From a virus, in the IMG/VR virus record IMGVR_UViG_3300025770_000008, positions 1 through 64,000 of that record: DNA of 64,000 nt; one strand, 5' to 3'. The notes beneath the pieces are model-generated. The model was not told the origin of the DNA, ran no database searches, and saw only the letters and a list, made by a program, of their open reading frames with translations. The position numbers and the translations under genes are program-made. This document shows, one piece after another, positions 1 through 64,000 of the stretch (positions are counted from its first letter, which is position 1; every line of letters starts with the position of its first letter).

Positions 1-58
1 GGGGGGGGGTGTGGGTCTCGTGCCCGCACCCCACCACCACCACAACCGCTAACGCGGT

Positions 59-73
59 TATTAGCCGCTAATA
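59..73. promoter_or_regulatory. TATTAG-CTAATA dyad operator, copy 1
   Basis: Perfect dyad TATTAGCCGCTAATA just upstream of the first promoter. It is one of about 18 dispersed copies in the window. Binding by a phage regulator is inferred from its symmetry and its placement between genes. Confidence 0.7.
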
Positions 74-80
74 GCGGGGT

Positions 81-119
81 GCAAAACGAAGGGGGTTTTG
101 AGGGATAAGAACTATGAAC
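81..119 (+). promoter_or_regulatory. Phage promoter, GCAAAA / GGGATAAGAACTATG type
   Basis: The site reads GCAAAAC, a spacer, then TTTTGAGGGATAAGAACTATG. The same arrangement recurs about 20 times in the window, each time ahead of a gene group. It reads the two following small genes. Confidence 0.75.
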
Positions 120-131
120 AAAGGAGTCTAT

Positions 132-230
132 ATGGAGCCCAATCTCCTGCTTCATCTGGGTCTTGCCCTCATCTTCACCCCTTTCGGGCTGTACGCAGCC
201 CTCAACGAGCTGGACAAACGGTCCAGCTAA
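132..230 (+). CDS. Small membrane peptide, 32 residues
   Basis: A 32-residue peptide (MEPNLLLHLGLALIFTPFGL, then a short charged tail) starts six bases after a clear AAGGAG. A single hydrophobic segment fills the first two thirds, so it is probably an inner-membrane peptide. It is the first gene of the promoter at 81-119. Function is unknown. Confidence 0.6.
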   Translation: MEPNLLLHLGLALIFTPFGLYAALNELDKRSS

Positions 231-259
231 GCTCCCGTCAGGGAGAGAAGGGAGACGCT

Positions 260-829
260 ATGCGTCTCATGCCCCGTCGTCTCATCAACCTGGAGGCCCC
301 GCCCAAGGCGGTGCCGGCCGAAACCTCCAACCTCGACCGTCTCTTCCGAGAGATGGGCGAGACCCTCCTCCCGTTCGGGGAGGAGTTCATGGTCGCCGCC
401 ACGGCGGCGATGTCGGTGTGCGTGGCGGAGTCCCCCCGGGGACTGCTCACGGGGCTCCGCGCCCTCCGGTGTGAGACCGGCATCGCTGAGCTGCTCGCGC
501 ACGACACGCGGGAGGAGCAGCTCCTCTACATGCTCCTCATCCTGGAGCTGGACGCGGGCGCGGTCGTGGCATTCGCCGCGGTCGAGGTCTGGGACTCCCA
601 GCAGCCCACGGCCTGGGAAACCCTGGGCTGGACCGCGGACCAGCGGGCCTACGTCGAGGGGCTGTGCGCGACCTTCGACGACGACGAGGAGGTCGAGCTG
701 GTCCCCGTCGAGCTGAGCCGCCTCAGCGGGCGGCACCGGTCCGCCGAGGACGGCGGGTTCACCTACGTGGTCAGCGAGACGAAGGAAGGCAACACCCGCC
801 GCTGCACCTTCGTCCCGACGCCTGTGTAG
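260..829 (+). CDS. Hypothetical protein, 189 residues
   Basis: The start is the ATG at 260, preceded by GAAGGGAG. The protein has a basic N-terminus, a long helical, hydrophobic middle (about residues 40-120) and an acidic stretch near residues 130-140. I recognise no family. It follows the small membrane peptide on the same transcript and ends before a double hairpin. Confidence 0.7.
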   Translation: MRLMPRRLINLEAPPKAVPAETSNLDRLFREMGETLLPFGEEFMVAATAAMSVCVAESPRGLLTGLRALRCETGIAELLAHDTREEQLLYMLLILELDAGAVVAFAAVEVWDSQQPTAWETLGWTADQRAYVEGLCATFDDDEEVELVPVELSRLSGRHRSAEDGGFTYVVSETKEGNTRRCTFVPTPV

Positions 830-838
830 TCTTCGAGC

Positions 839-890
839 CGGCCGCCCTTCGGGGCGGTCAGCGCAACAGCCCCTCCTGGGCTCGTTGTTA
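839..890 (+). terminator. Double hairpin terminator
   Basis: GCCGCCC-TTCG-GGGCGGT is followed by a second stem, AACAGCCC with GGGCTCGTTGTT. Hairpins followed by a pyrimidine-rich TTCTTA or TTGTTA stretch end most + strand units here. Confidence 0.6.
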
Positions 891-895
891 CCTAC

Positions 896-932
896 TGCAA
901 AACCAATGGGCCTTTTTGGGATAAGGACTACG
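896..932 (+). promoter_or_regulatory. Phage promoter with 5-prime stem-loop
   Basis: TGCAAAACC, then CTTTTTGGGATAAGGACTACG. The transcript start is followed at once by a perfect 7-bp hairpin (ACAGGAG-ACTTAA-CTCCTGT, 934-953) and a second one (CCCTC-AAT-GAGGG). Confidence 0.7.
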
Positions 933-984
933 TACAGGAGACTTAACTCCTGTCTCACCCCTCAATGAGGGAGAGGAGTCTGAG

Positions 985-1386
985 ATGTCTTGGTTGAAGG
1001 TCTTTGGTGGCGTGGTCGCGGGGGCCGCGGTAATCGGCACGGCGGTGGCGCTCGCGGACGAAATCGAGAAGCTGCCGGAGCCGCCCCGGCCGAACCCGTT
1101 CCTGCCGCCGCCGAGGGCGGTGGTCGTGCGGACCGTCGTGCTCGGGACGCCGAGCACGTTCGAGGCACGCAATGCCAGGAGGCGGGTGGAGTACGCGGAG
1201 GAGGACGTGCGCTCGGCGGAGCGCGCACGAGACCGGGCGGAGCGGCTGTACTACGGCGCCCGGTCGAGTGCCTTCCAGGACGTCTACCTGACGTCGCTGG
1301 AGGACGCGCAGCAGCGACTGGTAACGGCTCGCCGGAGCGCGAGCCGGGCACGGTCGGACCTCCGGCAGGCGCTGCTCGGAATCTAG
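985..1386 (+). CDS. Membrane-anchored coiled-coil protein, 133 residues
   Basis: An N-terminal hydrophobic helix (about residues 5-25, VFGGVVAGAAVIGTAVAL) is followed by a proline-rich linker and then a long Arg/Glu/Ala-rich coiled coil (about residues 60-130). This suggests a single-pass membrane protein with a helical domain. It is alone on its transcript, between the promoter at 896 and the hairpins at 1391. Function is unknown. Confidence 0.7.
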   Translation: MSWLKVFGGVVAGAAVIGTAVALADEIEKLPEPPRPNPFLPPPRAVVVRTVVLGTPSTFEARNARRRVEYAEEDVRSAERARDRAERLYYGARSSAFQDVYLTSLEDAQQRLVTARRSASRARSDLRQALLGI

Positions 1387-1390
1387 TCTT

Positions 1391-1440
1391 CGCCTCCCTA
1401 CGGGGAGGGGTCGTGCGCCCTTCGGGGCGCGCTTCATTAC
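1391..1440 (+). terminator. Double hairpin terminator
   Basis: Two stem-loops, CCTCCC-TACG-GGGAGG and GCGCCC-TTCG-GGGCGC, are followed by GCTTCATTA. They end the unit at 985-1386 and abut the end of a convergent gene. Confidence 0.6.
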
Positions 1441-1611
1441 CTACAACGTGATTACGGTGACTGAGCCCCGCCCGTCGTCCTCGTCTTCGTCCCCATACAG
1501 GTCGATGATGATTACCCGAGGGGCCTCGGGCTTCTTCTCTTCACTTGCCTCGCGGTACTGCGGGGCTTCCAGGTCCAGGTAGAGCCTTGGGCGGTCTTCT
1601 GCGTCATGCAT
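1441..1611 (-). CDS. Small acidic protein, 56 residues
   Basis: Begins MHDAEDRPRLYLDLEAPQ and ends SVTVITL. The ATG is preceded by a perfect AAGGAGG at the usual spacing, which is the main support. A very acidic GDEDEDDG segment lies near residue 42, after a VIIIDL strand. No family recognised. It converges on the unit at 985-1386. Confidence 0.6.
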   Translation of the reverse strand: MHDAEDRPRLYLDLEAPQYREASEEKKPEAPRVIIIDLYGDEDEDDGRGSVTVITL

Positions 1612-1648
1612 ATCGAACCTCCTTGCCTGCCTACCATTCTACTACGTC

Positions 1649-1686
1649 GCAAGAACGTGGGGCGTATTTGGCATAAGAACTATGAA
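1649..1686 (+). promoter_or_regulatory. Phage promoter, GGCATAAGAACTATG type
   Basis: GCAAGAACG, spacer, then TATTTGGCATAAGAACTATGAA. It reads 1768-2363 and probably the genes beyond, since no terminator is seen before 4168. Confidence 0.7.
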
Positions 1687-1767
1687 GAACCCTTGTCACG
1701 CTACGCGTGCAGGTACTTTGCCGTTCGCATGTCGCGATACGGTCATTTTTTAGGAAAGGGATGCCAC

Positions 1768-2106
1768 ATGGAATTCTTGATTGAAGCGCCGCACCTGCCG
1801 GGGTGGAGCAAAGAGACCCTGCTCGACCGAGCAGCGGATGAGGTCTTCCGGGATGATGAGGCGCGAGTCCTTGTCTCACAGAACCTGGGACGGGGTTACG
1901 CGGCGGCTTGGCGGACAGACATCGGGGATGCCGACACTGTCCTGCGAAGCATCACGCGTGCGCACATCTTCTTCTCCCGCGCGAGTGATGAAGCGAAGGG
2001 TACTCCCACCAACCCGGAGTTCCCCGGCTGGGTGCACCAACGCTTCTACGCCGGCTCCCAGCTGGTTTATGAGTGCGCGGTGCCCGGCCGCCGAGACATC
2101 ACATGA
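1768..2106 (+). CDS. Hypothetical protein, 112 residues
   Basis: ATG at 1768 follows TAGGAAAGGG. This soluble protein begins MEFLIEAPHLPGWSKE and has no recognisable domain. Its stop overlaps the start of the next gene (ATGA), so the two are probably translationally coupled. Confidence 0.65.
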   Translation: MEFLIEAPHLPGWSKETLLDRAADEVFRDDEARVLVSQNLGRGYAAAWRTDIGDADTVLRSITRAHIFFSRASDEAKGTPTNPEFPGWVHQRFYAGSQLVYECAVPGRRDIT

Positions 2107-2363
2107 GGCTTCTCCGAAATCTCCTGCCTTGGGCGTTCTCCCTTGCGATCAGTATCCTGGTCGCAACGGTGACGTCGGCTTGGGTCTACGCCTGCATAGG
2201 TGTCTGGACCGCGGTAGGGCTGCAGTTGGCCGCGAAGGACTACATCCCCTTCTACGCTCTTTGCTGGACGGGGCTGCTCTGGCCTGGGACGCTTCTGTCC
2301 TTCCTTGGTGGTCTCGTCCTCGGTCTTTGGCAGCTCCATCAACAAGACACGGACGGGGACTAG
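2103..2363 (+). CDS. Small membrane protein with two or three helices, 86 residues
   Basis: Three hydrophobic stretches (about residues 8-30, 32-45 and 50-75) make it an integral membrane protein. The tail, HQQDTDGD, is acidic. It overlaps the upstream gene by ATGA. Function is unknown; size and topology would suit a holin or superinfection-exclusion protein, but nothing in the sequence decides this. Confidence 0.65.
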   Translation: MRLLRNLLPWAFSLAISILVATVTSAWVYACIGVWTAVGLQLAAKDYIPFYALCWTGLLWPGTLLSFLGGLVLGLWQLHQQDTDGD

Positions 2364-2433
2364 CCGTCCCGCGTTCCCCCTTGCGCGGGTACAACGCCCG
2401 CGTAAAATTACCCGAAGCGAAAGAAGATAAAAA

Positions 2434-3294
2434 ATGTCTGTGAACCTCCACATAAGCGAGCACGCCCTGGAGCGTTTCCGTGAGCGCTACGACAGCGAAG
2501 CTGACGGAAAGGCCATGAGGGCCGCCTTCAACATGGCTGTCTTGGTCAGGAACGACCTCGTCGCTGTCGCCACTGGGCTCAAGAAGCGAGAAAGCCCGGA
2601 CAGTGAGTACTTCCACTACAACAACGGCATCTTCGTCGTGAAGCCCCCTGGCATCCCTGAGAGTGGGCGGAAGGTCGTCGTGACCTTCCTCGCCCTGAGC
2701 GGGACCCAGTGGGCCATGCTGGATGGGCGTAGGAGCACTCCGACCGAGTGCACCACCGAGACGCACATCCTGACGGCGCCTGAACTCAGTAGCCGCGGGC
2801 ACTCACGCTGGCGGCAGCGCATGTTCAGGGAACTGGTGTCGCCGTGCCTCACGGGCGACTGCCCCCTGAACAACGAGAAGGTCCGCGGGTGTGAATACGC
2901 CCGGCTCATGCGGCTCTTCAAAGAGGGCGATGTGCCTTTCAAGCGTGTCAACAACCACGAAGTCATCATCAACCCGGAGGGGGACTGCCCCCTTCAACTC
3001 ACTTGGAGAAACGGCGAAATGGAACTCACCCACAAGAACAACCTGCCCAAGCACGCCACCCCGCAGTTCGCTGCGGAGGAGCGCATCCGTGAATTGATGG
3101 GAAGCACAGCGAAGGTCATGTGGGACTCCACCCCGCCGTCCATGCGGGAGGACTTCTACAGCGTGGTCATCGGTAGCACCCCAATGAGCTTCTCGGGCCC
3201 GTCGGGTCCAGAGCTTCACTGGGAGCATGCCGGAATCAGAATTTACTGGTTCCGGCACCGAATACACGTTTGCTCGCTTCGGCGAGCTGCCTAG
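2434..3294 (+). CDS. Hypothetical protein with N-terminal HALERFRER motif, 286 residues
   Basis: The N-terminus (ISEHALERFRERY) resembles the short His-Ala-x-x-Arg-Phe-x-x-Arg helix seen at the start of many small phage and toxin-related proteins. The rest is unrecognised; it has scattered Cys (CLTGDCPL, GCEYA) and a WRNGEMELTH beta-rich segment. The ATG at 2434 follows an A-rich GAAGATAAAAA leader. Confidence 0.7.
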   Translation: MSVNLHISEHALERFRERYDSEADGKAMRAAFNMAVLVRNDLVAVATGLKKRESPDSEYFHYNNGIFVVKPPGIPESGRKVVVTFLALSGTQWAMLDGRRSTPTECTTETHILTAPELSSRGHSRWRQRMFRELVSPCLTGDCPLNNEKVRGCEYARLMRLFKEGDVPFKRVNNHEVIINPEGDCPLQLTWRNGEMELTHKNNLPKHATPQFAAEERIRELMGSTAKVMWDSTPPSMREDFYSVVIGSTPMSFSGPSGPELHWEHAGIRIYWFRHRIHVCSLRRAA

Positions 3295-3310
3295 ACCACA
3301 GGAGAAGAGA

Positions 3311-4168
3311 ATGCGCGAAGACATGCGCTACAAAGTCATCGAGCGGGGGCGCTTCGGTGACAATTCCAACCACTCGTCGAAGAGCCGGCGCCGGACGTTC
3401 CGGGGGCAGAGCGACGCCACGAACAAGGGCCGCATGCGGCCTGACTGGCGGGACTGCACCGGCTACGACCGGAAACAGCTCAGCGACACCCTCAACCCGC
3501 TGGTCCGGTACCTCCGGTCCTGCGTCAACCGGCAGTGGGACGCTGTGTGGTCCGAGATTTGTGCGGACCTCCGCGCCGGGTCGACCATGACCCAGCACGT
3601 GCGGGACCACATCACCGGCGACATCGTCACGCTCCACGTGGTGATGGACGGCAAGACGCCCATCAGCCTCCCGACCGAGAACGGCGGCGGGGGGAGCGTT
3701 GTCTATGGTTTGTGGGTCCACCCCACCAACGGGGTGCTGCGCTTCAACCAGAAGCCGCGTCGGTACCGTCGCGCGCCCACTCAGCCCTTCGCCACCCAGC
3801 GCGGGTGCCGCATCGTCGGTGACCTCCTGCTGGAGGAGGTCGCCGGAGTGTGGTTCATGTGGGACCTCGTTCCCGTCGAGGAGTCGCCTAACTACCGGGA
3901 GTCGACCCTGCAGCAGACGGTGGAGTCGAAGCGGTCGTGGCAGGCGAATGTCGTTCGGGGGCACACGTACCCCACTTCGGCCACCAGCCGCTACGTCAGC
4001 TGCGGTCGTCTCGGGATGCAGATTGCGACCCGGAACGACAACTGGAGCAACCGGCCCATGAGCGAGGTTCGGTTCGGGAACCTCCAGAACGAGTACGGCC
4101 GTCAGGCCGTCTGTCTCAACAAGCGGCAGATGAGCAAGAAGCAGAAGGCTCGCCTTCTGCCGTCGTAG
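3311..4168 (+). CDS. Hypothetical protein, 285 residues
   Basis: The start at 3311 has GGAGAAGAG upstream. The N-terminal 60 residues are very basic (SSKSRRRTFRGQ). A helical segment (LVRYLRSCVNRQWDAVWSE) follows, then a beta-rich region ending KKQKARLLPS. The basic ends suggest nucleic acid binding, but no family is recognised. A 9-bp hairpin (GCAGAAGGC with GCCTTCTGC) lies in the last codons. Confidence 0.7.
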   Translation: MREDMRYKVIERGRFGDNSNHSSKSRRRTFRGQSDATNKGRMRPDWRDCTGYDRKQLSDTLNPLVRYLRSCVNRQWDAVWSEICADLRAGSTMTQHVRDHITGDIVTLHVVMDGKTPISLPTENGGGGSVVYGLWVHPTNGVLRFNQKPRRYRRAPTQPFATQRGCRIVGDLLLEEVAGVWFMWDLVPVEESPNYRESTLQQTVESKRSWQANVVRGHTYPTSATSRYVSCGRLGMQIATRNDNWSNRPMSEVRFGNLQNEYGRQAVCLNKRQMSKKQKARLLPS

Positions 4169-4177
4169 GCGAAAGCC

Positions 4178-4210
4178 GAGGAGGGGTGGGCCGCAACCCG
4201 CTCCTTCTTA
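4178..4210 (+). terminator. Hairpin terminator
   Basis: GAGGAGGGGTGGG pairs with CCCGCTC and is followed by CTTCTTA. It closes the operon that begins at 1649. Confidence 0.5.
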
Positions 4211-4211
4211 G

Positions 4212-4439
4212 CTACAGCACTTCCTCACGACCGTCCCGCGCTATGAACACGATGTGCGGGTACACATGCCCCTCCCTGGACTCCTTCTCCCCGCAGGCAG
4301 GGCACGCGTACGGCGTCGAGCCCAGCTCTCTCAACGACCAGTTACTCCGGTCGAACCCCACACACTTCATCTCTTCTCCGCAGTCACAGAACAGCCGCCG
4401 CTGCACAACTTTCCCTGTGACCTGCTGGACCGTGCTCAT
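4212..4439 (-). CDS. Zinc-ribbon protein, 75 residues
   Basis: Two Cys pairs, CDCGEEMKC and CPACGEKE, flank a short spacer and form a typical zinc ribbon (about residues 18-50). A beta strand (YPHIVFIARDG) follows. Such ribbons often bind nucleic acid or serve as a structural fold. It is transcribed against its neighbours. Confidence 0.7.
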   Translation of the reverse strand: MSTVQQVTGKVVQRRLFCDCGEEMKCVGFDRSNWSLRELGSTPYACPACGEKESREGHVYPHIVFIARDGREEVL

Positions 4440-4476
4440 GCCAACGCTCTCTGATGGTGTGCCCCGTTGTACCAGT

Positions 4477-4491
4477 TATTAGCCGCTAATA
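4477..4491. promoter_or_regulatory. TATTAG-CTAATA dyad operator, copy 2
   Basis: TTATTAGCCGCTAATAA is extended by one base pair on each side. It lies between divergent genes and 18 bases upstream of a promoter. Confidence 0.7.
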
Positions 4492-4508
4492 ACCGCGAGA
4501 AAACCAGT

Positions 4509-4541
4509 GGCAAGAACAGACCGAAAAGAGGCATAAGGGTC
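4509..4541 (+). promoter_or_regulatory. Phage promoter, weaker variant
   Basis: GGCAAGAAC, spacer, then GAGGCATAAGGGTCCTG. The core ATAAG is kept but the AACTATG part has changed. GTAG-loop-CTAC can pair just downstream. Confidence 0.5.
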
Positions 4542-4601
4542 CTGTAGTTATGGGGCTACGGTTACCAACCAACGCCCATTCTCTAACGAAAGGTGGCCGC
4601 C

Positions 4602-4694
4602 GTGCTGCCCGACCCCGGGACCTTCTGGTCCCACATCTTCGCCGCCTCGGTCGTCTTGCTCTTCCTAGTCGTTGTGTGGCTAGGGGACGAGTGA
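4602..4694 (+). CDS. Small membrane peptide, 30 residues, GTG start
   Basis: GTG at 4602 follows GAAAGGTGG. The 30-residue product has a hydrophobic core (IFAASVVLLFLVVVWL) ending in GDE, so it is a single-span membrane peptide. It is the first gene after the promoter at 4509. Function is unknown. Confidence 0.5.
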   Translation: MLPDPGTFWSHIFAASVVLLFLVVVWLGDE

Positions 4695-4716
4695 CCCCAA
4701 CAACCTACGAGCATCA

Positions 4717-4992
4717 ATGCCCGACTTCACCGATGCAGACTACATTCGGCTCTTCAACGACGAAGGCTTTGTGGGGCGTCTACAGCCTTACATCGCCGAC
4801 TTCCTACTCAACCACCTGAAGGTCGACCTGAGCTACACACTCCGCGACGACGACTCTCCCGGCGGGGCGTACATACAAATCAACCCCGAGATGACTTTAG
4901 ACACCAGCATGGGCACGCGCTACCTTCCCGGTGGCGGGGTACGCATCCCGATCAGCGACATCAGCGCCCACCTCTTTCACCAGGACCGGTAA
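4717..4992 (+). CDS. Hypothetical protein, 91 residues
   Basis: An acidic soluble protein (MPDFTDADYIRLFNDEGF) followed by a beta-rich half. Its TAA stop overlaps the ATG of the next gene (TAATG). No family recognised. Confidence 0.65.
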   Translation: MPDFTDADYIRLFNDEGFVGRLQPYIADFLLNHLKVDLSYTLRDDDSPGGAYIQINPEMTLDTSMGTRYLPGGGVRIPISDISAHLFHQDR

Positions 4993-5198
4993 TGGACATT
5001 CCGCCGACCGCACTCGGGCTCGACATCGACTACAGGTACTGGGAGCGCCGTGTAATCGAGTCGCTAGGGGTGCCCTGGAACTTCTTCTTCGGGGACAGAG
5101 TGGCGAAGGTGGCGAGCTTCGGAGCCCCCGGAGGCTTCGGGAGTGCGCCCGTGCCTGCACCACCCGGCCCACCGCTCGACTACCATGTGGACGTATGA
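4992..5198 (+). CDS. Small protein with C-terminal YHVDV tag, 68 residues
   Basis: Ends LDYHVDV, one of about 18 proteins here with the His-x-Asp C-terminal motif. A Pro/Gly-rich linker (residues 44-62) separates the tag from the body, as if to expose it. The start of the next gene lies inside the last codons. Confidence 0.65.
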   Translation: MDIPPTALGLDIDYRYWERRVIESLGVPWNFFFGDRVAKVASFGAPGGFGSAPVPAPPGPPLDYHVDV

Positions 5199-5404
5199 GC
5201 GACATTGCATTCAAAGGCACCCCCAGCCGTAAGTACCGGCGCGGTAAACTCTGCAGGGTTCCCCGCGAAGTCCTTTACCCTGACGGGTCCAAGTGGACAG
5301 AGGCCAGCCGCCACGAAGTCCCCTTCACAGAAATCAGCTCCATCCGCATGAAGAAGCTACCCACGCTAGAGCCGGCGGAGCCCGAGTACCACACCGACGT
5401 CTAG
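5195..5404 (+). CDS. Small protein with C-terminal YHTDV tag, 69 residues
   Basis: Begins MSDIAFKGTPSRKYRRGK and ends EPEYHTDV. The body is basic and the tail acidic. It overlaps the upstream tagged gene by ATGA. No family recognised apart from the shared C-terminus. Confidence 0.65.
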   Translation: MSDIAFKGTPSRKYRRGKLCRVPREVLYPDGSKWTEASRHEVPFTEISSIRMKKLPTLEPAEPEYHTDV

Positions 5405-5421
5405 CCGGGGTGTACGTAAGA

Positions 5422-5455
5422 AATGGGGCTGCGCGAGTCGCGGCCCCATTCTTAG
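5422..5455. terminator. Hairpin terminator between convergent genes
   Basis: ATGGGGC-(13 bases)-GCCCCAT followed by TCTTA. It lies between a + strand unit and the 3-prime end of a - strand unit. Confidence 0.6.
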
Positions 5456-5467
5456 CTGGCACCTCGG

Positions 5468-5776
5468 TTACCCGCCGAGGCTATCCAGTATCGTCTTGGC
5501 CTCTGCCATGTCGTCGTAGTTGGGGTACTCCACCCCGAAGAGGACAAACTCCTCTTCGTCCACCACGTCCAGCTGTACCGCGCCGTCTCCGGTCAGGCCG
5601 ACACTGAGGCTGCACCAGTAGTCGGGGAACTCCTCGCTTGACGAGGAGAAGAACGCGGTATCCGCCTCGACAACGAACTTTCTGAAGACCAGTCCTATCG
5701 AGACAGCCTTAGCGTGGGCCGACCTCAGCATATCGAGCCTCTTCGTGAGCTTGTCCAGCTCCGCGAGTGGGTTCAT
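5468..5776 (-). CDS. Hypothetical protein, 102 residues
   Basis: The N-terminal half is helical and coiled-coil-like (MNPLAELDKLTKRLDMLRSA); the C-terminal half is acidic and beta-rich. Last gene of a three-gene - strand operon; its start overlaps the stop of the gene at 5773. Confidence 0.65.
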   Translation of the reverse strand: MNPLAELDKLTKRLDMLRSAHAKAVSIGLVFRKFVVEADTAFFSSSSEEFPDYWCSLSVGLTGDGAVQLDVVDEEEFVLFGVEYPNYDDMAEAKTILDSLGG

Positions 5777-5958
5777 TCCGTCTCCTCTGCGTGATGCAAC
5801 GAGTCCACCAGCTCGGCGATGAACACTTGCTCTGCCCTTGGATGCCGCCCTTTGTGGGCCAGCGGTACCTTCGCGATTAGAACCCCAGCCTCCGTTTCTG
5901 CCACGAGCTGGTCCCCGCCTTCGTGGGCACTCGCGGTATCGAACCGCAGCGTGACCAT
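5773..5958 (-). CDS. Hypothetical protein, 61 residues
   Basis: I chose the start MVTLRFDTASAHEGG because GAGAGGA lies nine bases upstream; a longer reading from 5988 is possible. The body is mostly beta. Middle gene of the - strand operon. Confidence 0.55.
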   Translation of the reverse strand: MVTLRFDTASAHEGGDQLVAETEAGVLIAKVPLAHKGRHPRAEQVFIAELVDSLHHAEETE

Positions 5959-6008
5959 CAGTCTTTTCCTCTCACTACCCCTGCGCACCTACACCCTCCG
6001 TCTTTGGC

Positions 6009-6458
6009 CTAGACATCCGTATGTACCTCATCTACCAAGCCTAGCGTAGGCTGTCTCCCGTCGGCATACGGCGGACCGACCGTAAAGAGGATTACATAGC
6101 CGCCGTCTTCCTGGGCCTCCACCGTGAAGCTCCTGCCCGTAGGCTCACACCGCCAAACGCGGGCACGCTTCGCCCACCCCGTCAGAAGGGCCTCCATCTC
6201 CTGGACCGAGCCTTGGCCCGCGGGGTTGTCGGGCGACTCACCATCTAGGCTCCCGTACTCGTCTGAGAAGTGCTCGTTCCACATCTCCGCCAAGTGCGCG
6301 CTGGTGTTTTCGACCCACTCGGCAGACACCACTAACGGTGCGTACTCCTCGACGATGTATACCAACCCTGTGACCGCGTTGACCGACTCCAGCACGTCGC
6401 TGATGGACTCTAAGTACTCCTCGAAATCGCTCAGACCGTAGCAGAACTGCTCCGCCAT
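6009..6458 (-). CDS. Tagged hypothetical protein, ends EVHTDV, 149 residues
   Basis: An acidic protein with an N-terminal helical region (FEEYLESISDVLESV) and a beta-rich end. The C-terminus EVHTDV matches the His-x-Asp tag. It is the only clear tagged protein on the - strand, so the tag is not just a by-product of + strand gene overlap. Read from the - strand promoter at 6489. Confidence 0.7.
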   Translation of the reverse strand: MAEQFCYGLSDFEEYLESISDVLESVNAVTGLVYIVEEYAPLVVSAEWVENTSAHLAEMWNEHFSDEYGSLDGESPDNPAGQGSVQEMEALLTGWAKRARVWRCEPTGRSFTVEAQEDGGYVILFTVGPPYADGRQPTLGLVDEVHTDV

Positions 6459-6469
6459 CTTGCTCCCTT

Positions 6470-6484
6470 TATTAGCCGCTAATA
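6470..6484. promoter_or_regulatory. TATTAG-CTAATA dyad operator, copy 3
   Basis: TATTAGCCGCTAATA lies between the - strand start codon at 6458 and the - strand promoter at 6489, in the untranslated leader. Confidence 0.7.
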
Positions 6485-6488
6485 CGGC

Positions 6489-6508
6489 TCACCGCCTTAT
6501 ACCGAAAA
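6489..6508 (-). promoter_or_regulatory. Phage promoter, GGTATAAG type, - strand
   Basis: The reverse strand reads CTTTTCGGTATAAGGCGGTG, matching the GGTATAAG subtype used at 31410, 38660, 40130 and 48487. It is back-to-back with a + strand promoter. Confidence 0.5.
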
Positions 6509-6509
6509 G

Positions 6510-6545
6510 ACGCAAGAGTCAGCCGCTTTTGGGCATAAGCTTCAA
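6510..6545 (+). promoter_or_regulatory. Phage promoter, GGCATAAG type
   Basis: CGCAAGAG, spacer, then CTTTTGGGCATAAGCTTCAAG. An AGCT-TCAAGT-AGCT hairpin can form right at the transcript start. Confidence 0.6.
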
Positions 6546-6578
6546 GTAGCTATTACCCCAACTGGAGGAGCCCCGCAT

Positions 6579-6779
6579 ATGAGCCTGTGGAACGCAGACG
6601 GCACGCGCTGCACCTGTGCCGACTGCCGCGACGAAGAGGACCAGTTCCAGTACGACACGTGGGACTGGGCCCAAGCACGACGGAAAACCTTCGCCGCGAA
6701 GAAGCGCGCACGGGACTACGGGGTGCCCGTTATCGTAGCCACGCAGAAACGAGAAGAGGAAATGCACGTCGATGTTTGA
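6579..6779 (+). CDS. Small Cys-rich tagged protein, ends EMHVDV, 66 residues
   Basis: An N-terminal CTCADC motif could bind metal. A basic helix (QARRKTFAAKKRARDYG) follows, then the tag EEEMHVDV. GGAGGAG precedes the ATG. The next gene starts inside the tag codons (ATGTTTGA). Confidence 0.65.
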   Translation: MSLWNADGTRCTCADCRDEEDQFQYDTWDWAQARRKTFAAKKRARDYGVPVIVATQKREEEMHVDV

Positions 6780-7062
6780 CGAGATAGTGACCGCGGCTCG
6801 AAGGGCACGGAACGCTGCGGCCAAGCAACGCAAGCAAGCCGCCCGCGAAAAGAAGGAAAGACTCGCGAAGGCCGCCGCGATTGGGGGCACCCACAAGAAG
6901 GTCCTGGTGGGCGGTTCTGAGGAGAACCACCGCGCGTGGTTGGCCCAGGTCGCGAGCGACATCCAGCGGTGCGAAGACGAACACTTCCTGGCTGTGGTCG
7001 AGGACCGCATCGAGGAAGAGGCCCGCCTCAGGGACCCCGACGCGATGCACGCGGACCGCTAG
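6772..7062 (+). CDS. Basic coiled-coil protein, ends AMHADR, 96 residues
   Basis: The N-terminal half is a highly basic helix (RRARNAAAKQRKQAAREKK) and the C-terminal half an acidic helix. The end, DPDAMHADR, looks like a degenerate tag. It starts within the tag codons of the upstream gene. Function is unknown; the basic helix could bind nucleic acid. Confidence 0.65.
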   Translation: MFDEIVTAARRARNAAAKQRKQAAREKKERLAKAAAIGGTHKKVLVGGSEENHRAWLAQVASDIQRCEDEHFLAVVEDRIEEEARLRDPDAMHADR

Positions 7063-7064
7063 GC

Positions 7065-7379
7065 ATGGACCCAAGCGTCTTTGAGCCTCTCCCAGGCCAA
7101 TGGCTATCCAGTTACACCGCCGAGGGCATAAAGTGGGCCTACAGGCTACCTGGGCTCTCCCCTGGCGAAGCTGTAGACGCTGCCCTGGTGTGGCACCACA
7201 GCCTCAGCCGTAAGCTCCCCTACGACGTAGCCATTGTGCGCCACTCCCACCGTGGCAGCCTCGTACTCATCACCACACTACTCACTGGTGTTCCATGCCC
7301 TACCCAACTCTCCGCACTTGGACCGACCCCGACCACATCACCCGCACATCCTTTATGGACGGACAACAGTGTCTCGTGA
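7065..7379 (+). CDS. Hypothetical protein, 104 residues, overlaps the next gene by 85 bases
   Basis: Begins MDPSVFEPLPGQWLSSYTAE. The coding character looks good to about residue 77 (SLVLITTLLTGVP). The last 27 residues are low in order and lie over the start of a second good frame at 7295. Either the overlap is real or a frameshift joins the two; see findings. Confidence 0.5.
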   Translation: MDPSVFEPLPGQWLSSYTAEGIKWAYRLPGLSPGEAVDAALVWHHSLSRKLPYDVAIVRHSHRGSLVLITTLLTGVPCPTQLSALGPTPTTSPAHPLWTDNSVS

Positions 7380-7435
7380 CACTCCAGCCCTGGGACCTCA
7401 TCCAGCTCGCCCGCAGTGAGCACATCGACGTATGA
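7295..7435 (+). CDS. Tagged small protein, ends EHIDV, 46 residues
   Basis: Begins MPYPTLRTWTDPDHITRTSF and ends ARSEHIDV, carrying the shared tag. It lacks a good ribosome-binding site, which fits translation coupled to, or fused with, the gene at 7065. Confidence 0.5.
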   Translation: MPYPTLRTWTDPDHITRTSFMDGQQCLVTLQPWDLIQLARSEHIDV

Positions 7436-7473
7436 ACGTAAAACGTCCACATAGACGAATAGGCCCAAAATGA
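7432..7473 (+). CDS. Possible 13-residue minigene
   Basis: MNVKRPHRRIGPK is overlapped by ATGA at both ends: its start with the stop of the tagged gene, its stop with the start of 7470. The basic peptide may act only to pass ribosomes on. Support is positional. Confidence 0.3.
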   Translation: MNVKRPHRRIGPK

Positions 7474-8054
7474 CCCTTGCTGAACTCGACTTCTTTTCCG
7501 CCCTCCGCCACAAGGACTCAATCTCCCCCGCACCGCCCGAAGAAGCGGGAAACAGCCGCACGCCTCGGAAGGCCAGGGGCGCAGGCTCAGGGAGCCTGTA
7601 CCTCCAACCAGAGCATGGTCTCTACGCCGTCTGGCACGACCAGCACCCCGAGGAGTGCGAATTCATCACGGCCGCCAACTACCTCGACGCCGTGGTCTAC
7701 GGGGAAGACTATCTGGACATCGACGAAAAACACATGCGGGTCAGCTGGGTCGCCTACACCTTCCAGGAGGTGCTCCACCCCAGTAGCGAGCTGCGTTGGA
7801 ACGCCGCCATCTCGGCCATCAACGGCGGACCCACCGACCCCGACGAACCCGAGCGAGCCCGCGCTGGCTGCCTCATCCTCAACGTCGAACTCGACGAGTT
7901 CGATGACAACGACGGCTTTGGCTGGGTCTGGAGCGTCACGGGCGCGACAGAGCGCGATGGGTACAGCGGGACCAAAGAAGGTGCCAAGGCCCTCGCTGAG
8001 CGCGCGGCCAAGGCGTGGCTCAACAACTCCCTCAGCGTCTTCCCGTCGACATGA
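7470..8054 (+). CDS. Hypothetical protein, 194 residues
   Basis: After a disordered N-terminus (residues 1-45) comes an ordered acidic domain with WxxY/F-rich segments (GLYAVWHDQHPEECEF, RVSWVAYTFQEV). No family recognised. Its stop overlaps the next start (ATGA). Confidence 0.65.
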   Translation: MTLAELDFFSALRHKDSISPAPPEEAGNSRTPRKARGAGSGSLYLQPEHGLYAVWHDQHPEECEFITAANYLDAVVYGEDYLDIDEKHMRVSWVAYTFQEVLHPSSELRWNAAISAINGGPTDPDEPERARAGCLILNVELDEFDDNDGFGWVWSVTGATERDGYSGTKEGAKALAERAAKAWLNNSLSVFPST

Positions 8055-8461
8055 GTGAAGACCACAAGGACCGCCGAGAAGTCAACGGCACCATCCCCCT
8101 CAGTCTCACGGACCTCATCAACCTCCAAGGCGGGAAAGCCTTCTTCGAGTACATCCGGAAGCAGCTGCACGAGCCGGAGCTGGAGGGCATCAAGTACGAG
8201 CCCGGATGGCCAACCGACAACGGAGACCCTGTGCTCCACGTAACCGGCTGGGCGCCGGCCGGACCCAGGACGATGACCGCGCTCTACAAGGTAGTCATCC
8301 TCCAGACGATTCGCCTCGAAGGAGAACTGGAGCTAACCCACCCCATCGGGCGGGACCCTGACGACAGCTACTTCGACGACACCGACCCGCGCTTCACTGA
8401 GGATGTGGAATTCTACTCAGCTGAGTACATCATCACGCGAGTGGACGAGGAGGGCGAGTGA
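8051..8461 (+). CDS. Hypothetical protein, 136 residues
   Basis: An acidic soluble protein beginning MSEDHKDRREVNGTIPLSL. A helical segment (GGKAFFEYIRKQL) is followed by a beta-rich acidic C-terminus ending RVDEEGE. Coupled by overlap to both neighbours. Confidence 0.65.
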   Translation: MSEDHKDRREVNGTIPLSLTDLINLQGGKAFFEYIRKQLHEPELEGIKYEPGWPTDNGDPVLHVTGWAPAGPRTMTALYKVVILQTIRLEGELELTHPIGRDPDDSYFDDTDPRFTEDVEFYSAEYIITRVDEEGE

Positions 8462-8670
8462 GCAACAAGAACCAAACCCCCGAGATGCAGCGGGTGACTG
8501 CCGAGGCGGCCAAGGCCGCGTTCGAGGGCAACACCCCCGCCAAGGCCGAGGCCACAGAGACCTGCGTCCGGTGCAGTGGCCCCGCGACCGAATTCAAAGA
8601 CGAACTCTCCAAGCGGGAGTACGCCATCACCCGCTTCTGCCAGGAGTGCCAGGACGGCTATTTCGGCTGA
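8458..8670 (+). CDS. Zinc-binding protein with two CxxC pairs, 70 residues, GTG start
   Basis: CVRCSGPATEF and CQECQDGYFG form two CxxC knuckles about 27 residues apart, a small treble-clef or ribbon-like metal site. GTG overlaps the upstream TGA (GTGA). Function is unknown. Confidence 0.65.
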   Translation: MSNKNQTPEMQRVTAEAAKAAFEGNTPAKAEATETCVRCSGPATEFKDELSKREYAITRFCQECQDGYFG

Positions 8671-8672
8671 GG

Positions 8673-8687
8673 TATTAGCCGCTAATA
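8673..8687. promoter_or_regulatory. TATTAG-CTAATA dyad operator, copy 4
   Basis: GGTATTAGCCGCTAATACC has 9-bp arms. It overlaps the stop codon of the - strand gene at 8682. Confidence 0.7.
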
Positions 8688-8816
8688 CCGGGGCTTCTTG
8701 GCGAGTGCTTGCCGCCGCTTCTGCACGACGGCTTCCTTGAGCAGTTTCTTGAGGAAGTCGCGGCGTGTCCCTGCGCCCAGTACCAGCCCCGTAATCGACC
8801 CTGTTTTCTTCCGCAT
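8682..8816 (-). CDS. Small basic protein, 44 residues
   Basis: MRKKTGSITGLVLGAGTRRD, then KKLLKEAVVQKRRQALAKK, is strongly basic and helical and could bind nucleic acid. The TAG stop is supplied by the dyad. AGG lies close to the ATG, so initiation may be weak. Confidence 0.45.
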   Translation of the reverse strand: MRKKTGSITGLVLGAGTRRDFLKKLLKEAVVQKRRQALAKKPRY

Positions 8817-8834
8817 TCCTAGAGTCTACCAGGG

Positions 8835-8872
8835 TGCAAAAGCGGTAGTGCTTTTGGGGATAAGAACTATGC
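8835..8872 (+). promoter_or_regulatory. Phage promoter with conserved leader
   Basis: TGCAAAAGC, spacer, then CTTTTGGGGATAAGAACTATG. The leader carries GGGC-AATTAC-GCCC and GCAGC-TGA-GCTGC hairpins before AAGGAG. The same leader design recurs at 13733 and 29891. Confidence 0.75.
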
Positions 8873-8928
8873 ATAGGGGCAATTACGCCCATTTCATCCA
8901 CGCAGCTGAGCTGCAGAAGGAGTCAACT

Positions 8929-9900
8929 ATGCCGGCCATTATCGTTCGCGTGACGAACTCGCCCGAGCAGGTCCGCAAGTTCGTAGCGCAGGGCTTCTGC
9001 CCTGTGGAGTGTTCCATCGGCGGGGAGTCCATCACGGACGACCTGCAAATGGACCACCACGGGGCGCTCTCCCACCTGGAGAGCGTCGCTCTCCGCGCCT
9101 ACCGCGACCACTACGGCGCGCGGCGCGAGGACCCACGCTTCGTCATCGTCGGGCAGCCCGACGCGGACGCGACCTTCGCGGTCGCGTCTCTCGCGGGAAT
9201 CCTCCCGCACCCGCAGGCGGACGTCTCCGCCCTGCCGCCCCACCTCCACCGGGGCGCGCAGAAGGACCTGACCGAGTTGGCGGCGCTCATCGCGAAGGTG
9301 GACACGGACCCCATCGGGTGGGACCTGTCCGAAGAGGAGGGCGGCGACGTCGTCCTCACGTGGAACGCCCTGACCGCGGGCGCCCCGCAGACCTCGCTGT
9401 CCGGCGAGATGGGGGTGGGCCTGTGGAAGCAGCTGGTATCGGGTCACCCGGCCCACCGGCCGCTGCTGGCGGCGGGCCTCACCACCGAGGCTGCGCGGCG
9501 GGAGGCGGCAGCGGCAGAGGACGTCCGTCAGGACCATGCCATCGGGTTCGTCGAGGCGTCCCGAACCTGGGGCTTCGATGTCTGGTACTCCCGGCTGCAG
9601 GGGACGGGCTCGGCGAACGAGGCGAAGGGCTGGCTGCGCCCGGTGGTCATCGCTCGGGTCGCGGCGACCAGTGGCATCACCGTTGGTTGCCCCAACGAGG
9701 CGGTCGCGGAGGAGATGTTCGGCCCAGGCGGCCTCAAGAACGTCTTCGAGGCGTTGGGCGAGGTCACCAACGCCCCGGGCTGGGGTGGTCGCGAGGCCAT
9801 CGGTGGTGGGCCGCGCGGCGTGGAGCTGAGCATCGAGCAGCTCCACGCCGCGGTGAAGCTGCTGCGGGACCTCTACGCCGAGCAGCGCCTCGCCCGCTGA
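8929..9900 (+). CDS. Putative DHH-like phosphoesterase, 323 residues
   Basis: Residues about 38-45 read DDLQMDHHG, and about 30 residues on QPDADATFAVASL resembles the metal-binding D-x-D-(G/A)-x-x-(S/A) motif of DHH-family phosphoesterases. The order (DHH first) is unusual and the GGH motif of the DHHA1 domain is not obvious, although GGGPRG occurs near residue 295. If it is a member it is divergent or permuted; hydrolase activity is inference. AAGGAG precedes the ATG at 8929. Single-gene unit with a strong leader, so probably highly expressed. Confidence 0.6.
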   Translation: MPAIIVRVTNSPEQVRKFVAQGFCPVECSIGGESITDDLQMDHHGALSHLESVALRAYRDHYGARREDPRFVIVGQPDADATFAVASLAGILPHPQADVSALPPHLHRGAQKDLTELAALIAKVDTDPIGWDLSEEEGGDVVLTWNALTAGAPQTSLSGEMGVGLWKQLVSGHPAHRPLLAAGLTTEAARREAAAAEDVRQDHAIGFVEASRTWGFDVWYSRLQGTGSANEAKGWLRPVVIARVAATSGITVGCPNEAVAEEMFGPGGLKNVFEALGEVTNAPGWGGREAIGGGPRGVELSIEQLHAAVKLLRDLYAEQRLAR

Positions 9901-10027
9901 CCGCCCGGTTCCATCGGCACTCACACACTGCCGTCATCCGTGTGTGGCTCCCCGAATGCATGACTAGGCTGGTCGTGCCTTCCGGGAGAGTGTCTGTGTC
10001 TAAACCACCAGGAAGAGGGAGAGAGAT

Positions 10028-10471
10028 ATGTTTCGCGCAATCGTAGCGTGGATTATCGAAGGAATTGAGGAGGCGCTGCGGCGCCTCGAAAACTGGAACG
10101 AGCGCCGAGTGGCGCTCTCCGAGGTGCGAGAGGAGCGGACGGAGCAGATGCGCCGGCTCAACGCCCGGCTGGTGGGGTCATTCAGCGACCTCGTCGAGGT
10201 CGAGGCCCGGCTACCGCGCGAGGCCCGAGTGGTCTGCGAGGTGAAGGCGGCGGAGCTGGAGTGGCCGCTGGCCATCGCGCGAGCGAAGCAGGTCAGCGAT
10301 GGCTGCCTGCTCCGGGCGGCGGAGCTGGAGGTGAAAGCCTCCACGGCGGCCACCCACGGCACGGCCGGACTGTGCCGTGTCGCCGACCTGCGACGGCGTG
10401 CAAACGTGCTGCGAGAGGCAGCCGTGAGCATCCCCTCGCTAGCCCGCGCAGCACAGCACCTCACCGCCTAA
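10028..10471 (+). CDS. Coiled-coil protein, 147 residues
   Basis: An N-terminal amphipathic or weakly hydrophobic helix (MFRAIVAWIIEGIEEAL) is followed by almost unbroken Glu/Arg/Ala helices. Similar in style to the proteins at 985 and 13828. GAGGGAGAGAG precedes the ATG. A hairpin (CACACAC with GTGTGTG) lies in the preceding gap. Function is unknown. Confidence 0.65.
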   Translation: MFRAIVAWIIEGIEEALRRLENWNERRVALSEVREERTEQMRRLNARLVGSFSDLVEVEARLPREARVVCEVKAAELEWPLAIARAKQVSDGCLLRAAELEVKASTAATHGTAGLCRVADLRRRANVLREAAVSIPSLARAAQHLTA

Positions 10472-10472
10472 G

Positions 10473-10521
10473 TCCCCGCGTCCTGCGGGGGCAGCGCTGC
10501 CCTTCCTGGGCGCGCTTCTTA
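10473..10521 (+). terminator. Double hairpin terminator
   Basis: CCCCGC-GTCCT-GCGGGG and GCGCTGCCC with GGGCGCGC, followed by TTCTTA. Confidence 0.6.
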
Positions 10522-10523
10522 CC

Positions 10524-10560
10524 TGCAAGACCCCTACATGTTTTGGGCATAAGGACTATG
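10524..10560 (+). promoter_or_regulatory. Phage promoter with 5-prime hairpin and structured leader
   Basis: TGCAAGACC, spacer, then TTTTGGGCATAAGGACTATG. ATGGAGG-AACTCG-CCTCCAT forms a 7-bp hairpin at the transcript start. Further stems (CGTGC with GCACG, GGACC-ACTTGA-GGTCC) fill the 100-base leader of the lipoprotein genes. Confidence 0.7.
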
Positions 10561-10664
10561 GAGGAACTCGCCTCCATCAACCGTGCCCGAAGGGGTTAAG
10601 CACGGACCACTTGAGGTCCACAACCGGCACTCCGCACTGCGCGGGTGCTACAAGGAGGTGCGCC

Positions 10665-11180
10665 ATGCGTGCACTCGTTTATCTGTTCATCCTCGCTGGG
10701 ATTCAGGGCTGCGATGCCCCGGAGCCCGGTCTGCCCGGCGTGACCGAGCGGACCTTTTTGGTCAAGAACGTCGGGCAGGCGTTGACCCAACCCCAACTGA
10801 GCATCGTCACCGGTATCCCCGGCTCGACGAGCCCGGCGCCTGTCGAGTACATCGACGAGGCGTACAAGTGGGGGATGGACAGGATCCTCCCCCAGAAGGG
10901 CAGCCCGGACGACATCGCGCTCGTCGTCGGCTGGAATGAGCTACCGGGGACCAAGGTCGCCTTCACCAACAAGGGTGAGGGGGTCGTCATCCAAACCCCG
11001 GTCGGGGGAGCGTCGACCAACGACGTCCACGTGCCCACGGAGGAGGGGCGCTACATCCCGGGGCAGCGTCTCCATGTCGAGGGGTACATCCCGCAGGAAA
11101 TCACCCACGAGCAGCTGATGGCGCTCAAGGCCGACATCGCGGCGCTGAGTGAAGCCATAACCGAGGGGTACGTACCGTGA
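10665..11180 (+). CDS. Putative lipoprotein, 171 residues
   Basis: The N-terminus MRALVYLFILAGIQGC is a short lipoprotein signal with lipobox LAGIQGC-like cleavage before Cys16, predicting a lipid-anchored periplasmic or outer-membrane protein. The mature part is beta-rich with an acidic helical tail. AAGGAGG precedes the ATG. Its stop overlaps the GTG of the next, also exported, gene. Phage lipoproteins often block superinfection at the envelope; that role is inference. Confidence 0.7.
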   Translation: MRALVYLFILAGIQGCDAPEPGLPGVTERTFLVKNVGQALTQPQLSIVTGIPGSTSPAPVEYIDEAYKWGMDRILPQKGSPDDIALVVGWNELPGTKVAFTNKGEGVVIQTPVGGASTNDVHVPTEEGRYIPGQRLHVEGYIPQEITHEQLMALKADIAALSEAITEGYVP

Positions 11181-12883
11181 GGCTGCTCACGCTTCTCTTC
11201 CTCGCGGGCTGCTGCGGGAACGGGTTGGAGTACAGCGTCAACGGGGGCGCGTGCATGCCCGCCCCTGGAGCGGGGGAGTTTCGTGGTGACCAAGGGGACA
11301 TCTGCGACCCCCGCCTCGCGCACAGCGAGGTCGAGGCCGACCCCTTGGTGGCTGGCTACGGCTGGAAGGTGGTGACCCGAGCGGGTGACTGCCGCGGCTC
11401 GTGCACCGCCGTTACAGGGCGGTTCCGGTCTTGGGTGCAGAACACCCGAGTTGGTCTGGTGGACATCCCCATCCTGACCCACAGCTTCTCGTGCACGGTG
11501 CTGGATGCAGCGCCAGACGAGGGGGACCTGGGCAACATCTTGCCCGTGTGCGCCGAGGAGAACGAGTACGTCATCCTCGAAGGCGAGGGCGGGGTCATCC
11601 TCTACCCGGAGGCGTGCTTGGAGTTCCCCCTTGGCCAGTGCCCTGCTGGTGTTGGGGCTCCCGTGGGTAACGTCGGTGCGTGCGCGCTCCAGCGTTGTGC
11701 CGACATCAACACGTTCGACCTCGGTCCCGGGGCGGCGTGTGGTGACGGGGGCATCAACATCGCCGCGGGTGGTGAGGATGGCGGCATGCCTGCTGTGGCC
11801 GAGATGGAGGAGGCCGTCTCGTGTGAGGAGGCGAAGGACGTGGCTTACGCCGCGGCCCTCAACAACCTGCCTGGGGACGTTGGGCAGCGAGCGGGGTCGT
11901 TCCTCTACAGCATCATGTACGAGGGCGACCGCATCGACCGCGAGGGTGACCCCAACGCAGCCCTCTTGGCGTGGCGCGAGTTCGAGATATTCGCGTGCGA
12001 CCTGCTCATCATCCTCAACAACCCTGAGCTGCCCGGCTCGGGGAACGTCTTCTGCTCGAACGCCGGGGGCAATCCCCGTGTGCCCCTCTACAGGACGCAA
12101 GCCACCGACATGGTGGTCCCGCCCGCGCTGTGGAGACGGATGCTGCTCGAAGGCGAAGACATGGACCCCGATACCGCCGTGGTCCACCTGCCTGCTGGGC
12201 GGCGTCGATACGCCGATGGGCTCGTCCGAGACCGAGGGCCTTGGCCGGATGCACGCGGAATCCTCTGCGAGCATGACCGGGGCTGGGACTCGTGGAACGA
12301 GATTATCGAGATGAAGTACACGACGCCGACCTTCGACCCCTCGGAGTGGTGCCTCGAAATCGACATCAACGACGCCGATGACCTGCGTCGGGGCATGTGG
12401 GCGTGTGAGCGCTGGTACGGTCGGGCTACCCAAGCCCAGGACTACCTCGCGCACGCGCTCGTGGAAACCACCGCAGGGCGGCACACGGACGTGGAGTACT
12501 GGTTCGGGCGAGGCCCTTCCGACGACTTCGCCCTTCTCATCGGCGCTCTCCCCGAGCAGTTTGCCCACCCAGAATTCGGGCGGCTTATGAACACGCCGAA
12601 AATCATCCCCATCCCGGGGCTGAACGAGATACCCGTCTACTTCGCTGACCGCATGGTCGGGGCGGGTGAACGGGGCTTGCTGCACCCGCCCATCGAGCTG
12701 GGGCTGCAAGGAGGCGACCTGGGTGACCTCATCGGTCGCGAGCTGGACCGGCGCATCTGGCCCGAGATGGCTGCCGACGAGGCCATCACGAACTTCAACA
12801 AGCAGTGGCGGTGTGGGGCTCCTGGCTCCCGACCGGACATCCGTAATTGTGCGGACTACCACTTCGACCTCTGGACGCTATAG
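11177..12883 (+). CDS. Large Cys-rich putative lipoprotein, 568 residues, GTG start
   Basis: Begins MRLLTLLFLAGCCGNG, a lipobox-type signal with Cys at 12-13. The mature protein has about 20 Cys (for example DCRGSCTAV, CAEENE, CALQRCAD), consistent with disulphides in an oxidising compartment. Many Trp/Tyr-rich segments occur in the C-terminal half (DSWNEIIEMKY, WACERWYG). No family recognised. It is the largest gene of region 1 and sits in a three-gene exported-protein operon. Confidence 0.7.
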   Translation: MRLLTLLFLAGCCGNGLEYSVNGGACMPAPGAGEFRGDQGDICDPRLAHSEVEADPLVAGYGWKVVTRAGDCRGSCTAVTGRFRSWVQNTRVGLVDIPILTHSFSCTVLDAAPDEGDLGNILPVCAEENEYVILEGEGGVILYPEACLEFPLGQCPAGVGAPVGNVGACALQRCADINTFDLGPGAACGDGGINIAAGGEDGGMPAVAEMEEAVSCEEAKDVAYAAALNNLPGDVGQRAGSFLYSIMYEGDRIDREGDPNAALLAWREFEIFACDLLIILNNPELPGSGNVFCSNAGGNPRVPLYRTQATDMVVPPALWRRMLLEGEDMDPDTAVVHLPAGRRRYADGLVRDRGPWPDARGILCEHDRGWDSWNEIIEMKYTTPTFDPSEWCLEIDINDADDLRRGMWACERWYGRATQAQDYLAHALVETTAGRHTDVEYWFGRGPSDDFALLIGALPEQFAHPEFGRLMNTPKIIPIPGLNEIPVYFADRMVGAGERGLLHPPIELGLQGGDLGDLIGRELDRRIWPEMAADEAITNFNKQWRCGAPGSRPDIRNCADYHFDLWTL

Positions 12884-12892
12884 GAGTAGACA

Positions 12893-13360
12893 ATGATTGG
12901 GAAAATCCTGGCAGCGGTTCTCGCGTTAGGCGTCCCGGGTGGGGTGCCTACCGAGGAATTGGGGCCGAGCATCAGCTTCCTCCGCGTGCCCGACGCGGTG
13001 ATGGACCTCAACGTGCGGAAGACCCTGATGGGTCATCCGCTCATCGTGAAGCACCCGGTGCACACTGACGTGCGTATCGGGCTCAGCGTCAACCACTCGG
13101 CCAGCCGGGTGTGGGTGCATGCCTGGAATGTGCGGACCGGGGACTTCGGCGGGAAGCACATCGGGTCGAGGCGACAGGTGTACGAGCAGGTGGCGCTGCT
13201 CAGCCTGGAGCATGGGTGGGCGTTCCAGTCCATCTCCGGTGCCCCGCTCGCCACCAAGGCGGATTGGGGCGACTTCCTCGGCCGGGTGTCGGCTGCATCG
13301 GCCCACGTCCCGCCATACGACCCGGTGGAGATTGAGCGGGTCCTCAAACAGCAGCGTTAG
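12893..13360 (+). CDS. Putative secreted protein, 155 residues
   Basis: N-terminal signal-like segment MIGKILAAVLALGVPGGVPT, cleavage probably near residue 20. The mature part carries His-rich beta segments (KHPVHTDVRIGLSVNHSASRVWVHAW). Third gene of the exported-protein operon, ended by the hairpin at 13368. Confidence 0.65.
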   Translation: MIGKILAAVLALGVPGGVPTEELGPSISFLRVPDAVMDLNVRKTLMGHPLIVKHPVHTDVRIGLSVNHSASRVWVHAWNVRTGDFGGKHIGSRRQVYEQVALLSLEHGWAFQSISGAPLATKADWGDFLGRVSAASAHVPPYDPVEIERVLKQQR

Positions 13361-13367
13361 CCGCTGC

Positions 13368-13400
13368 GGGCGTCCCCCTTCTGGGGGGCGCCTGTTCTTA
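13368..13400 (+). terminator. Strong hairpin terminator
   Basis: GGCGTCCCCC-TTCT-GGGGGGCGCC followed by TGTTCTTA. Confidence 0.65.
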
Positions 13401-13401
13401 C

Positions 13402-13440
13402 CTGCAGAACAGGGGGGCGTTCTTGGCATAAGAACTGTGA
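13402..13440 (+). promoter_or_regulatory. Phage promoter reading a non-coding region
   Basis: TGCAGAACAG, spacer, then TTCTTGGCATAAGAACTGTG. A GGAGGC-ACTA-GCCCCC hairpin follows at once. No long gene lies between here and the terminator at 13702. Confidence 0.65.
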
Positions 13441-13700
13441 ACGGAGGCACTAGCCCCCCAGTAGGAGTGCGATTGTGAAGTGCTAAACCACCAGTCAGCC
13501 GTGTCTTGTCCCTAGGGGTAAGAACGGGTAGGGGGTAAAGGAAGTGTGTGCTCGGTCCGCACCGAGATCCCCAATGACACGGGGTGGAGTTAAAGTTCCC
13601 ACCGCTTCGGCGGATGCGAGAATCCGGGAACAACAAACCACAGGTCCGGCGCCCTGACGTCGTTAACAGCGTAGCCCCCCTCTACGCTTCAGTGGTGTGC
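13441..13700 (+). ncRNA. Candidate structured RNA with a three-codon ORF
   Basis: No long gene lies here, although a promoter and a terminator bracket it. Stems seen: GTGTC (13501) with GACAC (13576); CTCGGT-CCGC-ACCGAG (13551); CCGC-TTCG-GCGG (13602) inside GTTCCC (13595) with GGGAAC (13626); AGCGTAG with CTACGCT (13668). At 13475 a ribosome-site-like AGTAGGAG precedes GTG-AAG-TGC-TAA. RNA identity is inferred; no known family matched by eye. Confidence 0.5.
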
Positions 13701-13701
13701 T

Positions 13702-13728
13702 GAGAAACCCCTCCTGGGTTTCTTCTTA
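13702..13728 (+). terminator. Hairpin terminator
   Basis: GAAACCC-CTCCT-GGGTTTC followed by TTCTTA; ends the candidate RNA transcript. Confidence 0.65.
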
Positions 13729-13732
13729 GCCC

Positions 13733-13772
13733 CTGCAAAACACGGGGTGTTTTTAGGGATAAGAACTATGAA
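13733..13772 (+). promoter_or_regulatory. Phage promoter with conserved leader
   Basis: TGCAAAACACG, spacer, then TTTTTAGGGATAAGAACTATG. The leader repeats that at 8835: GGGC-AATTAC-GCCC, then GCAGC-ATT-GCTGC, then AAGGAG. Confidence 0.75.
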
Positions 13773-13827
13773 CAGGGGCAATTACGCCCATTTCATCCAC
13801 GCAGCATTGCTGCAGAAGGAGTCTTCT

Positions 13828-14256
13828 ATGAACGGTCACACGACCAACCGAATCGTCCGCGCCGCCCTGGCTCTGGAGGCGGCGGAGGCGCTCGCCGAGC
13901 AGGCGAGCGCCGCCATCATCGACGCGGAGGACGAGGCGAAGTTCGCCCGCGCGGAGCTGCGCGAGGCGGAAGAGGAGGCGGAGGAGGAGGCGCGAATCGC
14001 CACCTCCTCCGTCCAGGACGCCCTGCGCGGCCTCTTGGCCGCGCACGGCGTCGAGGATGTCCGGCTCGCCGGGCAAATCTCGGCCGAACTGGCGCAGACG
14101 CTCACAAGCGTCGTCGCCGCGCAGGACCTCTCGCCGCTGGGTACGGGGGGGTGGAGCGACGCCAGCCTCACGCTGGCGGGGGCGCTCGCCGGCGTGCGCC
14201 GCAAGGCGTCGCGGCGCTGGGGGGCGTGGTCATCGGGAGGCAAACGCTTCACATGA
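13828..14256 (+). CDS. Coiled-coil protein, 142 residues
   Basis: Residues about 10-70 are an Ala/Glu heptad-rich helix (EDEAKFARAELREAEEEAEE), followed by a small helical domain and an Arg/Lys-rich tail. AAGGAG precedes the ATG. It is coupled by ATGA to a 40-residue Arg-rich peptide. Function is unknown. Confidence 0.65.
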   Translation: MNGHTTNRIVRAALALEAAEALAEQASAAIIDAEDEAKFARAELREAEEEAEEEARIATSSVQDALRGLLAAHGVEDVRLAGQISAELAQTLTSVVAAQDLSPLGTGGWSDASLTLAGALAGVRRKASRRWGAWSSGGKRFT

Positions 14257-14375
14257 TCGCGCGCTGGTGCAGCCTCGTGCGGATGGCTATACGTCATCCG
14301 CGCGTGGCTGCACGAATTATGCGGTGGCGTTGGCGCATATGGCGCCTTCGCCGGAGATTGGTAAGGGGCTGCTAA
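14253..14375 (+). CDS. Arg/Trp-rich peptide, 40 residues
   Basis: MIARWCSLVRMAIRHPRVAA continues into an Arg/Trp-rich segment (RWRWRIWRLRRR). It resembles a cationic amphipathic, membrane-active or nucleic-acid-binding peptide. The ATGA overlap with the upstream gene supports translation. No homologue recognised. Confidence 0.45.
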   Translation: MIARWCSLVRMAIRHPRVAARIMRWRWRIWRLRRRLVRGC

Positions 14376-14413
14376 GGCAGCAGAAGGAGTTTCTATTGGT
14401 GGGAGCCCGAAAA
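14376..14413 (+). other. Leader-like remnant, hairpin plus AAGGAG without start codon
   Basis: GCTGC-TAAG-GCAGC then AGAAGGAGTTTCTATTGG mimics the conserved leader that elsewhere ends AAGGAGTCTTCTATG; here the start codon position reads ATT. It is probably the remains of a lost gene. Confidence 0.4.
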
Positions 14414-14451
14414 GTGCAAAACAAGCACCTCTTTTGGGGATAAGAAGTATG
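14414..14451 (+). promoter_or_regulatory. Phage promoter reading the large non-coding region
   Basis: TGCAAAACAAG, spacer, then CTTTTGGGGATAAGAAGTATG. A GAGGT-ATTAC-GCCTC hairpin follows. The next gene does not start until 15215. Confidence 0.7.
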
Positions 14452-15214
14452 GAGGAGGTATTACGCCTCGCCCGTCTCTAACACCGCTTAACACGGGAGG
14501 GAAAGATGAGACACTAAACAGCAGGTACCTCGGGTAAAACCGGGGGCTGCGCCGGTCCGCTCCCTAGCCCCGAGGGGCATGGTGAGCGGGTAGCCGGGTT
14601 CAACCGCTAGCCGACGTCCCGAAGGCGCGGGGGCCAGAACTGCTGTGATGAGCAGCGATGGCCCCGGCGCTAGGGACGGACGCGAGGGTGCTGTAACGGG
14701 TACAGTCCGCATGAGCGGGCTAAGGAGACCATCAATCTCCGAACCGGGTGAAGCATTCCGAAAAATAGGGCAGTGGCTATCAGGAGCCTGAAAGTGCGGG
14801 TTCAAGTCCCGCCTGTCCTTCCAACTCTAGAGCTTCCCCTTTGACGCAGTCGCCCGCCCTTCGGGGTCGGTGGTTCAAAGGGGTTGAGCGCCGGCAACCC
14901 GCACAGGGCAATGCATTAACAGGCGCTCGATGCTCCGCCCCGCCTCCTCGGCTGCAATGGGGTGGCGGGGCACTCATTTCTATGGGCCTCCCAAATGAGG
15001 CGAACCGGAACACCTGCACCCAGCAGGCCCGGGGGCCGTGCACAGCCATCTGTGCCTGGGTAGGCCGTACTGAGCGCGCAGAGCGTTTTCCGGTCGGGGG
15101 CTGCATGACTATCGGGTTCACGCCCGAGGTTGTGCGGCCCTTTTCTTTCTCGTCTCGGCGCCACGCGCCACAACTTTTACAAAGCCATCTAACCCAACTA
15201 ACGAAAGAAGAGCA
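14452..15214 (+). ncRNA. Large structured non-coding region of about 760 bases
   Basis: No gene is apparent; stems are abundant. 14555-14568 pairs with 14669-14681 (13 bp, one bulge). Inside lie GCCC-CGAG-GGGC and GGGGCCA (14630) with TGGCCCC (14659), which encloses CTGCT with AGCAG. Downstream are CTGTA-ACGGG-TACAG, CCGC-ATGA-GCGG and GGAGA with TCTCC. After the tRNA-like module come CCCCTTTGA (14836) with TCAAAGGGG (14875), GAGCGCC (14886) with GGCGCTC (14922), and GCCCCGCC (14937) with GGCGGGGC (14964). A possible ATG-AGA-CAC-TAA lies at 14506 after GGGAGGG. It is close in size to giant phage RNAs such as GOLLD, but no family is assigned. Confidence 0.6.
14767..14823 (+). other. tRNA-like module ending in CCA, no anticodon arm
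   Basis: AGGGCAG (14767-14773) pairs with CTGTCCT (14813-14819, one G-U pair) and is followed by T and CCA. A perfect T arm (GCGGG-TTCAAGT-CCCGC, 14796-14812) precedes the 3-prime acceptor strand. Between them only 22 bases remain, holding one GGCT-ATCAGG-AGCC hairpin, so there is no room for separate D and anticodon arms. I could not find another 5-prime acceptor strand upstream that pairs as well. Confidence 0.5.
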
Positions 15215-15358
15215 ATGAGCCCCGAGAACCTGGACCTTTTGTCCGGTGTCCTACTCTTTGCCCTCGCCTTCGGTCTCGGCTTCGTGCTGGACGAGGGCGG
15301 CGAGGCTGTGAAAAAACTCCCCATCGTGGAGAGGGCACGAAAGGCCCTCGACCCGTGA
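15215..15358 (+). CDS. Small membrane protein, 47 residues
   Basis: MSPENLDLLSGVLLFALAFG, then VLDEGGEAVKKLP: one hydrophobic helix (residues 8-24) and a charged tail. GAAAGAAGAG precedes the ATG. First gene after the large structured region. Function is unknown. Confidence 0.55.
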   Translation: MSPENLDLLSGVLLFALAFGLGFVLDEGGEAVKKLPIVERARKALDP

Positions 15359-15362
15359 TGGG

Positions 15363-15395
15363 AGAACGCGCGCCCCACCCGGGCGCTCGTTCTTA
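15363..15395. terminator. Hairpin terminator between convergent genes
   Basis: GAACG-CGC-GCCC-CACC-GGGC-GCT-CGTTC followed by TTA. Confidence 0.6.
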
Positions 15396-15396
15396 G

Positions 15397-15582
15397 CTAG
15401 TCCTGTTGTGCGCGCAGCTTGGCGTTCTCTTTGGTGAGGACGTCGTTCATCATCCGCATCTGAGAGATTGCAGGCATGAGTTTGTCGCGGCTATCGAGGC
15501 CCATCATTGCCGCCAGCCTGTCCAGGTGAACGACGTGCTTCTGCGCCCGCTGCCGCCAGCGCGCTGTAGACGAGTTGCTCAC
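15397..15582 (-). CDS. Hypothetical helical protein, 61 residues
   Basis: Begins MSNSSTARWRQRAQKHVVHL and ends in a short coiled coil (MNDVLTKENAKLRAQQD). Basic N-terminus. It overlaps the upstream - strand gene at 15579. Confidence 0.6.
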   Translation of the reverse strand: MSNSSTARWRQRAQKHVVHLDRLAAMMGLDSRDKLMPAISQMRMMNDVLTKENAKLRAQQD

Positions 15583-15896
15583 AGCGGCTCAGGCAGGAGG
15601 TCACTAAGAACCACGCTCACGCGTGCTTCAGGGGACTGCATGCTCAAGCACTCATCGACACAAGCACGCTCCTCCGGCGTGGGTGTCCGCAGGTAAACCA
15701 CCTGTATCACCGAGAGCCCACGGCATTGGTCCGCTTCTTGGCGCACCTGCCACCGCGCCTCGTACTTCTCCGTCTCGGGGTTCCACACGCTCAGCTGCAG
15801 CGCAACGAGCGGCGACGGCTTCTCCCACCAGCGCTCGCGCATGCGCTCAAGGCTCTCTGGCGAAGGCTCCAGTACGACAGACATCTCGGTCTCCAT
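15579..15896 (-). CDS. Hypothetical protein, 105 residues
   Basis: Beta-rich, beginning METEMSVVLEPSPESLERMR, with WW near residue 23 and two Cys (CVDEC). No family recognised. The dyad at 15897 abuts its start codon, so repression from that site is plausible. Confidence 0.6.
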   Translation of the reverse strand: METEMSVVLEPSPESLERMRERWWEKPSPLVALQLSVWNPETEKYEARWQVRQEADQCRGLSVIQVVYLRTPTPEERACVDECLSMQSPEARVSVVLSDLLPEPL

Positions 15897-15911
15897 TATT
15901 AGCGACTAATA
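15897..15911. promoter_or_regulatory. TATTAG-CTAATA dyad operator, copy 5
   Basis: TATTAGCGACTAATA, with the two half-sites intact and a changed centre. It lies between a - strand start codon and the + strand promoter at 15921. Confidence 0.65.
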
Positions 15912-15920
15912 CTCAGCCTA

Positions 15921-15960
15921 CCGCAAAAGGGGAGGGGCTTCTTGGCATAAGAACTATGGA
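15921..15960 (+). promoter_or_regulatory. Phage promoter, GGCATAAGAACTATG type
   Basis: CGCAAAAGG, spacer, then CTTCTTGGCATAAGAACTATGG. Confidence 0.7.
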
Positions 15961-15993
15961 AGCAACCAACACCCTAACCACCAAGGAGAATCA

Positions 15994-16128
15994 TTGAACT
16001 GCTTCACCATGGCCCTTTGGGTCCTGCTCACGGAGGGGGGAAAGCTCGTCGTCATTCGGTGGCGTCCATTCCCTCACTTCGGCGTACGGCCGTCTGCGCC
16101 GCACCACCTTCGCCGCACACATGCGTAA
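15994..16128 (+). CDS. Possible small protein, 44 residues, TTG start
   Basis: TTG at 15994 sits seven bases after AAGGAG. Product begins MNCFTMALWVLLTEGGKLVV and ends in a His/Arg/Pro-rich tail. It fills the space between promoter and the next gene. Start codon choice is the main doubt. Confidence 0.4.
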   Translation: MNCFTMALWVLLTEGGKLVVIRWRPFPHFGVRPSAPHHLRRTHA

Positions 16129-16138
16129 GGAGCGCATC

Positions 16139-16171
16139 ATGCAGAAGCGGCGACTGAGAGGGTCCCCATGA
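16139..16171 (+). CDS. Possible 10-residue minigene
   Basis: MQKRRLRGSP has AAGGAG at good spacing, and its stop overlaps the next start (ATGA). It may be a leader peptide for the gene at 16168. Confidence 0.35.
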   Translation: MQKRRLRGSP

Positions 16172-16635
16172 GCGCGGACCCACCGATGCCGAAGGCCCGC
16201 AGCGTGACCCTCACGTTCAGCCGAGAGCGGCTGCTCTTCCACCACTTCGACCGTGAGTTGCGGGCGTCGGAGTGGGCCTGTCGTGCCCGCACCATCCAGA
16301 GCCACTACCGCATCTTGGTGTGTGCGGGCGTGGACATAGTGCTGCGGGCTGGGATGCTCTCGGCTGAGTCAGGGCTGGTCGAGTATTTGCCCAAGGAGGA
16401 CGAGGCCGAATCGTACCGGTTCAACCTCATGCTCCCGCCTAAGCTTGTGCGACGGCTGGAGACCCTCCGCAGGCAGATGAACCGGACGCGACTCCGGTAT
16501 TTCAGCCGGGAGCTGACGACCCCGCAAGCGACGCGGGTGGCACTGCTGACCGGCCTTGAGCTGTACGTCACGAACGGCTACGACGTGCTGCTCGTCCTCC
16601 AGACGGCGTCTTGGTACGACACCGTCTTCTCATAG
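16168..16635 (+). CDS. Tandem ribbon-helix-helix-like protein A, 155 residues
   Basis: Two repeated units are visible. Each has a beta strand of alternating residues, a helix and a second helix: about residues 10-55 (SVTLTFSRERLLFHHF ... ILVCAGVDIVL) and 83-135 (YRFNLMLPPKLVRRLETLR ... VALLTGLELYV). The strand-Pro-helix-helix layout fits ribbon-helix-helix (MetJ/Arc) DNA-binding folds. Similar architecture at 16768, 17351 and 20892. A DNA-binding regulator is inferred. Confidence 0.6.
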   Translation: MSADPPMPKARSVTLTFSRERLLFHHFDRELRASEWACRARTIQSHYRILVCAGVDIVLRAGMLSAESGLVEYLPKEDEAESYRFNLMLPPKLVRRLETLRRQMNRTRLRYFSRELTTPQATRVALLTGLELYVTNGYDVLLVLQTASWYDTVFS

Positions 16636-16636
16636 A

Positions 16637-16690
16637 TGAACGCGTAAAAGCGTTCGGGCTCTGACCCCCTTCGGGGGGTCATCCCTTTTT
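16637..16690 (+). terminator. Two hairpins ending in a T run
   Basis: GAACGC-GTAAAA-GCGTTC, then GACCCCC-TTCG-GGGGGTC followed by ATCCCTTTTTA; a good intrinsic terminator. Confidence 0.7.
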
Positions 16691-16696
16691 AGCCCC

Positions 16697-16731
16697 CGCA
16701 AAGCGCCCCTGCTTCTTGGCATAAGCGCCTT
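16697..16731 (+). promoter_or_regulatory. Phage promoter, GGCATAAG type
   Basis: CGCAAAGCG, spacer, then CTTCTTGGCATAAGCGCCTTGG. Confidence 0.65.
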
Positions 16732-16767
16732 GGACAAAGCCCCGACTACACTACCCAGGAGGCACTA

Positions 16768-17340
16768 ATGGGAGCGCTCACATTCAAGCCAATCCAGCTC
16801 TACACCACTGACCCCAGGCTCGCCAAGGCCCTGCGGGGTTTCGCCGAGAGGCACAAAGCTTACTTCCCTCACGCTGACATGGACGAAGCGATGCGGGCGC
16901 TGTTGAACTACGGGGCGGCGCGTCTTTGCTTCGGCTTCAACCCTGACGCCCCCAGGTTAGCCCTTAAATCCGCGGTGGATGAAGACTGGCGGGCCGAGAA
17001 CGAAAGCCCCGGGTACACCTACTCGCCCCCGACTCTTTACCTCCCCATCCGGATGTACGCCCGGCTGGACGCGCTGCGTGTCTGCTTGAACCGCCAAGCC
17101 CTCTCCCGGAGCATCGGCGACCTCACGCGCGCCATCATCGGGTGGGCAGAGGGCCACACCACTAGGGGCAACTTGAGTGCCTACGAAATTCACGCCGACC
17201 CCAAGGCTGCGGCCCACCTCTTCGCCTGCCACGCACAGGGCGACCAGTCGGCCGCTACAAGCCTGCCCGCCACGGGTGAGGCGACCTTCGCAGACGTGGC
17301 GTTCGACTACGTCGCCGCCCTCAAGCCCCAAAGCCTCTAA
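16768..17340 (+). CDS. Tandem ribbon-helix-helix-like protein B, 190 residues
   Basis: Unit 1 (about residues 3-55): FKPIQLYTTDPRLAKALRGF and then a helix ending LLNYGAARLC. Unit 2 (about residues 88-135): TLYLPIRMYARLDALRVCLN and SRSIGDLTRAIIGWAEG. The second unit closely follows ribbon-helix-helix spacing. It shares the LL-x-YGAA-x-LC segment with the next gene, so they are paralogues. AGGAGG precedes the ATG. Confidence 0.65.
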   Translation: MGALTFKPIQLYTTDPRLAKALRGFAERHKAYFPHADMDEAMRALLNYGAARLCFGFNPDAPRLALKSAVDEDWRAENESPGYTYSPPTLYLPIRMYARLDALRVCLNRQALSRSIGDLTRAIIGWAEGHTTRGNLSAYEIHADPKAAAHLFACHAQGDQSAATSLPATGEATFADVAFDYVAALKPQSL

Positions 17341-17350
17341 GGAGCGCCTC

Positions 17351-17947
17351 ATGTCTGCCCCGCACTACGCCGCCTTCTCTTGCCGTGACCCCCAACTCAT
17401 GGCCGAGCTGAAGCGCTACCGCGTCGATTACCACCAGACCTTCGACGACACCAACCCTGGCGGCCCCTTCTACACACTACTTCACTACGGGGCGGCACAT
17501 CTGTGCCACGGCTACGACATTCCGCGGATGGTGCGTGTCGAGGGCCGGGCGCTACTCCTGGGCCACGCCCAAAACGACTTCATGCGGGAGCTTCGGGGCA
17601 GCGCCTCCTGCGAATACGTGACCTTGCGGATACCTGACGGGACGTACCGCGGGTTGCAGGCGTTGCGGGCGTGGCTGAACGTCTACCACCCGGGATCGAA
17701 GGTCCGCCTCTGGACGGCAGAGACCGTGCTGCGCATGCTGGTCCGGGCGGGCTTGGAGATGGTCCGTGGCCGTGGAGCGAGCCCGCAGGTCGTGGTTAAT
17801 TCCCCCCGCGTCCGGATCCACCTCCACGAAATCCGCCCGCATGAGTTGGCGCCAGCACGGGAGCCCGAAGGCGTCCTTCTCGGCGAGGCCCCCAGCACCA
17901 ACCCCCTCGTGTTTCTCGATGCCATCAAGGAGCGCAGCGCATGCTGA
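17351..17947 (+). CDS. Tandem ribbon-helix-helix-like protein C, 198 residues
   Basis: Paralogue of the gene at 16768: unit 1 ends LLHYGAAHLCHGYD, unit 2 reads YVTLRIPDGTYRGLQALRAW and then a helix ending MLVRAGLEMV. A C-terminal extension (about 50 residues) has no recognisable fold. AAGGAG lies ten bases before the ATG. Its stop overlaps the next start. Confidence 0.65.
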   Translation: MSAPHYAAFSCRDPQLMAELKRYRVDYHQTFDDTNPGGPFYTLLHYGAAHLCHGYDIPRMVRVEGRALLLGHAQNDFMRELRGSASCEYVTLRIPDGTYRGLQALRAWLNVYHPGSKVRLWTAETVLRMLVRAGLEMVRGRGASPQVVVNSPRVRIHLHEIRPHELAPAREPEGVLLGEAPSTNPLVFLDAIKERSAC

Positions 17948-18207
17948 GCATCACCCGCACCGGCAACATCTACCTCATCGGCCCTGGCTGGCGTTGCGAC
18001 CTCAGTAACCCCGAGTCTGAGCCCGAAGGCTTCACCGTCCGCCACGTCAGCCTCAAGGAAGTCTATCCGGGCAACCGGGAATTGATGCAGGCCCACACGC
18101 TACAAGAAGCGAGCGGGCTGACCCTCAAGCAAGCTCTCTTCTGCGTCCACAATCTCCTCTGGCTGCTCGCAATCGCCGATGGCGACATGCGGCAGGTAGA
18201 GATGTAG
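17941..18207 (+). CDS. Hypothetical protein, 88 residues
   Basis: Beta-rich start (MLSITRTGNIYLIGPGWRCD) and a helical end (TLKQALFCVHNLLWLLAIAD). No family recognised. The ATG lies within the last codons of the upstream regulator-like gene, indicating coupling. Confidence 0.6.
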   Translation: MLSITRTGNIYLIGPGWRCDLSNPESEPEGFTVRHVSLKEVYPGNRELMQAHTLQEASGLTLKQALFCVHNLLWLLAIADGDMRQVEM

Positions 18208-18208
18208 C

Positions 18209-18223
18209 ATCAGTCACTAATAC
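18209..18223. promoter_or_regulatory. Degenerate TATTAG-CTAATA dyad
   Basis: ATCAGTCACTAATA keeps only the right half-site intact. It lies directly after a stop codon, like the full copies. Weak copy. Confidence 0.35.
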
Positions 18224-18250
18224 TCAAAGGGACCAAGCCATGGAGGCTGC

Positions 18251-18550
18251 GTGAGCTACAAAGTCGACGAGCACGTCTTACTTGCGGGGCGTACTTACCG
18301 GGTCACGAAGGTCGAGTCTCGCGGGGCGTTCTGGGACCGGATTCGTCTGGTCGACGTAGCTGCCCCACAAGACGAGTTTGAGAAGACCGCGATGGAGTTA
18401 GCGGTCTACGGCAAGACTGACTACGACTGCGAGGTGTGCCGGAACTTCGCCAACAACTTCACCCCAAGGGATGTGCCTACCTTCGAGGAACCGCACCACC
18501 CCGACTGCTCCATGCACGACGACATGGTGTTCATCAAGGGGGCCGAATGA
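18251..18550 (+). CDS. Hypothetical protein with Cys/His sites, 99 residues, GTG start
   Basis: GTG follows GGAGGCTGC. The N-terminal half is an SH3-like beta barrel (DEHVLLAGRTYRVTKVESRG); the C-terminal half has CEVC and HHPDC that could bind zinc. An ATG-GAG-GCT-GCG-TGA five-codon frame overlaps the start. Function is unknown. Confidence 0.6.
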   Translation: MSYKVDEHVLLAGRTYRVTKVESRGAFWDRIRLVDVAAPQDEFEKTAMELAVYGKTDYDCEVCRNFANNFTPRDVPTFEEPHHPDCSMHDDMVFIKGAE

Positions 18551-18574
18551 ACACAGCCATGAGGAGGACGACTG

Positions 18575-19033
18575 ATGAAGAAGGTTACCAGTCCGAGTAA
18601 GCCGAATAAGCCCAAGATGCCGAAGCTGCCTTCGCAGACGCTCAGTCTCCCGGGGCAGCAAATCGACTTGCGCTACTCGTCCCCGACGTTGCGGGGCGTG
18701 ATGGAATTCCACCAGCTCACGGCTGACGAGCTACTCGACTTGCCCATCAAAGAAGTGGACACGTCGGACTACCACGACTGCCACACGACCATGACGACCA
18801 TGCTCCAGATGCCCCCTCGGGAGATAGCCAACGAGCGGTTCGACGTGGAGATGGGTGAGTACGAGAAGCGGATGGTGACGTACAACCGCAAGCTCACTAT
18901 CTACGAGGCCAAGCTCGCCATCTACGAGGTGGAGCGGGCCAAGTATCTGGAGTGGAAAGAATACGCTGCGGAGCAGAGGGACCTGCGTCAGCTCGCTAAG
19001 CTCAAAGCCCAATACGAAAGAGCGGAAGAGTGA
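18575..19033 (+). CDS. Hypothetical protein with coiled-coil tail, 152 residues
   Basis: Pro/Lys-rich N-terminus (SPSKPNKPKMPKLPSQ), an ordered middle with YHDCHTTMTTMLQMP, and a long charged coiled coil at the C-terminus (TIYEAKLAIYEVERAKYLEW). GAGGAGG precedes the ATG. Last gene of its operon. Confidence 0.65.
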   Translation: MKKVTSPSKPNKPKMPKLPSQTLSLPGQQIDLRYSSPTLRGVMEFHQLTADELLDLPIKEVDTSDYHDCHTTMTTMLQMPPREIANERFDVEMGEYEKRMVTYNRKLTIYEAKLAIYEVERAKYLEWKEYAAEQRDLRQLAKLKAQYERAEE

Positions 19034-19043
19034 GCAGCGCCAT

Positions 19044-19058
19044 TATTAGTCGCTAATA
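19044..19058. promoter_or_regulatory. TATTAG-CTAATA dyad operator, copy 7
   Basis: TTATTAGTCGCTAATAA lies two bases before the promoter at 19061. The centre differs but the arms are intact. Confidence 0.7.
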
Positions 19059-19060
19059 AT

Positions 19061-19099
19061 CCGCAAGGCTTGGGGTGCTTTTTGGCATAAGAACTATGA
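19061..19099 (+). promoter_or_regulatory. Phage promoter, GGCATAAGAACTATG type
   Basis: CGCAAGGC, spacer, then CTTTTTGGCATAAGAACTATGAA; a CTCGC-CCCAT-GCGAG hairpin lies in the leader. Confidence 0.75.
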
Positions 19100-19183
19100 A
19101 CCCTGAGTTCGCACCTTCTCGCCCCATGCGAGGGGGCCAACACCACGCACATCTGCCCAACTACTTACCCAGGAGAGCAATTA

Positions 19184-19633
19184 ATGGGACTTCCCGACCA
19201 CGCATTCGAGGTATTCGACAAGGGCAATCCTCGCGAGCGCAAATGCGGTGACGACCTCACCGACGAGGACATCCAAGACCTCTACACTTACTACATGAGC
19301 GGGCGCCGCTGGGACTTCAAGGACAAGCCCTACGTCGTCGAGTGGCACGAGGACAAGCCGCACCAAGTCATGATGCGCGTCTTTTGCCGGCTGTGGCGGG
19401 CCGAGCACCCCCAGCTCCCCGAGCAAAGCGCCGTCAGGGCAGACATCAAGGCGAGCACCCTCGGCCTCGGCAAGCACGTTAGCGTGCTGTACGGGGTGGG
19501 CGGGGCGTACGAGGGCGGGGATAATGAAGCTCCCAATCCCGTCATTCAGTCCACGCTCACGTACTGGTACCTGAAGGGCAAGGCGGACGCGCTGGTGGAG
19601 GCCGCACTCCCGCAGGAGCACACGGATGTCTGA
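19184..19633 (+). CDS. Tagged hypothetical protein, ends QEHTDV, 149 residues
   Basis: An acidic N-terminal domain (LTDEDIQDLYTYYMSGRRWD), a central helix (VFCRLWRAEHPQL) and a C-terminal helix before QEHTDV, a member of the His-x-Asp tag set. AGGAGAG precedes the ATG. The next gene starts inside the tag codons. Confidence 0.65.
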   Translation: MGLPDHAFEVFDKGNPRERKCGDDLTDEDIQDLYTYYMSGRRWDFKDKPYVVEWHEDKPHQVMMRVFCRLWRAEHPQLPEQSAVRADIKASTLGLGKHVSVLYGVGGAYEGGDNEAPNPVIQSTLTYWYLKGKADALVEAALPQEHTDV

Positions 19634-19787
19634 GCCGGCCGGTGAAGAGCGGGAGACGTGCCCAGCTTGCGGCTCCGACGACATAGACCTCCCAGACCCG
19701 CCCGGCTGCGGCCACGAGGCGTACTGCAACACGTGCGGGCACGAGTGGGACTGGGAAGGGGACCAACATGAGTGCGATGACGTCTGA
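19626..19787 (+). CDS. Zinc-ribbon protein, 53 residues
   Basis: CPACGSDD and CNTCGHEW are two CxxC knuckles about 26 residues apart with an intervening CGH, typical of a zinc ribbon. Ends QHECDDV, a distant version of the C-terminal tag. It overlaps the tagged genes on both sides. Confidence 0.6.
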   Translation: MSEPAGEERETCPACGSDDIDLPDPPGCGHEAYCNTCGHEWDWEGDQHECDDV

Positions 19788-20082
19788 GGAGCTGTTCAAC
19801 CGGGGCGTAAGGGATGGTGACTGGGACGATGAGCGTGAAGAGCGCGCCATCGCAATCAGCGAGTACCTCAACGAGCTGGACATGGTCCTCGGCGATTACC
19901 CGGATGACTGCTCCTCGGACATCCTCGAAGCAATCGACAATATGTGCGGCGGCTACGTCATGGAGGACTTCAGCCTGGACCCTCAGAGCGTCCAGGACTC
20001 CACCGGCCGCTGGTTCCAGCACGCGGGGCACATCCCGAAGGCGCCAACCGGTGCAGACGACGAAATGCACGTAGACATCTAA
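19768..20082 (+). CDS. Tagged acidic protein, ends EMHVDI, 104 residues
   Basis: Highly acidic, helical N-terminal half (DDEREERAIAISEYLNELDM) and a flexible Pro/Gly segment before DDEMHVDI. Starts within the preceding zinc-ribbon gene. No family recognised. Confidence 0.65.
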   Translation: MSAMTSEELFNRGVRDGDWDDEREERAIAISEYLNELDMVLGDYPDDCSSDILEAIDNMCGGYVMEDFSLDPQSVQDSTGRWFQHAGHIPKAPTGADDEMHVDI

Positions 20083-20091
20083 GGAGTGAAC

Positions 20092-20499
20092 ATGACCCCC
20101 AAGCAACTCGCAGCTGCTGTCGCCAGCGCCGATGAACTCAACGACTTCCTCCGAGCGTTCGCGTCGAGGCTCATCTGCAGCAAACACCCCGCTACGCGTC
20201 AGTGGGGTTACGGCCTGGAACTCAGCTCCTGGGTGCCAGAAGGGGACAGCCACATCGAGCTGACCTTCTGCCCCATTGACCGTGATGCCAGCCTGTCCTA
20301 CCTCACCGTCAGCTTGAATGAGCTGCACATGACACTCGACGACATGGTGGCGTTCTGCGCGGCTGCCCATGAGGCTGAGAAACAGGCCATCAGAAAAAGG
20401 AAGGAGGAAGAGAAGGAGCAGCGCCGGCTCAACGAGCGCAAAGAGGCCATACGCCTTTTGAAGCGGCACCCAGACCTCGGCATGCCTTCGGACGTGTAG
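20092..20499 (+). CDS. Hypothetical protein with coiled-coil tail, 135 residues
   Basis: The start is ATG 20092, six bases after AAGGAG. An ordered alpha/beta domain (residues 1-95) is followed by a charged helix (KQAIRKRKEEEKEQRRLNER). Ends MPSDV, perhaps a remnant of the tag. Confidence 0.6.
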   Translation: MTPKQLAAAVASADELNDFLRAFASRLICSKHPATRQWGYGLELSSWVPEGDSHIELTFCPIDRDASLSYLTVSLNELHMTLDDMVAFCAAAHEAEKQAIRKRKEEEKEQRRLNERKEAIRLLKRHPDLGMPSDV

Positions 20500-20535
20500 G
20501 GGCTTCAAACACCACAGAAACCAGGAGAACAGCGC

Positions 20536-20871
20536 ATGCACCTGACCTATAACGGCCAAGACGTGGAGTTCGAGGACTTCGACGGCGGCGAACTCATCAA
20601 GGTCAACCTCAACAGCACCGGCGACCCCAACGGCGAAGGCATCTGGGCCATGCTCCGCCCTGAAGACAAGAAGACGTACGACAACGACGAGTCTCACGGC
20701 GAGCTGGTCGTGGCTTCGCTTCGCAACACGTCATTTTCCGGCATCCCGTGGGGCTCCTTCATCATCGCGGAGACCCGCGGGTCGAAGCGGCCCGTCTGCA
20801 ACCTCAGCCACATGCAGGCGAACAAGGAGACCCTCTCCTCCGCGCTGGCTACGGCCAAGACCGGCGATTAG
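20536..20871 (+). CDS. Hypothetical protein, 111 residues
   Basis: Beta-rich N-terminus (MHLTYNGQDVEFEDFDGGEL) and a helical tail. CAGGAG precedes the ATG. No family recognised. Confidence 0.6.
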   Translation: MHLTYNGQDVEFEDFDGGELIKVNLNSTGDPNGEGIWAMLRPEDKKTYDNDESHGELVVASLRNTSFSGIPWGSFIIAETRGSKRPVCNLSHMQANKETLSSALATAKTGD

Positions 20872-20891
20872 CCGCCAAACAAGGAGATTCC

Positions 20892-21362
20892 ATGTCCGCC
20901 AAGATCAACATCCGCCTGGACGGGGCGCTCTACCACGCCTACTACACCGCCCGCCCCGGCTTCGTCGAGTCGGTCTACTGCCCACCCCCAGTGAATGACC
21001 GCCGGAAGAACATCGCCGATGCGACGTTCCTGCGGTTTCTGCTGGCGGCTGGCGACCACCGGTTCAGCACCGAGGGGCTACTGGCCCTCATGGGGCGGCT
21101 CCCGAACCTGCCCGATGGGGACCCTGACGCGATGACCACCTTCACCATCGGCCTTCCGCCGTGGGCAAGTACGGCTATCCGGACGCTGAAGGAGCGACTC
21201 ATCCGCTCGCACATCGGGGCGTACATCGCTCCCTCGACCCTCAGCGTGGCGCGTACACTCGTCTCAACTGGCCTGGGGCAAGTCCTGGTCCAAGACCTCG
21301 ACGATGTGGCTCGCCCGCTCTTGCTGGCTGGTCGCACTCTCAAGTACGCGGTGGCCGCATAG
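20892..21362 (+). CDS. Tandem ribbon-helix-helix-like protein D, 156 residues
   Basis: Fourth member of the set begun at 16168. Unit 1 starts KINIRLDGALYHAYY; unit 2 reads TFTIGLPPWASTAIRTLKER with a second helix (STLSVARTLVSTGLGQVL). AAGGAG precedes ATG 20892. A DNA-binding role is inferred from the fold-like pattern only. Confidence 0.6.
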   Translation: MSAKINIRLDGALYHAYYTARPGFVESVYCPPPVNDRRKNIADATFLRFLLAAGDHRFSTEGLLALMGRLPNLPDGDPDAMTTFTIGLPPWASTAIRTLKERLIRSHIGAYIAPSTLSVARTLVSTGLGQVLVQDLDDVARPLLLAGRTLKYAVAA

Positions 21363-21404
21363 CCTCCCGCAACCACTAACCACTGAAGCGAAGGGAAAGT
21401 AACC

Positions 21405-22790
21405 ATGTCCAGCACTAGGATTGTCGGCGCCGGCCGAAACAAGCGCGTCATCACGACGCATGCCGAGGACGACCGTAAGTGGCCGAGGTTTCACGAGAAC
21501 AACTATGTCGATACGGCCATGACCCTGGTTGCCTCCCGCATCGTCGGGGACGACGGCGCGGAAACCTACATCACCCCTGAGCACCTGCCGGCCATCGTCC
21601 ACCCCAACAGCACCGCCGTCGACCGCCTGATGTGGGCACACGCTATCTTGAGCGGCCTAGACCTGGACCTCGACAGCCTGCAACCGCTCACTGAGCGGAG
21701 TGGGCTGCCTGAGGCCATCCGCGCCGCGCTCGTGGCGGCCGACTTGTACGAGGTCCCCGTGGATGCTCTTGGTGCCGGGCTCGATGACCTCTTCGACGGT
21801 ATTGGTCGCTACATCTTCACGTCAGGTGCGTGGGACACGATGACCTCCACCCAGCAGTGGACTGACCACATCTGGGCCATCTACAACAAGGCTCAGAAGG
21901 TGCTCGACGACATCGACGGCATTCCTCCGCTCGCGGCGCCGTCGATGTTCATCACAACGGAGAAGCCTCTCGTCTTCCAGCTGCTCGGCCCCTCAGAGAC
22001 CTCGGAGTGGATGCTGATGGACACGCTTCCGAGTCCCCTGCTCTGCGGGGCTCTTCGCCGGGCGGCTTCGGTCGAACACGCCGAGAGCTTTGACCACGCC
22101 CTGATGAGCATCTGTGGCTTTGTCGTCAACGAGAACAGCGTGGTAGCGTTGGCCCTCGTCGGTGAGCGCGCTTCGATGGGGGTGCTGACCGTCCGGGTAG
22201 TGTCCATCTTCCGAGATGGCGAGTGGTCACGCAAAAGCCCGATACTCTGCCTCGCCGTCTATTCGCTCCTCCAGCGCATCTACTACCGCCGGGGCGAAGT
22301 GGTAAAGACGCGGGCGTCGTTGCGTGAGAGGCGTGCGTGGAAGAAGCGACCGGTGTGTCCCCGGACGATGCCGAAGCCCTTCTACCGGGTGAGTGTCTCT
22401 ACCGCACTCTCCCCTCTCCCAGGGGTAGCCCAAGCGGCGGACTACGGCTGGGCAGACAGCGAAGGCAGTGGTGAGGGACCCGACCGCGGCGAACTCATCT
22501 ACCAGCACTCGGTGTCTGCCCACGAGCGGCTCTTCATCCGCCGCGGGAAACTGGCCAACCTCGACAGTGCGAAGCGAGCGCGGCTGGTGGAGCTGGAGTA
22601 CGCGCTCATCACCGATGGGCACCTCCCCGAGTACGTCCAGGAAATGCTCCAAGCCGAGAGCCGTGCCAATCGTGGTATTGGTCCTCGGGAGGGTGATGAG
22701 TGGATTGCCTTCAAGACCGTCCGCGTCAAACGGCACCTGCGGGGGCCTGATGGCTCGCCGTACATTCCCTCAACCCGAGTCTTGGAGTAG
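21405..22790 (+). CDS. Hypothetical protein, 461 residues
   Basis: No domain recognised. Mostly alpha/beta, acidic in the first 150 residues, with a central Leu-rich helix (LCLAVYSLLQRIYYRRGE), a basic segment (TRASLRERRAWKKRP) and a helical end. One of the largest early proteins. GAAGGGAAAG precedes the ATG. Last full-size gene of the 19061 unit. Confidence 0.65.
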   Translation: MSSTRIVGAGRNKRVITTHAEDDRKWPRFHENNYVDTAMTLVASRIVGDDGAETYITPEHLPAIVHPNSTAVDRLMWAHAILSGLDLDLDSLQPLTERSGLPEAIRAALVAADLYEVPVDALGAGLDDLFDGIGRYIFTSGAWDTMTSTQQWTDHIWAIYNKAQKVLDDIDGIPPLAAPSMFITTEKPLVFQLLGPSETSEWMLMDTLPSPLLCGALRRAASVEHAESFDHALMSICGFVVNENSVVALALVGERASMGVLTVRVVSIFRDGEWSRKSPILCLAVYSLLQRIYYRRGEVVKTRASLRERRAWKKRPVCPRTMPKPFYRVSVSTALSPLPGVAQAADYGWADSEGSGEGPDRGELIYQHSVSAHERLFIRRGKLANLDSAKRARLVELEYALITDGHLPEYVQEMLQAESRANRGIGPREGDEWIAFKTVRVKRHLRGPDGSPYIPSTRVLE

Positions 22791-22793
22791 GTC

Positions 22794-23018
22794 ATGGCTT
22801 ACGGCAGCAACTTCCCCGAATGGGCGAAGTTCATGGACGAGTTCCTGGTGCGAGAGCGCACCCAGGTGCTACGGGATGACGTCCTTCCCCTCATTTCCGC
22901 GGGTGGCGGGGGGAAGGACACCGTCGACCTCAAGATCAAGAGTTGGCTACAAGGCGGGTACGAGCCGGTCGTCTTGGCCACAGAGCCCGCAGACCAAGAG
23001 ATGCATTTCGACGAGTAA
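22794..23018 (+). CDS. Tagged small protein, ends EMHFDE, 74 residues
   Basis: MAYGSNFPEWAKFMDEFLVR begins a helical domain; a GGGGKDT loop and a WLQGGYEPVV strand follow. Ends DQEMHFDE, one residue past the usual tag pattern. Three bases after the previous stop. Confidence 0.6.
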   Translation: MAYGSNFPEWAKFMDEFLVRERTQVLRDDVLPLISAGGGGKDTVDLKIKSWLQGGYEPVVLATEPADQEMHFDE

Positions 23019-23022
23019 TCAG

Positions 23023-23151
23023 ATGGGACGGACCCGCCGCTGGCGAATTGTCCCCAGTACAGTGCCTGTACGTGCTGACCTCCCCGCGCTGGTCCAAGGT
23101 AGGCATAACACCGCCTACTGCGCTACGAGGACTTTCCGGGTCTCGGAGTAA
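23023..23151 (+). CDS. Possible small basic protein, 42 residues
   Basis: MGRTRRWRIVPSTVPVRADL and then QGRHNTAYCATRTFRVSE. Basic and beta-like. No clear ribosome site; it starts four bases after the upstream stop. Moderate doubt. Confidence 0.4.
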   Translation: MGRTRRWRIVPSTVPVRADLPALVQGRHNTAYCATRTFRVSE

Positions 23152-23165
23152 CCCCTCCCGTTCCT

Positions 23166-23312
23166 AAATATAACGTGCAGAGGCTCAGGGTATGACATGC
23201 GCCCTGAGCTAAGGGGAGCTTCCCGTCCCCCACACCTTGAGGCGCTCTAACGTCTCAGCAGCGGTGCTACACGCTGCATAGGTGTGGGGAGCGGGGGCTG
23301 GTATTTCCGCCC
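23166..23312 (+). ncRNA. Candidate structured RNA
   Basis: GCTCAGGG (23183) pairs with CCCTGAGC (23202), and CCCCACACC (23228) with GGTGTGGGG (23281). The latter encloses GCAGCG with CGCTGC, making a three-way-like layout. No coding sequence seen. It could also be the 3-prime end of the upstream mRNA. Confidence 0.4.
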
Positions 23313-23315
23313 CAT

Positions 23316-23330
23316 TATTAGCCGCTAATA
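23316..23330. promoter_or_regulatory. TATTAG-CTAATA dyad operator, copy 8
   Basis: ATTATTAGCCGCTAATAAT, with arms extended to 9 bp, abuts the GCAAAA box of the promoter at 23332; a bound protein would cover the promoter. Confidence 0.75.
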
Positions 23331-23331
23331 A

Positions 23332-23369
23332 TGCAAAACACGTGGCCGTTTTGGGGATAAGAACTATGG
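23332..23369 (+). promoter_or_regulatory. Phage promoter, GGGATAAGAACTATG type
   Basis: TGCAAAACACG, spacer, then GTTTTGGGGATAAGAACTATGG. Confidence 0.75.
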
Positions 23370-23401
23370 ACAGACAACCTACTTAACCGAAGGAGTTCGA
23401 C

Positions 23402-23884
23402 ATGCATTGGGAAGACCCCAAGGTAGCCGCCGAGATGGCGGACGAGAAGCGCCGAAACGCGGCGCAGGCGAAGGCGTTCAACCGCCTTCACGCAGGACAG
23501 GAGCGAGGCCGCCTGGAGCGGGCCGCGCAGCAGGGGGGAGAGGCGGCCGAGGCCGCCCTGGCCGAGTGGCTGGGCGGCCCCGAGGGCGTCGCTTTGGCGG
23601 CGTGGGAGGCAGAAGAGGCGGCGAAGGGGGCGGCGGCGGAGAAGAGGACGGCCGACCGCAAGGCCGACCTGCGTGCCCGCTGTGAAGCGGGCGTGACGAA
23701 TGCCGAGGAGGCCAGCGCGCTCCTCCACTCCGTGCAGGCCGACCTGCACGGGGACTTCGATGCACGCCCGCTGCTCCGTGCAGTGGTGGGCCGGATGCTG
23801 GTCGTCCACCCGTGCCCCCCGGGCGCGGTGCTGACGGCCGCAGGAGAGGCTGCAGCCATCTGGTTGCAGTTCGACGAAAACTAA
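23402..23884 (+). CDS. Ala/Glu-rich coiled-coil protein, 160 residues
   Basis: Residues 1-105 are a long Ala/Glu/Arg helix (LERAAQQGGEAAEAALAEWL), followed by a small helical domain. Style matches the proteins at 10028 and 13828. AAGGAG precedes the ATG. Single-gene unit; function unknown. Confidence 0.65.
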   Translation: MHWEDPKVAAEMADEKRRNAAQAKAFNRLHAGQERGRLERAAQQGGEAAEAALAEWLGGPEGVALAAWEAEEAAKGAAAEKRTADRKADLRARCEAGVTNAEEASALLHSVQADLHGDFDARPLLRAVVGRMLVVHPCPPGAVLTAAGEAAAIWLQFDEN

Positions 23885-23923
23885 CTAATCGCTGCTAACT
23901 CGGGACATAGTGCCTAGGGAGAG

Positions 23924-23953
23924 GGGTGGTGGGAACACCGCCCTTTCTTCTTA
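23924..23953 (+). terminator. Hairpin terminator
   Basis: GGTGGTG-GGAA-CACCGCC followed by CTTTCTTCTTA. Confidence 0.65.
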
Positions 23954-23959
23954 GCCCCC

Positions 23960-23994
23960 CGCAAACGCGCGCCCCTTTTAGGCATAAGCCCTAC
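23960..23994 (+). promoter_or_regulatory. Phage promoter, GGCATAAG type
   Basis: CGCAAACGCG, spacer, then CTTTTAGGCATAAGCCCTACG. Confidence 0.65.
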
Positions 23995-24043
23995 GAGCCC
24001 GTCAGGGTATAACTCCCGCACAGCCACACCAGGAGCCTCCCTC

Positions 24044-24325
24044 ATGGACGACGATGGTCGAATCCCCTACGACGACGGTGAAGAAGAGTTGTTTCCCTTC
24101 ATCGGGGGCCCCGACAACGCCACCGTCTCTCAACGCCTCTACACCGCCTTCATAGCCTGCGACCACGGAGACGAATGCCCGCTCTGCGAGGCCGGCACTG
24201 TGTCGCTCTCCGACCTCGGGGTACTTACCTGTCGCGGCGAGTGCGGCTACGACCACGTCCGCATCGACGCCGGCCCCAAGCCGTGGCCTCGCCCCAAGCC
24301 CGAAGAGATGCATGTCGACTATTAG
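24044..24325 (+). CDS. Tagged zinc-ribbon protein, ends EMHVDY, 93 residues
   Basis: CPLCEAGT and CRGECGYDH form a zinc ribbon (about residues 47-72) after an acidic N-terminus. A Pro-rich linker (GPKPWPRPKPEE) precedes MHVDY; the final Tyr codon and TAG stop are part of the dyad at 24320. AGGAG precedes the ATG. Confidence 0.7.
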   Translation: MDDDGRIPYDDGEEELFPFIGGPDNATVSQRLYTAFIACDHGDECPLCEAGTVSLSDLGVLTCRGECGYDHVRIDAGPKPWPRPKPEEMHVDY

Positions 24326-24334
24326 CCGCTAATA
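24320..24334. promoter_or_regulatory. TATTAG-CTAATA dyad operator, copy 9
   Basis: TATTAGCCGCTAATA supplies the TAT-TAG end of the tagged gene at 24044 and lies just upstream of the next ribosome site. Confidence 0.7.
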
Positions 24335-24354
24335 ACGGCAAGGAGAACAAACCC

Positions 24355-24831
24355 ATGACTGACGACGACAGAAACCTACTCGATTTCTGGCAAGACAACG
24401 GCTTCGACGGTGCAGACCGCGGCCTCCCCATCTACTTCACCAACAGCGACGATTGGTGGGAGCGCAACCACAACCACATTCAGTGGGCGTTCCCTATTCC
24501 CGAGCCCAGCCGTGCTGTGCCCGCCAGCCCTGCCGCCGCAGATGACTTCTACGACGAGATGAAGAGCAATCCGCTCATGCAGGCTCGCCTCATCATGCTC
24601 ACCGGGCGCTTCCTCTCCTTCCTGGAGAACTCGCATGAGTGGGTCAACGAGTACGACCACAACCATCTCCGAATCACGAGGGTGATTCGGTGCCTCGCTC
24701 TGTGCGGCATGGACGAAATGGCGAGCACCGTCTACAAGTTCGCTTACAACCAGATTGGCGGCACCGTGCCAGAGGACACCGTGGCTTATTGGCGAGCTGC
24801 GCTGTCGTCGCATGTCGTGACGGTTCGATGA
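24355..24831 (+). CDS. OGFr-like domain protein, 158 residues
   Basis: The segment LLDFWQDNG, then DDWWERNHNHIQWAFPIPEPS, followed by ARLIMLTGRFLSFL, matches the pattern of the opioid growth factor receptor conserved domain (F/W-x-x-D ... E-x-x-H-x-x-I-Q-W-x-F-P ... M-L-x-F). Bacterial and phage members are known but their role is not. AAGGAG precedes the ATG. Identification is from pattern recall and needs a profile search. Confidence 0.65.
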   Translation: MTDDDRNLLDFWQDNGFDGADRGLPIYFTNSDDWWERNHNHIQWAFPIPEPSRAVPASPAAADDFYDEMKSNPLMQARLIMLTGRFLSFLENSHEWVNEYDHNHLRITRVIRCLALCGMDEMASTVYKFAYNQIGGTVPEDTVAYWRAALSSHVVTVR

Positions 24832-25133
24832 GTAAACCGACACCTGAAGAGATGCTGACCGCCCTCCGCACCATCAGGCGGAGCGTGGGTCATTCCGACC
24901 CCGACTTGGGCATCGTGGCAGCGCGGATTGGCGTGTACTTGCGGAGCAGGGCAGGGTCGGATGGCCGTCTGCACCTCCTGTACGAAACGTGCCTTGCCGG
25001 CGGCTACCTCCCTCAAGCCAGCAGCGCCCCTGCCTGCTCATGCGGCCAACCCGCCATCAGCGGGGGCTACTGCGGTAACTGCTGGGATGGAGGGGGAGGG
25101 CCTTCTGGGTCCATCGGGGGGATGCCGGGATGA
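24828..25133 (+). CDS. Zinc-binding protein, 101 residues
   Basis: A helical N-terminus (TPEEMLTALRTIRRSVG) and a C-terminal CSC-x8-GYCGNC cluster followed by a Gly-rich tail. ATGA overlap with the OGFr-like gene and with the 22-codon gene after it. Confidence 0.6.
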   Translation: MSKPTPEEMLTALRTIRRSVGHSDPDLGIVAARIGVYLRSRAGSDGRLHLLYETCLAGGYLPQASSAPACSCGQPAISGGYCGNCWDGGGGPSGSIGGMPG

Positions 25134-25198
25134 CTGACCCTGACCTCGTATTCGCACGTCGAGCCGTAGCGTGCGCCGAATACCACATCGATATCTAG
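25130..25198 (+). CDS. 22-residue tagged peptide, ends EYHIDI
   Basis: The peptide is MTDPDLVFARRAVACAEYHIDI: a short helix plus the His-x-Asp tag and nothing else. The start overlaps the upstream stop (ATGA); the next gene follows within 8 bases. It may show the minimum functional form of the tag. Confidence 0.5.
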   Translation: MTDPDLVFARRAVACAEYHIDI

Positions 25199-25205
25199 GA
25201 GCCCC

Positions 25206-25481
25206 ATGAAGCAAGCCACCGACAACCTCTCCGAGCCCGAAACCCACTACGTCTGGCGCGAACTCGTGCATGTCGACGGCGAAGACCGTCTCCTCTACCC
25301 CTGGCGCAACCCGCACAAGCACGAGCACCCCTTCGTGGGCCTCTTCGCCTCGAAAGAAAAGGCCATCGAGGGTTTGGACACCTTCGGGGCAACCGATGAG
25401 GCCGCCGAGAGCGGCTGGATTCTGTGCCGCGCCACCGAGACCCCTCTGCTGCGCCTTGCGCCTGACGAGGACGAGACATGA
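25206..25481 (+). CDS. Hypothetical protein, 91 residues
   Basis: A mixed alpha/beta protein (VWRELVHVDGEDRLLYPW) with His-rich HKHEHPF and an acidic end. Ribosome site TAGGAG. Its stop overlaps the next start (ATGA). Confidence 0.65.
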   Translation: MKQATDNLSEPETHYVWRELVHVDGEDRLLYPWRNPHKHEHPFVGLFASKEKAIEGLDTFGATDEAAESGWILCRATETPLLRLAPDEDET

Positions 25482-25981
25482 AAGAGACCTACCTCGTTTA
25501 CGCCAACTCGGCCACCCTCCGGGGCGGCCCCGCCACGATTCCCATGACAGGCTCAGGGGGCCAAGCCTTCTCCACGCCCATCGTAGACTGCACTGCTGAC
25601 GGCGAGCCCAGCCACGTATGGCCCCTTGCCTTCGTGGGCCATGAAGACGACATGTTCTTCCTGTCCCGTGGAATAGCCGACGAGTGCGGCACAATCCAAG
25701 AAGCCCGCGACTTCGTGTCCGACTGGTGGCGCGAGCGGGAGGCTGAGGACGAGCACAAGGGTGAGCGCTTCTACGTCGTTCGCTGCAGCTGGGACCCCAT
25801 CCGAAACCACAAGGACTGGCGGGTCTGCGACATGCGGCGCCACGAGAACCCCAACCTGAACAATCAGGTCTGCATCCATGCCACAAAGGTGGGCGCAACC
25901 GCCTGCGCTGAGGTGCGGGAAAACGCGGATGCCAGCATGAACGACAACGCCGATGGGGCGGCTTGCACCCACTACCGCTAG
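25478..25981 (+). CDS. Hypothetical protein, 167 residues
   Basis: Begins MKETYLVYANSATLRGGPAT and contains an acidic helix (IQEARDFVSDWWREREAEDE) and scattered Cys/His in the second half. No family recognised. Coupled by ATGA to the gene upstream. Confidence 0.65.
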   Translation: MKETYLVYANSATLRGGPATIPMTGSGGQAFSTPIVDCTADGEPSHVWPLAFVGHEDDMFFLSRGIADECGTIQEARDFVSDWWREREAEDEHKGERFYVVRCSWDPIRNHKDWRVCDMRRHENPNLNNQVCIHATKVGATACAEVRENADASMNDNADGAACTHYR

Positions 25982-25988
25982 GAAAGCC

Positions 25989-26144
25989 ATGAGTAAGGAC
26001 ATCAAACTCCCTCAAAGACGCGGCCTGCCCCCATTCCCTGAGTGGGCAGAGCCGCACCTCGTAACCTTCGGGGCCATCCCCGTTGACCCACGCAGTGACG
26101 ACGATGTCGAAGACGTGTTACGGGACCTAGAAAGGGACAGCTAG
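25989..26144 (+). CDS. Small hypothetical protein, 51 residues
   Basis: MSKDIKLPQRRGLPPFPEWA followed by an acidic tail (DDDVEDVLRDLERDS). TAGGAAAG precedes the ATG. Its stop shares a base with the next GTG. Confidence 0.55.
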   Translation: MSKDIKLPQRRGLPPFPEWAEPHLVTFGAIPVDPRSDDDVEDVLRDLERDS

Positions 26145-26500
26145 TGAAGCTGCCGAGACTTGGGTGGGAAGACCCGCCAATGAGAACCCCCGTGGCCATC
26201 GCTCGCGCCGAGATGGTCCTAAACATCCACAACTGGGAGAAGGAAGAGTGGCTCTTCAGCGAGGGGCTCGTCCCCGGGCGCACCCAGAGCTTCTACGAGT
26301 ACAAAGGCCCGTTGGACTGCATCGTCTGGATTGACCGGGAGGACAACGGCGCACTGACCCTAATCGCCATCGTCCAGACACCCTCAGAGGAAGACGATGG
26401 CCAAGAGACCCTTGAGCTGACCGAAGCCACCCTGGTGGACATCCCTGAGCTGCTCGGTAAAGCCATTGCCTACAAAGGCACCCTACTAGGTGAGCCATGA
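26144..26500 (+). CDS. Hypothetical protein, 118 residues, GTG start
   Basis: GTG overlaps the upstream TAG (TAGTG). The protein is alpha/beta with a beta meander (DCIVWIDREDNGALTLIAIV). Its stop overlaps the next start. Confidence 0.6.
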   Translation: MKLPRLGWEDPPMRTPVAIARAEMVLNIHNWEKEEWLFSEGLVPGRTQSFYEYKGPLDCIVWIDREDNGALTLIAIVQTPSEEDDGQETLELTEATLVDIPELLGKAIAYKGTLLGEP

Positions 26501-26736
26501 ACGACGCCGAAGAAGAAGAAATCCTCAACTGGGACGCCACCATCGGTAAGAGGGCTGCGGCTGCGGAAGCTGGGAACAAGCTAGCCATCAACAAGAGGCA
26601 GCTCCGGCGTCTGAACTGGGGGTTCGCTTGGAACGGCACGTACGTGGCTCGAAGGGCACCGAGAAGTGCCCCTTGGGCCAATCAGCATCGAAGTGACAGT
26701 CACCGAAGCCGAAGACGAGTGATACCGTGTCCGTGA
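26497..26736 (+). CDS. Hypothetical protein with probable +1 frame disruption, 79 residues as read
   Basis: Coding character is good to about residue 52 (NWGFAWNGTYVAR) and then turns into Arg/Ser-rich sequence. The +1 frame is open from 26615 and gives a natural-looking end (PISIEVTVTEAEDE, stop at 26720-26722). Either a +1 frameshift or an inserted base near 26645-26655 is likely; see findings. Confidence 0.45.
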   Translation: MNDAEEEEILNWDATIGKRAAAAEAGNKLAINKRQLRRLNWGFAWNGTYVARRAPRSAPWANQHRSDSHRSRRRVIPCP

Positions 26737-26773
26737 AGCCCGAATCGGGGCCGCTAACGGATACGGAGTGACG

Positions 26774-28228
26774 ATGAAAACCGCAATCATGACCCTGCTG
26801 ACCTTTGGCCTCTTGGTCGGAACCGCGAGCGGGGACCCCTGGCCCGCTGAGACGTGGGAGACCTCTACCAACCTCACCGAACTCGACGACGGCTTCGGTA
26901 GCGACGTGTCGGGCGCGCACTTCAACCCGGTCACCAAGCGCTTATGGGTTGCCGACAATGGCGGCCAATTCGTCGCCATGGTCCCAGACGGTGAGGGCTC
27001 GTATGTCGTCGACTACCAGGACGAGGCGCGGGCCTACTGGAAGTCTGGTGGTGACTGCGAGGGCATCACCCAGGTCGACTACAACGAGAACAGCGTCTAC
27101 ATCATGGCGGAGCGGGAGCACCTCATCCGCAAGTACGACACGTCCCAATACGGGGACGTGAAGCTGCTGCACCAGTGGAACATCCGCCCGTTTGTGCCGG
27201 CGTACAACGGAGCTGGTCCTGAGGGCATCGCTTTCGTCCCTGATGAGTGGCTCGCCAAGTCCGGCTTCACGAAGCCTGACGGCACGGCGTTCCCCAAGTC
27301 GAGCAACGGCATGGGCGGCTTGATGCTCGTTGCTCACCAGAACGGGGGCAAGGTCTACGCATTTGACCTTGGTGTCGACAGCGACGTGGTCAGCTTCATC
27401 GGTGCGTACGGCACCAACACCCGTGAGTCATCGGGTCTGGAGTTCAATCGCTCAAGCGGCAAGCTCTACGTCTGGCACAACGTCGGCGGGAACTCACTGG
27501 AGGAGGTGAGCCTCAAGTCGACCAACGGCACGTTCGACTCGCTCCGCACTTGGGCTTCGCCGAAGGGGGGCAACCTGGAGTGCATCGCCATCATGGGTAA
27601 CCTCCTCGTCCTCTGTGACGACAGCAACGCCAACGGCTTCGCTCTCATGCTCTACAAGGAGTGGCGTGTCGACACCGTGGTCCTCGACATCCGGGTAGCC
27701 GCGGGTCGTGACGATGCTGAGGAGCGCAGTGGTCGTATGTCCCTCGGCAGCAGCGACTTGGAGCTGACGCAGGACAAGCAGTTCAACCAGTACATCGGGA
27801 TTCGCTTCCGCCGGCTTCCGATTCCGGCTGGGGTCAAGATCGCCAAGGCGTATATCCAGTTCAGCACTGGTGAGCCCAACAAGCCGATGAAGATGGCTAT
27901 CCATGGTGAAGCCGTTCCGAACTCCGCCGTTTTCAGTCGAGACCGCGACAACATCAGCGGCAGGGTGAAGACCGCGGAAGCCATCGAGTGGGTGCCTGGG
28001 ATTTGGCAGACCCGAGCCCCGCCAGAGGACCAGCGAAGCGCCGACATCTCGGCATTGGTGCAGGCCCGTGTGGACGCCCCCGGGTGGAAGCCGGGCAACG
28101 CCATGTCGTTCATCATTAGCTCTGTGGAGGCTGGTGGCTTGCGCCTCGCAGTCTCCACCAACGGTGAGGTCGGCAAGGAGCACAAGCACGCACCCCGGCT
28201 TCACATCGAGTACGACCCCGCTCCCTAA
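26774..28228 (+). CDS. Secreted beta-propeller-like protein with C-terminal DNRLRE-like domain, 484 residues
   Basis: Signal peptide (MKTAIMTLLTFGLLVGTASG) and an exported two-domain protein. Residues about 25-300 have repeated strands of the SdiA-regulated/esterase-like propeller kind (DFxPVTKRLWVADNG, GLEFNRSSGKLYVW). Residues about 305-484 resemble a DNRLRE/CBM-like sheet domain (IPAGVKIAKAYIQFSTGE ... DISALVQ ... LHIEYDP). Such domains are common in myxobacterial and planctomycete surface proteins, so this may be a host-derived gene. A GTG at 26768 is an alternative start. Confidence 0.65.
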   Translation: MKTAIMTLLTFGLLVGTASGDPWPAETWETSTNLTELDDGFGSDVSGAHFNPVTKRLWVADNGGQFVAMVPDGEGSYVVDYQDEARAYWKSGGDCEGITQVDYNENSVYIMAEREHLIRKYDTSQYGDVKLLHQWNIRPFVPAYNGAGPEGIAFVPDEWLAKSGFTKPDGTAFPKSSNGMGGLMLVAHQNGGKVYAFDLGVDSDVVSFIGAYGTNTRESSGLEFNRSSGKLYVWHNVGGNSLEEVSLKSTNGTFDSLRTWASPKGGNLECIAIMGNLLVLCDDSNANGFALMLYKEWRVDTVVLDIRVAAGRDDAEERSGRMSLGSSDLELTQDKQFNQYIGIRFRRLPIPAGVKIAKAYIQFSTGEPNKPMKMAIHGEAVPNSAVFSRDRDNISGRVKTAEAIEWVPGIWQTRAPPEDQRSADISALVQARVDAPGWKPGNAMSFIISSVEAGGLRLAVSTNGEVGKEHKHAPRLHIEYDPAP

Positions 28229-28242
28229 ACAAGGAACCGCCC

Positions 28243-28560
28243 GTGCACATGCTCAGTCCCGTGCCCTTCCGTGAAGCTGGTGCGGAGACTGCGGTCTACC
28301 TCACCGCTTGGCGTGTCTTCCTCCTCCTCGACTGGCCTTGGCCCATAGAGCCCTCCCTCCGCAAAGACGGCGCCCTGTCGTTCCGCGGAGGCACCCACCA
28401 CGCACACCTCACCGTGTGGTGCAGGGACGACGCTGGCTCATGGGAAACCATGGTTGACGGCCAACGCATCCTTCAAGGCAAGTTCAAGTTCGTCTTCCCC
28501 GAGTGGTACGGCTTAACCCAGCTGCGCCGCGCAATCGAACTCACCCACTACACCGGATGA
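28243..28560 (+). CDS. Hypothetical protein, 105 residues
   Basis: GTG at 28243 has AAGGA at seven bases; an ATG at 28249 is the alternative. Trp-rich alpha/beta protein (VFLLLDWPWPIEPS, HLTVWCRDDAGSWETM). No family recognised. Confidence 0.6.
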   Translation: MHMLSPVPFREAGAETAVYLTAWRVFLLLDWPWPIEPSLRKDGALSFRGGTHHAHLTVWCRDDAGSWETMVDGQRILQGKFKFVFPEWYGLTQLRRAIELTHYTG

Positions 28561-28563
28561 CCA

Positions 28564-28830
28564 ATGAAGAGTGACTACGTAGTAGAGCGGGACTACAGCG
28601 AGACCCGTATGCGGCGACTCCTGGCCCACCGCTCGGACAAGCTCAACGACCTCTGCAACGACCTCAGCGTGGTTATCTCGCTGCTAACCACGAGCCCTGT
28701 TTCAAAGCCGCGGCACCTCGTAGCCGGCGCGCACCAAGCACGTGCCATCGTCTCCAGAAGCGTTGCCGCGCTACGGCGCATTGCCGACGAAGACCTCGGC
28801 AACAAAGCCACCAGCGAGTGCGACCCCTAG
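28564..28830 (+). CDS. Helical protein, 88 residues
   Basis: All-helical, with a charged first half (YSETRMRRLLAHRSDKLND) and a second long helix (QARAIVSRSVAALRRIADED). No family recognised. Last gene of the long operon from 23960; convergent with the pair of - strand membrane genes. Confidence 0.6.
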   Translation: MKSDYVVERDYSETRMRRLLAHRSDKLNDLCNDLSVVISLLTTSPVSKPRHLVAGAHQARAIVSRSVAALRRIADEDLGNKATSECDP

Positions 28831-28833
28831 CGG

Positions 28834-29199
28834 TCAGCCGCCCTTCTTGGACTCAGGCGCCACCTGATGGTACTGCTGGAGCAAGTTCTCCAGCTCGTCC
28901 ACCTCCCTGAGCATCTCTTGACGCTTATCCACCTCGCCCGGCGGCGCGGGAGGGGAGGGGGCCATCAAGAGCGTGGCCTCGCGCAGCTCAGCGAGCTTCA
29001 CCAAGAGCACCGCACGCCCCTCATTGGTCTTGAGCATCTCCAGGAAGCCCCGCACGCGACCGGGCTCCTCCACGATGATGGGTGCCTCGGGCGTGACGAC
29101 CGGCGCTGGCTGGGCTTTGGCACCTAGCGTGGTCGTGTAGAGGAAGATGCCCAGCGACCCGTAGACGATGAGACTGGCGAGTAGAATTTGCCGAATCAT
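28834..29199 (-). CDS. Membrane-anchored coiled-coil protein, 121 residues
   Basis: An N-terminal helix (ILLASLIVYGSLGIFLYTT) anchors a Pro-rich linker and a C-terminal coiled coil (KRQEMLREVDELENLLQQY). Signal-anchor plus periplasmic helix is spanin-like, but no partner lipoprotein is present. Overlaps the gene at 29196. Confidence 0.6.
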   Translation of the reverse strand: MIRQILLASLIVYGSLGIFLYTTTLGAKAQPAPVVTPEAPIIVEEPGRVRGFLEMLKTNEGRAVLLVKLAELREATLLMAPSPPAPPGEVDKRQEMLREVDELENLLQQYHQVAPESKKGG

Positions 29200-29417
29200 G
29201 GTGTTTCCCTCAACTTAACGATGAGCTTCACGGCCTGCTTCTGGATGTCAGCGCAGACCTCAACCTGTTGCCCCATCGTAGCGTTTTCAACGCGCAGGGT
29301 GGCCGCCTCAGTCATGTTGCCCCAACCCCACCAAACAATCAGGCCGAATGCCGACATGAAGCCGAGCACGACCTTTCTCTTCATTGCGACCGGAAGAGCC
29401 TCAGTATCGCCACTCAT
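29196..29417 (-). CDS. Small membrane protein, 73 residues
   Basis: A hydrophobic segment (VVLGFMSAFGLIVWWGWG) preceded by Lys/Arg and followed by a helical domain with one Cys. Paired by overlap with the gene at 28834, so they probably act together at the inner membrane. Confidence 0.6.
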   Translation of the reverse strand: MSGDTEALPVAMKRKVVLGFMSAFGLIVWWGWGNMTEAATLRVENATMGQQVEVCADIQKQAVKLIVKLRETP

Positions 29418-29454
29418 CTGCCATTACTCCCGATAGTCACCCACAGGATAACCC

Positions 29455-29889
29455 ATGCCTAAGAAGAAGCCCGGCGCGAGCACCGCCTGGGCAGACAACG
29501 ACGTTCAATTCCCCCGCCTACTCGCCGAGCTACGTGCGGCCATCGCGCCGGACACCGACATCATCGCCGAGGTCGCGGCGTCCATGGACCTCACCACCGC
29601 TGAGGTGCACACCCTGTTCATTCGCGCCGAGAAGCGGTGGGAGGAAATCAAGGAAGAGCTGGCGCTCGACAAAGTCAACTGGGACGTCCAGCTCTGCTAC
29701 ATCCTGCGCCACGAGGGCTGGCACTCGGAGGACGTGGTCGTCCAAGCCAAGACCGCGGAGCACGCCGCCGAAGTCGCCCTCGACGCCGCTTGGGGAAAGG
29801 TCGACACGTCCAGCGTGGTGGAAATCGCGGTACTCCATGTGAGCGCTGAGGACGAAGCGGAAGGCGACGGCATCAACCGAGAGGACTAG
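29455..29889 (+). CDS. Hypothetical protein, 144 residues
   Basis: N-terminal Lys-rich tail, then a helical region (LTTAEVHTLFIRAEKRWEEI) and a DWDVQLCYILRHEGWHSEDV segment, acidic C-terminus. No family recognised. Confidence 0.6.
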   Translation: MPKKKPGASTAWADNDVQFPRLLAELRAAIAPDTDIIAEVAASMDLTTAEVHTLFIRAEKRWEEIKEELALDKVNWDVQLCYILRHEGWHSEDVVVQAKTAEHAAEVALDAAWGKVDTSSVVEIAVLHVSAEDEAEGDGINRED

Positions 29890-29890
29890 C

Positions 29891-29930
29891 TGCAAACCCG
29901 CTAGTGCTTTTTGGGATAAGAACTATGAAC
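29891..29930 (+). promoter_or_regulatory. Phage promoter with conserved leader
   Basis: TGCAAACCCG, spacer, then CTTTTTGGGATAAGAACTATG. Leader with a GGGGGC-ATCTAC-GCC hairpin and GCAGC-GTT-GCTGC, as at 8835 and 13733. Confidence 0.75.
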
Positions 29931-29978
29931 GGGGGCATCTACGCCTCCCAATGCAGCGTTGCTGCAGAAAGGTTCGAT

Positions 29979-30230
29979 ATGTCTAGTTACAAGGGGGAGC
30001 TGGTTGGCTCCGCCGAGGGTCTCGAAGGGTGCCGTCGCTCGGAGGTCGTCGGCGAGCTGGAGTACTTGCTCGCCGATTGGCGGGAGCACGGCCAGTTGCT
30101 GGACCGCGGCACCTATCCCTCCGGGGAAAAGGTGGCGCCGGGAGAGGTTGCGGCGATGCTCCAGCACCGCCTCGACCTCCGGGTGTCCATGGCTGCGTGC
30201 CGTGACCGCCTTCAGAACTACACCGACTAA
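29979..30230 (+). CDS. Helical protein, 83 residues
   Basis: Charged helices (SEVVGELEYLLADWREHGQL and VAAMLQHRLDLRVSM). AAAGG precedes the ATG at 29979. Single-gene unit. Function is unknown. Confidence 0.6.
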   Translation: MSSYKGELVGSAEGLEGCRRSEVVGELEYLLADWREHGQLLDRGTYPSGEKVAPGEVAAMLQHRLDLRVSMAACRDRLQNYTD

Positions 30231-30254
30231 TACTGGTCGGTGTGGTCAATGGGT

Positions 30255-30281
30255 GCGGGGGCTTCTCCCCGCGCTCTTCTT
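30255..30281 (+). terminator. Hairpin terminator
   Basis: GCGGGG-GCTTC-TCCCCGC followed by GCTCTTCTTA. Confidence 0.65.
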
Positions 30282-30288
30282 AGCCCCC

Positions 30289-30328
30289 TGCAAAACCACC
30301 CCCCCTTTCTAGGGATAAGAACCATAGA
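30289..30328 (+). promoter_or_regulatory. Phage promoter, GGGATAAGAACCATA variant
   Basis: TGCAAAACCAC, spacer, then CTTTCTAGGGATAAGAACCATAG. AGGC-AATTAC-GCCT replaces the GGGC/GCCC stem of other leaders: a compensating change. Confidence 0.7.
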
Positions 30329-30374
30329 GGAGGCAATTACGCCTACTCAACCAACACAACAGAAGGAGGCAGAA

Positions 30375-31337
30375 ATGCCCATCATCGCAGCCGCATTTGC
30401 GGCACACGCCCACCGCTTCCAGAAGCGGAAGGGCGACGGGTCAGCCTACATCTGCCATCCCCTCCGGATGGCGGCTGCCCTCAAGGCGGCTGGGGCCGAC
30501 GAAACCACCATCATCGGCGCGCTGCTCCACGACACCGTGGAGGACACCGACGTCACCCCGGAGCAGCTCCGGGCCGAGTTTGGTGAGCACGTTGCCGGCA
30601 TGGTAGCGGAGCTGACCGACGACAAGGAGCTGAGCAAGGAGTTCCGCAAGGAACTGTGCGTGACGCATGCCCCGGAACTCTCCGGTGGTGCCGCCCTCGT
30701 CAAGCTCGCTGACTGCCTGGACAACCGGGCATCCATGAACCCTGTGCCGCAGGGGTGGAGTGACGAGCGGCGCGACGAGTACTGGGCGTGGACGGAGCGG
30801 GTCATCCGCGCCGTGCTCACCACGCCCAGGTGTACCGGATGGGCTGACGTGGCCCACTGCCTGTTCCACGCGTCCATCGACCCGCTGCGTGGCGCCTTCA
30901 TGGGCGCCATTCAGCGCAGGAGAGGCGAGGTGGAGGCCCCGCTCAGTCCCGAGGCCCTCCGGGCTGGACTGGTCCAGCTCAACGCGGAGCGGGTGGAGAG
31001 CTTGGACCACGCCGCATCGCCGGAGGGCGTCCTCCACGAAATCCGAAGTTCGCTCCCCGGAATCCTCCGGGTAGCCGCTGAGGGAGCGCGGCATGGTCAT
31101 ACCCGGCTGACCATCTCGACCTCGTTGTCCCACGAGTACTCGACGATCTCGTGGGACAACGAGCGGAGGGAGCTGCAGCTGCGGGCTCCCTTCTCGTCGA
31201 GGACGGTGGGTGCTTGCGCCGGCATCCGTGATGCGCTGGCCAAGTTCATCACCGATGAGTACGGGCTGGAGACGCGTCGGTGCGCGAACAGCATCACCAT
31301 CTACTTCAGCGGTGTGCCCCACCCGCTGGGCATCTAA
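30375..31337 (+). CDS. RelA/SpoT-type HD hydrolase (ppGpp hydrolase-like), 320 residues
   Basis: The N-terminal 160 residues carry the HD metal-binding pattern of SpoT/Mesh1 hydrolases: AHRFQKRKGDGSAYICHPLR (His28), ALLHDTVEDT (His52-Asp53, the E-D pair) and LVKLADCLDN (second Asp, near 115-120). These enzymes hydrolyse (p)ppGpp or related nucleotides. No synthetase domain is present. Residues about 175-320 form an extra alpha/beta region not found in Mesh1. It may counter host stringent response during infection. AAGGAGG precedes the ATG. Single-gene unit. Confidence 0.8.
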   Translation: MPIIAAAFAAHAHRFQKRKGDGSAYICHPLRMAAALKAAGADETTIIGALLHDTVEDTDVTPEQLRAEFGEHVAGMVAELTDDKELSKEFRKELCVTHAPELSGGAALVKLADCLDNRASMNPVPQGWSDERRDEYWAWTERVIRAVLTTPRCTGWADVAHCLFHASIDPLRGAFMGAIQRRRGEVEAPLSPEALRAGLVQLNAERVESLDHAASPEGVLHEIRSSLPGILRVAAEGARHGHTRLTISTSLSHEYSTISWDNERRELQLRAPFSSRTVGACAGIRDALAKFITDEYGLETRRCANSITIYFSGVPHPLGI

Positions 31338-31390
31338 GCCCCCGCACTCAGCGGGGCAAGAGCATCCCCTTCGGGGGCGCTGCTCTTTTA
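31337..31390 (+). terminator. Two hairpins ending in a T run
   Basis: CCCCGC-ACTCA-GCGGGG, then AGAGCA-(inner CCCC-TTCG-GGGG)-TGCTCT followed by TTTA. Confidence 0.65.
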
Positions 31391-31403
31391 TTACCGACTA
31401 ATG
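31389..31403. promoter_or_regulatory. Degenerate TATTAG-CTAATA dyad
   Basis: TATTACCGACTAATG keeps nine to eleven of the consensus positions and sits just upstream of the promoter at 31410. Confidence 0.45.
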
Positions 31404-31409
31404 GTCGAA

Positions 31410-31446
31410 CCGCAGACTCGGCCATCTTGGCGGTATAAGGCCGATG
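31410..31446 (+). promoter_or_regulatory. Phage promoter, GGTATAAG subtype
   Basis: CGCAGACTCG, spacer, then CTTGGCGGTATAAGGCCGATGG. It reads the run of small barrel-like genes 31484-32764. Confidence 0.6.
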
Positions 31447-31483
31447 GACCCAAGTACTGCTTTACCTAGGGAGGAGCACAGCC

Positions 31484-31707
31484 GTGAAGAAGGGTGACAT
31501 CGTCGAGCACAGGGAGCGGCAGTACGACAACAGTGGCAACGGCGTGAGGGGGAGCTGCTTTACAAAAACTCCGGCAACGCCACCTACTGGAGAGTCCGCA
31601 TCATCGGCCTCAGTTGGCACCAAGAGGACTGGTGGTGCTCCAGTGCCTTCACCGTCGTTAGCTCCGCCGCTGTTACGACCCCGCCCCAATACCACGAGGA
31701 CATTTGA
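31484..31707 (+). CDS. Tagged barrel-like protein, copy 1, frame broken at a G run
   Basis: GTG start and the first 23 codons (MKKGDIVEHRERQYDNSG) match the next two paralogues. In-frame reading then becomes Pro/Ser-rich. A -1 shift at the five-G run 31548-31552 restores the family sequence (TYWRVRIIGLSWHQEDWW) and the tag PPQYHEDI with stop at 31705. It is either a programmed -1 frameshift, a base lost from the G run, or a sequencing error. Confidence 0.55.
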
Positions 31708-31718
31708 GGGACATAACC

Positions 31719-31967
31719 ATGGCTGACGGATATGCCCGCGGCGACATCGTTAAACACAACTACCGCTGCTACTCCACCGGCAGCGGCACGCCCCTTCGTG
31801 GTCTGCTGCGCTTCATCAGCAAGGACGACAGCGCTCCTGCTTGGCGTATCCAGCGCATCGACATAGACGGTGTCCACGTCGACTACTTCGAGTGGTGGTC
31901 TACCCGGGAGTTCACGTTGGCCGAAGCGCCACTTAGCGAGCGCCCCGAATTTCACGAGGACATCTGA
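31719..31967 (+). CDS. Tagged barrel-like protein, copy 2, ends EFHEDI, 82 residues
   Basis: Pattern GDIVKHNYRCYSTGSGTPLR, a WRIQRIDIDG strand, FEWWSTREFTL, then PEFHEDI. Repeated strands with G-D-x-V at the start suggest an SH3/KOW-like small beta barrel. Paralogue of 31484, 31979, 32226, 32428 and 32648. Confidence 0.65.
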   Translation: MADGYARGDIVKHNYRCYSTGSGTPLRGLLRFISKDDSAPAWRIQRIDIDGVHVDYFEWWSTREFTLAEAPLSERPEFHEDI

Positions 31968-31978
31968 AAGGAGCCGCT

Positions 31979-32233
31979 ATGCCCCGCGACGCATTTGCAA
32001 GGAACGACATCGTCGAACACACCGAACGCTTCTACCCCGACGGCACTCCGCTCCGTGCTCGGCTGGGTTGGCAGAGCGAGAGCGCAAATCCGGGTGCTTG
32101 GCGTGTCCAGAAGCTGGGACAGAACGACGGCATCCCTGCCGACTCCTACGAGTGGTGGTACCACGGGGAGTTCGTCTTCAAGCGTGCTTGGGAGCCGCCG
32201 CCAGCCGAGCCGGAGTTTCACATCGATGTCTAG
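31979..32233 (+). CDS. Tagged barrel-like protein, copy 3, ends EFHIDV, 84 residues
   Basis: NDIVEHTERFYPDGTPLRAR, AWRVQKLGQNDG, YEWWYHGEFVF, then EPEFHIDV: the same order of elements as copy 2. AAAGGAG precedes the ATG. The next gene starts inside the tag (GATGTCTAG). Confidence 0.65.
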   Translation: MPRDAFARNDIVEHTERFYPDGTPLRARLGWQSESANPGAWRVQKLGQNDGIPADSYEWWYHGEFVFKRAWEPPPAEPEFHIDV

Positions 32234-32435
32234 CTTCACGACCGGACAACGTGTCCGCCGACCCAGGCACGTTGACCCCAGCACCTACCGATACGGCACG
32301 CTGTCACACTCCCGCTGGAGTGAAGTAGGCCAAGAGGTCACTTGGCTGGTGTTACTCGAACCTACGGGCCGTGAAACGTGGTGGTACCAATCCCGCTTCG
32401 AGGTTTGCCCCGACGAGTACCACGTCGATGTCTAA
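32226..32435 (+). CDS. Tagged barrel-like protein, copy 4, ends EYHVDV, 69 residues
   Basis: GQRVRRPRHVDPSTYRYGTL, TWLVLLEPTG, TWWYQSRFEVCP, then DEYHVDV. It overlaps both neighbours through the tag codons. More divergent from copies 2 and 3. Confidence 0.65.
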   Translation: MSSFTTGQRVRRPRHVDPSTYRYGTLSHSRWSEVGQEVTWLVLLEPTGRETWWYQSRFEVCPDEYHVDV

Positions 32436-32640
32436 TCCCAAGCCGGGAGACCGGGCCCACCGCAAAGACATGTTCAAACGCCCACAGGAAGCCACGCTGG
32501 TTTCCGCCCACTACAGCGCAGCGGTCGGCATGACCGTTTGGCGAGTCAATCTGGACTCAGGAATGATCTCGTGGTGGAACGAGGGCGACTTTGAAGTGCG
32601 CCCCGGGTTTCTGCACCTCGATTACCACGTAGACGTATAG
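32428..32640 (+). CDS. Tagged barrel-like protein, copy 5, ends DYHVDV, 70 residues
   Basis: GDRAHRKDMFKRPQEATLVS, WRVNLDSGMISWWNEGDFEV, then LHLDYHVDV. It keeps the R-V-x-L and WW-x-x-G-x-F elements of the family. Confidence 0.65.
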   Translation: MSNPKPGDRAHRKDMFKRPQEATLVSAHYSAAVGMTVWRVNLDSGMISWWNEGDFEVRPGFLHLDYHVDV

Positions 32641-32647
32641 GAGGCCC

Positions 32648-32764
32648 ATGCCCAGCGAATACAACAACGGCGACCGGGTCGTCCACCGCCGCAAAGTGTA
32701 CCCAGCAACCACCAGCCCCTACGAAGCCGTCTTGCTCTCCGCCGACTACCACATGGACGTCTGA
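32648..32764 (+). CDS. Tagged barrel-like protein, truncated copy 6, ends DYHMDV, 38 residues
   Basis: MPSEYNNGDRVVHRRKVYPA, then a short strand and SADYHMDV. It keeps the first strand pair and the tag but lacks the middle of the family. TAGGAGG precedes the ATG, so it is probably translated. Confidence 0.55.
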   Translation: MPSEYNNGDRVVHRRKVYPATTSPYEAVLLSADYHMDV

Positions 32765-32767
32765 ACG

Positions 32768-32782
32768 TATTAGCCGCTAATA
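32768..32782. promoter_or_regulatory. TATTAG-CTAATA dyad operator, copy 11
   Basis: TATTAGCCGCTAATA lies three bases after the stop of the truncated tagged gene and just before the next ribosome site. Confidence 0.7.
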
Positions 32783-32793
32783 GGGAGAAACGA

Positions 32794-33099
32794 ATGAACG
32801 TAACAATCACCACCCCCCGCAGTGGCGGACTCCAGACTGAGTTCTCCATCGAGCAGAACATCCGCCGTTGCATCGACGACGGCATGCTCGGTGAAGACGC
32901 GCCCGGTCACAGGGTGGACGTCGAGGTCAGCTTCGTAAACGACCTCCGGGAAATCCCCACCGAGTTCTCCGACGTGTTCGCGAACAGCAGCATCCCCGAC
33001 GCGGCGTACACCGTCGCGTGCAGCATGGAAGACCCCGAACGTCGAGCGCGTTGGTTAGCGCTCTTCGGCATGGAAGACGAGGAGGCCGACGATGCCTGA
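32794..33099 (+). CDS. Hypothetical protein, 101 residues
   Basis: Beta-rich N-terminus (MNVTITTP) and an acidic helical C-terminus (DPERRARWLALFGMEDEE). GGGAG precedes the ATG. Overlaps the next gene by eight bases. Confidence 0.6.
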   Translation: MNVTITTPRSGGLQTEFSIEQNIRRCIDDGMLGEDAPGHRVDVEVSFVNDLREIPTEFSDVFANSSIPDAAYTVACSMEDPERRARWLALFGMEDEEADDA

Positions 33100-33523
33100 G
33101 CCGAAGCTACACAGCTGGGTTCAATTCACCTGGCAGGACAAGGTAGAGACCGGCTTCGTTGCACGCCGCTATAGCGCGGAAGAGGCGGAGGCGGTCGTAA
33201 TCGTACCAACGCTTGTGCGGCCCATGGCCGACGAGAACGGCCACATCCCTGGCTCGTACCAAGTCGCTTACGACGAGCTGACCGCTGTCGACACACCTAC
33301 CGTTGTGCTGTCGGACGGGGGTAACCCCTGCGACAACCCCGTGCCGGGCGCTGTCCCCATGGGGTACGTGTGGTGCGAGAGCTGCGGAGACATCCACGAA
33401 ACAAACGACGAGAACTGCGCGGTCAACCACGTAGAGTTCGCCGACGTAACAACCGAATGCTGGCATGCGCTCATGCTCGCTGGCCCCTGGCACTCAAAGG
33501 AGGGTGCATCACAATGGCACTGA
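33092..33523 (+). CDS. Hypothetical Cys/His-containing protein, 143 residues
   Basis: N-terminal SH3-like strands (HSWVQFTWQDKVETGFVARR), then CESCGDIHETNDENC, a likely zinc site near residues 95-110. No family recognised. It overlaps both neighbours. Confidence 0.6.
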   Translation: MPEPKLHSWVQFTWQDKVETGFVARRYSAEEAEAVVIVPTLVRPMADENGHIPGSYQVAYDELTAVDTPTVVLSDGGNPCDNPVPGAVPMGYVWCESCGDIHETNDENCAVNHVEFADVTTECWHALMLAGPWHSKEGASQWH

Positions 33524-34107
33524 CAATCATCATTCAGGCGGCGGGTGAGCAGGCCGACGCGGCTCACGAAGCGAACATGAAAAAGCATCTTCGGCGTGAG
33601 GCCGAGCGGTGGGTGGGTGAGGGCATGGTCGACCGTATCGAGGTTAACCCCATTCCGACCCTGACCGCTGACGACAAGCTGGTCGAAGCGGCTGAGGCGG
33701 TCCGACAGGCGTTGATAAGCGGAGACACCCTGGAAGAGCTTGAGGTGGCCTACCCCGACTTCGCCGAGTTGGTGAAAGAGGTCGCCGAGGTTGCCAGCAT
33801 GGCCCTCACGCAACACGGCATGGTCGACCGTATCTGCGCCGACTGCGGCGCCGACGCCACGTCCGGCGGGGAGGTCACCACTGGTCCGGTAGTTGCTATC
33901 TCTTGGACCGTCGAAGACATCACGGATGTCTACGATCTCAGTGATGAGGACGCCGAGGCGTTCCTCCAGAGCGCCAAGTCTGCGCTGCAAGACCGCAGCG
34001 TTAGCCTCGGGTGGGACGTGCTGGAGGACTGTGCGCGAGAGCAGGAGATCCGGCGCTGTGACGAGATCTCCGAAGACGACAACGACGCCACGAAAGAGAG
34101 GACCTGA
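33514..34107 (+). CDS. Hypothetical protein, 197 residues
   Basis: ATG 33514 follows AAAGGAGG. Mostly helical and acidic, with one CADCGAD site. Its stop (TGA) overlaps the next ATG. No family recognised. Confidence 0.65.
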   Translation: MALTIIIQAAGEQADAAHEANMKKHLRREAERWVGEGMVDRIEVNPIPTLTADDKLVEAAEAVRQALISGDTLEELEVAYPDFAELVKEVAEVASMALTQHGMVDRICADCGADATSGGEVTTGPVVAISWTVEDITDVYDLSDEDAEAFLQSAKSALQDRSVSLGWDVLEDCAREQEIRRCDEISEDDNDATKERT

Positions 34108-34328
34108 TGGGTCAGCGCGTCCGTATCCGGCTCTCCGCATTCACCAGGGTGGAGTTCGTCAAAGAGGTGGAGGTCGACGACGCCACCGCCAACAACCCGC
34201 AGGCCCTTCAAGACCTCGCCCAGCGGGTGTGGGATGAGACCGACGGCGGGGAGTTCTTCGATGACACGGACTACTGGGAGAAGGGATCGATCAGGGCCGA
34301 GGTCATGGAGGAGGGTGAGGATCTGTGA
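34107..34328 (+). CDS. Hypothetical protein, 73 residues
   Basis: MGQRVRIRLSAFTRVEFVKE begins a small alpha/beta protein ending MEEGEDL. Coupled to both neighbours by 1-4 base overlaps. Confidence 0.6.
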   Translation: MGQRVRIRLSAFTRVEFVKEVEVDDATANNPQALQDLAQRVWDETDGGEFFDDTDYWEKGSIRAEVMEEGEDL

Positions 34329-34636
34329 GCTACTTCAACAAGACCGGGCGAACGGGCGAGTGGTACGTCACAGGGGACTGCAACCCCTACGACTACGAAG
34401 AGGAAGCCGCCGTCGCCGACGCCGACTTCTGGACGGACCCGGAGGGGTACGTCGCCGGCCACGCCACTGAGTACGACGCTCCCGTACCTGAGCTGCGGGA
34501 ACCTCCAGGCAGGGTGCCCCACCCCATCATCAAGGCGGTCAACCGGTTGACCGCTCGGGCTGACGCAGACGCCGCCGATGGTGGTGACGACAGCGATGGC
34601 GGGCACCGGGTGGTGCGTGTTGGAGAGGGCCAATGA
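34325..34636 (+). CDS. Hypothetical acidic protein, 103 residues, GTG start
   Basis: Tyr/Asp-rich N-terminus (YVTGDCNPYDYEEEAAVADA) and a disordered Asp/Gly-rich tail. Overlaps on both sides. Confidence 0.55.
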   Translation: MSYFNKTGRTGEWYVTGDCNPYDYEEEAAVADADFWTDPEGYVAGHATEYDAPVPELREPPGRVPHPIIKAVNRLTARADADAADGGDDSDGGHRVVRVGEGQ

Positions 34637-35103
34637 AGTACCCCCGGAACCGCAAGCTGCTCGACTTCCACACCGCCGAAAACGCCTTCATCAACCACGT
34701 CACCGTCGAAGAGCCATTAGAGGTAGACGGCGACGTGGCGCCCGTCTTCGATGTCCCCATCCCCCGAGACGTTGAGACCGATGACGTCGAAGCGCTCGCC
34801 ATCAAGCTGATGCACGTCGCCGACGACATGCGCCCAGCCTGCGTGATGCTCTCGCTGAGCACGGGCCACATGCCGAGCAACGACCCCGACTTCGGGGACC
34901 TACGAACCATTGAGAGCACGGGGAAGCTGGGCAGCTACGGCTACCTCGTGTTCGTCCAGGTACTGGAGGCGGATGAGTTGGGCGAGCATTTGCCTGAGTG
35001 GCTCATCCCCGTGTGGAAGATGGCCCTCGAATGCGGTGCCCGCCTCATCGAGTTCGACCGCGACGAGAACGTCTACGACCACCTGCCGAAATACGAGTGG
35101 TGA
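34633..35103 (+). CDS. Hypothetical protein, 156 residues
   Basis: Acidic alpha/beta protein beginning MKYPRNRKLLDFHTAENAFI, with an amphipathic helix (EALAIKLMHVADDMRP). No family recognised. ATGA overlap upstream. Confidence 0.6.
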   Translation: MKYPRNRKLLDFHTAENAFINHVTVEEPLEVDGDVAPVFDVPIPRDVETDDVEALAIKLMHVADDMRPACVMLSLSTGHMPSNDPDFGDLRTIESTGKLGSYGYLVFVQVLEADELGEHLPEWLIPVWKMALECGARLIEFDRDENVYDHLPKYEW

Positions 35104-35104
35104 C

Positions 35105-35140
35105 ATGACGCGATGGTTGGGCTCGACCAATGCGCGGTAG
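35105..35140 (+). CDS. Possible 11-residue minigene
   Basis: MTRWLGSTNAR starts two bases after the upstream stop, and its last codons overlap the start of the zinc-ribbon gene at 35130. It may only carry ribosomes across the junction. Confidence 0.3.
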   Translation: MTRWLGSTNAR

Positions 35141-35288
35141 CGTATTCACCAAGTGCAGGTGCCCCAAATGCCACCGCGAGCAGCGCACAGGCTTCAGCAC
35201 TGACCCGAAAAACCAGTACTTCAAGCCAATCTGCCGCTACTGCGGGAAGGGCACCTTGGTACCCGCGGAGAAGTTGAAGTTGAAGTAG
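35130..35288 (+). CDS. Zinc-ribbon protein, 52 residues
   Basis: CRCPKCHRE and CRYCGKG give two Cys knuckles about 28 residues apart in a very basic protein ending EKLKLK. This is a typical small nucleic-acid-binding ribbon. Too short for most gene callers. Confidence 0.6.
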   Translation: MRGSVFTKCRCPKCHREQRTGFSTDPKNQYFKPICRYCGKGTLVPAEKLKLK

Positions 35289-35309
35289 GAAAGAAGCAAG
35301 GAATACGTA

Positions 35310-35537
35310 ATGGCTACTCCGCCCAAGTTCAGCAGAAGCACCTACAAGCGGGGGCCTCTCGTCATCCACGCTCGAACCGACGAGGGTGCCAGTGCCTGCA
35401 ACAAGACCCTGGACGTCCACGACTCTCACGTCCCCGCCGAACGGGTGGGCCCTGAATACATTTGCCTCCGCCAGCCCTGCAACCGCCTCTGGCGAGAAGA
35501 GCTTGAGCGGCTAGACCAAGAGGAAGAGAAGTCATGA
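35310..35537 (+). CDS. Hypothetical protein, 75 residues
   Basis: Basic N-terminus (FSRSTYKRGPLVIHARTDEG), two Cys (CNKT, CLRQPC) and an acidic coiled end (EELERLDQEEEKS). ATGA overlap with the next gene. Confidence 0.6.
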   Translation: MATPPKFSRSTYKRGPLVIHARTDEGASACNKTLDVHDSHVPAERVGPEYICLRQPCNRLWREELERLDQEEEKS

Positions 35538-36040
35538 GCAACATCGGAGAAGACGTCTACGAGGAGCTGCTCGGCCCTGAAGACGACCTACCCGAGGTCC
35601 AGGTCAGCACGGCGCCCGAGCAGGAGCCGCAGAAGGAGGCCCGCTCCATCTACTACCGGATGCTCCTCATTGGCTGGGACGGGCTCAACAAAGAGCTACG
35701 CAACCTCACTCGTGAGATGGGGGGCTATTACGCCGGTCACAGCGGTAGCAAGCTCTGCAGACTCTGCAGAACATCACCAACTCAGCAGCACCGCTCGACC
35801 TGCCCCCTCCTAATCGTTGACCGCGCGCGGCGGGCCGTCGACCGCGCCATCCAGGAGCGGGAGCCCTTCTACAAGGAGTACGCGGTCCTGCAGACAGTCG
35901 TCAACGACGTGTGGCAGAACGACGCACCGAACTGTGTCGCCTGCGGGGGTGCGCAGGGGACCTGCCGACCCCCTTGCGCCCTGGTCCAGATGACCGGAGC
36001 CTTGAAGCGCTTCCGCCACTTCTTCGAGGCAAGGGGATGA
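35534..36040 (+). CDS. Zinc-site protein, 168 residues
   Basis: CRLCRTSPTQQHRSTCP and CVACGGAQGTCRPPC are two Cys-rich clusters (about residues 75-92 and 133-148) separated by a long helix. An acidic disordered N-terminus precedes them. This may be a two-site zinc fold. ATGA overlap downstream. Confidence 0.65.
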   Translation: MSNIGEDVYEELLGPEDDLPEVQVSTAPEQEPQKEARSIYYRMLLIGWDGLNKELRNLTREMGGYYAGHSGSKLCRLCRTSPTQQHRSTCPLLIVDRARRAVDRAIQEREPFYKEYAVLQTVVNDVWQNDAPNCVACGGAQGTCRPPCALVQMTGALKRFRHFFEARG

Positions 36041-36546
36041 GCCTCCTGCCAGCCCTTACACCCATAGACACCCCGGTGGGTTACTACGACAGCGCGCATA
36101 CCCCTGCACCCACGGCCTTCACCGCCTGGGTGGAGGTCGATGGGCCGGACTCCCTCCAGCCTTCCATACACCCCGCACACACCGCCCCGCGGATGTTGCT
36201 CTTCCCTGATGCGTCCGACTCCAGTATCCCCCGCGTCTTTGCTCGTGTCGTGCTCGACACCTACGGTGACCAGGGGTACACCCTCGCCCTTGACAAGGGC
36301 GAACGTGTCCAGATGACTGATGGGGTGTGGTTCCATATGGTGGAGGGCTCGGACCTTATGGCCCGTATCCCGCTAGTGATGGGCCGCGAAGCGCCCACGT
36401 ACCGCGCCTACCTCCACGCCGCCGATGAGGCTGATGACCACCCCCACCATCCGCATCCGCTAGGCCCTTGGCGACTGGTCCTCCCCACCAAAACCGTCAC
36501 GAAGCCCGAGAAAGAGGGCGCCGACGAGATGCATCAGGATTATTAG
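36037..36546 (+). CDS. Tagged protein, ends EMHQDY, 169 residues
   Basis: Beta-rich protein with a His-rich loop (DDHPHHPHPLGP) near residue 145 and a charged linker before EMHQDY. The terminal Tyr codon and stop come from the dyad at 36541. No family recognised. Confidence 0.65.
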   Translation: MSLLPALTPIDTPVGYYDSAHTPAPTAFTAWVEVDGPDSLQPSIHPAHTAPRMLLFPDASDSSIPRVFARVVLDTYGDQGYTLALDKGERVQMTDGVWFHMVEGSDLMARIPLVMGREAPTYRAYLHAADEADDHPHHPHPLGPWRLVLPTKTVTKPEKEGADEMHQDY

Positions 36547-36555
36547 CGGCTAATA
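36541..36555. promoter_or_regulatory. TATTAG-CTAATA dyad operator, copy 12
   Basis: ATTATTAGCGGCTAATAAT, with 9-bp arms; it forms the last sense codon and stop of the tagged gene at 36037. Confidence 0.7.
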
Positions 36556-36623
36556 ATGCGTTAGCTTTGTGAGGTATGGCCGCTACTCGGTCACACCCCC
36601 GCGCAACCGTGTACCCTACTAAT

Positions 36624-37079
36624 ATGAAACGGCTAATCCGATTCCCGAAGCCTGTAGGTGTTGCTCAACACTTCTGGGACTCGGCTATCCGGGACTACCA
36701 CGAGCCGCCCAACGACATCATCGAGCTAACGCAGTACCTGCTGCGTCTTCGCAACCGCGCCCCCAAGGCTGAGGTGCACTTTGACGCTGCTACATGGGGA
36801 CCTGCGGGTGAGAACGTACGCTTCTGCCTAAGGGCTTCAAGAGTCGAGACAGGCCGGCTTGTAGTGGTGTTCCGCATCGGGCGGAGACCACTGCACTACC
36901 GGGCCTACAAGGACCACGCCATCTTTTCCGAGGGGCTCATCAGCCTCCCAAACGCCAAGGAGGCGCTGCGTTGGGGCGCCACGGCGCTCGCTACACGCGC
37001 GCGGTTCCCGGCCAACCCACAAGGACACCAACATGGCCCAGTACAACAACGGGCGGAGACCCCACAAAAGCACCCCTGA
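36624..37079 (+). CDS. Hypothetical protein, 151 residues
   Basis: I start at MKRLIRFPKPVGVAQHFW; an upstream ATG at 36576 would add 16 atypical residues. Neither has a strong ribosome site. Alpha/beta protein with Arg-rich strands (FCLRASRVETGRLVVVFRIG). The last 15 residues overlap the next gene. Confidence 0.55.
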   Translation: MKRLIRFPKPVGVAQHFWDSAIRDYHEPPNDIIELTQYLLRLRNRAPKAEVHFDAATWGPAGENVRFCLRASRVETGRLVVVFRIGRRPLHYRAYKDHAIFSEGLISLPNAKEALRWGATALATRARFPANPQGHQHGPVQQRAETPQKHP

Positions 37080-37377
37080 GCGGTACACCAATAGCGACCT
37101 CGACCGGCTGGACGCGCATGCTGCCGACCTACGGACCTCGGGACCCGGCCCTTGGCGGGAGCTAATCCACCGTGCGGGCGAGGTCTACCTCTGCGATGCT
37201 GACGGGGATGCCCTGCTCCGGTTCGCGAAGGATGCCCCCGACGAGCTTGTCGACCTGCTCGGCAATCTCAGCCCGAACCTACTGCGGCAGCTCATCCACG
37301 AGGCGCTGCTGTGGCGTGAGTACGTCCAGGGTCGGGTGAGGCCCGCGGACGCAGGAAACAACGCCCACGTGGTGTGA
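37033..37377 (+). CDS. Hypothetical protein, 114 residues
   Basis: AAGGA precedes the ATG. Basic N-terminus (YNNGRRPHKSTPERYTNSD) and two helices (LRQLIHEALLWREYV). Ends before the terminator at 37386; last gene of region 1. Confidence 0.6.
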   Translation: MAQYNNGRRPHKSTPERYTNSDLDRLDAHAADLRTSGPGPWRELIHRAGEVYLCDADGDALLRFAKDAPDELVDLLGNLSPNLLRQLIHEALLWREYVQGRVRPADAGNNAHVV

Positions 37378-37385
37378 ACGGAGAA

Positions 37386-37420
37386 GTCAGGGGGGAAGTG
37401 AGCGCCCCCCTGTTTCTTAG
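37386..37420 (+). terminator. Strong hairpin terminator
   Basis: CAGGGGGG-AAGTGAGCG-CCCCCCTG followed by TTTCTTA, between convergent units. Confidence 0.7.
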
Positions 37421-38362
37421 CTACTGCAGCGCCTTGAGCGGGTTAGCCAGCGGGATGTTGGCGAGGCTCAGGGCGGTTGAAGCGTGGCGAGCCTGGGGTA
37501 TCGCCGCTGAGGCCAAGTTCAGTAGCGTAGGCGTAATCGGGCTCTCACCCACCGTGGCGAGCGCATCACGGACTGGCTTGCGTTGGCTCTTGCGTTCGAG
37601 CGCCCGCAGCAACCCATGGAACGGGTCACCTTTGCCGAAGTCCGGCTTGGGCCGCGAGGGAACGTACGCGGTATTCCCCAGCGAGAACGCCGCTGAGCCC
37701 TTCTCCTGCCCGGTGAGCAGCTGCAGGAGGGACCGCGGCGACGGCCGGATGTCGACCTGACCCGCCTTTCCTCCCAACAAGAGCTTCTTCAGCTGCTTCT
37801 GCCCTCGTCCACCCAGTAGGCGTTCCTGGCGGCTCGCCTTACTAGCGGCTTGGCCGATACCCATATGGGCAAGGCCAACACCCAGGTCTTTCCCAGACGC
37901 CAGCAGCAGCCGCTGCAGCATTTCCGCGGGGTCCTTCGGCGCAGCCATGGCTGAGAACGCCTGCGTCCCAATGCTGTCCCCCGTCTCCAGTGCTTTGGAC
38001 GCCCCCTGCAGCTTGAGCACCCGCTTAGTGGCCGCGAGCTGACGCCTGTTGGAGAGCTTCCTGGCGGCCTTCATCGTCCGCCGAACGGTGTCCGCCTCGG
38101 TGATAAGCCCAGGAATGGTCGTAACCGCCCGACCCGTCGCTGCCTCAGCAGGGCTACCCCCCGCAATCGAGATGCGGTCGGCGAGCAAGTCGAACAGCCT
38201 ACGGGGCTGCCGAAGAGGCGTGGGCAGAGCCTTGTACGAGGCCGCTTGACCGACCGCTCGGCCCACCTGACTGAGTGGTGCGACCTCTCCGTAAAGGAGC
38301 TTCCGGAGCTTCCCGGCTAGGCGGCCAATACTGGCCTGCTTCTGCATTTCTGCGGCGTCCAT
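37421..38362 (-). CDS. Basic helical protein, possible virion-internal protein, 313 residues
   Basis: Ala/Leu/Lys/Arg-rich throughout, with an N-terminal amphipathic helix (MDAAEMQKQASIGRLAGKLR) reminiscent of, but not the same as, the segment shared by the three proteins at 61493-62610. No enzymatic motif. Being lone, - strand, basic and helical, it resembles packaged virion proteins; this is inference. Confidence 0.6.
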   Translation of the reverse strand: MDAAEMQKQASIGRLAGKLRKLLYGEVAPLSQVGRAVGQAASYKALPTPLRQPRRLFDLLADRISIAGGSPAEAATGRAVTTIPGLITEADTVRRTMKAARKLSNRRQLAATKRVLKLQGASKALETGDSIGTQAFSAMAAPKDPAEMLQRLLLASGKDLGVGLAHMGIGQAASKASRQERLLGGRGQKQLKKLLLGGKAGQVDIRPSPRSLLQLLTGQEKGSAAFSLGNTAYVPSRPKPDFGKGDPFHGLLRALERKSQRKPVRDALATVGESPITPTLLNLASAAIPQARHASTALSLANIPLANPLKALQ

Positions 38363-38538
38363 CTCAACCTCGTCGTGGCCTCCTCAGTGTACCCCACAAA
38401 GGGGGGCCACCGAACCGACTCAAATTGTGTACTAATGCGTACTACGTGCCCGTTTTGGAGCCGATTTAGCCCTCGTAGCTAAGAAAAGCAACACCCACAT
38501 GTGCTCCGCCTGAGTACAGAGACACACAGAGTATCTAC

Positions 38539-38658
38539 ATGCTTGAGTACTACATTCCGGGGGGTCTGTTGGCCCTCGGCGTCGTTGTTGGCGCCATTCA
38601 CCTGCTCCTGCTGAAGCGCAAGCGGGATAACCTCCCTGCAGCCAAGACCGACCGCTAG
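38539..38658 (+). CDS. Small membrane protein, 39 residues
   Basis: MLEYYIPGGLLALGVVVGAI, LLLLKRKRDN: one span with a basic cytoplasmic tail. No clear ribosome site. The gap before it (38363-38538) holds repeated GTACT/GAGTAC words but no gene that I can support. Confidence 0.45.
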   Translation: MLEYYIPGGLLALGVVVGAIHLLLLKRKRDNLPAAKTDR

Positions 38659-38659
38659 T

Positions 38660-38699
38660 CTGCAAGTACTGGCAACGGAACGGTATAAGAGCCGTGAAG
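38660..38699 (+). promoter_or_regulatory. Phage promoter, GGTATAAG subtype, reading a candidate small RNA
   Basis: TGCAAGTACTG, spacer, then AACGGTATAAGAGCCGTG. No convincing gene follows before the terminator at 38864. Confidence 0.6.
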
Positions 38700-38864
38700 C
38701 AGAGGGCTTAGCTGGCCCACTGCACGGGTACAGGCTGTACCCGCCCCAAGTCCCGTGGGGTGTTCCCGTGTCGGGACTTTCATTCAATCTCGGGGACAGG
38801 GCCCGACTCGCCAGTGAGGACGACCATGGAGGTCCCCTACGGTGTGGTCGGGCCTTTCTTTTTG
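38697..38864 (+). ncRNA. Candidate small RNA with terminator
   Basis: Successive stems: GGGTAC-AGGCT-GTACCC (38727), AAGTCCCG (38748) with CGGGACTT (38772), GGCCCGAC (38800) with GTCGGGCC (38847), then TTTCTTTTTG. The last stem plus T run is a terminator. About 165 bases from promoter to end. It is antisense to the 3-prime end of the gene at 38837. Confidence 0.5.
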
Positions 38865-39154
38865 TACAGATGCGGCGTCACGTCTGTGCCTGGAGGGTGC
38901 ATCGACGAGGTAAGGAACGACATCACCAGGGGCTTGCCGTTCTTAGTGCTCACTACCGCGAAGGAACCATCACGCATTTTGACGTGGTTGACTCCCATCG
39001 GGATGGTGTTGCGGCGCAAGCGCCTACGTAGCTTGAGTAGGTCGCGGTTGTTCAGGCTGGTCCGCTGCTTCAGCCGCAGGACCTCGTGACGGACTCGACG
39101 GCGGCGAGTATTAGTGACTAATATCGGCCGGGGCTGTTTAATCTTCCCATTCAT
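38837..39154 (-). CDS. Very basic protein, 105 residues
   Basis: Residues 15-55 are dense in Arg/Lys (NTRRRRVRHEVLRLKQRTSL, LLKLRRRLRRN); the rest is beta-like. It starts inside the upstream gene (MNGKIKQPR). Probably nucleic-acid binding. The dyad at 39109 lies inside its coding sequence. Confidence 0.55.
   Translation of the reverse strand: MNGKIKQPRPILVTNTRRRRVRHEVLRLKQRTSLNNRDLLKLRRRLRRNTIPMGVNHVKMRDGSFAVVSTKNGKPLVMSFLTSSMHPPGTDVTPHLYKKKGPTTP
39109..39123. promoter_or_regulatory. TATTAG-CTAATA dyad, copy 13, within a gene
   Basis: TATTAGTGACTAATA has intact half-sites with a changed centre. It lies in the 5-prime part of the - strand gene 38837-39154. Confidence 0.5.
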
Positions 39155-39425
39155 CACAGACCAGCATAGCACCGACCTGATATTTGAACTTCTCGCACAC
39201 CCCGCGGTGCACGTGGGCTTTGTTACCCAGGTACCACGCGCATGAGCTGCACTTCTGCCCCATACGCGAGAGCGGGAAGAGCCCTGGGGGCTTACGCCTT
39301 CGTCCGGCTACGGGATGGCTAGACTCTGCCCGACGCTCCTCGATTGACAGCCTTGCGGGACGCTCGGCGGGTGTACTGCCGGCGAGCTTCCGTTCCAGCT
39401 CCTCACGTTTCGATTTCTTAGACAT
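39138..39425 (-). CDS. Small Cys-rich metal-binding protein, 95 residues
   Basis: The C-terminal CSSCAWYLGN, GVCEKF and VCDEWED pattern is common in small phage proteins with a four-Cys metal or iron-sulphur site. The N-terminal 50 residues are basic and probably disordered. Start chosen at MSKKSKREEL. Confidence 0.6.
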   Translation of the reverse strand: MSKKSKREELERKLAGSTPAERPARLSIEERRAESSHPVAGRRRKPPGLFPLSRMGQKCSSCAWYLGNKAHVHRGVCEKFKYQVGAMLVCDEWED

Positions 39426-39454
39426 CCAAAACCCTAACACGCGGACAAAAACAC

Positions 39455-39877
39455 ATGGTGGGCAAAAAGCAGCCCAAGTACGAGCCCAACTGGCGTGGTC
39501 GCGTCCTCGCGCTCCTGGAGGAGCTGGCGGAGTACTACTGGTTCATGAACGAGGCTGGGATGCTCTTCAATGACCCCGAGCCGGACGAAGACGACCTCGA
39601 TGACGACTACGAGTACGAGGGGGTTGTTCAATTCGCGTACAACCGCCACAAGGAGTCCTGTGGCGAAGTAGCCAATGACGCCGGGCTCGCTTTCTGGCAG
39701 ATTGCTCCGGATGACTTCGGCTTCTCCCAGGACGAACTGAAGGTGCTCTTCTACACCGCCGGGCTACATAGCGAGGGGCTCGCCTACTTCATGAGCCAGC
39801 CTCTCGGCAAGACTGCCGGGGTCTACTGGAGTGCTTGGTTGCGGGAGAAGCTGGAAACGTACCTCTTGCCCGAATGA
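39455..39877 (+). CDS. Hypothetical acidic protein, 140 residues
   Basis: Acidic insert (NDPEPDEDDLDDDYEYEG) between a helix (VLALLEELAEYYWFMNE) and a C-terminal aromatic-rich region. Divergent from the gene at 39138. ATGA overlap with the next gene. Confidence 0.6.
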   Translation: MVGKKQPKYEPNWRGRVLALLEELAEYYWFMNEAGMLFNDPEPDEDDLDDDYEYEGVVQFAYNRHKESCGEVANDAGLAFWQIAPDDFGFSQDELKVLFYTAGLHSEGLAYFMSQPLGKTAGVYWSAWLREKLETYLLPE

Positions 39878-40140
39878 CCGATATGCCGGAGAGCCCATAC
39901 AAGACCCGCCTTAGCCCACGCGGCAAAGTGCTGCGGGCTGAGGTAGCCTGCTCACGCGACCCGCGCAAGCCAGGGTCGAGCGCACATCGTAAGAGGCTCA
40001 CCTGCACCAGCTGTGGCTGCGCCATCCCTCCCGAGACCCCCGAGGGTAGCTACCAGCTGTTTTGGAGCGACGGCTCGGGCATGTGTAGCCAATGCGTTCA
40101 ATACTTCCTCAAAGACTCTCCCGGCCCCTACGCAAAGTAG
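39874..40140 (+). CDS. Zinc-ribbon protein, 88 residues
   Basis: CTSCGCAIP and CSQCVQYF knuckles are about 28 residues apart (residues 49-80) after a basic N-terminus. The promoter at 40130 begins in its last codons. Confidence 0.6.
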   Translation: MTDMPESPYKTRLSPRGKVLRAEVACSRDPRKPGSSAHRKRLTCTSCGCAIPPETPEGSYQLFWSDGSGMCSQCVQYFLKDSPGPYAK

Positions 40141-40167
40141 CCGCCTGCTTGGGTATAAGCCCAATGC
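40130..40167 (+). promoter_or_regulatory. Phage promoter, GGTATAAG subtype
   Basis: CGCAAAGTAG, spacer, then CTTGGGTATAAGCCCAATG. Confidence 0.6.
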
Positions 40168-40204
40168 TAGGGGAGCCCTAGATACTTCTTACTACGAGGA
40201 CCTC

Positions 40205-41206
40205 ATGCCCCCGACTATCGTCGTCCGCTCCAGCACCCGCAATTCCTTCAACATCAAGTGTGGTACTGGATCGAGTATCCGGCTCTCCTTCCACCGGGAC
40301 CAGTCCTGCGCGCACTACTCCCTACGTCGTTGGCGGAGTGGTGCGCCTGCAAGCACCCTGATATCTGCGGGCTGCCTAAACGCCCGCGTCGCACAGCTCC
40401 TCGCTACAGAGACCGGGGCTGGGATTACTCTTGACGGTATCCGCTTCTGGCTGAACTCAGCCTGGGAGGACGCAGAAGGCGAAGAGCGCACACGGTTGCT
40501 CTACGCGACGGGGAGCATCAATCCCGCTTCCGCGGCAGACATGCGTGATGCCACCGACAAGCTGCTGGACAGCTTCGCGCCGACCACGCCGTACTGCTCC
40601 GACTGGCCTCTTGACGTACTCGATGCCATGGGGCCTACGTCCAGGGACACTTGGCCCACTCACGCCACGATGTGTTGGGATCTCCCCACGGTTGAGGGAA
40701 CCGAGTTCCGCCTAGGCGGCTGGTTCGACCAGCAGGTCACGGTGACCCGCGAGGTCCTGTCTCGCACGTACTGGTCCCTCTTCAGCTCTGTGTGCCGCCC
40801 TAATGTGGTCGGTTCGGCCCACGCGTTATTGCGGGACAGCCCCACAGAGGTGAACGCGAAGGTCCTGATGGACCAGTTCGTGTTGCGGACACCGACCTTC
40901 GTGTTCCCCAGCATCGTCGCCTGGGATGCTGACGCCGAGCGGGCGACCTTTCGTTACAGCTGCTTCACCACTCCCAGCGGGGCGATGCTCGGCTGGGTGG
41001 CTCCGATGCTGTTCAACGCCTGGAATCGGGTCTTCACCCCCGGCAAGCACCCGACCCTCCGGCACAATCACCACCTCTCCTGTCTCCGTCAGACGGATGA
41101 CAGCGTCGGAGACGATTTCGACTTCCTGAACATCAGCCAACGGCTGCTCTCGCATGCGCTCCCTTCTCGTGTAGACCAACTGGTCGCCCCAACCCGGGCG
41201 GCCTGA
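40205..41206 (+). CDS. Hypothetical protein, 333 residues
   Basis: GAGGAC precedes the ATG. Mixed alpha/beta protein without recognised motif; scattered Cys and Trp (NKCGTGSS-like start, WFDQQVTV, WDADAERATF). The only large gene of its transcript. Function is unknown. Confidence 0.65.
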   Translation: MPPTIVVRSSTRNSFNIKCGTGSSIRLSFHRDQSCAHYSLRRWRSGAPASTLISAGCLNARVAQLLATETGAGITLDGIRFWLNSAWEDAEGEERTRLLYATGSINPASAADMRDATDKLLDSFAPTTPYCSDWPLDVLDAMGPTSRDTWPTHATMCWDLPTVEGTEFRLGGWFDQQVTVTREVLSRTYWSLFSSVCRPNVVGSAHALLRDSPTEVNAKVLMDQFVLRTPTFVFPSIVAWDADAERATFRYSCFTTPSGAMLGWVAPMLFNAWNRVFTPGKHPTLRHNHHLSCLRQTDDSVGDDFDFLNISQRLLSHALPSRVDQLVAPTRAA

Positions 41207-41228
41207 TCGATACAAGAAAAGAGTTCAC

Positions 41229-41393
41229 ATGCTTCTGATCGCTAAGGAAATGCTCAAGTACATCGGACTGGCTATTCTCCAGTACGCAATCCCCTGGCTC
41301 GCCGATTGGGCGACCGAGACCGTGACCGAGAAAATCACGGAATACGACTACGGCCGCTTCCTCGAACTCAAGATCGAGCTGAAGCTGCCCTAG
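41229..41393 (+). CDS. Small amphipathic or membrane protein, 54 residues
   Basis: MLLIAKEMLKYIGLAILQYA begins a moderately hydrophobic helix, followed by a charged helix. AAGAAAAGAG precedes the ATG. Function is unknown. Confidence 0.5.
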   Translation: MLLIAKEMLKYIGLAILQYAIPWLADWATETVTEKITEYDYGRFLELKIELKLP

Positions 41394-41467
41394 TAGCCTA
41401 GAGGACCCCAAGACCAAAAATGGGGATGTGCATCGAGTGCGCCCGAAGCTGATCCAAACCTTGACGT

Positions 41468-41512
41468 GGGGCGGCCTCGCCCCGCTGAGAGCGCGACTCC
41501 TCGCGTTTCTTA
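41468..41512 (+). terminator. Hairpin terminator between convergent units
   Basis: GGGGCGG-CCT-CGCCCC-like stem, then CGCGA-CTCC-TCGCG followed by TTTCTTA. Confidence 0.55.
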
Positions 41513-42022
41513 GTTACCCGGATTATTAGCCGCTAATACAACCGCGCCAAGGCACTGCTGCTGCATCGTGCAGCGGTTCGGGGTCTTGCACTCACCCTCC
41601 AACTTGCAGCCCTCTTCTTCGAGGTCATCGTCCGCAGCCGCGGCCAGCATGCTCTGGGCGAGCTGGGTCTGCTCCACCTCACTGAGTTTGTCCTCCACGC
41701 AGTCCACCGGGCTCGCGCCCTCAACGAAGCGCCAGTAATGGATGGGGGCCATAGCAGAGAGGCCGAGGAACGACTTGGTGTCCGCCATCAGCGCTTTGAA
41801 GGCTTCCTCGTCACCCGCGATGTGTGCCCTAGCGAGGGCCGCCAACCTGCCCTCAAGCACTGCCTGCTTCTGGTACAGCTCCAGTTTGGCGTGGTGCAGG
41901 TTGAGGATGTAGCTTGCCATCAGCTCCAGGCGAACGGCGGGCTCCTCGTTCTTGTTCGCGATCATCGCGAGAGCGCGCTCCTCCGAAATGGAGACAGGCC
42001 CCTCGTACCCCTTGTCACTCAC
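41510..42022 (-). CDS. Hypothetical protein, probable virion or assembly gene, 170 residues, GTG start
   Basis: GTG at 42022 (MSDKGYEGPVSISEERALAM) follows GGGAGAAG and overlaps the upstream stop. Mainly helical (LELMASYILNLHHAKLELYQ), with Cys near the end. The last codons contain the dyad at 41524. Last gene of a ten-gene - strand operon. Confidence 0.6.
   Translation of the reverse strand: MSDKGYEGPVSISEERALAMIANKNEEPAVRLELMASYILNLHHAKLELYQKQAVLEGRLAALARAHIAGDEEAFKALMADTKSFLGLSAMAPIHYWRFVEGASPVDCVEDKLSEVEQTQLAQSMLAAAADDDLEEEGCKLEGECKTPNRCTMQQQCLGAVVLAANNPGN
41524..41538. promoter_or_regulatory. TATTAG-CTAATA dyad, copy 14, within the 3-prime end of a gene
   Basis: TATTAGCCGCTAATA encodes part of the last residues of the gene at 41510; the site also lies near the convergent terminator. 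Confidence 0.6.
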
Positions 42023-42350
42023 TTTCTTCTCCCGCCGCTTCGTCGCCTTGCTTGTCTTCCGCCGCTTCTTCTTCAATGTCGAACTCCATCTCCTCCATCT
42101 CCGCCAACGCCGCCTTCGCGGCCTTCAGGTGCGGGAGCACGCTAGCCAACAGGAATGGCGCGTCGTGAATAGGGAGCATCTGCAGGGGCGGGGGCATGTA
42201 GCCTGTGCCTATCTGGTCTACGGGCACTGAGGCTGGGACGCCGCCCTGATGAATCTTCGTCTGCAGAACACCAATCAGGCTCTCCCACGCCCGAACTGCT
42301 GACCGACGTATCTCCAGCTCTTCAACGATTTCTTTGAGGGTCTTCATCAT
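42015..42350 (-). CDS. Hypothetical helical protein, 111 residues
   Basis: N-terminal helix (LKEIVEELEIRRSAVRAWES), a Pro/Met loop and a strongly acidic coiled C-terminus (EEMEFDIEEEAAEDKQGD). Overlaps both neighbours in the - strand operon. Confidence 0.65.
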   Translation of the reverse strand: MMKTLKEIVEELEIRRSAVRAWESLIGVLQTKIHQGGVPASVPVDQIGTGYMPPPLQMLPIHDAPFLLASVLPHLKAAKAALAEMEEMEFDIEEEAAEDKQGDEAAGEESE

Positions 42351-43042
42351 GCTCTCAGCAGCGCCAGGATAGCGGACGACACCGACTTACCTGCCGCAGT
42401 GTCCTTGATGATTCGGGCTCGCTGGTAGTAGACCTGTTCTCGGTCACGGGCCTCTTCGAGCTTGGCCTTGTACTCGGGCAGCCAGTCATCGCGGGTGTTC
42501 ATCTCACGACGAGCAATCTGCATCCCGTTCAGCTTCTTCTCCTTGACGAGGTACAGGTCCGCGTCACCCTCCAAGGCATCCCAGTGTCGAGCCAGGGCAT
42601 CTGCCAGCTGCTCAAGGGGCAGGCTGTACCCCACCGAGTCAGGCAGCTCACGCCACACAGCCTTGGCGAAGCACTTGGGGCAGGCTGTCTCCCCCGCCAT
42701 GTACGTGTGCAGCCGCATGCGCGCTGACGCGGGCCACTTCTCGGGCGCAGTAAACGCGCCGAGTTCCGTGATGGCCTTGTCCTCTTCCGGCGTCAGGTCG
42801 AGGCTCTGCATGGCGCTGTGGCCCAGACAGCCATCCACGGCACACCAACGCACCAGCTCGTCGCTGAACCCGAAGCCCTTGGCAGACTTCTTCCAAATCT
42901 GCACACCCATGAACGGGTTGGTCAGTGGCCCTCGGTGCAGGTAGTTCACCTGCAGTGCCCACGTCGCTTTCTCGACAGGGTCAGGGAACATCAGCTTGAT
43001 GGCGGCCATCTCATCGCTGGCGCCTGCCCCGAAGATTTTCAT
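42347..43042 (-). CDS. Hypothetical protein, 231 residues
   Basis: Mixed protein with CAVDGCLGH and ETACPKCFAK Cys pairs (about residues 68-75 and 120-126) that may hold zinc, then a helical tail (YKAKLEEARDREQVYYQRAR). No family recognised. Tail or baseplate assembly role possible from the operon layout only. Confidence 0.6.
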   Translation of the reverse strand: MKIFGAGASDEMAAIKLMFPDPVEKATWALQVNYLHRGPLTNPFMGVQIWKKSAKGFGFSDELVRWCAVDGCLGHSAMQSLDLTPEEDKAITELGAFTAPEKWPASARMRLHTYMAGETACPKCFAKAVWRELPDSVGYSLPLEQLADALARHWDALEGDADLYLVKEKKLNGMQIARREMNTRDDWLPEYKAKLEEARDREQVYYQRARIIKDTAAGKSVSSAILALLRA

Positions 43043-43821
43043 CGCCGCGTACCCCTGCGGCTACCGCCCACCGGACCCACGTGCTCGTTCCACTTCTCTG
43101 GCTGTGGCTGCGGGAGCTTAATTGAGTAGCCCTTCCCGTCTGCGGTCGTCGCCCCATCAGGGATGACCCCGAGCTTGTCCTCGCCACTGCGGGGGAGGTT
43201 GGGCACCCCCAGCGCCTTCCTAGACCGTGCCGGACGCCGCGTCTTGACCGGCTGGGCTGGGGCGTCAGCGGTGCTGTTCTCCTCAATGATGGCCTCAACC
43301 TCATCGATGGGCAGGTGGTCCAGCTCAGGGGCCGCTGCGATGGCCGCCGCTTCCAAGGGAGGCTGACCCGTCGCCTTCAGCTGCGCCGCCACGATGCGCA
43401 CGCGGTCCTGAATGGGTAGCGTGGTCGACGGTTGCGCCGTCAGCCACAGCTCATGCACGCAGGCCATCAGGATGGCGCGGAAGGAGTAGATAGCCTCCTG
43501 CAGAACAGCGCCTTGGATGGTCACCTCCCACAAAAAGCCGAGCTTCCCCTCCTTCACCATGAATCGCTGGCAGATTTTGAAGTTGAGGCCGTACCCCGAG
43601 TCGAAGTTGAGGAGCAGCTCCAGCATTTGCTCCCATCGCCCGTTGTCGAACACCCGCATGAGCGCAAACGCCGTGTCGTGGCGGACACCGCCCTGCAGGT
43701 ACTCGATAAAGGGCTCTTCGCCCACACCCGGCATCGCTTCCAGCGACTGCCGCATTTCCAACACAAGCCGTTCCATTGCTTGCTCCTGTGTTTCTCGAAG
43801 GTGATCTACTCGGCGCTTCAT
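43039..43821 (-). CDS. Hypothetical protein, 260 residues
   Basis: Start chosen at MKRRVDHLRETQEQ, which overlaps the upstream stop by ATGA. The ordered helical domain spans about residues 10-165 (ALMRVFDNGRWEQMLELLLN). The C-terminal 90 residues are acidic, then basic and low-complexity. Probable structural or assembly gene by context. Confidence 0.6.
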   Translation of the reverse strand: MKRRVDHLRETQEQAMERLVLEMRQSLEAMPGVGEEPFIEYLQGGVRHDTAFALMRVFDNGRWEQMLELLLNFDSGYGLNFKICQRFMVKEGKLGFLWEVTIQGAVLQEAIYSFRAILMACVHELWLTAQPSTTLPIQDRVRIVAAQLKATGQPPLEAAAIAAAPELDHLPIDEVEAIIEENSTADAPAQPVKTRRPARSRKALGVPNLPRSGEDKLGVIPDGATTADGKGYSIKLPQPQPEKWNEHVGPVGGSRRGTRR

Positions 43822-44354
43822 TCGTACAACAGCACGGCGCCTGCGCGGGATTCGGAAATCGATGAGGACGTCAGCCGCGCCCCGAATACCACTGCTCGGT
43901 CTGGCGGGACGTGCCTCTCCTCGATTTGGCGAAGGCGCACGTTCATGAAGTTCTTGTCGTCCGTCACTCCACCCACGGGGGGCAGGGCCACCATGTCCGG
44001 CATCCCCACCCACTCTCGGAAGCGCTCAAGCGAAGAGCATACGATGAACGTAGGCACGAGCCCCTGAGTTGACAAGTGAAGAAACGCTCCGGCGATGTTG
44101 GCCAGCGCGTGCTGGTTCATACCCGGGCGCACCTCCTTCAAGCTCAGCCGACTGAAGGCAGCGCCTACGTCCTCCCGGTCCCCGGCAAGACCCATCTGGG
44201 TGTCTTCCATCCCCTCGGGCTTCCAGGTGGCCTCGATGCCGATACCTGGGCGGAGGACAAGCTGTAGGAGTTCCTTCTCCAGGGCCGCGTGGACCAGCTC
44301 AATCACGCCCAAAGACGAGGGCGGCCAGTCATACGTGGACGTTGTTTGATTCAT
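43818..44354 (-). CDS. Hypothetical protein, 178 residues
   Basis: Alpha/beta protein beginning MNQTTSTYDWPPSSLGVIEL, with a central helix (VRPGMNQHALANIAGAFLHL). No motif recognised. Four-base overlaps on both sides. Confidence 0.6.
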   Translation of the reverse strand: MNQTTSTYDWPPSSLGVIELVHAALEKELLQLVLRPGIGIEATWKPEGMEDTQMGLAGDREDVGAAFSRLSLKEVRPGMNQHALANIAGAFLHLSTQGLVPTFIVCSSLERFREWVGMPDMVALPPVGGVTDDKNFMNVRLRQIEERHVPPDRAVVFGARLTSSSISESRAGAVLLYE

Positions 44355-45016
44355 AGTTGCTTCACGGACATGCTGTCCTCTTTCTCCTTGAGGCTCTCCA
44401 CGTACGTGACCATCACCTCTGTCATGCTGACTCCGTGCTTGGCCGCGTAGCCCTTCAGCCAGCGGTGTAGCTCCTCGGGCAAACGCACCTGGAACATCTT
44501 CTTTCTACCTATGTACGTCATCAGCGAGTCCAACGGCCTCCTTACTTCTACTCCCGGGTGCATCCAACCCGAGTACCTGTACCCGTCCATGAAGGCGACC
44601 ACCCACCAGCGTTCGGTCTTCCTGAAGGGCGTAGGAACTACCCGGGTCTCCCACAACACGTCGCGAGAATAGACTGGGTGTCTGTACGTTTTCCTCACCG
44701 CGGTCCCGATGGACGAAGCCAGCTTGGCTAGTACTAAGCCCCGACGTGTCGTGCGGTAGAGTGTCGCCCCTACCGTTGTTGGTCTTCCGCGCTGCCACAC
44801 ATTCTGGAGCCACGTAACGTGGACGCGCGGGGGCGCGATTGACCGGCATCGAGAGCATCTCGCCCCGTAGGTCAGGCTGACCGTCCGCTTGAAGCACACT
44901 CCGCACGTCCAAAACTCCCTAGAACTGCGGGACCTTTGGAGAACCGTCGCTTTGTGTCCTCTGCGCGCCTGCTGCCTGAGGAACTCTCTCCCGGCGAGCT
45001 TGCGGCGGCGCGGCAT
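44351..45016 (-). CDS. Zinc-ribbon plus ribbon-helix-helix protein, 221 residues
   Basis: Start at MPRRRKLAGREFLRQQ, four bases after GGGGGGT-AACC. CGVCFKRTVSLTYGARCSRC (about residues 40-60) is a zinc ribbon in a very basic N-terminal half. The last 50 residues (FQVRLPEELHRWLKGYAAKH, SMTEVMVTYVESL) are a good Arc/MetJ-type ribbon-helix-helix. Likely a DNA-binding regulator inside the - strand operon; overlaps the upstream gene by 98 bases. Confidence 0.65.
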   Translation of the reverse strand: MPRRRKLAGREFLRQQARRGHKATVLQRSRSSREFWTCGVCFKRTVSLTYGARCSRCRSIAPPRVHVTWLQNVWQRGRPTTVGATLYRTTRRGLVLAKLASSIGTAVRKTYRHPVYSRDVLWETRVVPTPFRKTERWWVVAFMDGYRYSGWMHPGVEVRRPLDSLMTYIGRKKMFQVRLPEELHRWLKGYAAKHGVSMTEVMVTYVESLKEKEDSMSVKQL

Positions 45017-45290
45017 GGTTACCCCCCAGTACCTCCGCAGCCGCCTGGGGCGACATTGGGGGCGTCTCTTCCATCTCTGGTAGTGCGAAGCTCGCCAACA
45101 CCGCGTCCACCGTCTCGGCGATGTCCACCTCCACGGGAATGTCGAAGACCTCACCATCAGGCGCAGTCATCAACGTCAGTGTGGCCACCTCTGTCTGGTC
45201 GGGGTTTCCATCCTCGTCAATGTAGATACGAGTCCTGCCCACGCCGATGACCATCAAGGCGCGGGGGTAGATCCCAGCTTCTTCGCTCAT
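44919..45290 (-). CDS. Hypothetical protein, 123 residues
   Basis: Acidic beta-rich body (YPRALMVIGVGRTRIYIDED, VATLTLMTAPDGE) and a disordered Ala/Pro/Gln tail that overlaps the next gene. No family recognised. Confidence 0.6.
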   Translation of the reverse strand: MSEEAGIYPRALMVIGVGRTRIYIDEDGNPDQTEVATLTLMTAPDGEVFDIPVEVDIAETVDAVLASFALPEMEETPPMSPQAAAEVLGGNHAAPPQARRERVPQAAGAQRTQSDGSPKVPQF

Positions 45291-45586
45291 TCTGTCCTCC
45301 GAATTCGGATGGGCCCTTGAGCAAACGCTCTAGTCATGGCTGTCTGCATCCGTCCCTCAACCTGCTTCTTAATGTCTGTCAAGAAGGGGAGCAACGCGGA
45401 ACGATACTCTCCCAAGAACTCCTGTTGCGCACTCTTGTCGCCGGCCGCGGCAAGTACGCAGGTCTTGTAGTACTCCTGCTCCCACCTGTACCGCTGCACA
45501 ACGACACACGCGGCCTCCCTCAGTGAGCCGGGCTCCGGGGGCTCCCCTATCGTGTCAAATAGGAGGTTGGCCCGGTGCCATCCCAA
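45287..45586 (-). CDS. Hypothetical helical protein, 99 residues
   Basis: MGWHRANLLFDTIGEPPEPG, then helices (LREAACVVVQRYRWEQEYYK). No family recognised. Overlaps the following gene. Confidence 0.6.
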   Translation of the reverse strand: MGWHRANLLFDTIGEPPEPGSLREAACVVVQRYRWEQEYYKTCVLAAAGDKSAQQEFLGEYRSALLPFLTDIKKQVEGRMQTAMTRAFAQGPIRIRRTE

Positions 45587-45594
45587 GGGAGACC

Positions 45595-46356
45595 TTATCC
45601 ATTTTTTAGGAGGTCGAAGTCGTCCTTGAACAGCTGCTCGACGCGGTCATCGAACCAACCCAGGTTGACCAGCATCAGATTGATGAGGTGCTCAGGCAAC
45701 TTCAGGAATTGCTCGACACGAGCGGCAAGCAGTTGCTCATCCAGCTCCTTCTTCTCGTTGTAGGCCGGGGGGTACTCAGCACCGTTGATGGCCATGACCG
45801 CCAGCGCGAGACGTGCGTAGCCGTTCCAGGTCTGTGCCTCACGACCGCGCGGGTAGCGAGTCATAGCCACCCGCTGGGCGAACCACGTCTCGGAGCCTAT
45901 TAGCGACTGATAAACGACATCGAGCCGCTCGCTAAGAATCGGCACCTGCTGAATCACCCGACCACTGGTCAGGAGGTCCGAGAAGTCGCCCAGGTCCTCG
46001 CAACGTGCCTCGACCTGCTTACGCACCTCTGGTCGGTCGTACGCAGTGTACGAGTACACGACGGTGCTGGTGTCCTTCTCCTTCTCTTCCTCTTCCCGCG
46101 CCTTCTTGACCTCCTCGGGAATCTCCCCCAGGTCCACGCGACCATCATCTTCGGGCTCGGCCTCCAATGCCGCAGCATCACGAGCGTACCCCTGGATGGT
46201 GCTTCGCATCTGTGGAGAGAGTGGTCGTGACGTCGGGGACTCAACCGGAGCTGCAGCCGGGACAACCGGTTCGGCCTTTCTAGCCCGCTCCTTCAGGGTG
46301 GCCACAGTCACAGGGGCCGCAGCCTCTTCAGGCTTGGGCTTCTTACGAGATGCCAC
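45595..46356 (-). CDS. Probable tail or baseplate assembly-type protein, 253 residues
   Basis: A disordered charged N-terminus (residues 1-95, with EEVKKAREEEEKEKDT) precedes a helical domain of about 150 residues (ETWFAQRVAMTRYPRGREAQ, LALAVMAINGAEYPPAY). The single-helical-domain-after-tail design resembles phage tail-assembly chaperones and T4 gp26-type proteins, but this is layout-based inference. Confidence 0.55.
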   Translation of the reverse strand: MASRKKPKPEEAAAPVTVATLKERARKAEPVVPAAAPVESPTSRPLSPQMRSTIQGYARDAAALEAEPEDDGRVDLGEIPEEVKKAREEEEKEKDTSTVVYSYTAYDRPEVRKQVEARCEDLGDFSDLLTSGRVIQQVPILSERLDVVYQSLIGSETWFAQRVAMTRYPRGREAQTWNGYARLALAVMAINGAEYPPAYNEKKELDEQLLAARVEQFLKLPEHLINLMLVNLGWFDDRVEQLFKDDFDLLKNG

Positions 46357-46579
46357 GCAGTACCTCAGCTTTCTTGCAGCCGCGACAGGTGAACGAATCC
46401 CAGTTCTTCCTGGCGGCGTATGTCAAACACGCGTCGTAGTCATTGCAGGCGAAAATCCGCAGTAAGCGGATACGAGTGAGCTGTTCCTCCAGCACGGTAT
46501 AAGGCCCAATCTTGTTCTCCGCCGCCGCAGCCTTGCCGCGACGGTTCGCCTCGTACCTCCAGATCGTCTCCTGAACCAT
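46343..46579 (-). CDS. Hypothetical Cys-containing protein, 78 residues
   Basis: First gene of the - strand operon. CNDYDACLTY and FTCRGCKKAE could form a four-Cys metal site. AGGAGG lies 13 bases before the ATG, longer than usual. Basic N-terminal half. Confidence 0.55.
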   Translation of the reverse strand: MVQETIWRYEANRRGKAAAAENKIGPYTVLEEQLTRIRLLRIFACNDYDACLTYAARKNWDSFTCRGCKKAEVLRGIS

Positions 46580-46641
46580 AAGCGCTTGGCTTCCTCCTAC
46601 GGTCCCTCAGCAGTATATCATTCTGTACAAGATTGCTAGAT

Positions 46642-46678
46642 AAAAAGAGAGGGGGTCCCCCGCCCCCTCCACTTTTTA
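46642..46678 (-). terminator. Strong intrinsic terminator (both directions)
   Basis: On the - strand GAGGGGG-CGGGGGA-CCCCCTC is followed by TCTTTTTAT; on the + strand the stem is followed by CCACTTTTT. It ends the two-gene unit 48340-46690. Confidence 0.7.
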
Positions 46679-46689
46679 CGGCCGCGGTG

Positions 46690-47505
46690 TTACCACCACT
46701 TGCCGTTCATCGTGTTGGCACAGTACGCCAGCCGCTGCTCCGGGGCCTCCGTTTTCGAGGAGACCATATGAACCGGACGAAGCAGCGACATCAGATGCAG
46801 GTACGCGCGCTCACGCCCGAAGCCCTGCTCCAAGCAGTGCATATATTCGTACGCGATGTCTGCGTAGGTTCCAGTGCCCTCCACCGGGACGAGAGCCAGC
46901 CTGTTGTTCACGAACTGGAGTCGTTCGGCGGCGTCCTGCCGGACCCGCTGCACCCGTGCGCGGCGGAGCTGCTCCCGTGCGCGCGGGGTATCCTCGTCTT
47001 CGAGTCCTTCCTCTGACTCCCCTTCCTCCTCGTCGATTTCAATCTCATACTCCTGCCTGACCCACATTGTCGCCGGGTCCCACCAGGACGTCAGCATCTT
47101 CCGGTGGTGCGGCAGCTCCCACGGGCGCCACATGTCATGCACCTGGACACACACCCCCCACTCCTGCCGGTGAACCATGCCTTCAGGGCCACTTGGGAGA
47201 AACGTACGGTTGCTGTGGACGATCAGCGTACTTCCCTTCTGTGTGGCCCGACTATCCACTGCCCCGTGGAAGTTGGGCATCACACGCGTGACCAGTGGGG
47301 TGAGTACCGGGTACTTCCGCGAGAGCAGGTGCGCGAGTATGTACACGTACACGCCCCGCCCCACCGTGTCACCAAGCTGAAGGCAGAGCGCTCGTAGCGT
47401 CTCCGGGGCGACGACACCACGGACATGGTTGCCCCACGCATAGCGCGTTGCGCCGAAGACGGCGCCGCTGTCGAGGAGGCGGCGGTCCTGTCTACTCTGC
47501 GGCAT
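46690..47505 (-). CDS. Hypothetical protein, 271 residues
   Basis: Start MPQSRQDRRLLDSG, with GGGGAG seven bases upstream. Aromatic-rich alpha/beta N-terminal 150 residues, an acidic segment (EIEIDEEEGESEEGLEDEDT), then helices. No family recognised. Virion assembly role possible by position. Confidence 0.6.
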   Translation of the reverse strand: MPQSRQDRRLLDSGAVFGATRYAWGNHVRGVVAPETLRALCLQLGDTVGRGVYVYILAHLLSRKYPVLTPLVTRVMPNFHGAVDSRATQKGSTLIVHSNRTFLPSGPEGMVHRQEWGVCVQVHDMWRPWELPHHRKMLTSWWDPATMWVRQEYEIEIDEEEGESEEGLEDEDTPRAREQLRRARVQRVRQDAAERLQFVNNRLALVPVEGTGTYADIAYEYMHCLEQGFGRERAYLHLMSLLRPVHMVSSKTEAPEQRLAYCANTMNGKWW

Positions 47506-48340
47506 GGTGTGACTCCCCACGAGCGCCTCCGAGGGCCAACAGGGTCCTCAGCACGTTCGTAACGGTGTCGCCGCTGTCTGGGTCGACTACCTCCTCCGTC
47601 TCCGTTCGCACCTCGAACATCTCGTCCACGCGAGCGTTGACGAAACCATCACTGAACATGCGGTGCACCTCCATATAGCTGGCGCGCTGTTCCTCCATCT
47701 GCTCCCGAAGTCCTGGGAGGGTTTCCTCCAGGTGTGTACGTGTCTGCCCACGTGTAAGGCCCTGGACGGATTCGCCCGCGGTCATACGGACGCCCGTGTC
47801 CAACTGCTGCAGCATCGCCAGCAAAGGGTCTCGGAGATTGGCCAGCTTTGCGTGGAGCGCCTTGGTAGTGAGGTCCTCCACAAGGCGGACCACGCTGGCA
47901 CGCAGTTCCTCCACGCCCGGAACGATGGGGCTGAGGTTACGCATGCGCTCGTGCAGCCTGTGGTACTGGTTGGCCGTGAGCATGAGCAACGGGCCGTTCA
48001 GTTGGCCGTCCGGGTCGATCAGCACCGGGAGGTCTGTCCGCTGCGGCACTTCGATAGCCGGGGGCGGGACAATACCCTCGCCGTCGAGGCGCGGGGTGTG
48101 CTCAAACGCCGGGACCGAGTTGTCGGGTGTGGTGGTGGCCGGCGTCGCCTGCTGGAGCACCATGGCACTCAGCACCTCCAGCACATCCACGTTCTGCCCG
48201 CCCATACGAGCAGTGATGGTTGCCTCGATTCCCTCCGCCGGAACGGCGATGCCATTCAGCGCTGCCGCCATTGCGAAAAACTGCCCGAAAGCGTCGTCAC
48301 TCTCCAACGTGGCGGGAGTAACTAGAACTTTGTTACGCAT
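47492..48340 (-). CDS. Hypothetical helical protein, probable virion gene, 282 residues
   Basis: Begins MRNKVLVTPATLESDDAFGQ; residues 100-250 are mainly helical (YHRLHERMRNLSPIVPGVEE, EETLPGLREQMEEQRASYME). First gene of the unit read from 48373. No family recognised. Confidence 0.6.
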   Translation of the reverse strand: MRNKVLVTPATLESDDAFGQFFAMAAALNGIAVPAEGIEATITARMGGQNVDVLEVLSAMVLQQATPATTTPDNSVPAFEHTPRLDGEGIVPPPAIEVPQRTDLPVLIDPDGQLNGPLLMLTANQYHRLHERMRNLSPIVPGVEELRASVVRLVEDLTTKALHAKLANLRDPLLAMLQQLDTGVRMTAGESVQGLTRGQTRTHLEETLPGLREQMEEQRASYMEVHRMFSDGFVNARVDEMFEVRTETEEVVDPDSGDTVTNVLRTLLALGGARGESHHAAE

Positions 48341-48372
48341 CTGTATCCCTTTTCCTGGGGTGTACTAACCTT

Positions 48373-48405
48373 CTGGGTACAAACGGCTTATACCAATAAG
48401 CCCCC
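48373..48405 (-). promoter_or_regulatory. Phage promoter, GGTATAAG subtype, - strand
   Basis: The reverse strand reads GGCTTATTGGTATAAGCCGTTTG, about 50 bases before the start codon at 48340. It is back-to-back with the + strand promoter at 48487, with a dyad between them. Confidence 0.55.
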
Positions 48406-48431
48406 GCCATCTGCCCTGATATACACGTTGG

Positions 48432-48446
48432 TATTAGCGGCTAATA
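48432..48446. promoter_or_regulatory. TATTAG-CTAATA dyad operator, copy 15
   Basis: TATTAGCGGCTAATA lies midway between the divergent promoters of the - strand virion-type block and the ubiquitin-like operon, where it could control both. Confidence 0.7.
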
Positions 48447-48486
48447 ACCGCGGGGGTTTCCGACGAACCGGGGTGTACATCATGTA

Positions 48487-48524
48487 GTACAAAAAGAGGG
48501 GGTTACACGGTATAAGAGCGCTGG
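48487..48524 (+). promoter_or_regulatory. Phage promoter of the ubiquitin-like operon, GGTATAAG subtype
   Basis: GTACAAAAAGAG, spacer, then TTACACGGTATAAGAGCGCTGG; the start codon follows about 35 bases later. Confidence 0.6.
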
Positions 48525-48558
48525 TTAGGACCGAGTTACCCCCACTCTGTAAAGGGAG

Positions 48559-49032
48559 GTGTTGAAAACATTAGTTGATCTGAGCGCGCTTTATTACGCA
48601 TGGCAGGACATCAAACGTCTGGAGCCCCGGTACAGCCAGGCAAGACTTGACTACGGCGACCTCGTAAAAGCCGCACAAGACAAGGTCTTCGGACCAGACC
48701 ACACAGAACCTGTTTGGGGCGTAACCACTCGCATACGCCCTGGAGCCCAGACCAGCTTCCTACAGAGGCTGAACGCACGCGGATGGGAAGTCTGCTTGCG
48801 AAACGCTCGGGTGAGCGGTCACTCAACGCCAGTCGCCGCAAGGCTGGCCCAAGTGGCAACGCTTCACCCCGGAGAGCGCATCCTCTGTATCTCGCCCGCC
48901 ACGCACATGGACGAGGTACTCAGCTGGCTACAGCCGGACCGGATTACCGTAGCCTTCTTCGCAGACGGCTTCGAGACCACGCACCCCGACAAGCTCGTTC
49001 TCAACGAGCTGCTGTCCGGATGCACGGCGTAA
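48559..49032 (+). CDS. Possible NYN/PIN-like protein, 157 residues, GTG or TTG start
   Basis: GTG at 48559, or TTG at 48562, follows AAAGGGAGG. VDLSALYYAW resembles the first strand and Asp of NYN/PIN nuclease domains, and RILCISPATHMDEVLSWLQ followed by ITVAFFADGF resembles the last two strands. The second and third catalytic acids are not obvious, so it may be inactive or another Rossmann-like fold. First gene of the ubiquitin-like operon. Confidence 0.5.
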   Translation: MLKTLVDLSALYYAWQDIKRLEPRYSQARLDYGDLVKAAQDKVFGPDHTEPVWGVTTRIRPGAQTSFLQRLNARGWEVCLRNARVSGHSTPVAARLAQVATLHPGERILCISPATHMDEVLSWLQPDRITVAFFADGFETTHPDKLVLNELLSGCTA

Positions 49033-49346
49033 CCGCCCATCGACTGCTTCCCTTCAAGACCACATCGCTTCTCGGGGTTGGCCCGGGTCGCACATTGAAA
49101 CTCATCCGCAGGTCGGTCACTATTGACGGACTTGCACGCCTGACCTATGGGGGACTGGTACACACCGCAGAAGTCCTGAACGAAGATGCGCCATTGACGG
49201 CCGTGCTTACAACCACAGACACTTCCCCCCCGACGTACACGTACATGCTCAGCTTGCAGGGTGAAACCGCAGCCGCAGCAGAGAAAGAACTCAGAAAATG
49301 GATAACCTCAAGAACCTCGACCCCTCCGACGCCAAGGCCGCTCTGA
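49020..49346 (+). CDS. Hypothetical protein upstream of the ubiquitin-like gene, 108 residues
   Basis: ATG 49020 overlaps the upstream stop by 13 bases. Beta-rich with a Lys/Glu helix near the end (ETAAAAEKELRKWI). The last 16 codons overlap the ubiquitin-like gene. No family recognised; a partner of the modifier system is possible by position. Confidence 0.55.
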   Translation: MHGVTAHRLLPFKTTSLLGVGPGRTLKLIRRSVTIDGLARLTYGGLVHTAEVLNEDAPLTAVLTTTDTSPPTYTYMLSLQGETAAAAEKELRKWITSRTSTPPTPRPL

Positions 49347-49720
49347 AGGCCATGGACCGCGACCAGAAGGCGGCCTACGCGTCGCCCTGGACCAGCAAGA
49401 CGGGCATCTCCGCGTGGATCGAGGACCTGTCGCGCTTCACCTCGGCCAACACCACGACCGCCGCTGTGTCGAGCGGTGGCGGCAGCGGTGGCGCGTCCCG
49501 GGTCATCATCGACCGCGCCGGAAAGCGCAAGTTCGAGGTCGAGGCCGAAGCCGGGGTGAACCTGTTCCGCCTCTTGGCGGACAACAACGTCAACATCAGC
49601 GAGCGCGAGGTCTCCGTCATCAGGCCGGACATGTCCTCGACGATGGCCTCGAACACCACAACCCTCTCCGCGGGCACGTTCCGCGTTCAGGTGTCGCAGA
49701 AGGTGGAGGGCGGCTGCTAA
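49298..49720 (+). CDS. Ubiquitin-like modifier ending Gly-Gly-Cys, 140 residues
   Basis: Residues 1-65 are a helical and flexible N-terminal extension ending in a Ser/Gly linker (SSGGGSGGAS). Residues about 67-140 show the beta-grasp order: strand RVIIDRAG, strand KRKFEVEAEAG, helix VNLFRLLADNNVN, strand, loop, then the last strand TFRVQVSQKV leading to EGGC. A C-terminal Gly-Gly with one extra residue is the form expected of a ubiquitin-like precursor trimmed by a JAMM peptidase, then activated by an E1. E2-, JAMM- and E1-like genes follow. An intrinsic terminator directly downstream suggests it is made in excess. Activity is inferred. Confidence 0.8.
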   Translation: MDNLKNLDPSDAKAALKAMDRDQKAAYASPWTSKTGISAWIEDLSRFTSANTTTAAVSSGGGSGGASRVIIDRAGKRKFEVEAEAGVNLFRLLADNNVNISEREVSVIRPDMSSTMASNTTTLSAGTFRVQVSQKVEGGC

Positions 49721-49752
49721 GAGCCCCTTCCCGCTGCCTCACCGGTAACTAG

Positions 49753-49785
49753 AAGGGCGCGGGAAACCGCGCCCTTTTTCTATTT
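49753..49785 (+). terminator. Intrinsic terminator after the modifier gene
   Basis: GGGCGCGG-GAAA-CCGCGCCC followed by TTTTTC. It lies between the modifier gene and the enzyme genes of the same operon, so it would attenuate the enzymes relative to the modifier. Confidence 0.8.
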
Positions 49786-49798
49786 GAAGGAGATACCT

Positions 49799-51151
49799 TT
49801 GCGCATCGGCCTCATTGGCTTAGATGCGGGGGCAACTGACCGCGAGGTCGTGCAGGCCCTCGTTGACCGCTACAATACCGCCGCCAAAAAGGCGGGCACC
49901 GGGCTCACCCGCATGGTCGTCAACCTCCAAGCGGAAGCTGACGCCTTTCCCAATCTTATCGCCGACGCGATGGTGAAAACCGACGACGGAGAAGAAGCCA
50001 TCGCGGCGGCGAAGGTCGCCAAGGAAGCCGCACTCGAACAAAAGGCGCTTGCGGACGCTGACGTACTTGCCCTGCAGCAACGCGTATCGACCGCCAAGCG
50101 TGACGGAGAGCGGGCGGCCAGCAACCTTAGTGACGCCCATACCCAACTGCTACAGAACCAGCAGGCACACAGGCACGCCCTGAACCTGCTCCAGCGGCAC
50201 AACAGCAACCAAGCAAAGGTTGCGAAGCGACTGGGTGCCCTCAAGACCCGCATCGAAGCGGGTATGCCCTACCCCGAGGAAGACGAGAACGTCGGATACT
50301 TCCTGGCCCTCATCGACCGCCGGGCTGGAATCACCGTCATCGACCGGCCAACCTTCCTGGAAGTGTCCTTCCGCACCAAGCGCATCACACGCACCTGGGC
50401 GGAAACTTCGGAGGATGGTACGTGGCCCATTGATACCTACTTCCCCCGGCTCTCCGTGCGCATCCGACTGAACCAGGGGAATGTCTCTCGGCACGCGGGG
50501 GCGTACATCACTCCCTTTATTGACGAGCCCGTCGACCTTCTGACCGCCGGTATGGACTACTTCATGCCACATGCGAACAGCGGGGGCAGCCTCTGCTGTG
50601 GAAGCACCGGCTCGTCAGAGCTGCTAGACCACATGTCTGACGGGCGGTGGTTGGACGCGGCCATCCTGGTCTGCCACCTACTCAGTCACTACAACCACGC
50701 GGACCCGTACCTTGCGCTGAGCAACTGGACGGACTGCCACACGGACGAGGACGAATGTCCCTGTGGTCGTGGGGCGCCACACACCGCGAACGCTTGCCGC
50801 ACACCGCGCTGTTTTGTCTGCGCAGACACACTCCCTTCTCCCAAACCCGGGCAGACCCCCACAGTGGCGCACACCAACTGCCTCCGAACCGAAGCCAAAC
50901 GACAGGGCAACCCGTTTCCAGACGCCAAAGGCATCTGCGGGCAGCCCATCTTTCCCGACCTCCTCGGGTCGGCCGACACGAATCTCCAGCTGACCCAGAA
51001 TCTGGGCGGCCTACTCGAAAGGCTCAAGACGCGTTATGAGCGGAACCAAAACCGCGACAGCGGCCGAATTGAAGTTCACCCTGCCTCCCCTCCGATTCAA
51101 GCAGCAGGTCATGGATCGGATGATGCAGCTGGTCCGCACCTCCAACGGTGA
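49799..51151 (+). CDS. E2-like conjugating protein with coiled coil and Cys-rich tail, 450 residues, TTG start
   Basis: TTG 49799 is set by GAAGGAG five bases upstream. Residues 1-55 are a small alpha/beta segment, 65-150 an Ala/Glu/Lys coiled coil. Residues about 165-305 fit a UBC fold: strands, a Pro turn, then PHANSGGSLCCG (H258-x-N260 and Cys266/267), like the HPN...C active site of E2 enzymes, followed by a Trp and a helix (LDAAILVCHLLSHYNHADPY). Residues 313-361 have Cys/His pairs (CHTDEDECPC, CRTPRCFVC, H-x-x-C), a possible RING-like or ribbon zinc domain. Its last 116 bases overlap the JAMM gene. Assignment is by motif, not alignment. Confidence 0.7.
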   Translation: MRIGLIGLDAGATDREVVQALVDRYNTAAKKAGTGLTRMVVNLQAEADAFPNLIADAMVKTDDGEEAIAAAKVAKEAALEQKALADADVLALQQRVSTAKRDGERAASNLSDAHTQLLQNQQAHRHALNLLQRHNSNQAKVAKRLGALKTRIEAGMPYPEEDENVGYFLALIDRRAGITVIDRPTFLEVSFRTKRITRTWAETSEDGTWPIDTYFPRLSVRIRLNQGNVSRHAGAYITPFIDEPVDLLTAGMDYFMPHANSGGSLCCGSTGSSELLDHMSDGRWLDAAILVCHLLSHYNHADPYLALSNWTDCHTDEDECPCGRGAPHTANACRTPRCFVCADTLPSPKPGQTPTVAHTNCLRTEAKRQGNPFPDAKGICGQPIFPDLLGSADTNLQLTQNLGGLLERLKTRYERNQNRDSGRIEVHPASPPIQAAGHGSDDAAGPHLQR

Positions 51152-52622
51152 ATGCAGTTGGGCATGCGTCTGCGCGCCCAACGATGCCCGGCTCATCGTG
51201 GACATCATCGTCCCGAAGCAGGAAAACACCCGGGTCAGCACGATCTTCGACACGAAGGACGTGATGGCTCTGTGCGAGTCCGCCGGGTACACCATGGAGC
51301 GGCTCGTCGTGTGGGGCCACAGCCACGACGTCATGGAGTGCTTCTTCAGCGGCACTGACATCGCGACCGCCAAGAAGCTGGAGTGGGACATCCAGTACAG
51401 CCTCGTGCTGAACAAGAAGGTGGCGGCGAAGTACTTCGCCGGCAAGCCCATCCTGAAGGCGGACTACTACCTCCGCCTGGATATCTTCTACATGGGGCTG
51501 AACTTCACGGTCGGGGAGAAGCTCGAATTTTCCATCGACGTGGACGTGTCGTCGGAACTCAGCTGGGCGCAAATCACCCTGGAGGAGCAGGCCAGCTACG
51601 GGACTGCCCCCGTGACGGTCTACAAGCAGAAGAACCACGGGACCCCTGGGGCTCGTCCCGCCTACAACCACGCCACGGCGCGGCGGCTCGGGCTCACAGA
51701 CGATGACGACAGCAGCTACTGGCCCCAGTCGATGAACGGGCTGGTGGCAGCACATCGGGCTCGGCACGGCGGGAGTAGTGGTCCTTCCCAGCGTCACCTC
51801 CCCGCAGACCTCGCGGTCCTGCTGAGCTGGTCTGCGAACGCGCGCAGCAAGTCGGCCATCGACCTTCGGGAAACTCTGCCCTACATGGCCCACGTCCTCT
51901 ACTACGAAGGCTTCCTCAAGCCCTCGGACCTGGAGGGGCTGGAGAAAGCCGTCAAGGAAACCAGCCTCGCGGCCAACAGTGTCGACGAGTGGCACCTGCT
52001 CGATGCCTTCTGCAAGCAGGCCAAGGAGCGCGGGTCAGTCCTCAGCTGGTCTCAGACCGACTCCGAGTTCGAGATCATCGTCGCCAGCGAGTACAAGCGG
52101 GTGCAGTGCACCTACGACGACGCGAGCGGCTGGTGGATGGCGGGGGCGTCCGTCCACGGTCGGCGCGTGCTCCACGATGTGGACAAGGCGATGGACGGGA
52201 CCGAGGCGAACATGGCCGGCGGCTTCTGGAAAGCGAGGCCCATCGGCATCATGTGGGAGAAGCGCCCGCCGGAGTACATGGCCACCGGCTGCCTCTCCAA
52301 GAACCTCCGCGTCCGCGCGGGGCAGACGACCATCAGCATCTGGATGGGTGTTGGTGGGAAGAAGGCCCTAGACCAACTCAAGGACAACGAGTACGGCCTC
52401 GTTGCCATCGTCCCGGACAGCCTCGAAGCGGAGGGCTGGGCCGAGCTTGGGGCGCCTCGGGGTGAGGTGGCCACTCAGCCTCCGACGCCCGAGCCGGAGC
52501 CCCCGCTGGAGCTGCAGGAGGTTGTTGACGCGGAGACGGGGGAGGTCACGGCGGTGCCTCCGAAGAAGACCACCAAGAAGAAGACCACCAAGAAGAAGAC
52601 CACCAAGGAGGCAACGGCATGA
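51036..52622 (+). CDS. JAMM/JAB peptidase with large C-terminal region, 528 residues
   Basis: The N-terminal domain has Glu39 (NGECSWACV) and WGHSHDVMECFFSGTD, a perfect JAMM motif (His95-x-His97-x7-Ser105-x2-Asp108) that binds catalytic zinc. JAMM enzymes cut after the Gly-Gly of ubiquitin-like proteins, so it may mature the modifier or remove it from targets. Residues 150-490 are unrecognised and far longer than a minimal JAB protein. The last 20 residues are three KKTTK-type repeats. Stop overlaps the E1-like start (ATGA). Confidence 0.85.
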   Translation: MSGTKTATAAELKFTLPPLRFKQQVMDRMMQLVRTSNGECSWACVCAPNDARLIVDIIVPKQENTRVSTIFDTKDVMALCESAGYTMERLVVWGHSHDVMECFFSGTDIATAKKLEWDIQYSLVLNKKVAAKYFAGKPILKADYYLRLDIFYMGLNFTVGEKLEFSIDVDVSSELSWAQITLEEQASYGTAPVTVYKQKNHGTPGARPAYNHATARRLGLTDDDDSSYWPQSMNGLVAAHRARHGGSSGPSQRHLPADLAVLLSWSANARSKSAIDLRETLPYMAHVLYYEGFLKPSDLEGLEKAVKETSLAANSVDEWHLLDAFCKQAKERGSVLSWSQTDSEFEIIVASEYKRVQCTYDDASGWWMAGASVHGRRVLHDVDKAMDGTEANMAGGFWKARPIGIMWEKRPPEYMATGCLSKNLRVRAGQTTISIWMGVGGKKALDQLKDNEYGLVAIVPDSLEAEGWAELGAPRGEVATQPPTPEPEPPLELQEVVDAETGEVTAVPPKKTTKKKTTKKKTTKEATA

Positions 52623-53308
52623 GCGAAGAACCCAACTACCACGCGCGGTACTCCACAGTGCTCGACGTCAAGAGCGCCAAGGAGCACGGCATCCTGGTCA
52701 TCGGGGCGGGGTCCATCGGGAGCTGGCTGGTCCGGGCGCTGGTCCGCACCGGATTCGAGAACGTCACGGTGATGGACTTTGACGTGGTCGACAACGTCAA
52801 CGTCTACCCGCAGGGGTACGGCCTTGGTGACGTAGGCTTGGACAAGGTCGAGGCACTATACGAGGGCATCGGGGCGACTCTCGGCGTCGAAATCAAGCCG
52901 GTCGTCGACAAGTTCGAGTCGAAGGAGCAGGTGCCGGAGGGCACCAGCTACATCATCCCCGCGGTCGACTCGCTGGCAGTCCGGCAGCAGGTGTTCGAGC
53001 AGGCGTGTCTTCTGCCCGCCACCGAGCTGGTGCTGGATGCCCGGATGGGTGCTCGGCACGGTTCCATCCACGCGGCCTGGATGGAGGACACGGAGGGGGT
53101 TTTCGAGCGGTACCCGCTGTCGTTCGACGCGACCGGCGTCTCCCCGCTGCCCTGCACCGAGCGCAACACCCCATTCTGCGGGATGATGATCGGTGCCGCG
53201 TTGGCGGGGTACGTCACCAGCGCCTTTCTTGGCGAGCAGGAGAAGCTGTATCAGCGCTACAACTTCTCGCTGTTCAACCCCGCTGGCCTCCTCATCTCGG
53301 TCGACTAG
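52619..53308 (+). CDS. ThiF/E1-like activating enzyme, 229 residues
   Basis: A Rossmann nucleotide-binding start (GILVIGAGSIGSWLVRALV, GxGxxG at 29-35) is followed by VMDFDVVDNVNVYPQ, the Asp-x-Asp and Asn/Gln pattern of E1-type adenylation domains. Asp117 lies in IIPAVDSLAVR. A late Cys (LPCTERNTPFC, Cys179) is placed like the E1 thioester cysteine. It would adenylate the modifier C-terminal Gly and pass it to the E2-like protein. No extra domains, so it is of minimal ThiF/MoeB type. Confidence 0.85.
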   Translation: MSEEPNYHARYSTVLDVKSAKEHGILVIGAGSIGSWLVRALVRTGFENVTVMDFDVVDNVNVYPQGYGLGDVGLDKVEALYEGIGATLGVEIKPVVDKFESKEQVPEGTSYIIPAVDSLAVRQQVFEQACLLPATELVLDARMGARHGSIHAAWMEDTEGVFERYPLSFDATGVSPLPCTERNTPFCGMMIGAALAGYVTSAFLGEQEKLYQRYNFSLFNPAGLLISVD

Positions 53309-53311
53309 CCG

Positions 53312-54028
53312 GTGGCCATAGAAGTTGAGCTGGAGCCGCTCTTCCGCTCCGCAATCGTCCCCGCCTTTGAATTCCGGTATTTCCCGGAGGACAGAGAAGG
53401 CGCGCGGCTTCCCCCCATCGACATACACTTCGTAAGGAGCGTGCTCGACGGGGAGGCCGTGTACATGGGGGTGCCCCTGGACAAACGGGGGTTCGCGCGG
53501 GCTCGGGGAGTCATCATCATGAAGCCGGACGCCATGATGATAGGCCCCCGTGCGTTGAGCTATGTGCTCAGCGGGGGTTGGGCGCCCAATAACGCCACAG
53601 AGACCAGAGCCACCAACCGCGGTGCCAAGGATAGGTTGTTCACGACCTTCTGGCAGGCGCTGATGGCACACGCAACGAACAAGAGCGCTCAGGGCCCAGC
53701 AGTACTGGGAAAGACCCTCAGCTCATACCTCCAGGTCAATGTCGACGTGGCGGAGGGCGTGCTCTCATCTGACCAGCTTGAGGATCTGCGAGACCTCAGC
53801 TGCCCTCAATGGCTCGCAGACGCCCTGGTTCACGCCGGGGTGGTCCCAGTCATCAATCCCAGCGATGTCGCGAACCGCTTCATCAAAGGCGCCCACACCA
53901 CCGGGCCGTGGAATGCCCACGCGGACACTCAGGTCGCGTCCTACAGCGTCACTATCGGGGTGACGCAATACCTCAAGAGGCACTCCATCACCTACCCGCC
54001 CTACCAGGGTCGTCGTATTAGCCGCTAA
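53312..54028 (+). CDS. Hypothetical protein, last gene of the ubiquitin-like operon, 238 residues, GTG start
   Basis: GTG 53312 follows the E1-like stop by three bases. Alpha/beta N-terminal half (LFRSAIVPAFEFRYFPEDRE, RARGVIIMKPDAMMIGPRAL) and helical second half. Not recognised; it could be a target adaptor or another ligase part by position. Its TAA stop lies inside the dyad at 54016. Confidence 0.65.
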   Translation: MAIEVELEPLFRSAIVPAFEFRYFPEDREGARLPPIDIHFVRSVLDGEAVYMGVPLDKRGFARARGVIIMKPDAMMIGPRALSYVLSGGWAPNNATETRATNRGAKDRLFTTFWQALMAHATNKSAQGPAVLGKTLSSYLQVNVDVAEGVLSSDQLEDLRDLSCPQWLADALVHAGVVPVINPSDVANRFIKGAHTTGPWNAHADTQVASYSVTIGVTQYLKRHSITYPPYQGRRISR

Positions 54029-54030
54029 TA
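54016..54030. promoter_or_regulatory. TATTAG-CTAATA dyad operator, copy 16
   Basis: GTATTAGCCGCTAATAC marks the left border of the mirror-repeat cassette and includes the stop codon of the gene at 53312. Confidence 0.7.
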
Positions 54031-54050
54031 CCGGCTTGACCCACACAGAG

Positions 54051-54214
54051 CGTGGTGACCACAAATCATTGTGGTCACCACGTTCAATGATTTCAGGTAC
54101 TTAGCCGTACACACTCTGTGGGTGACCACAATTTTGTGGTCAGCACCTCTAATGATTCTGCATACTTAGGCCCGTTGTAGAAGTATTAGAGGTGACCACA
54201 AGGTTGTGGTCACC
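54051..54214. repeat. Left inverted-repeat array (IR-motif-IR-motif-IR)
   Basis: Three inverted repeats share TGACCACAA-(2-4 bases)-TTGTGGTCA: 54051-54082 (perfect 14-bp arms), 54121-54147 and 54191-54214 (11-bp arms). Between them lie two direct copies of AATGATTYNGNNTACTTAG (54086 and 54151). Strong candidates for protein-binding sites, such as a centromere, origin or operator array. Confidence 0.85.
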
Positions 54215-54244
54215 CCCAGAGCCCGCACACACCTGGGACGAGAA

Positions 54245-55327
54245 ATGCCCCATCGTGAGTTTTCGTTCCTTTCTCCCTCGAAACCGGACACCGTTCACAT
54301 CAAAATCAGTCGCAGTTCTGTCCTAAAACGGCCTCCAGAAATAGAGTTCTACGACCCAACTGACGATACGTACTGGGAAGAGGGCTCGCTTTCAACGAAG
54401 GATACGGGGCGGATTCTGCAGTGGACGCACATTCCAGCCTCGCGGCTGGTAGCCGTGCACCTGCCCTACCGCGTCGCCTGCCCAGAGGTGTGGGCGGGGC
54501 TCCAGAAACTGAACACCTACAAGACCCTGCCCCCGGCAGTGGTCCTGGTCCCCAGCCTCTACACCAACTTCCTCTCTGCTCTACAAGACTTCACACTCTC
54601 TCCTGAGCAGTTCACTACGTTCAGACAACGTATGTTTGACCAGTACCTCTGGGAGGCTGAGGAGCTGGTCTACGACGCGGGGGTGTTCTTCCGCGAAGCG
54701 GAGGCCCTGCAGCGCCTACTCTCTGACTGGCTGGCAGATGCACGGAACGTCAGGAGCACCGTTCTCGGGCTAACGCCCGTTGCTGACGAGGGAGTGATAG
54801 CGGCTACCGAAACTAACATTACTGAGCTAGAAGCTGAGAGAGTACAACTCATCTCAGGTATCTCAGACTTGCAGGGGCGCTTCGCTCACGCCCTCGCAGC
54901 GCTACGTCTCGCAGACCGTCTGCAGATGAAATCCTCCTTTGACCAGATAGCTGCGCTGCTTGGGCGAGTAAATGCCGTAAACCTCATCAACCTGCAGGTA
55001 GAAGCAATAAGGCAGACAGAACTTGCGTCCTCTTCGAGGGACGCACGGATGGTGGCCGACCTCGCCGGGGAGCTGCGGGTTCTGGCCCAGAGCTACCCCG
55101 CGCTGCGCTTCCTCACCGTCGAGGCAGATGACGTGGTCCTTCGTTTGGGTGTTGTGGAGATTCGCCTTAAAGAACAAGGACTTGAGATAAGAGGGGACGT
55201 TTCCACCCTCAGAAGCCTCCGAATTAAGAGCGAAATACAGCCAGTTGCGGACGTAAACACGGCCAGAACTAGGCTGGCTTCTATAAAGAGGCGCAAGCGC
55301 GACGGGGCGAACACACCCAAGGGGTGA
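54245..55327 (+). CDS. Hypothetical protein between mirror-image repeat arrays, 360 residues
   Basis: ATG 54245 follows GGGACGAG. An N-terminal beta-rich domain (residues 1-110) is followed by a mainly helical middle with coiled coil (TETNITELEAERVQLISGIS) and a basic end (SIKRRKRDG). Its start lies 30 bases after the left array, and its stop codon lies inside the right array. It may bind the repeats and control its own transcription; no DNA-binding fold is recognised. Base use looks more AT-rich than its neighbours, suggesting separate acquisition. Confidence 0.65.
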   Translation: MPHREFSFLSPSKPDTVHIKISRSSVLKRPPEIEFYDPTDDTYWEEGSLSTKDTGRILQWTHIPASRLVAVHLPYRVACPEVWAGLQKLNTYKTLPPAVVLVPSLYTNFLSALQDFTLSPEQFTTFRQRMFDQYLWEAEELVYDAGVFFREAEALQRLLSDWLADARNVRSTVLGLTPVADEGVIAATETNITELEAERVQLISGISDLQGRFAHALAALRLADRLQMKSSFDQIAALLGRVNAVNLINLQVEAIRQTELASSSRDARMVADLAGELRVLAQSYPALRFLTVEADDVVLRLGVVEIRLKEQGLEIRGDVSTLRSLRIKSEIQPVADVNTARTRLASIKRRKRDGANTPKG

Positions 55328-55488
55328 CCACAACCTTGTGGTCACTTGCAGACTGCAACTAATGCAGCTAAGTGCCTGAAATCATTGACTTCGCTGACCA
55401 CAAAGTTGTGGTCGCCTCTAAAACCTCTAGCCCTGAAGGGGCGTAACTACTCGGAATCATTCAGAACACCGACCACAAAATTGTGGTC
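55324..55488. repeat. Right inverted-repeat array, mirror image of the left
   Basis: Inverted repeats GTGACCACAA-CC-TTGTGGTCAC (55324-55345), TGACCACAA-AG-TTGTGGTC (55395-55413) and GACCACAA-AA-TTGTGGTC (55471-55488). The AATGATT motif appears between them in the opposite orientation (55367-55386 and 55443-55461). Confidence 0.85.
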
Positions 55489-55536
55489 ACCCCTCTAAAC
55501 CCTCCAAAAGTACACATGGCAGCTAGCCACGGTCCC

Positions 55537-55551
55537 TATTAGCCGCTAATA
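55537..55551. promoter_or_regulatory. TATTAG-CTAATA dyad operator, copy 17
   Basis: CTATTAGCCGCTAATAA marks the right border of the mirror-repeat cassette, matching the copy at 54016 on the left. Confidence 0.7.
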
Positions 55552-55557
55552 ATTTTT

Positions 55558-55576
55558 GTTTCGCTGACCGCGAAAC
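55558..55576. promoter_or_regulatory. GTTTCGC-TGACC-GCGAAAC dyad upstream of the ParB-like gene
   Basis: Seven-base arms with a five-base spacer. The half-site GTTTCGC is close to the parS half-site GTTTCAC; this could be an operator for the ParB-like protein encoded 80 bases downstream. Confidence 0.5.
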
Positions 55577-55656
55577 CACCTGCTAGAGTGCTCGACGTCG
55601 GGGCAAACACGCCGCCCCTGACGCACTTGAACAGGTCAGAAAGGACCATTCCTACA

Positions 55657-56958
55657 ATGAGTGAGCAGACCGAAAACACCGCCTCGGCGGAAGCCGCAGC
55701 CCCGGTTCCCGCCGCTGGCACGGGGGCTGAGTCCTCTGGCCCGTCGATGGACCAGATGTGGGTGCCCCTGGACGCAATCGAGACCGACAAGATCGAGAAC
55801 CTCCGCGGTGGTGAGACCGCCCCCGAGTCCCTGGCGCGCAGCGTCTGGGAAGCTGGCACCGGCCACAGCCAGCACCTCATCTCCCCGCCGCAGGTCATCA
55901 CGGTCGTGCAGACCAGTGACGACGGCGAGGTGATGGTCGACGACGACGACAACGCCATCATCGAGTCCATCCACCTCGTGGCGGGCTTCCAGCGCGTCGC
56001 AGGCTTGCGCACGCTGCGCCGGATGATTGCGGAGCACAACCAGCGCGTCGCCGACGAAACCATCGGCGAGATGGAGAAGGACGAGACGTACCTCTTCCGC
56101 AACGGGGATGGCGTCATCACCGTTGAAATCGAATTCCAGTACGACGATGTCCCCGTGGTCTTCACCGAGGCCACTGAGCTGACCCCCGACGTCGTGGGCT
56201 GGGCGCACGACCTCAACCTCGCCGAGAACCTCGCTCGCACGGGCCTCAACCTCGCGTCGGAGATTTCCGGTGCGGAGAAGCTGCTCGCCGGTGGGCGGAC
56301 CCAGACCCAGGTGAGTGCGCTGCTGGCGAAGTCCCAGGCGACGGTGTCGCAGTACCACAAGGTCGCGTCCAAGACGCTGCCGGAGTACCTCGACGCCATC
56401 CGTGACGGGTCCATCACCCTGAAGCAGGCCCTCGCGGTGGCCAGTAGCAAGGACATGTTCAAGAAGGACGGCACGCCGAACCGCACGGCCCAGAAGGCCG
56501 CGCTGGCGAAGCTGACCTCCGACAAGAAGGCCGCTCGCGACATCGTGGAGAAGGCCAAGACGAAGCGGACCACGGGTGAGGTGGCGAAGTTCGCCGCGGA
56601 CCTCACCTCCGACGCCTGCTACACCGACATGGACGACGACCGCCGGCAGGCCATTCTGGCGACCTTGGCGTGGTTCAACATGGGCTGCGATGAGAACGCG
56701 CTGGTCTACGGCGTGACGGACGACATCGACCTCGCGGTCATCCCGAAGCCGAAGCCGAAGAAGGAGGCCAAGCCCAAGAAGGTCGCCGCGAAGAAGACCA
56801 CGAAGAAGGCCGCGAAGAAGACCCCGCGCAAGCGTTCGGCCAAGAAGGTTGACGCCGCTGCCCCCGCGAGCGAGGCGGCTGCACCGGCTGGCGAAGAGGC
56901 GGCGCCCGCTGCCCCGGCCAAGCGCAAGCTGCGTCGGAGCAGCAAGGCCGCAGAGTAG
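55657..56958 (+). CDS. ParB-like DNA-binding protein with lysine-rich tail, 433 residues
   Basis: Residues about 32-195 fit the ParB/Srx N-terminal domain: HLVAGFQRVAGLRTLRR stands for the ParB G-E-R-R box (here GFQR, 110-113), and HDLNLAENLARTGLN for the N-x-x-R-x-x-L box. Residues 203-262 are the ParB helix-turn-helix (GRTQTQVSALLAKSQATVSQ, then LPEYLDAIRDGSITLKQALA). Residues 365-433 are a histone-H1-like Lys/Ala/Pro tail. ParB proteins load on parS DNA and use CTP; with GERR altered, activity is uncertain. It may recognise the arrays at 54051-55488. AAGGA precedes the ATG at 11 bases. Confidence 0.75.
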   Translation: MSEQTENTASAEAAAPVPAAGTGAESSGPSMDQMWVPLDAIETDKIENLRGGETAPESLARSVWEAGTGHSQHLISPPQVITVVQTSDDGEVMVDDDDNAIIESIHLVAGFQRVAGLRTLRRMIAEHNQRVADETIGEMEKDETYLFRNGDGVITVEIEFQYDDVPVVFTEATELTPDVVGWAHDLNLAENLARTGLNLASEISGAEKLLAGGRTQTQVSALLAKSQATVSQYHKVASKTLPEYLDAIRDGSITLKQALAVASSKDMFKKDGTPNRTAQKAALAKLTSDKKAARDIVEKAKTKRTTGEVAKFAADLTSDACYTDMDDDRRQAILATLAWFNMGCDENALVYGVTDDIDLAVIPKPKPKKEAKPKKVAAKKTTKKAAKKTPRKRSAKKVDAAAPASEAAAPAGEEAAPAAPAKRKLRRSSKAAE

Positions 56959-56973
56959 AGCCCACCAACAGAG

Positions 56974-58581
56974 ATGAGCGCCAAAGAACAGCTTGGCGTG
57001 TATCTCGACGCTGCGTACCCGGTCCTCGCGATTCAGTCGCACGAAGAGGACCGGGTCGAGGCAGCCATCCTCGAACACATAAGGAGTGGAGACGAGGTGG
57101 AGAACGGCCGCACGGCCGTGGTCCGCTGGTCGTTGAGCCAAGCTGTGCAGACCTTGTACAGCCCCGAGCCTGATAAGGCCGTTGACGACAACTCGGTGAA
57201 GTCCCCAGTAGGTGCCCTGCAGTACATCAACTCCCGCCTCGATTCGAGTGGTGGGCAGGTTGATGCGTGGGTCTGGATACTGAGGGACTTCTGCCATTTC
57301 CTTACTACCGGGAATGCCTACCCAATCCTCCGGCAGCTGAAAGATATAGCGCAGAAGATATCGACGCAGGGGTTGCCCCACAGCATCATCATCGTTGACG
57401 CTGAGGTGAACATCCCCAAACGGCTAGAGAAGACCGTCACGGTCATGCACTGGCCCCTACCAACCCGTGAAGAGCTGACCGACATCGTGACGATGTACGG
57501 GGACAGCCAAGAACTTGAGCTAACACCCGTCCAGGTGTGGGAGGTCAGCGGGGCCTCACTGGGTCTGACTATTCATGAGGTCGGTAACGCCCTCGCCAGC
57601 AGCTTCTGCTCAACCGGCCGCTTCGACCCGCGGATAATCACGGCAGAGAAGAAGGGCATCATCAAGCGGAGCGGGTTCCTTGAGTTTTGGGACTCTTTGA
57701 ACGGTCTTGAGTCCGTGGGTGGCATGGGCACCCTCAAGAGCTGGCTGGGGCAGCGGAAGCTTGCTTTCTCGCAAGAAGCGAGGGAATACCAGCTGCCTCT
57801 CCCCAAGGGGCTGCTACTTGTCGGGGTTCCCGGCGGTGGCAAGAGTTGGGTAGCCAAAGCCATCGGCGGCGAGTGGAACCTCCCCGTGGTCCGACTGGAC
57901 CTGGGCAAAATCATGGGCAGCTACCTCGGACAGTCCGAGAAGCAGCTCCGTGAGGCGCTTCAGCTTGCTGAGGTAATCAGCCCTTGTGTGCTCTGGGTGG
58001 ATGAGCTTGAGAAGGGTATGGGCAGCGGCGGCGGGGAGAGGGACGGAGGTACCTCGGACCGCGTCTTCGGCACATGGTTGACGTGGATGCAGGAGAAGAC
58101 CTCTCCCGTGTTCGTGGTGGCCACGGCGAACGACGTGTCAAAGCTACCGCCTGAAGCCCTGCGCGCTGGTCGCTTCGACAGCATCTTCTTCGTCGACCTC
58201 CCCAACACCGTCGAGCGCAAGGAGATTCTCTCGATTCACCTCCGTGCTCGGGGGCGGGATGGGGGGAACTACGACCTCGACCTCCTCGCTCAGAAGAGCG
58301 CGGGCTACACGGGGGCGGAGATAGAGACCCTCATCGAGAGCGCCATGTTCTCCGCCTTTGCTGAGAGCCGTGAGTTCAACGAGAACGACATCATCGCTGC
58401 CCAAACAGTAGTGGTGCCTATCTCACGGACGATGAAGGAGAAACTGGAGAACCTTCGCTCGTGGGCGGAGGGCCGAGCCGTATACGCTACGGCGCCTGAA
58501 GAGGATGCTGTCCCTGCCGGGCCTACCGGTACTCGCGTCGGGCGGCTCAAACGAGGAAGTCGAGGAAGAAGGACTCAATGA
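56974..58581 (+). CDS. Ycf46-like AAA+ ATPase, 535 residues
   Basis: C-terminal AAA+ module: Walker A GVPGGGKSW (284-292), Walker B CVLWVDELEK (338-347), sensor 1 in VATAND (about 386), and ALRAGRFD (Arg finger region, 396-402). The N-terminal 240 residues (SHEEDRVEAAI, then VHWPLPTREEL-like features) match the long N-domain of Ycf46-type ATPases rather than FtsH or Cdc48. ATP-driven remodelling of proteins is the expected role. In bacteria this family is often found with DUF1257 and DUF2997, both encoded just downstream. Confidence 0.8.
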   Translation: MSAKEQLGVYLDAAYPVLAIQSHEEDRVEAAILEHIRSGDEVENGRTAVVRWSLSQAVQTLYSPEPDKAVDDNSVKSPVGALQYINSRLDSSGGQVDAWVWILRDFCHFLTTGNAYPILRQLKDIAQKISTQGLPHSIIIVDAEVNIPKRLEKTVTVMHWPLPTREELTDIVTMYGDSQELELTPVQVWEVSGASLGLTIHEVGNALASSFCSTGRFDPRIITAEKKGIIKRSGFLEFWDSLNGLESVGGMGTLKSWLGQRKLAFSQEAREYQLPLPKGLLLVGVPGGGKSWVAKAIGGEWNLPVVRLDLGKIMGSYLGQSEKQLREALQLAEVISPCVLWVDELEKGMGSGGGERDGGTSDRVFGTWLTWMQEKTSPVFVVATANDVSKLPPEALRAGRFDSIFFVDLPNTVERKEILSIHLRARGRDGGNYDLDLLAQKSAGYTGAEIETLIESAMFSAFAESREFNENDIIAAQTVVVPISRTMKEKLENLRSWAEGRAVYATAPEEDAVPAGPTGTRVGRLKRGSRGRRTQ

Positions 58582-59426
58582 GAACGTACCGGACGGGGCT
58601 CGGCGTATTGGACGCCGTAGTCGCGGGCGGACTCCGTCCGGGCGTACTCGCCATGTGGGGTATGCCTGACTCGGGTGTATCCACGCTGGGCAGAGCCATC
58701 CTGAAAACAGCGCGGCCAGAGCCTACCGGTCTGGTCGCCACAACCATCCCCGACCCCAGGTGGCTCCGCCAGCTGAGGGTCGACCCAATCATCGCCGTCC
58801 CCGGTACCGGGGAGCTTGGCTTCGAGACGGCCTACCACATGCTGAAGGAGGGAGTGCGGGTCGTCCTGATTGACCACCTCCCTGGACTGGTGACCTCCGC
58901 GACCTCCAACACCGCGCTGTGGGCGCACGTCCCGTACGCAGAACGGCGGCTAATAGACCAGGGGCTCTCCATGCTCCGGTCCACGGCTAAAGCCGTTGGC
59001 GCCCTCGTTGTGGTCGCAAACCAGATGCGCTGGAGCATGGAGCATGGCATCCACCCCTACCTGCACGACACCGTCAGCTGCCATATGGACCACGCCATCG
59101 AGATGCAAAAGGGGTCCTTCAGGACCATCTACGGCCAGCTCGCTGAGCAACGGGCGCGGGTCCGCCTGCTCATAGCCAACGGCCGCACCCGAAAGGACGC
59201 GGAGACCAAGGTGTCCATCTGGCCGCGGCGGGGAATAGACGAGACATACGAGCTGCTCATGTACCTGCAGCACACCGGGCTCTTCCTACGCGTAGGGGCT
59301 TGGTGGAAGGACCCCGTAACCAACACCAACTTTGGTCCGGGCTACCGGGCCGCAAGAAACCAACTAGCGCGGAAACGTGCTCACTACATAAAGGCGCTGG
59401 ACGAATGGAAATCGAAATCATCGTAG
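58578..59426 (+). CDS. RecA-like protein lacking the Walker A lysine, 282 residues
   Basis: The start TGLGVLDAVVAGGLRPGVLA and GMPDSGVST (28-36) align with the RecA/UvsX P-loop, but the invariant Lys is Val34. VRVVLIDHL is Walker B-like. WAHVPYAERRLIDQGLSMLR followed by VGALVVVANQMRWS resembles RecA loop L2 and its N-Q-x-R switch. The C-terminal 90 residues resemble DNA-binding parts of phage recombinases. Loss of Lys suggests it binds but may not hydrolyse ATP. Overlaps the AAA gene by ATGA. Confidence 0.7.
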   Translation: MRTYRTGLGVLDAVVAGGLRPGVLAMWGMPDSGVSTLGRAILKTARPEPTGLVATTIPDPRWLRQLRVDPIIAVPGTGELGFETAYHMLKEGVRVVLIDHLPGLVTSATSNTALWAHVPYAERRLIDQGLSMLRSTAKAVGALVVVANQMRWSMEHGIHPYLHDTVSCHMDHAIEMQKGSFRTIYGQLAEQRARVRLLIANGRTRKDAETKVSIWPRRGIDETYELLMYLQHTGLFLRVGAWWKDPVTNTNFGPGYRAARNQLARKRAHYIKALDEWKSKSS

Positions 59427-59587
59427 ACAGGAACGGCAACGCCACCATGGAGGTCAGCGGCGTCGTCGGCCCTGCCTGTGAGCAGGTGACCGAGGCCGTC
59501 AAGGCGGCGCTCGATGGTGCCGGCTGGGACGAAGACAACAAGGACGAGTACTACGAGGTGGCTGTCGAGACGGGAGTCCAGGTTTGA
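59405..59587 (+). CDS. DUF2997 family protein, 60 residues
   Basis: MEIEIIVDRNGNATMEVSGV, GPACEQVTEAVKAALDGAG matches the DUF2997 pattern (I-x-I-I-I-x-x-D-G-x-x-x-x-x-V-x-G-x-x-G-x-x-C). The family is small, conserved and of unknown function, usually beside Ycf46 and DUF1257 genes. It starts inside the end of the RecA-like gene. Its stop overlaps the TTG of the radical SAM gene. Confidence 0.75.
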   Translation: MEIEIIVDRNGNATMEVSGVVGPACEQVTEAVKAALDGAGWDEDNKDEYYEVAVETGVQV

Positions 59588-60258
59588 CCAACCCCCTTTC
59601 CTACCGAACAACCGGAGACACCCTGCGGGTCCGTGGCATCAACACCAGCTTCAACGTCAACGGCCCCGGGAAACGTCTGGTGGTCCACTTCCAGGGCTGC
59701 GACCTGGGCTGTGGGGGCTGCTTCAACAAAGAGCTGTGGTCGGTGAAGGCACGGACAGGGGTAACCGCCTACCAGACGGACTATTCCGCTCGGGAACTCC
59801 TCCGCCGCCTCGATGAGGAGGAAGCGGAGGGAATCACTTTCTCCGGTGGCGAGCCTTTCCAGCAAGGCGAGGAGTTCCTGACCCTGCTGGCGCTGTTGCG
59901 CACACGGCGTGGGGCTAGACAGGCCCCGAACATCGTGGTCTTCACCGGGTACACCCTGGAGGAGCTGGACGGGTTCTTCCCCCAGGGCCTGAAAGAGCTA
60001 TTGATGACGCACATTGACATGCTCATCTCTGGCCGGTTCGAGATTGCGAATCGGCTCATCGAGGGGGACACCTACGCCTCCTCCAGCAACCAGCGGGTCA
60101 CCCTCTTCGGGGAGAGGTTCAATGACAGCGACCTGAAGCGCCATTTCTCTGTCGACGTCCTGGTAGACTCAACAGGGGGCGCCCTCATCACCGGCTTCCC
60201 GGCCGACAAGGTACTGCGGGAGATTAAAGACCCCGCCACGAGAAAGAAGAGCCTGTGA
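59584..60258 (+). CDS. NrdG/activase-type radical SAM protein, 224 residues, TTG start
   Basis: HFQGCDLGCGGCFN contains C39-x3-C43-x2-C46, which binds the [4Fe-4S] cluster that cleaves S-adenosylmethionine. GITFSGGEPFQQ is the SAM-binding GGE motif. Length and the following VVFTGYTLEEL are typical of NrdG and pyruvate-formate-lyase activases, which put a glycyl radical on a partner. No glycyl-radical enzyme is in the window, so its substrate may lie elsewhere or be a neighbour. Confidence 0.85.
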   Translation: MTNPLSYRTTGDTLRVRGINTSFNVNGPGKRLVVHFQGCDLGCGGCFNKELWSVKARTGVTAYQTDYSARELLRRLDEEEAEGITFSGGEPFQQGEEFLTLLALLRTRRGARQAPNIVVFTGYTLEELDGFFPQGLKELLMTHIDMLISGRFEIANRLIEGDTYASSSNQRVTLFGERFNDSDLKRHFSVDVLVDSTGGALITGFPADKVLREIKDPATRKKSL

Positions 60259-60659
60259 GCAAGTACGTACGCATAACCGTTCCTCGCCTGACCGACCTCG
60301 ACCTGCTGAAGCGCACCCTGGTCAAGCTCGGCTTCCCCGATACCGAGATTCAGGACGTCCAGATGCGGAAGCACCCGGGCCTCAAGGTCGACAAGAGCGT
60401 GTGGGGCGGCATGCTCCCCATCACCTTCGAGTTCGCGGAAGCGCAGAGCACCTTCGAGTGCTGCGGAGACGAGGACGACGGCCCGCGGATTGCTCGGTGG
60501 CTCCACCGTGAGAACCCGCTCTACTCGCACCGCCGGTTTCCAGACGGCTTGGCGCAGTGGTACACCCTCACCGCGGCCATAGAGGCCCTGGAGTCGGAAG
60601 GGCTCTCCACGGAGCTGCGCGCAGAAGAGGGTGGTAGGCTTCGAGTGCTGGCCGCCTGA
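60255..60659 (+). CDS. DUF1257 (Ycf35) family protein, 134 residues
   Basis: MSKYVRITVPRLTDLDLLKR, TLVKLGF and a C-terminal AAIEALESEGLS match the DUF1257/Ycf35 family (S-x-x-x-x-I-x-x-x-I-x-D-x-x-x-L-x-x-x-L-x-x-L-G). Function unknown in chloroplasts and bacteria. GTG/ATGA-type overlap with the radical SAM gene completes a five-gene operon. Two Cys (FECCGDEDD) lie mid-protein. Confidence 0.75.
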   Translation: MSKYVRITVPRLTDLDLLKRTLVKLGFPDTEIQDVQMRKHPGLKVDKSVWGGMLPITFEFAEAQSTFECCGDEDDGPRIARWLHRENPLYSHRRFPDGLAQWYTLTAAIEALESEGLSTELRAEEGGRLRVLAA

Positions 60660-60682
60660 GCCCCCCTGGTCGGGCGTCCAGT

Positions 60683-60722
60683 TGAGGGGGGAGGGACTAT
60701 AGCACCTCCCCTCTCTTTTTTT
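60683..60722 (+). terminator. Strong intrinsic terminator
   Basis: GAGGGGGGAGG-(10 bases)-CCTCCCCTC followed by TCTTTTTTT; closes the operon begun at or before 56974. Confidence 0.8.
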
Positions 60723-60736
60723 ATTAGCCGCTAATA
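60722..60736. promoter_or_regulatory. TATTAG-CTAATA dyad operator, copy 18
   Basis: TTATTAGCCGCTAATAA directly follows the terminator and is 12 bases before the lysis-type gene at 60748. Confidence 0.7.
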
Positions 60737-60747
60737 ATGGAGGTGAC

Positions 60748-61077
60748 ATGCCCTCTTGGCTCAAGACGATTTTCTGGTGGCTCCTCATCGGCTTCATGCT
60801 GGTGGCGGCGGTCTTCGCATGGCGTTGGTACCGGGCCTCGCTGGACCAACAGAAGCGGGGCATCAAGGCGAAGCGGGACGTGGCGGAGGAAAAGCACAAG
60901 CTCCGGCTCACAGAAGCCCAGAAGGAGGAGAGCACCCTGCTCCAGGCCATCTGGACCGAGTACAACCACATCCATGCGCGACTGGCCGCGGAAGAGAAAG
61001 AGGTCGACGACGCTATCAAGGGTGGGCCGGTTGAGCTGGCCAAGTTCTGGAACGACAACCTGCTGGGGAAAAGCTGA
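60748..61077 (+). CDS. Rz-like inner-membrane spanin candidate, 109 residues
   Basis: An N-terminal transmembrane helix (IFWWLLIGFMLVAAVFAW) followed by a long charged coiled coil (KRDVAEEKHKLRLTEAQKEE). This matches i-spanin topology. Spanins fuse the inner and outer membranes at lysis in Gram-negative hosts. GGAGGTGAC precedes the ATG. Its stop overlaps the next gene. Confidence 0.65.
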   Translation: MPSWLKTIFWWLLIGFMLVAAVFAWRWYRASLDQQKRGIKAKRDVAEEKHKLRLTEAQKEESTLLQAIWTEYNHIHARLAAEEKEVDDAIKGGPVELAKFWNDNLLGKS

Positions 61078-61481
61078 TGCTACGTACCTTCACTGCCGTC
61101 TTACTCGCCGTGAGCCCGGCCCATGCCTACGCCCAAGGGGTTTGCACCGAGGCCATGCCGGTGACCACGCCCTGTGAGGGCCTACTGCTTCCGCACGCTG
61201 AGGCAAGCAGGGCCGCCAAATGCCTGCACACCCGCCTACCCGAAGCCGCCGCTCAGCTAGGGGAGTGTGTGGCTGAAGGCGAGGTAAAGGACATCAGCTA
61301 CCAGAAGCAGCTCGACTCCTACAGTGACTTCAACACCCGCCTCAGCGGGTTGCTGGACAAAGCGCTGGAAATCCCCGACACCAACTGGTGGGAGTCGGGG
61401 GGCTTCATCTACGGTGCGGGGGTTGTGACCGGCATGGCGGTCGTCTTGAGCGGGGCCTGGACGCTCTCGAAGCTGAATTAG
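61077..61481 (+). CDS. Exported protein with C-terminal membrane helix, 134 residues
   Basis: Signal peptide (MLRTFTAVLLAVSPAHAYAQ), four Cys in the mature part (VCTEAMPVTTPC, CLHT, ECVAEG) and a C-terminal hydrophobic helix (IYGAGVVTGMAVVLSGAW). Together with the gene at 60748 it looks like a lysis pair, though it has no lipobox as a classical o-spanin would. Confidence 0.6.
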   Translation: MLRTFTAVLLAVSPAHAYAQGVCTEAMPVTTPCEGLLLPHAEASRAAKCLHTRLPEAAAQLGECVAEGEVKDISYQKQLDSYSDFNTRLSGLLDKALEIPDTNWWESGGFIYGAGVVTGMAVVLSGAWTLSKLN

Positions 61482-61492
61482 CTCGCAGGTCG

Positions 61493-62143
61493 CTACTTGT
61501 TCAGCATCTTCATAGTGAACCGCGCTTGGCCCTTCTCCTTGCGGAAGCCCTTCGCCTTGTCCCGCCACTGTCGAGCCGAGGCGGTGTTTTTCCGGCTCTG
61601 CCCCTTCCAGTACCGTGCGTTGGAGAGGCTCCCAGCGGCCTGGTTTCCGCTCTCCCTCATGTAATTCTTCCGGTTCGCCTTGAAGATGGCATCCGACGAC
61701 GCGGCGCTGTCAACCAGCCGCTTCGACTGCCGGCTCGCAGCCATCGCAGCCCTGTCAGCACGCTTGCCGCGGTAGTACTGCTCGGAATGGCGGAGTGTCA
61801 TCCCACCGCCCTCGTGCTTCGGGCCAGCGGTCTTGTTGAGCGGCACACCGTACCGATTCGTTTTGGACCGCGCCGGCATGGGGCTAGGGCGGACACGAGG
61901 ACCGTCAAGCCCTTTCGAGAAGGCGAGGTTCTTGACCCCCCGACTTATCCGGCCCGGCACAGCGCCTGCGCGAGCCATAACCCCGATCTTACCGGAACCA
62001 GAGAGTGGCGCCTTCTTGAGTTGGGTCAGGTTTCTGCGAGCGTGTGCAGGGCGCATGCGCCCTGGAATGGTGGGCTCACCCCCGCCTGCGGAATAGGGAG
62101 CAGCGAGCTTCTCAAGGATGGCGGCTCTGCGGGTGTTGTTCAT
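61493..62143 (-). CDS. Basic protein with shared N-terminal segment, 216 residues
   Basis: Begins MNNTRRAAILEKLAAPYSAG. Residues 2-15 match the next two genes (x-A-R-K-A-A-I/V-L-E-K-L-A-A). The rest is very basic, rich in Arg, Lys, Ser and Gly, without a fold I recognise (ARYWKGQSRKNTASARQWRD). Candidate packaged or DNA-bound virion protein whose N-terminus acts as a targeting signal. Confidence 0.65.
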   Translation of the reverse strand: MNNTRRAAILEKLAAPYSAGGGEPTIPGRMRPAHARRNLTQLKKAPLSGSGKIGVMARAGAVPGRISRGVKNLAFSKGLDGPRVRPSPMPARSKTNRYGVPLNKTAGPKHEGGGMTLRHSEQYYRGKRADRAAMAASRQSKRLVDSAASSDAIFKANRKNYMRESGNQAAGSLSNARYWKGQSRKNTASARQWRDKAKGFRKEKGQARFTMKMLNK

Positions 62144-62367
62144 GTCAGACCGATCTTTACTCGGTTGTAGTCGCCCTTACGGAACTTATCCCGGAGCGCT
62201 TTTGTGAACTCTTCCTTGCTCTGCGCGGGCGGCTTCGCAACCGGGGGCTTCGTCGGGACCTTCTTCGGGACCTTCTTCGGGGTCTTTTTTACGGCGGCGC
62301 GGACCAGCTTAGGCAGTATACCCGCGGCGAGCTTCTCCAAGATGGCGGCTTTGCGTGCGTTCGTCAT
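62140..62367 (-). CDS. Small basic protein with shared N-terminal segment, 75 residues
   Basis: Begins MTNARKAAILEKLAAGILPK, then repeats of KKxPKKVPxKPP in the middle and a small helical end. The Lys/Pro repeats resemble histone tails. Overlaps the neighbour by ATGA. Confidence 0.65.
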   Translation of the reverse strand: MTNARKAAILEKLAAGILPKLVRAAVKKTPKKVPKKVPTKPPVAKPPAQSKEEFTKALRDKFRKGDYNRVKIGLT

Positions 62368-62376
62368 TAAACGTCC

Positions 62377-62610
62377 TCAGGGGTTCCACTTGTGCCCGCT
62401 CGTTTCCACCCCCAACCGCTTTTCTGCCTCATGCTGCGCTTTAGTAGGGGAGCCAGCACGGAGCTTCTTCCGGAGGTCGCTGCCGTACCAACTACGCCCG
62501 ACAGGGGTGCCGAGGATGCTGACTGGGTTGTCTGCCACCCAGACACGCTTTGACTTCTTCTTGTCCGCGGCGAGCTTCTCAAGAACGGCGGCTTTGCGTG
62601 CGGGGGTCAT
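62377..62610 (-). CDS. Small basic protein with shared N-terminal segment, 77 residues
   Basis: Begins MTPARKAAVLEKLAADKKKS; after the shared segment comes a compact region (VSILGTPVGRSWYGSDLRKK). Third member of the group. Overlaps the holin-like gene by ATGA. Confidence 0.65.
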   Translation of the reverse strand: MTPARKAAVLEKLAADKKKSKRVWVADNPVSILGTPVGRSWYGSDLRKKLRAGSPTKAQHEAEKRLGVETSGHKWNP

Positions 62611-63020
62611 GGTCCACCTGCGGGGGCCAGGATAGCTGGAGCATCCTCGGGCATGACCCCCTGAGCGCCACCGGAAGCGCCCATGCCGTCCATGTACGCC
62701 AGCTCCTCGTTGAGCATGGCGTCGAACTCATCACCGGTGAGGTCCGGCCACTTCTTCTCAATCATGCCCCACAGGAGCTTGGCCTTGTCGATGCCAGCGC
62801 CCTCGGGGTCGGCCTTGAGCTGCTTCGCAGCCATCTCCTCCAGACCGCGGGCACCATTGCGGATGCCCAGGCGAATCTGCTCTTCCTGGCGCTCGGAGAT
62901 GTCCAGCTTGAAGCGCGCCTTCACCCACTGGTAGCCCAGTCGGGCGATGATGATGGCCGCGATCTCCAAGATAGGGAGAAGATACGAAGCTGCGGTCGAG
63001 CCAAGTGTTGCCCAATCCAT
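62607..63020 (-). CDS. LLH-type holin-like protein, 137 residues
   Basis: N-terminal transmembrane helix (AASYLLPILEIAAIIIARLG), a conserved-type helix (ERQEEQIRLGIRNGARGLEE) and a C-terminal domain (KWPDLTGDEFDAMLNEELAY). The layout matches the Phage_LLH holin family, although such proteins may also be tail-associated. Gly/Pro-rich tail. AGGTC precedes the ATG. Confidence 0.65.
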   Translation of the reverse strand: MDWATLGSTAASYLLPILEIAAIIIARLGYQWVKARFKLDISERQEEQIRLGIRNGARGLEEMAAKQLKADPEGAGIDKAKLLWGMIEKKWPDLTGDEFDAMLNEELAYMDGMGASGGAQGVMPEDAPAILAPAGGP

Positions 63021-63071
63021 TTCAGACCTCCAAGTCTTTCAACTGACGAAGGGGGAGCCCTTCAGGCGAGC

Positions 63072-63854
63072 TTAGACGAGACGGCCGCCGTGGTAGCCGC
63101 CGGTCGCATCAGGGGCCAAGAAGGTCTCAGCCAGCTGGAGCTGGGCCAACCGGATGGGCTGGATGCGCTCGTACTGGATGGCAACCGACTCCTGCATGAC
63201 CAGACCCTGGGCGTCGACCGCCATCGAGTGCTGGGGAATCATGCACTGCTCCAGGTACATCGACGCGACGTTGTTCTCCTGGTTGTCCTTCATGACCAGC
63301 AGGAGCCCGATGGGCTGGCTGAACAGGTCGGACGCCAAGTTCAAGAACATGTTGTCGTAGCCCGGGGGCACCTTCACCGAGTGCAGGCTCGGGCTCCGTC
63401 CGCCGGCAGCGCCGGTCAGGAACGGATTGACGCCAACACCACCAGACTCGAAGAGTGGGCGCACCTGATGGGCGTCCACGTTCGCGTCGGCGCGGGTGTC
63501 GTAGTACGCGGTCAGGCAGCGCAAGAGCGACGGCCCGTGGTACATGATGCGCCCGAACGAAATCTGGCCCACGCTGCGGCCGGTCATGAAGTACGACCGC
63601 TCCGAGCCCAGCTCGAAGATGCGCGTGATGGCCTGATTCTGGCTGAGAGCCCAGTTCTGGGTCATGCCGATGGGGAACACCAGCGTCTCAGCGAGGTTCG
63701 GGTCACTTCCCTCACCAGCGGGCAAGCCCACCTGGGAGAAGAAGGGGGGTCCTGCACAGATGAGGACGAACTTTCCGTTGAGGAAGTTCCCCTCAGGGAT
63801 GCCGCCCTGTACGTGTGTGGAGTACGGCTTCCACCCTGCGAGTCCCTCAGCCAT
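63072..63854 (-). CDS. Virion structural protein, probably tail, 260 residues
   Basis: Contains MTQNWALSQNQAITRIFELGSE-type and YFMTGRSVGQISFGRIMYHG segments of the kind found in virion proteins of large tailed phages (interaction of a beta barrel with a long loop). A tail tube or baseplate role is possible. It ends ATGGYHGGRLV. AAGGA lies upstream. Identification rests on general resemblance. Confidence 0.6.
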   Translation of the reverse strand: MAEGLAGWKPYSTHVQGGIPEGNFLNGKFVLICAGPPFFSQVGLPAGEGSDPNLAETLVFPIGMTQNWALSQNQAITRIFELGSERSYFMTGRSVGQISFGRIMYHGPSLLRCLTAYYDTRADANVDAHQVRPLFESGGVGVNPFLTGAAGGRSPSLHSVKVPPGYDNMFLNLASDLFSQPIGLLLVMKDNQENNVASMYLEQCMIPQHSMAVDAQGLVMQESVAIQYERIQPIRLAQLQLAETFLAPDATGGYHGGRLV

Positions 63855-63899
63855 TTCCTTAGGCTCCTTCTTCAGCTCTCTTTGAGTCTACGATTCTAA

Positions 63900-64000
63900 C
63901 TATTGTCAGCCAAGGCTTGGCTGAGCGTACCCAGAGCCTTCTTGCGTTCTGTCAGCTTCTTGAACCAGCCGGGGCCGGGCTGTGAGGGTGGAGCGCCATA
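63900..64000 (-). CDS. C-terminal end of a gene cut by the window edge
   Basis: The last 32 residues are visible, from YGAPPSQPGPGWFKKLTERK to the end at LSQALADN, with TAG at 63900-63902. The gene is upstream in the same - strand block as the structural protein at 63072. Family not determinable from this part. Confidence 0.5.

Follow-up and report, generated by a model that had tools for sequence, protein, structure and literature searches.

Judged by its genes, a bacterial virus appears to carry a complete ubiquitin tagging machinery in miniature. The window analyzed here, 64,000 nucleotides in length, is part of the 142,974-bp IMG/VR virus record IMGVR_UViG_3300025770_000008 and includes a gene (49799..51151; this and all window features below lie on the plus strand) for an E2-like protein of 450 amino acids that combines a coiled coil, a UBC core and a Cys/His-rich tail. 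We consider it very probable that this gene encodes the E2 of a phage ubiquitin-like protein (Ubl) conjugation pathway, that the pathway is encoded with replication genes, and that the protein carries a zinc-type recruitment module and not a RING E3.

Results

The open reading frame of the E2-like protein starts with TTG at 49799, with GAAGGAG just upstream, and its stop codon ends at 51151. The protein contains PHANSGGSLCCG, with cysteines at positions 266 and 267, and is the sole member of the phage E2 family that we found in the 143-kb record. An E2-like gene had been proposed here from the letters alone; the reading frame is present, and the original prediction described it correctly save for two Cys spacings in the tail. 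The coiled coil that it placed before the core is supported as well: a home-made heptad heuristic marks amino acids ~78-154 (50030..50260) as a helical, heptad-like stretch free of proline, and weak Pfam matches of coiled-coil type (Tropomyosin, Lipoprotein_6) reach amino acids 65-158. The same heuristic finds heptad-like stretches ahead of the core in most E2 relatives, and thus the coiled coil probably belongs to the E2 architecture, where it would probably dimerize the protein or dock partners.

The UBC core (amino acids ~164-312; 50288..50734) was recognized by profile and by structure prediction. An E2-core profile built from the relatives, in which the window protein was never included, matches the window E2 at E=6e-9 over amino acids 185-305. 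When the core profile of the family, window protein included, was compared with the PDB, all 45 matches at E<=10 were E2s or E2 fusions or derivatives; each match is weak by itself (E 0.09-1.5), and unanimity of this kind would not be expected by chance. With the tails left in the profile, 7 of 8 and 5 of 7 PDB matches were E2s. The AF2 model of the core has a pLDDT of ~70-88, and a second AF2 run on the core only was no better than the first. In two separate AF2 models the top VIA-align matches were nearly all of UBC, UEV or UFC1 type, at low Z (3-5.7), and Foldseek returned no significant match for the E2 models. The original prediction had made its claim depend on a UBC fold; the VIA-align ranking agrees with that fold, but with the low Z and the Foldseek result the fold by itself is suggestive. 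Family searches of the E2 in Pfam, PHROGs, NCBIfam and PADLOC assigned no family, and neither tblastn against collections of phages and plasmids nor scanning viral contigs with the single sequence gave a match. Together, the profile, operon and fold evidence leaves the E2 assignment well supported.

The relatives of the E2 are all distant, at roughly 12-23% identity in the alignment, and three residues, P257, C266 and G268, are invariant across the 25 aligned E2 proteins. The active-site column of the family aligns with the catalytic Cys of UBC domains. Position 267, a cysteine in the window, is L, W, F, I, V, A or M in the relatives. The adjacent cysteines had been noted correctly and the choice between them left open; as C266 is invariant and position 267 variable, C266 (50594..50596) is the active-site candidate. 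An inactive UEV- or RWD-like core, serving as a binding platform only, would fit the UEV domains among the structural matches, but the invariance of Cys266 and Gly268 in such divergent proteins and a P-x8-C spacing as in UBC domains make this the least probable of the readings weighed here.

The motif region reads M256-P257-H258-ANSGGSL-C266-C267-G268. The HPN motif of E2s is absent; MPH stands at its site (50564..50572), with Met in place of the first His, and the relatives have HPH or variants, HPH in most. Among eukaryotic E2s, HPH is reported to occur in the Ube2w family only (PMC4630614), and UBE2J2 has no HPN motif (PMC9527308). Since UBE2W has HPH and UBE2J2 lacks HPN, the motif is not strictly defining for an E2. 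UBE2W modifies N-terminal amino groups (PMC9527308), and the HPH motif may hint at a similar target chemistry, which by analogy is only a lead.

Immediately upstream of the E2 gene lies a gene for a Ubl of 140 amino acids (49298..49720) with a beta-grasp domain at amino acids ~68-139 and the C-terminus ..KVEGGC. The relatives' Ubl profile, in which the window protein was never included, matches it at E=1e-3, and the alignment takes in the terminal GG. By eye, the N-terminal ~50 amino acids of this Ubl (49298-49490) look like the helical tail at the C-terminus of the Ubl of the crAss-like phage cr85_1, as if an extra domain had switched sides. Downstream lie a JAB/JAMM peptidase of 528 amino acids (51036..52622; HSHDVMECFFSGTD; Pfam Prok-JAB, 9e-4), with its JAMM motif H-x-H-x7-S-x2-D at 51318..51359, and an E1/ThiF-type adenylating enzyme of 229 amino acids (52619..53308; Pfam ThiF, 6.6e-18). 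Profiles of the relatives, built without the window proteins, match the JAB at 2e-14 and the E1 at 5e-46. The predicted catalytic cysteine of the E1, Cys179 in PCTERNTP (53153..53155), is invariant in the alignment and pCt is conserved in the profile; furthermore, the window E1 aligns with SUMO-activating subunit 2 across the region of the Cys (E~1e-4). With the Ubl upstream and JAB and E1 downstream, the E2-like gene sits in a Ubl-E2-JAB-E1 operon. Directly after the E1 comes an ORF of 238 amino acids (53312..54028), listed on synteny only, in the same place as ORFs in cr85_1 and the Flavobacterium phage Fpv3. The first 116 bp of the JAB gene lie within the 3' end of the gene for the E2, in another frame (51036-51151), and a similar overlap of 125 bp is present in Fpv3.

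A permissive tblastn with the E1 led to cr85_1 and to Flavobacterium phages. The gene order of cr85_1 and Fpv3 is that of the window: Ubl-like, E2-like, 'metalloprotease', 'ThiF' and a further ORF. An alignment of three E1s then recovered 215 relatives in viral contigs, for 80 of which the loci were taken; with cr85_1 and Fpv3 we examined 82 viral loci, all reached via the E1 or annotated phage homologues. Ubl, E2, JAB and E1 are present together in 25 of the 82, and a crAss-type set of E2-like protein, JAB and E1 in 48, while four have the E1 only and five are partial; some loci are near-identical, so these counts are not independent events. The JAMM motif is kept in 71 of 73 JABs, and Cys-[TSGA] is found in the C-terminal part of 74 of 79 E1s. 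That the crAss-type E2-like proteins are related to the window E2 family is likely on the evidence of synteny, an active-site motif that aligns and a single hhalign comparison (p=0.0013, Prob 18%).

Several loci show further arrangements. In L016 the Ubl gene (4459-4875) codes for a phage di-Ubl precursor with two ubiquitin-like units in tandem (..VKGGSEE.. / ..VEGGQ), and a second E2-like protein (7609-8781) follows the E1. L013 encodes an E2-like protein (4279-5922) with apparent pentapeptide repeats ahead of the UBC core, and L019 has two E1/ThiF-like genes (6998-7663 and 10125-10703) on either side of Ubl, E2 and JAB. One Planctomycetota locus (L002) was rejected as an operon, its gene being a ThiF/MoeB of the usual kind with a rhodanese-like terminus.

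The E1 genes of cr85_1 (L009:6926-7696) and Fpv3 (L010:6932-7618) are annotated as thiamine biosynthesis ThiF, yet both stand in operons of Ubl-conjugation type, and the annotation looks misleading. It bears on another reading, in which Ubl, ThiF and JAB serve a ThiS/MoaD-like sulfur transfer with the E2-like protein as a scaffold. Besides the thiamine annotation of the phage ThiF homologues, matches of the E1 to ThiF/TcdA and of several Ubl relatives to Pfam ThiS (9e-8 for that of L016) agree with a sulfur carrier. Nearly every operon, however, has an E2 with an invariant Cys, and sulfur-metabolism genes are absent among the neighbors inspected, so we hold this reading to be very unlikely and retain Ubl conjugation.

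In the window, genes for ParB-like, AAA+ ATPase, UvsX-like and NrdG-like proteins are found near the operon. Genes for primase, exonuclease, helicase, recombinase, uracil-DNA glycosylase or RNR lie near the operon in the window, cr85_1, Fpv3 and loci L011, L018 and L026. These replication and nucleotide neighbors suggest that the operon acts during takeover or replication and not in tail assembly. The AAA+ gene (phrog_8638; 56974-58581) lies near the Ubl operon, and a related AAA+ gene lies near a Ubl/JAB/E1 set in another locus (L082:2857-4299). We left it out of the operon, since homologues from mycobacterial and Pseudomonas phages and from loci L003-L005 come without ThiF or operon. A terminase search with two family models, PF03237 and phrog_2 (the latter presumably a terminase family), found none, and the viral nature of the record rests on IMG/VR and on phage-type genes.

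The original prediction counted at least eight Cys/His in 50 residues after the core, and we count ten in amino acids 313-361 (50735..50881). Its spacings C-x-C and C-x4-C-x2-C were accurate, while its C-x7-C-x-C is in fact C-x6-C-x-C and its H-x3-C is H-x2-C. These residues are C313, H314, C320, C322, H328, C333, C338, C341, H358 and C361, plus C380. Not one of 5000 shuffles of the window E2 reached its nine Cys in 80 residues, so amino acid composition does not account for the cluster. At least seven Cys in 60 amino acids are found in 5 of 25 E2 clusters and, among the 755 other genes that these loci contain, in 2 (Fisher p ~4e-7). A C-x2-C-x(4-8)-C-x-C unit recurs in the E2s of L015, L042 and L057, C-terminal to the core, and of L012, N-terminal to it, and was seen in only three other ORFs among 4248; the C-x6-C-x-C of the window resembles half of this unit. 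Locus L074 encodes three E2-like proteins (3646-4254, 4984-5877 and 7919-8461) with Cys pairs in each C-terminal tail. We conclude that the tail is a real, recurring module which, from its Cys/His density, probably binds metal, and it may help to select tagging targets.

The module had been proposed as a possible built-in E3. In such an E2/E3 hybrid the tail would activate the E2~Ubl bond or bind substrate, and a separate E3 would be unnecessary. The E2 and the Cys/His tail of that proposal stand, and three observations agree with the hybrid: no E3-like gene was recognized in the operon, Cys-rich modules are far more frequent on E2s than on other genes, and the tail of a 297-amino-acid E2-like protein of L074 has weak RING-like and ZZ-like Pfam matches (E 0.005 and 0.06, below cut-off). 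The ligase role fared less well. A RING C3HC4-like cross-brace spacing is absent from the window E2 under both a strict and a relaxed pattern (any Cys/His as ligand), and the comparison of the tail with RING-type profiles, which had been suggested as a check, gave no Pfam match at E<=10, neither to RING, U-box or other zinc fingers nor to any other family. Moreover, many sister E2s with the same E1 and JAB partners have no Cys tail. The AlphaFold pLDDT of the tail is mostly <50. Characterized prokaryotic Ubl systems, Bil among them, are not known to include an E3, which also argues against the hybrid. These results support a metal-binding accessory module; the tail may act as an E3, but we judge the hybrid unlikely. 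The most elaborate version, a self-contained phage pathway with an HPH-type E2, possibly for protein N-termini, and a non-RING zinc ligase module on a single polypeptide, as an undescribed kind of E2-E3 hybrid spread through unrelated tailed phages, seems to us improbable to a slightly greater degree.

Alternatively, the tail may be a zinc domain that binds nucleic acid or the replication complex and places the E2 at replicating phage DNA. The repeated location of the operon beside primase, exonuclease, helicase, RNR or recombinase genes is in line with this, as are the CxxC and HxxC knuckles of the tail, which are zinc-ribbon-like. On the other hand, no DNA-binding profile match was found for the tail, and tail-less E2s occur in the same type of neighborhood, so we regard this role as a tentative possibility and keep the broader reading of a recruitment module.

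Discussion

Conserved catalytic motifs, read with knowledge of Bil and other systems, suggest how the pathway could work. The JAB would trim the Ubl precursor (..GG|C), exposing GG. The E1 would then adenylate the Ubl, take it on Cys179 and hand it to Cys266 of the E2, which would move it onto an amino group of a target; the JAB could also strip the Ubl from the target. The tail is probably a zinc-stabilized accessory that brings substrate, nucleic acid or Ubl near the active site, and the operon probably comes into play at takeover or replication.

Ubiquitin-like conjugation in bacteria is an antiphage defense. The presence of an entire cascade in phages, among them crAss-like phages from the human gut, raises the question of what phages tag. 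Additionally, the phage operons are compact, testable systems for E2 function without classical E3s and for modification of N-termini by HPH-type E2s. In the open-access literature searched, a coverage outside which most subscription papers and preprints fall, a phage Ubl pathway was not described.

Iyer, Burroughs and Aravind predicted operons of this kind, with Ubl, JAB, E1 and E2, in bacteria in 2006 (PMC1779556). The gene arrangement of their type 6d, an adjacent Ubl with C-terminal Gly, JAB, E1 and E2, is found in the window; type 6d is further marked by a JAB-N domain with conserved Arg/Trp and by an alpha-helical partner protein. Type 6d and its relatives are bacterial and plasmid/ICE-borne (PMC1779556), whereas the present set is in phages, and the phage E2 differs from type 6d in its coiled coil, its HPH-type motif and, often, a Cys-rich module. 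Pfam Prok-E2 and PRTRC models gave no match to the window E2. Membership in the PRTRC group, considered because of the nearby ParB-like gene, was rejected: PRTRC_ThiF scored 39.5 bits against a cut-off of 144.75, and neither Ubl nor E2 had a PRTRC match.

UBE2W and most phage relatives alike carry HPH at the position of HPN, with the spacing unchanged (PMC4630614), but the window has MPH and the rest of the sequence is remote. The antiphage system Bil (BilABCD) likewise has four components, Ubl, E2, JAMM DUB and E1. BilB has a CEHH motif of Cys, +6 Glu, +8 His and +13 His (PMC11354881); the window E2 departs from this spacing, with S272, E274 and M279 at those positions. BilD combines an inactive and an active adenylation domain, whereas the window E1 is a single adenylation domain of 229 amino acids, and Bil is a host defense locus whereas the present operon is virus-encoded.

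The CBASS Cap2 (E1-E2) and CdnG-E2 systems have an E1 domain similar to the window E1 (~1e-11), and 8hsb is an E2 fold match. In the window, however, E1 and E2 are separate proteins and the Ubl has a gene of its own; the operon neighborhood showed no CD-NTase. African swine fever virus I215L (7wlh), found among both profile and structure matches, is a virus-encoded UBC protein too. It is a stand-alone E2 of eukaryotic type that uses host ubiquitin, and it comes without the Ubl, E1 and JAB of the phage operon. Overall, the phage set differs from the known bacterial operons in its E2 family, its E1 architecture and its carriers.
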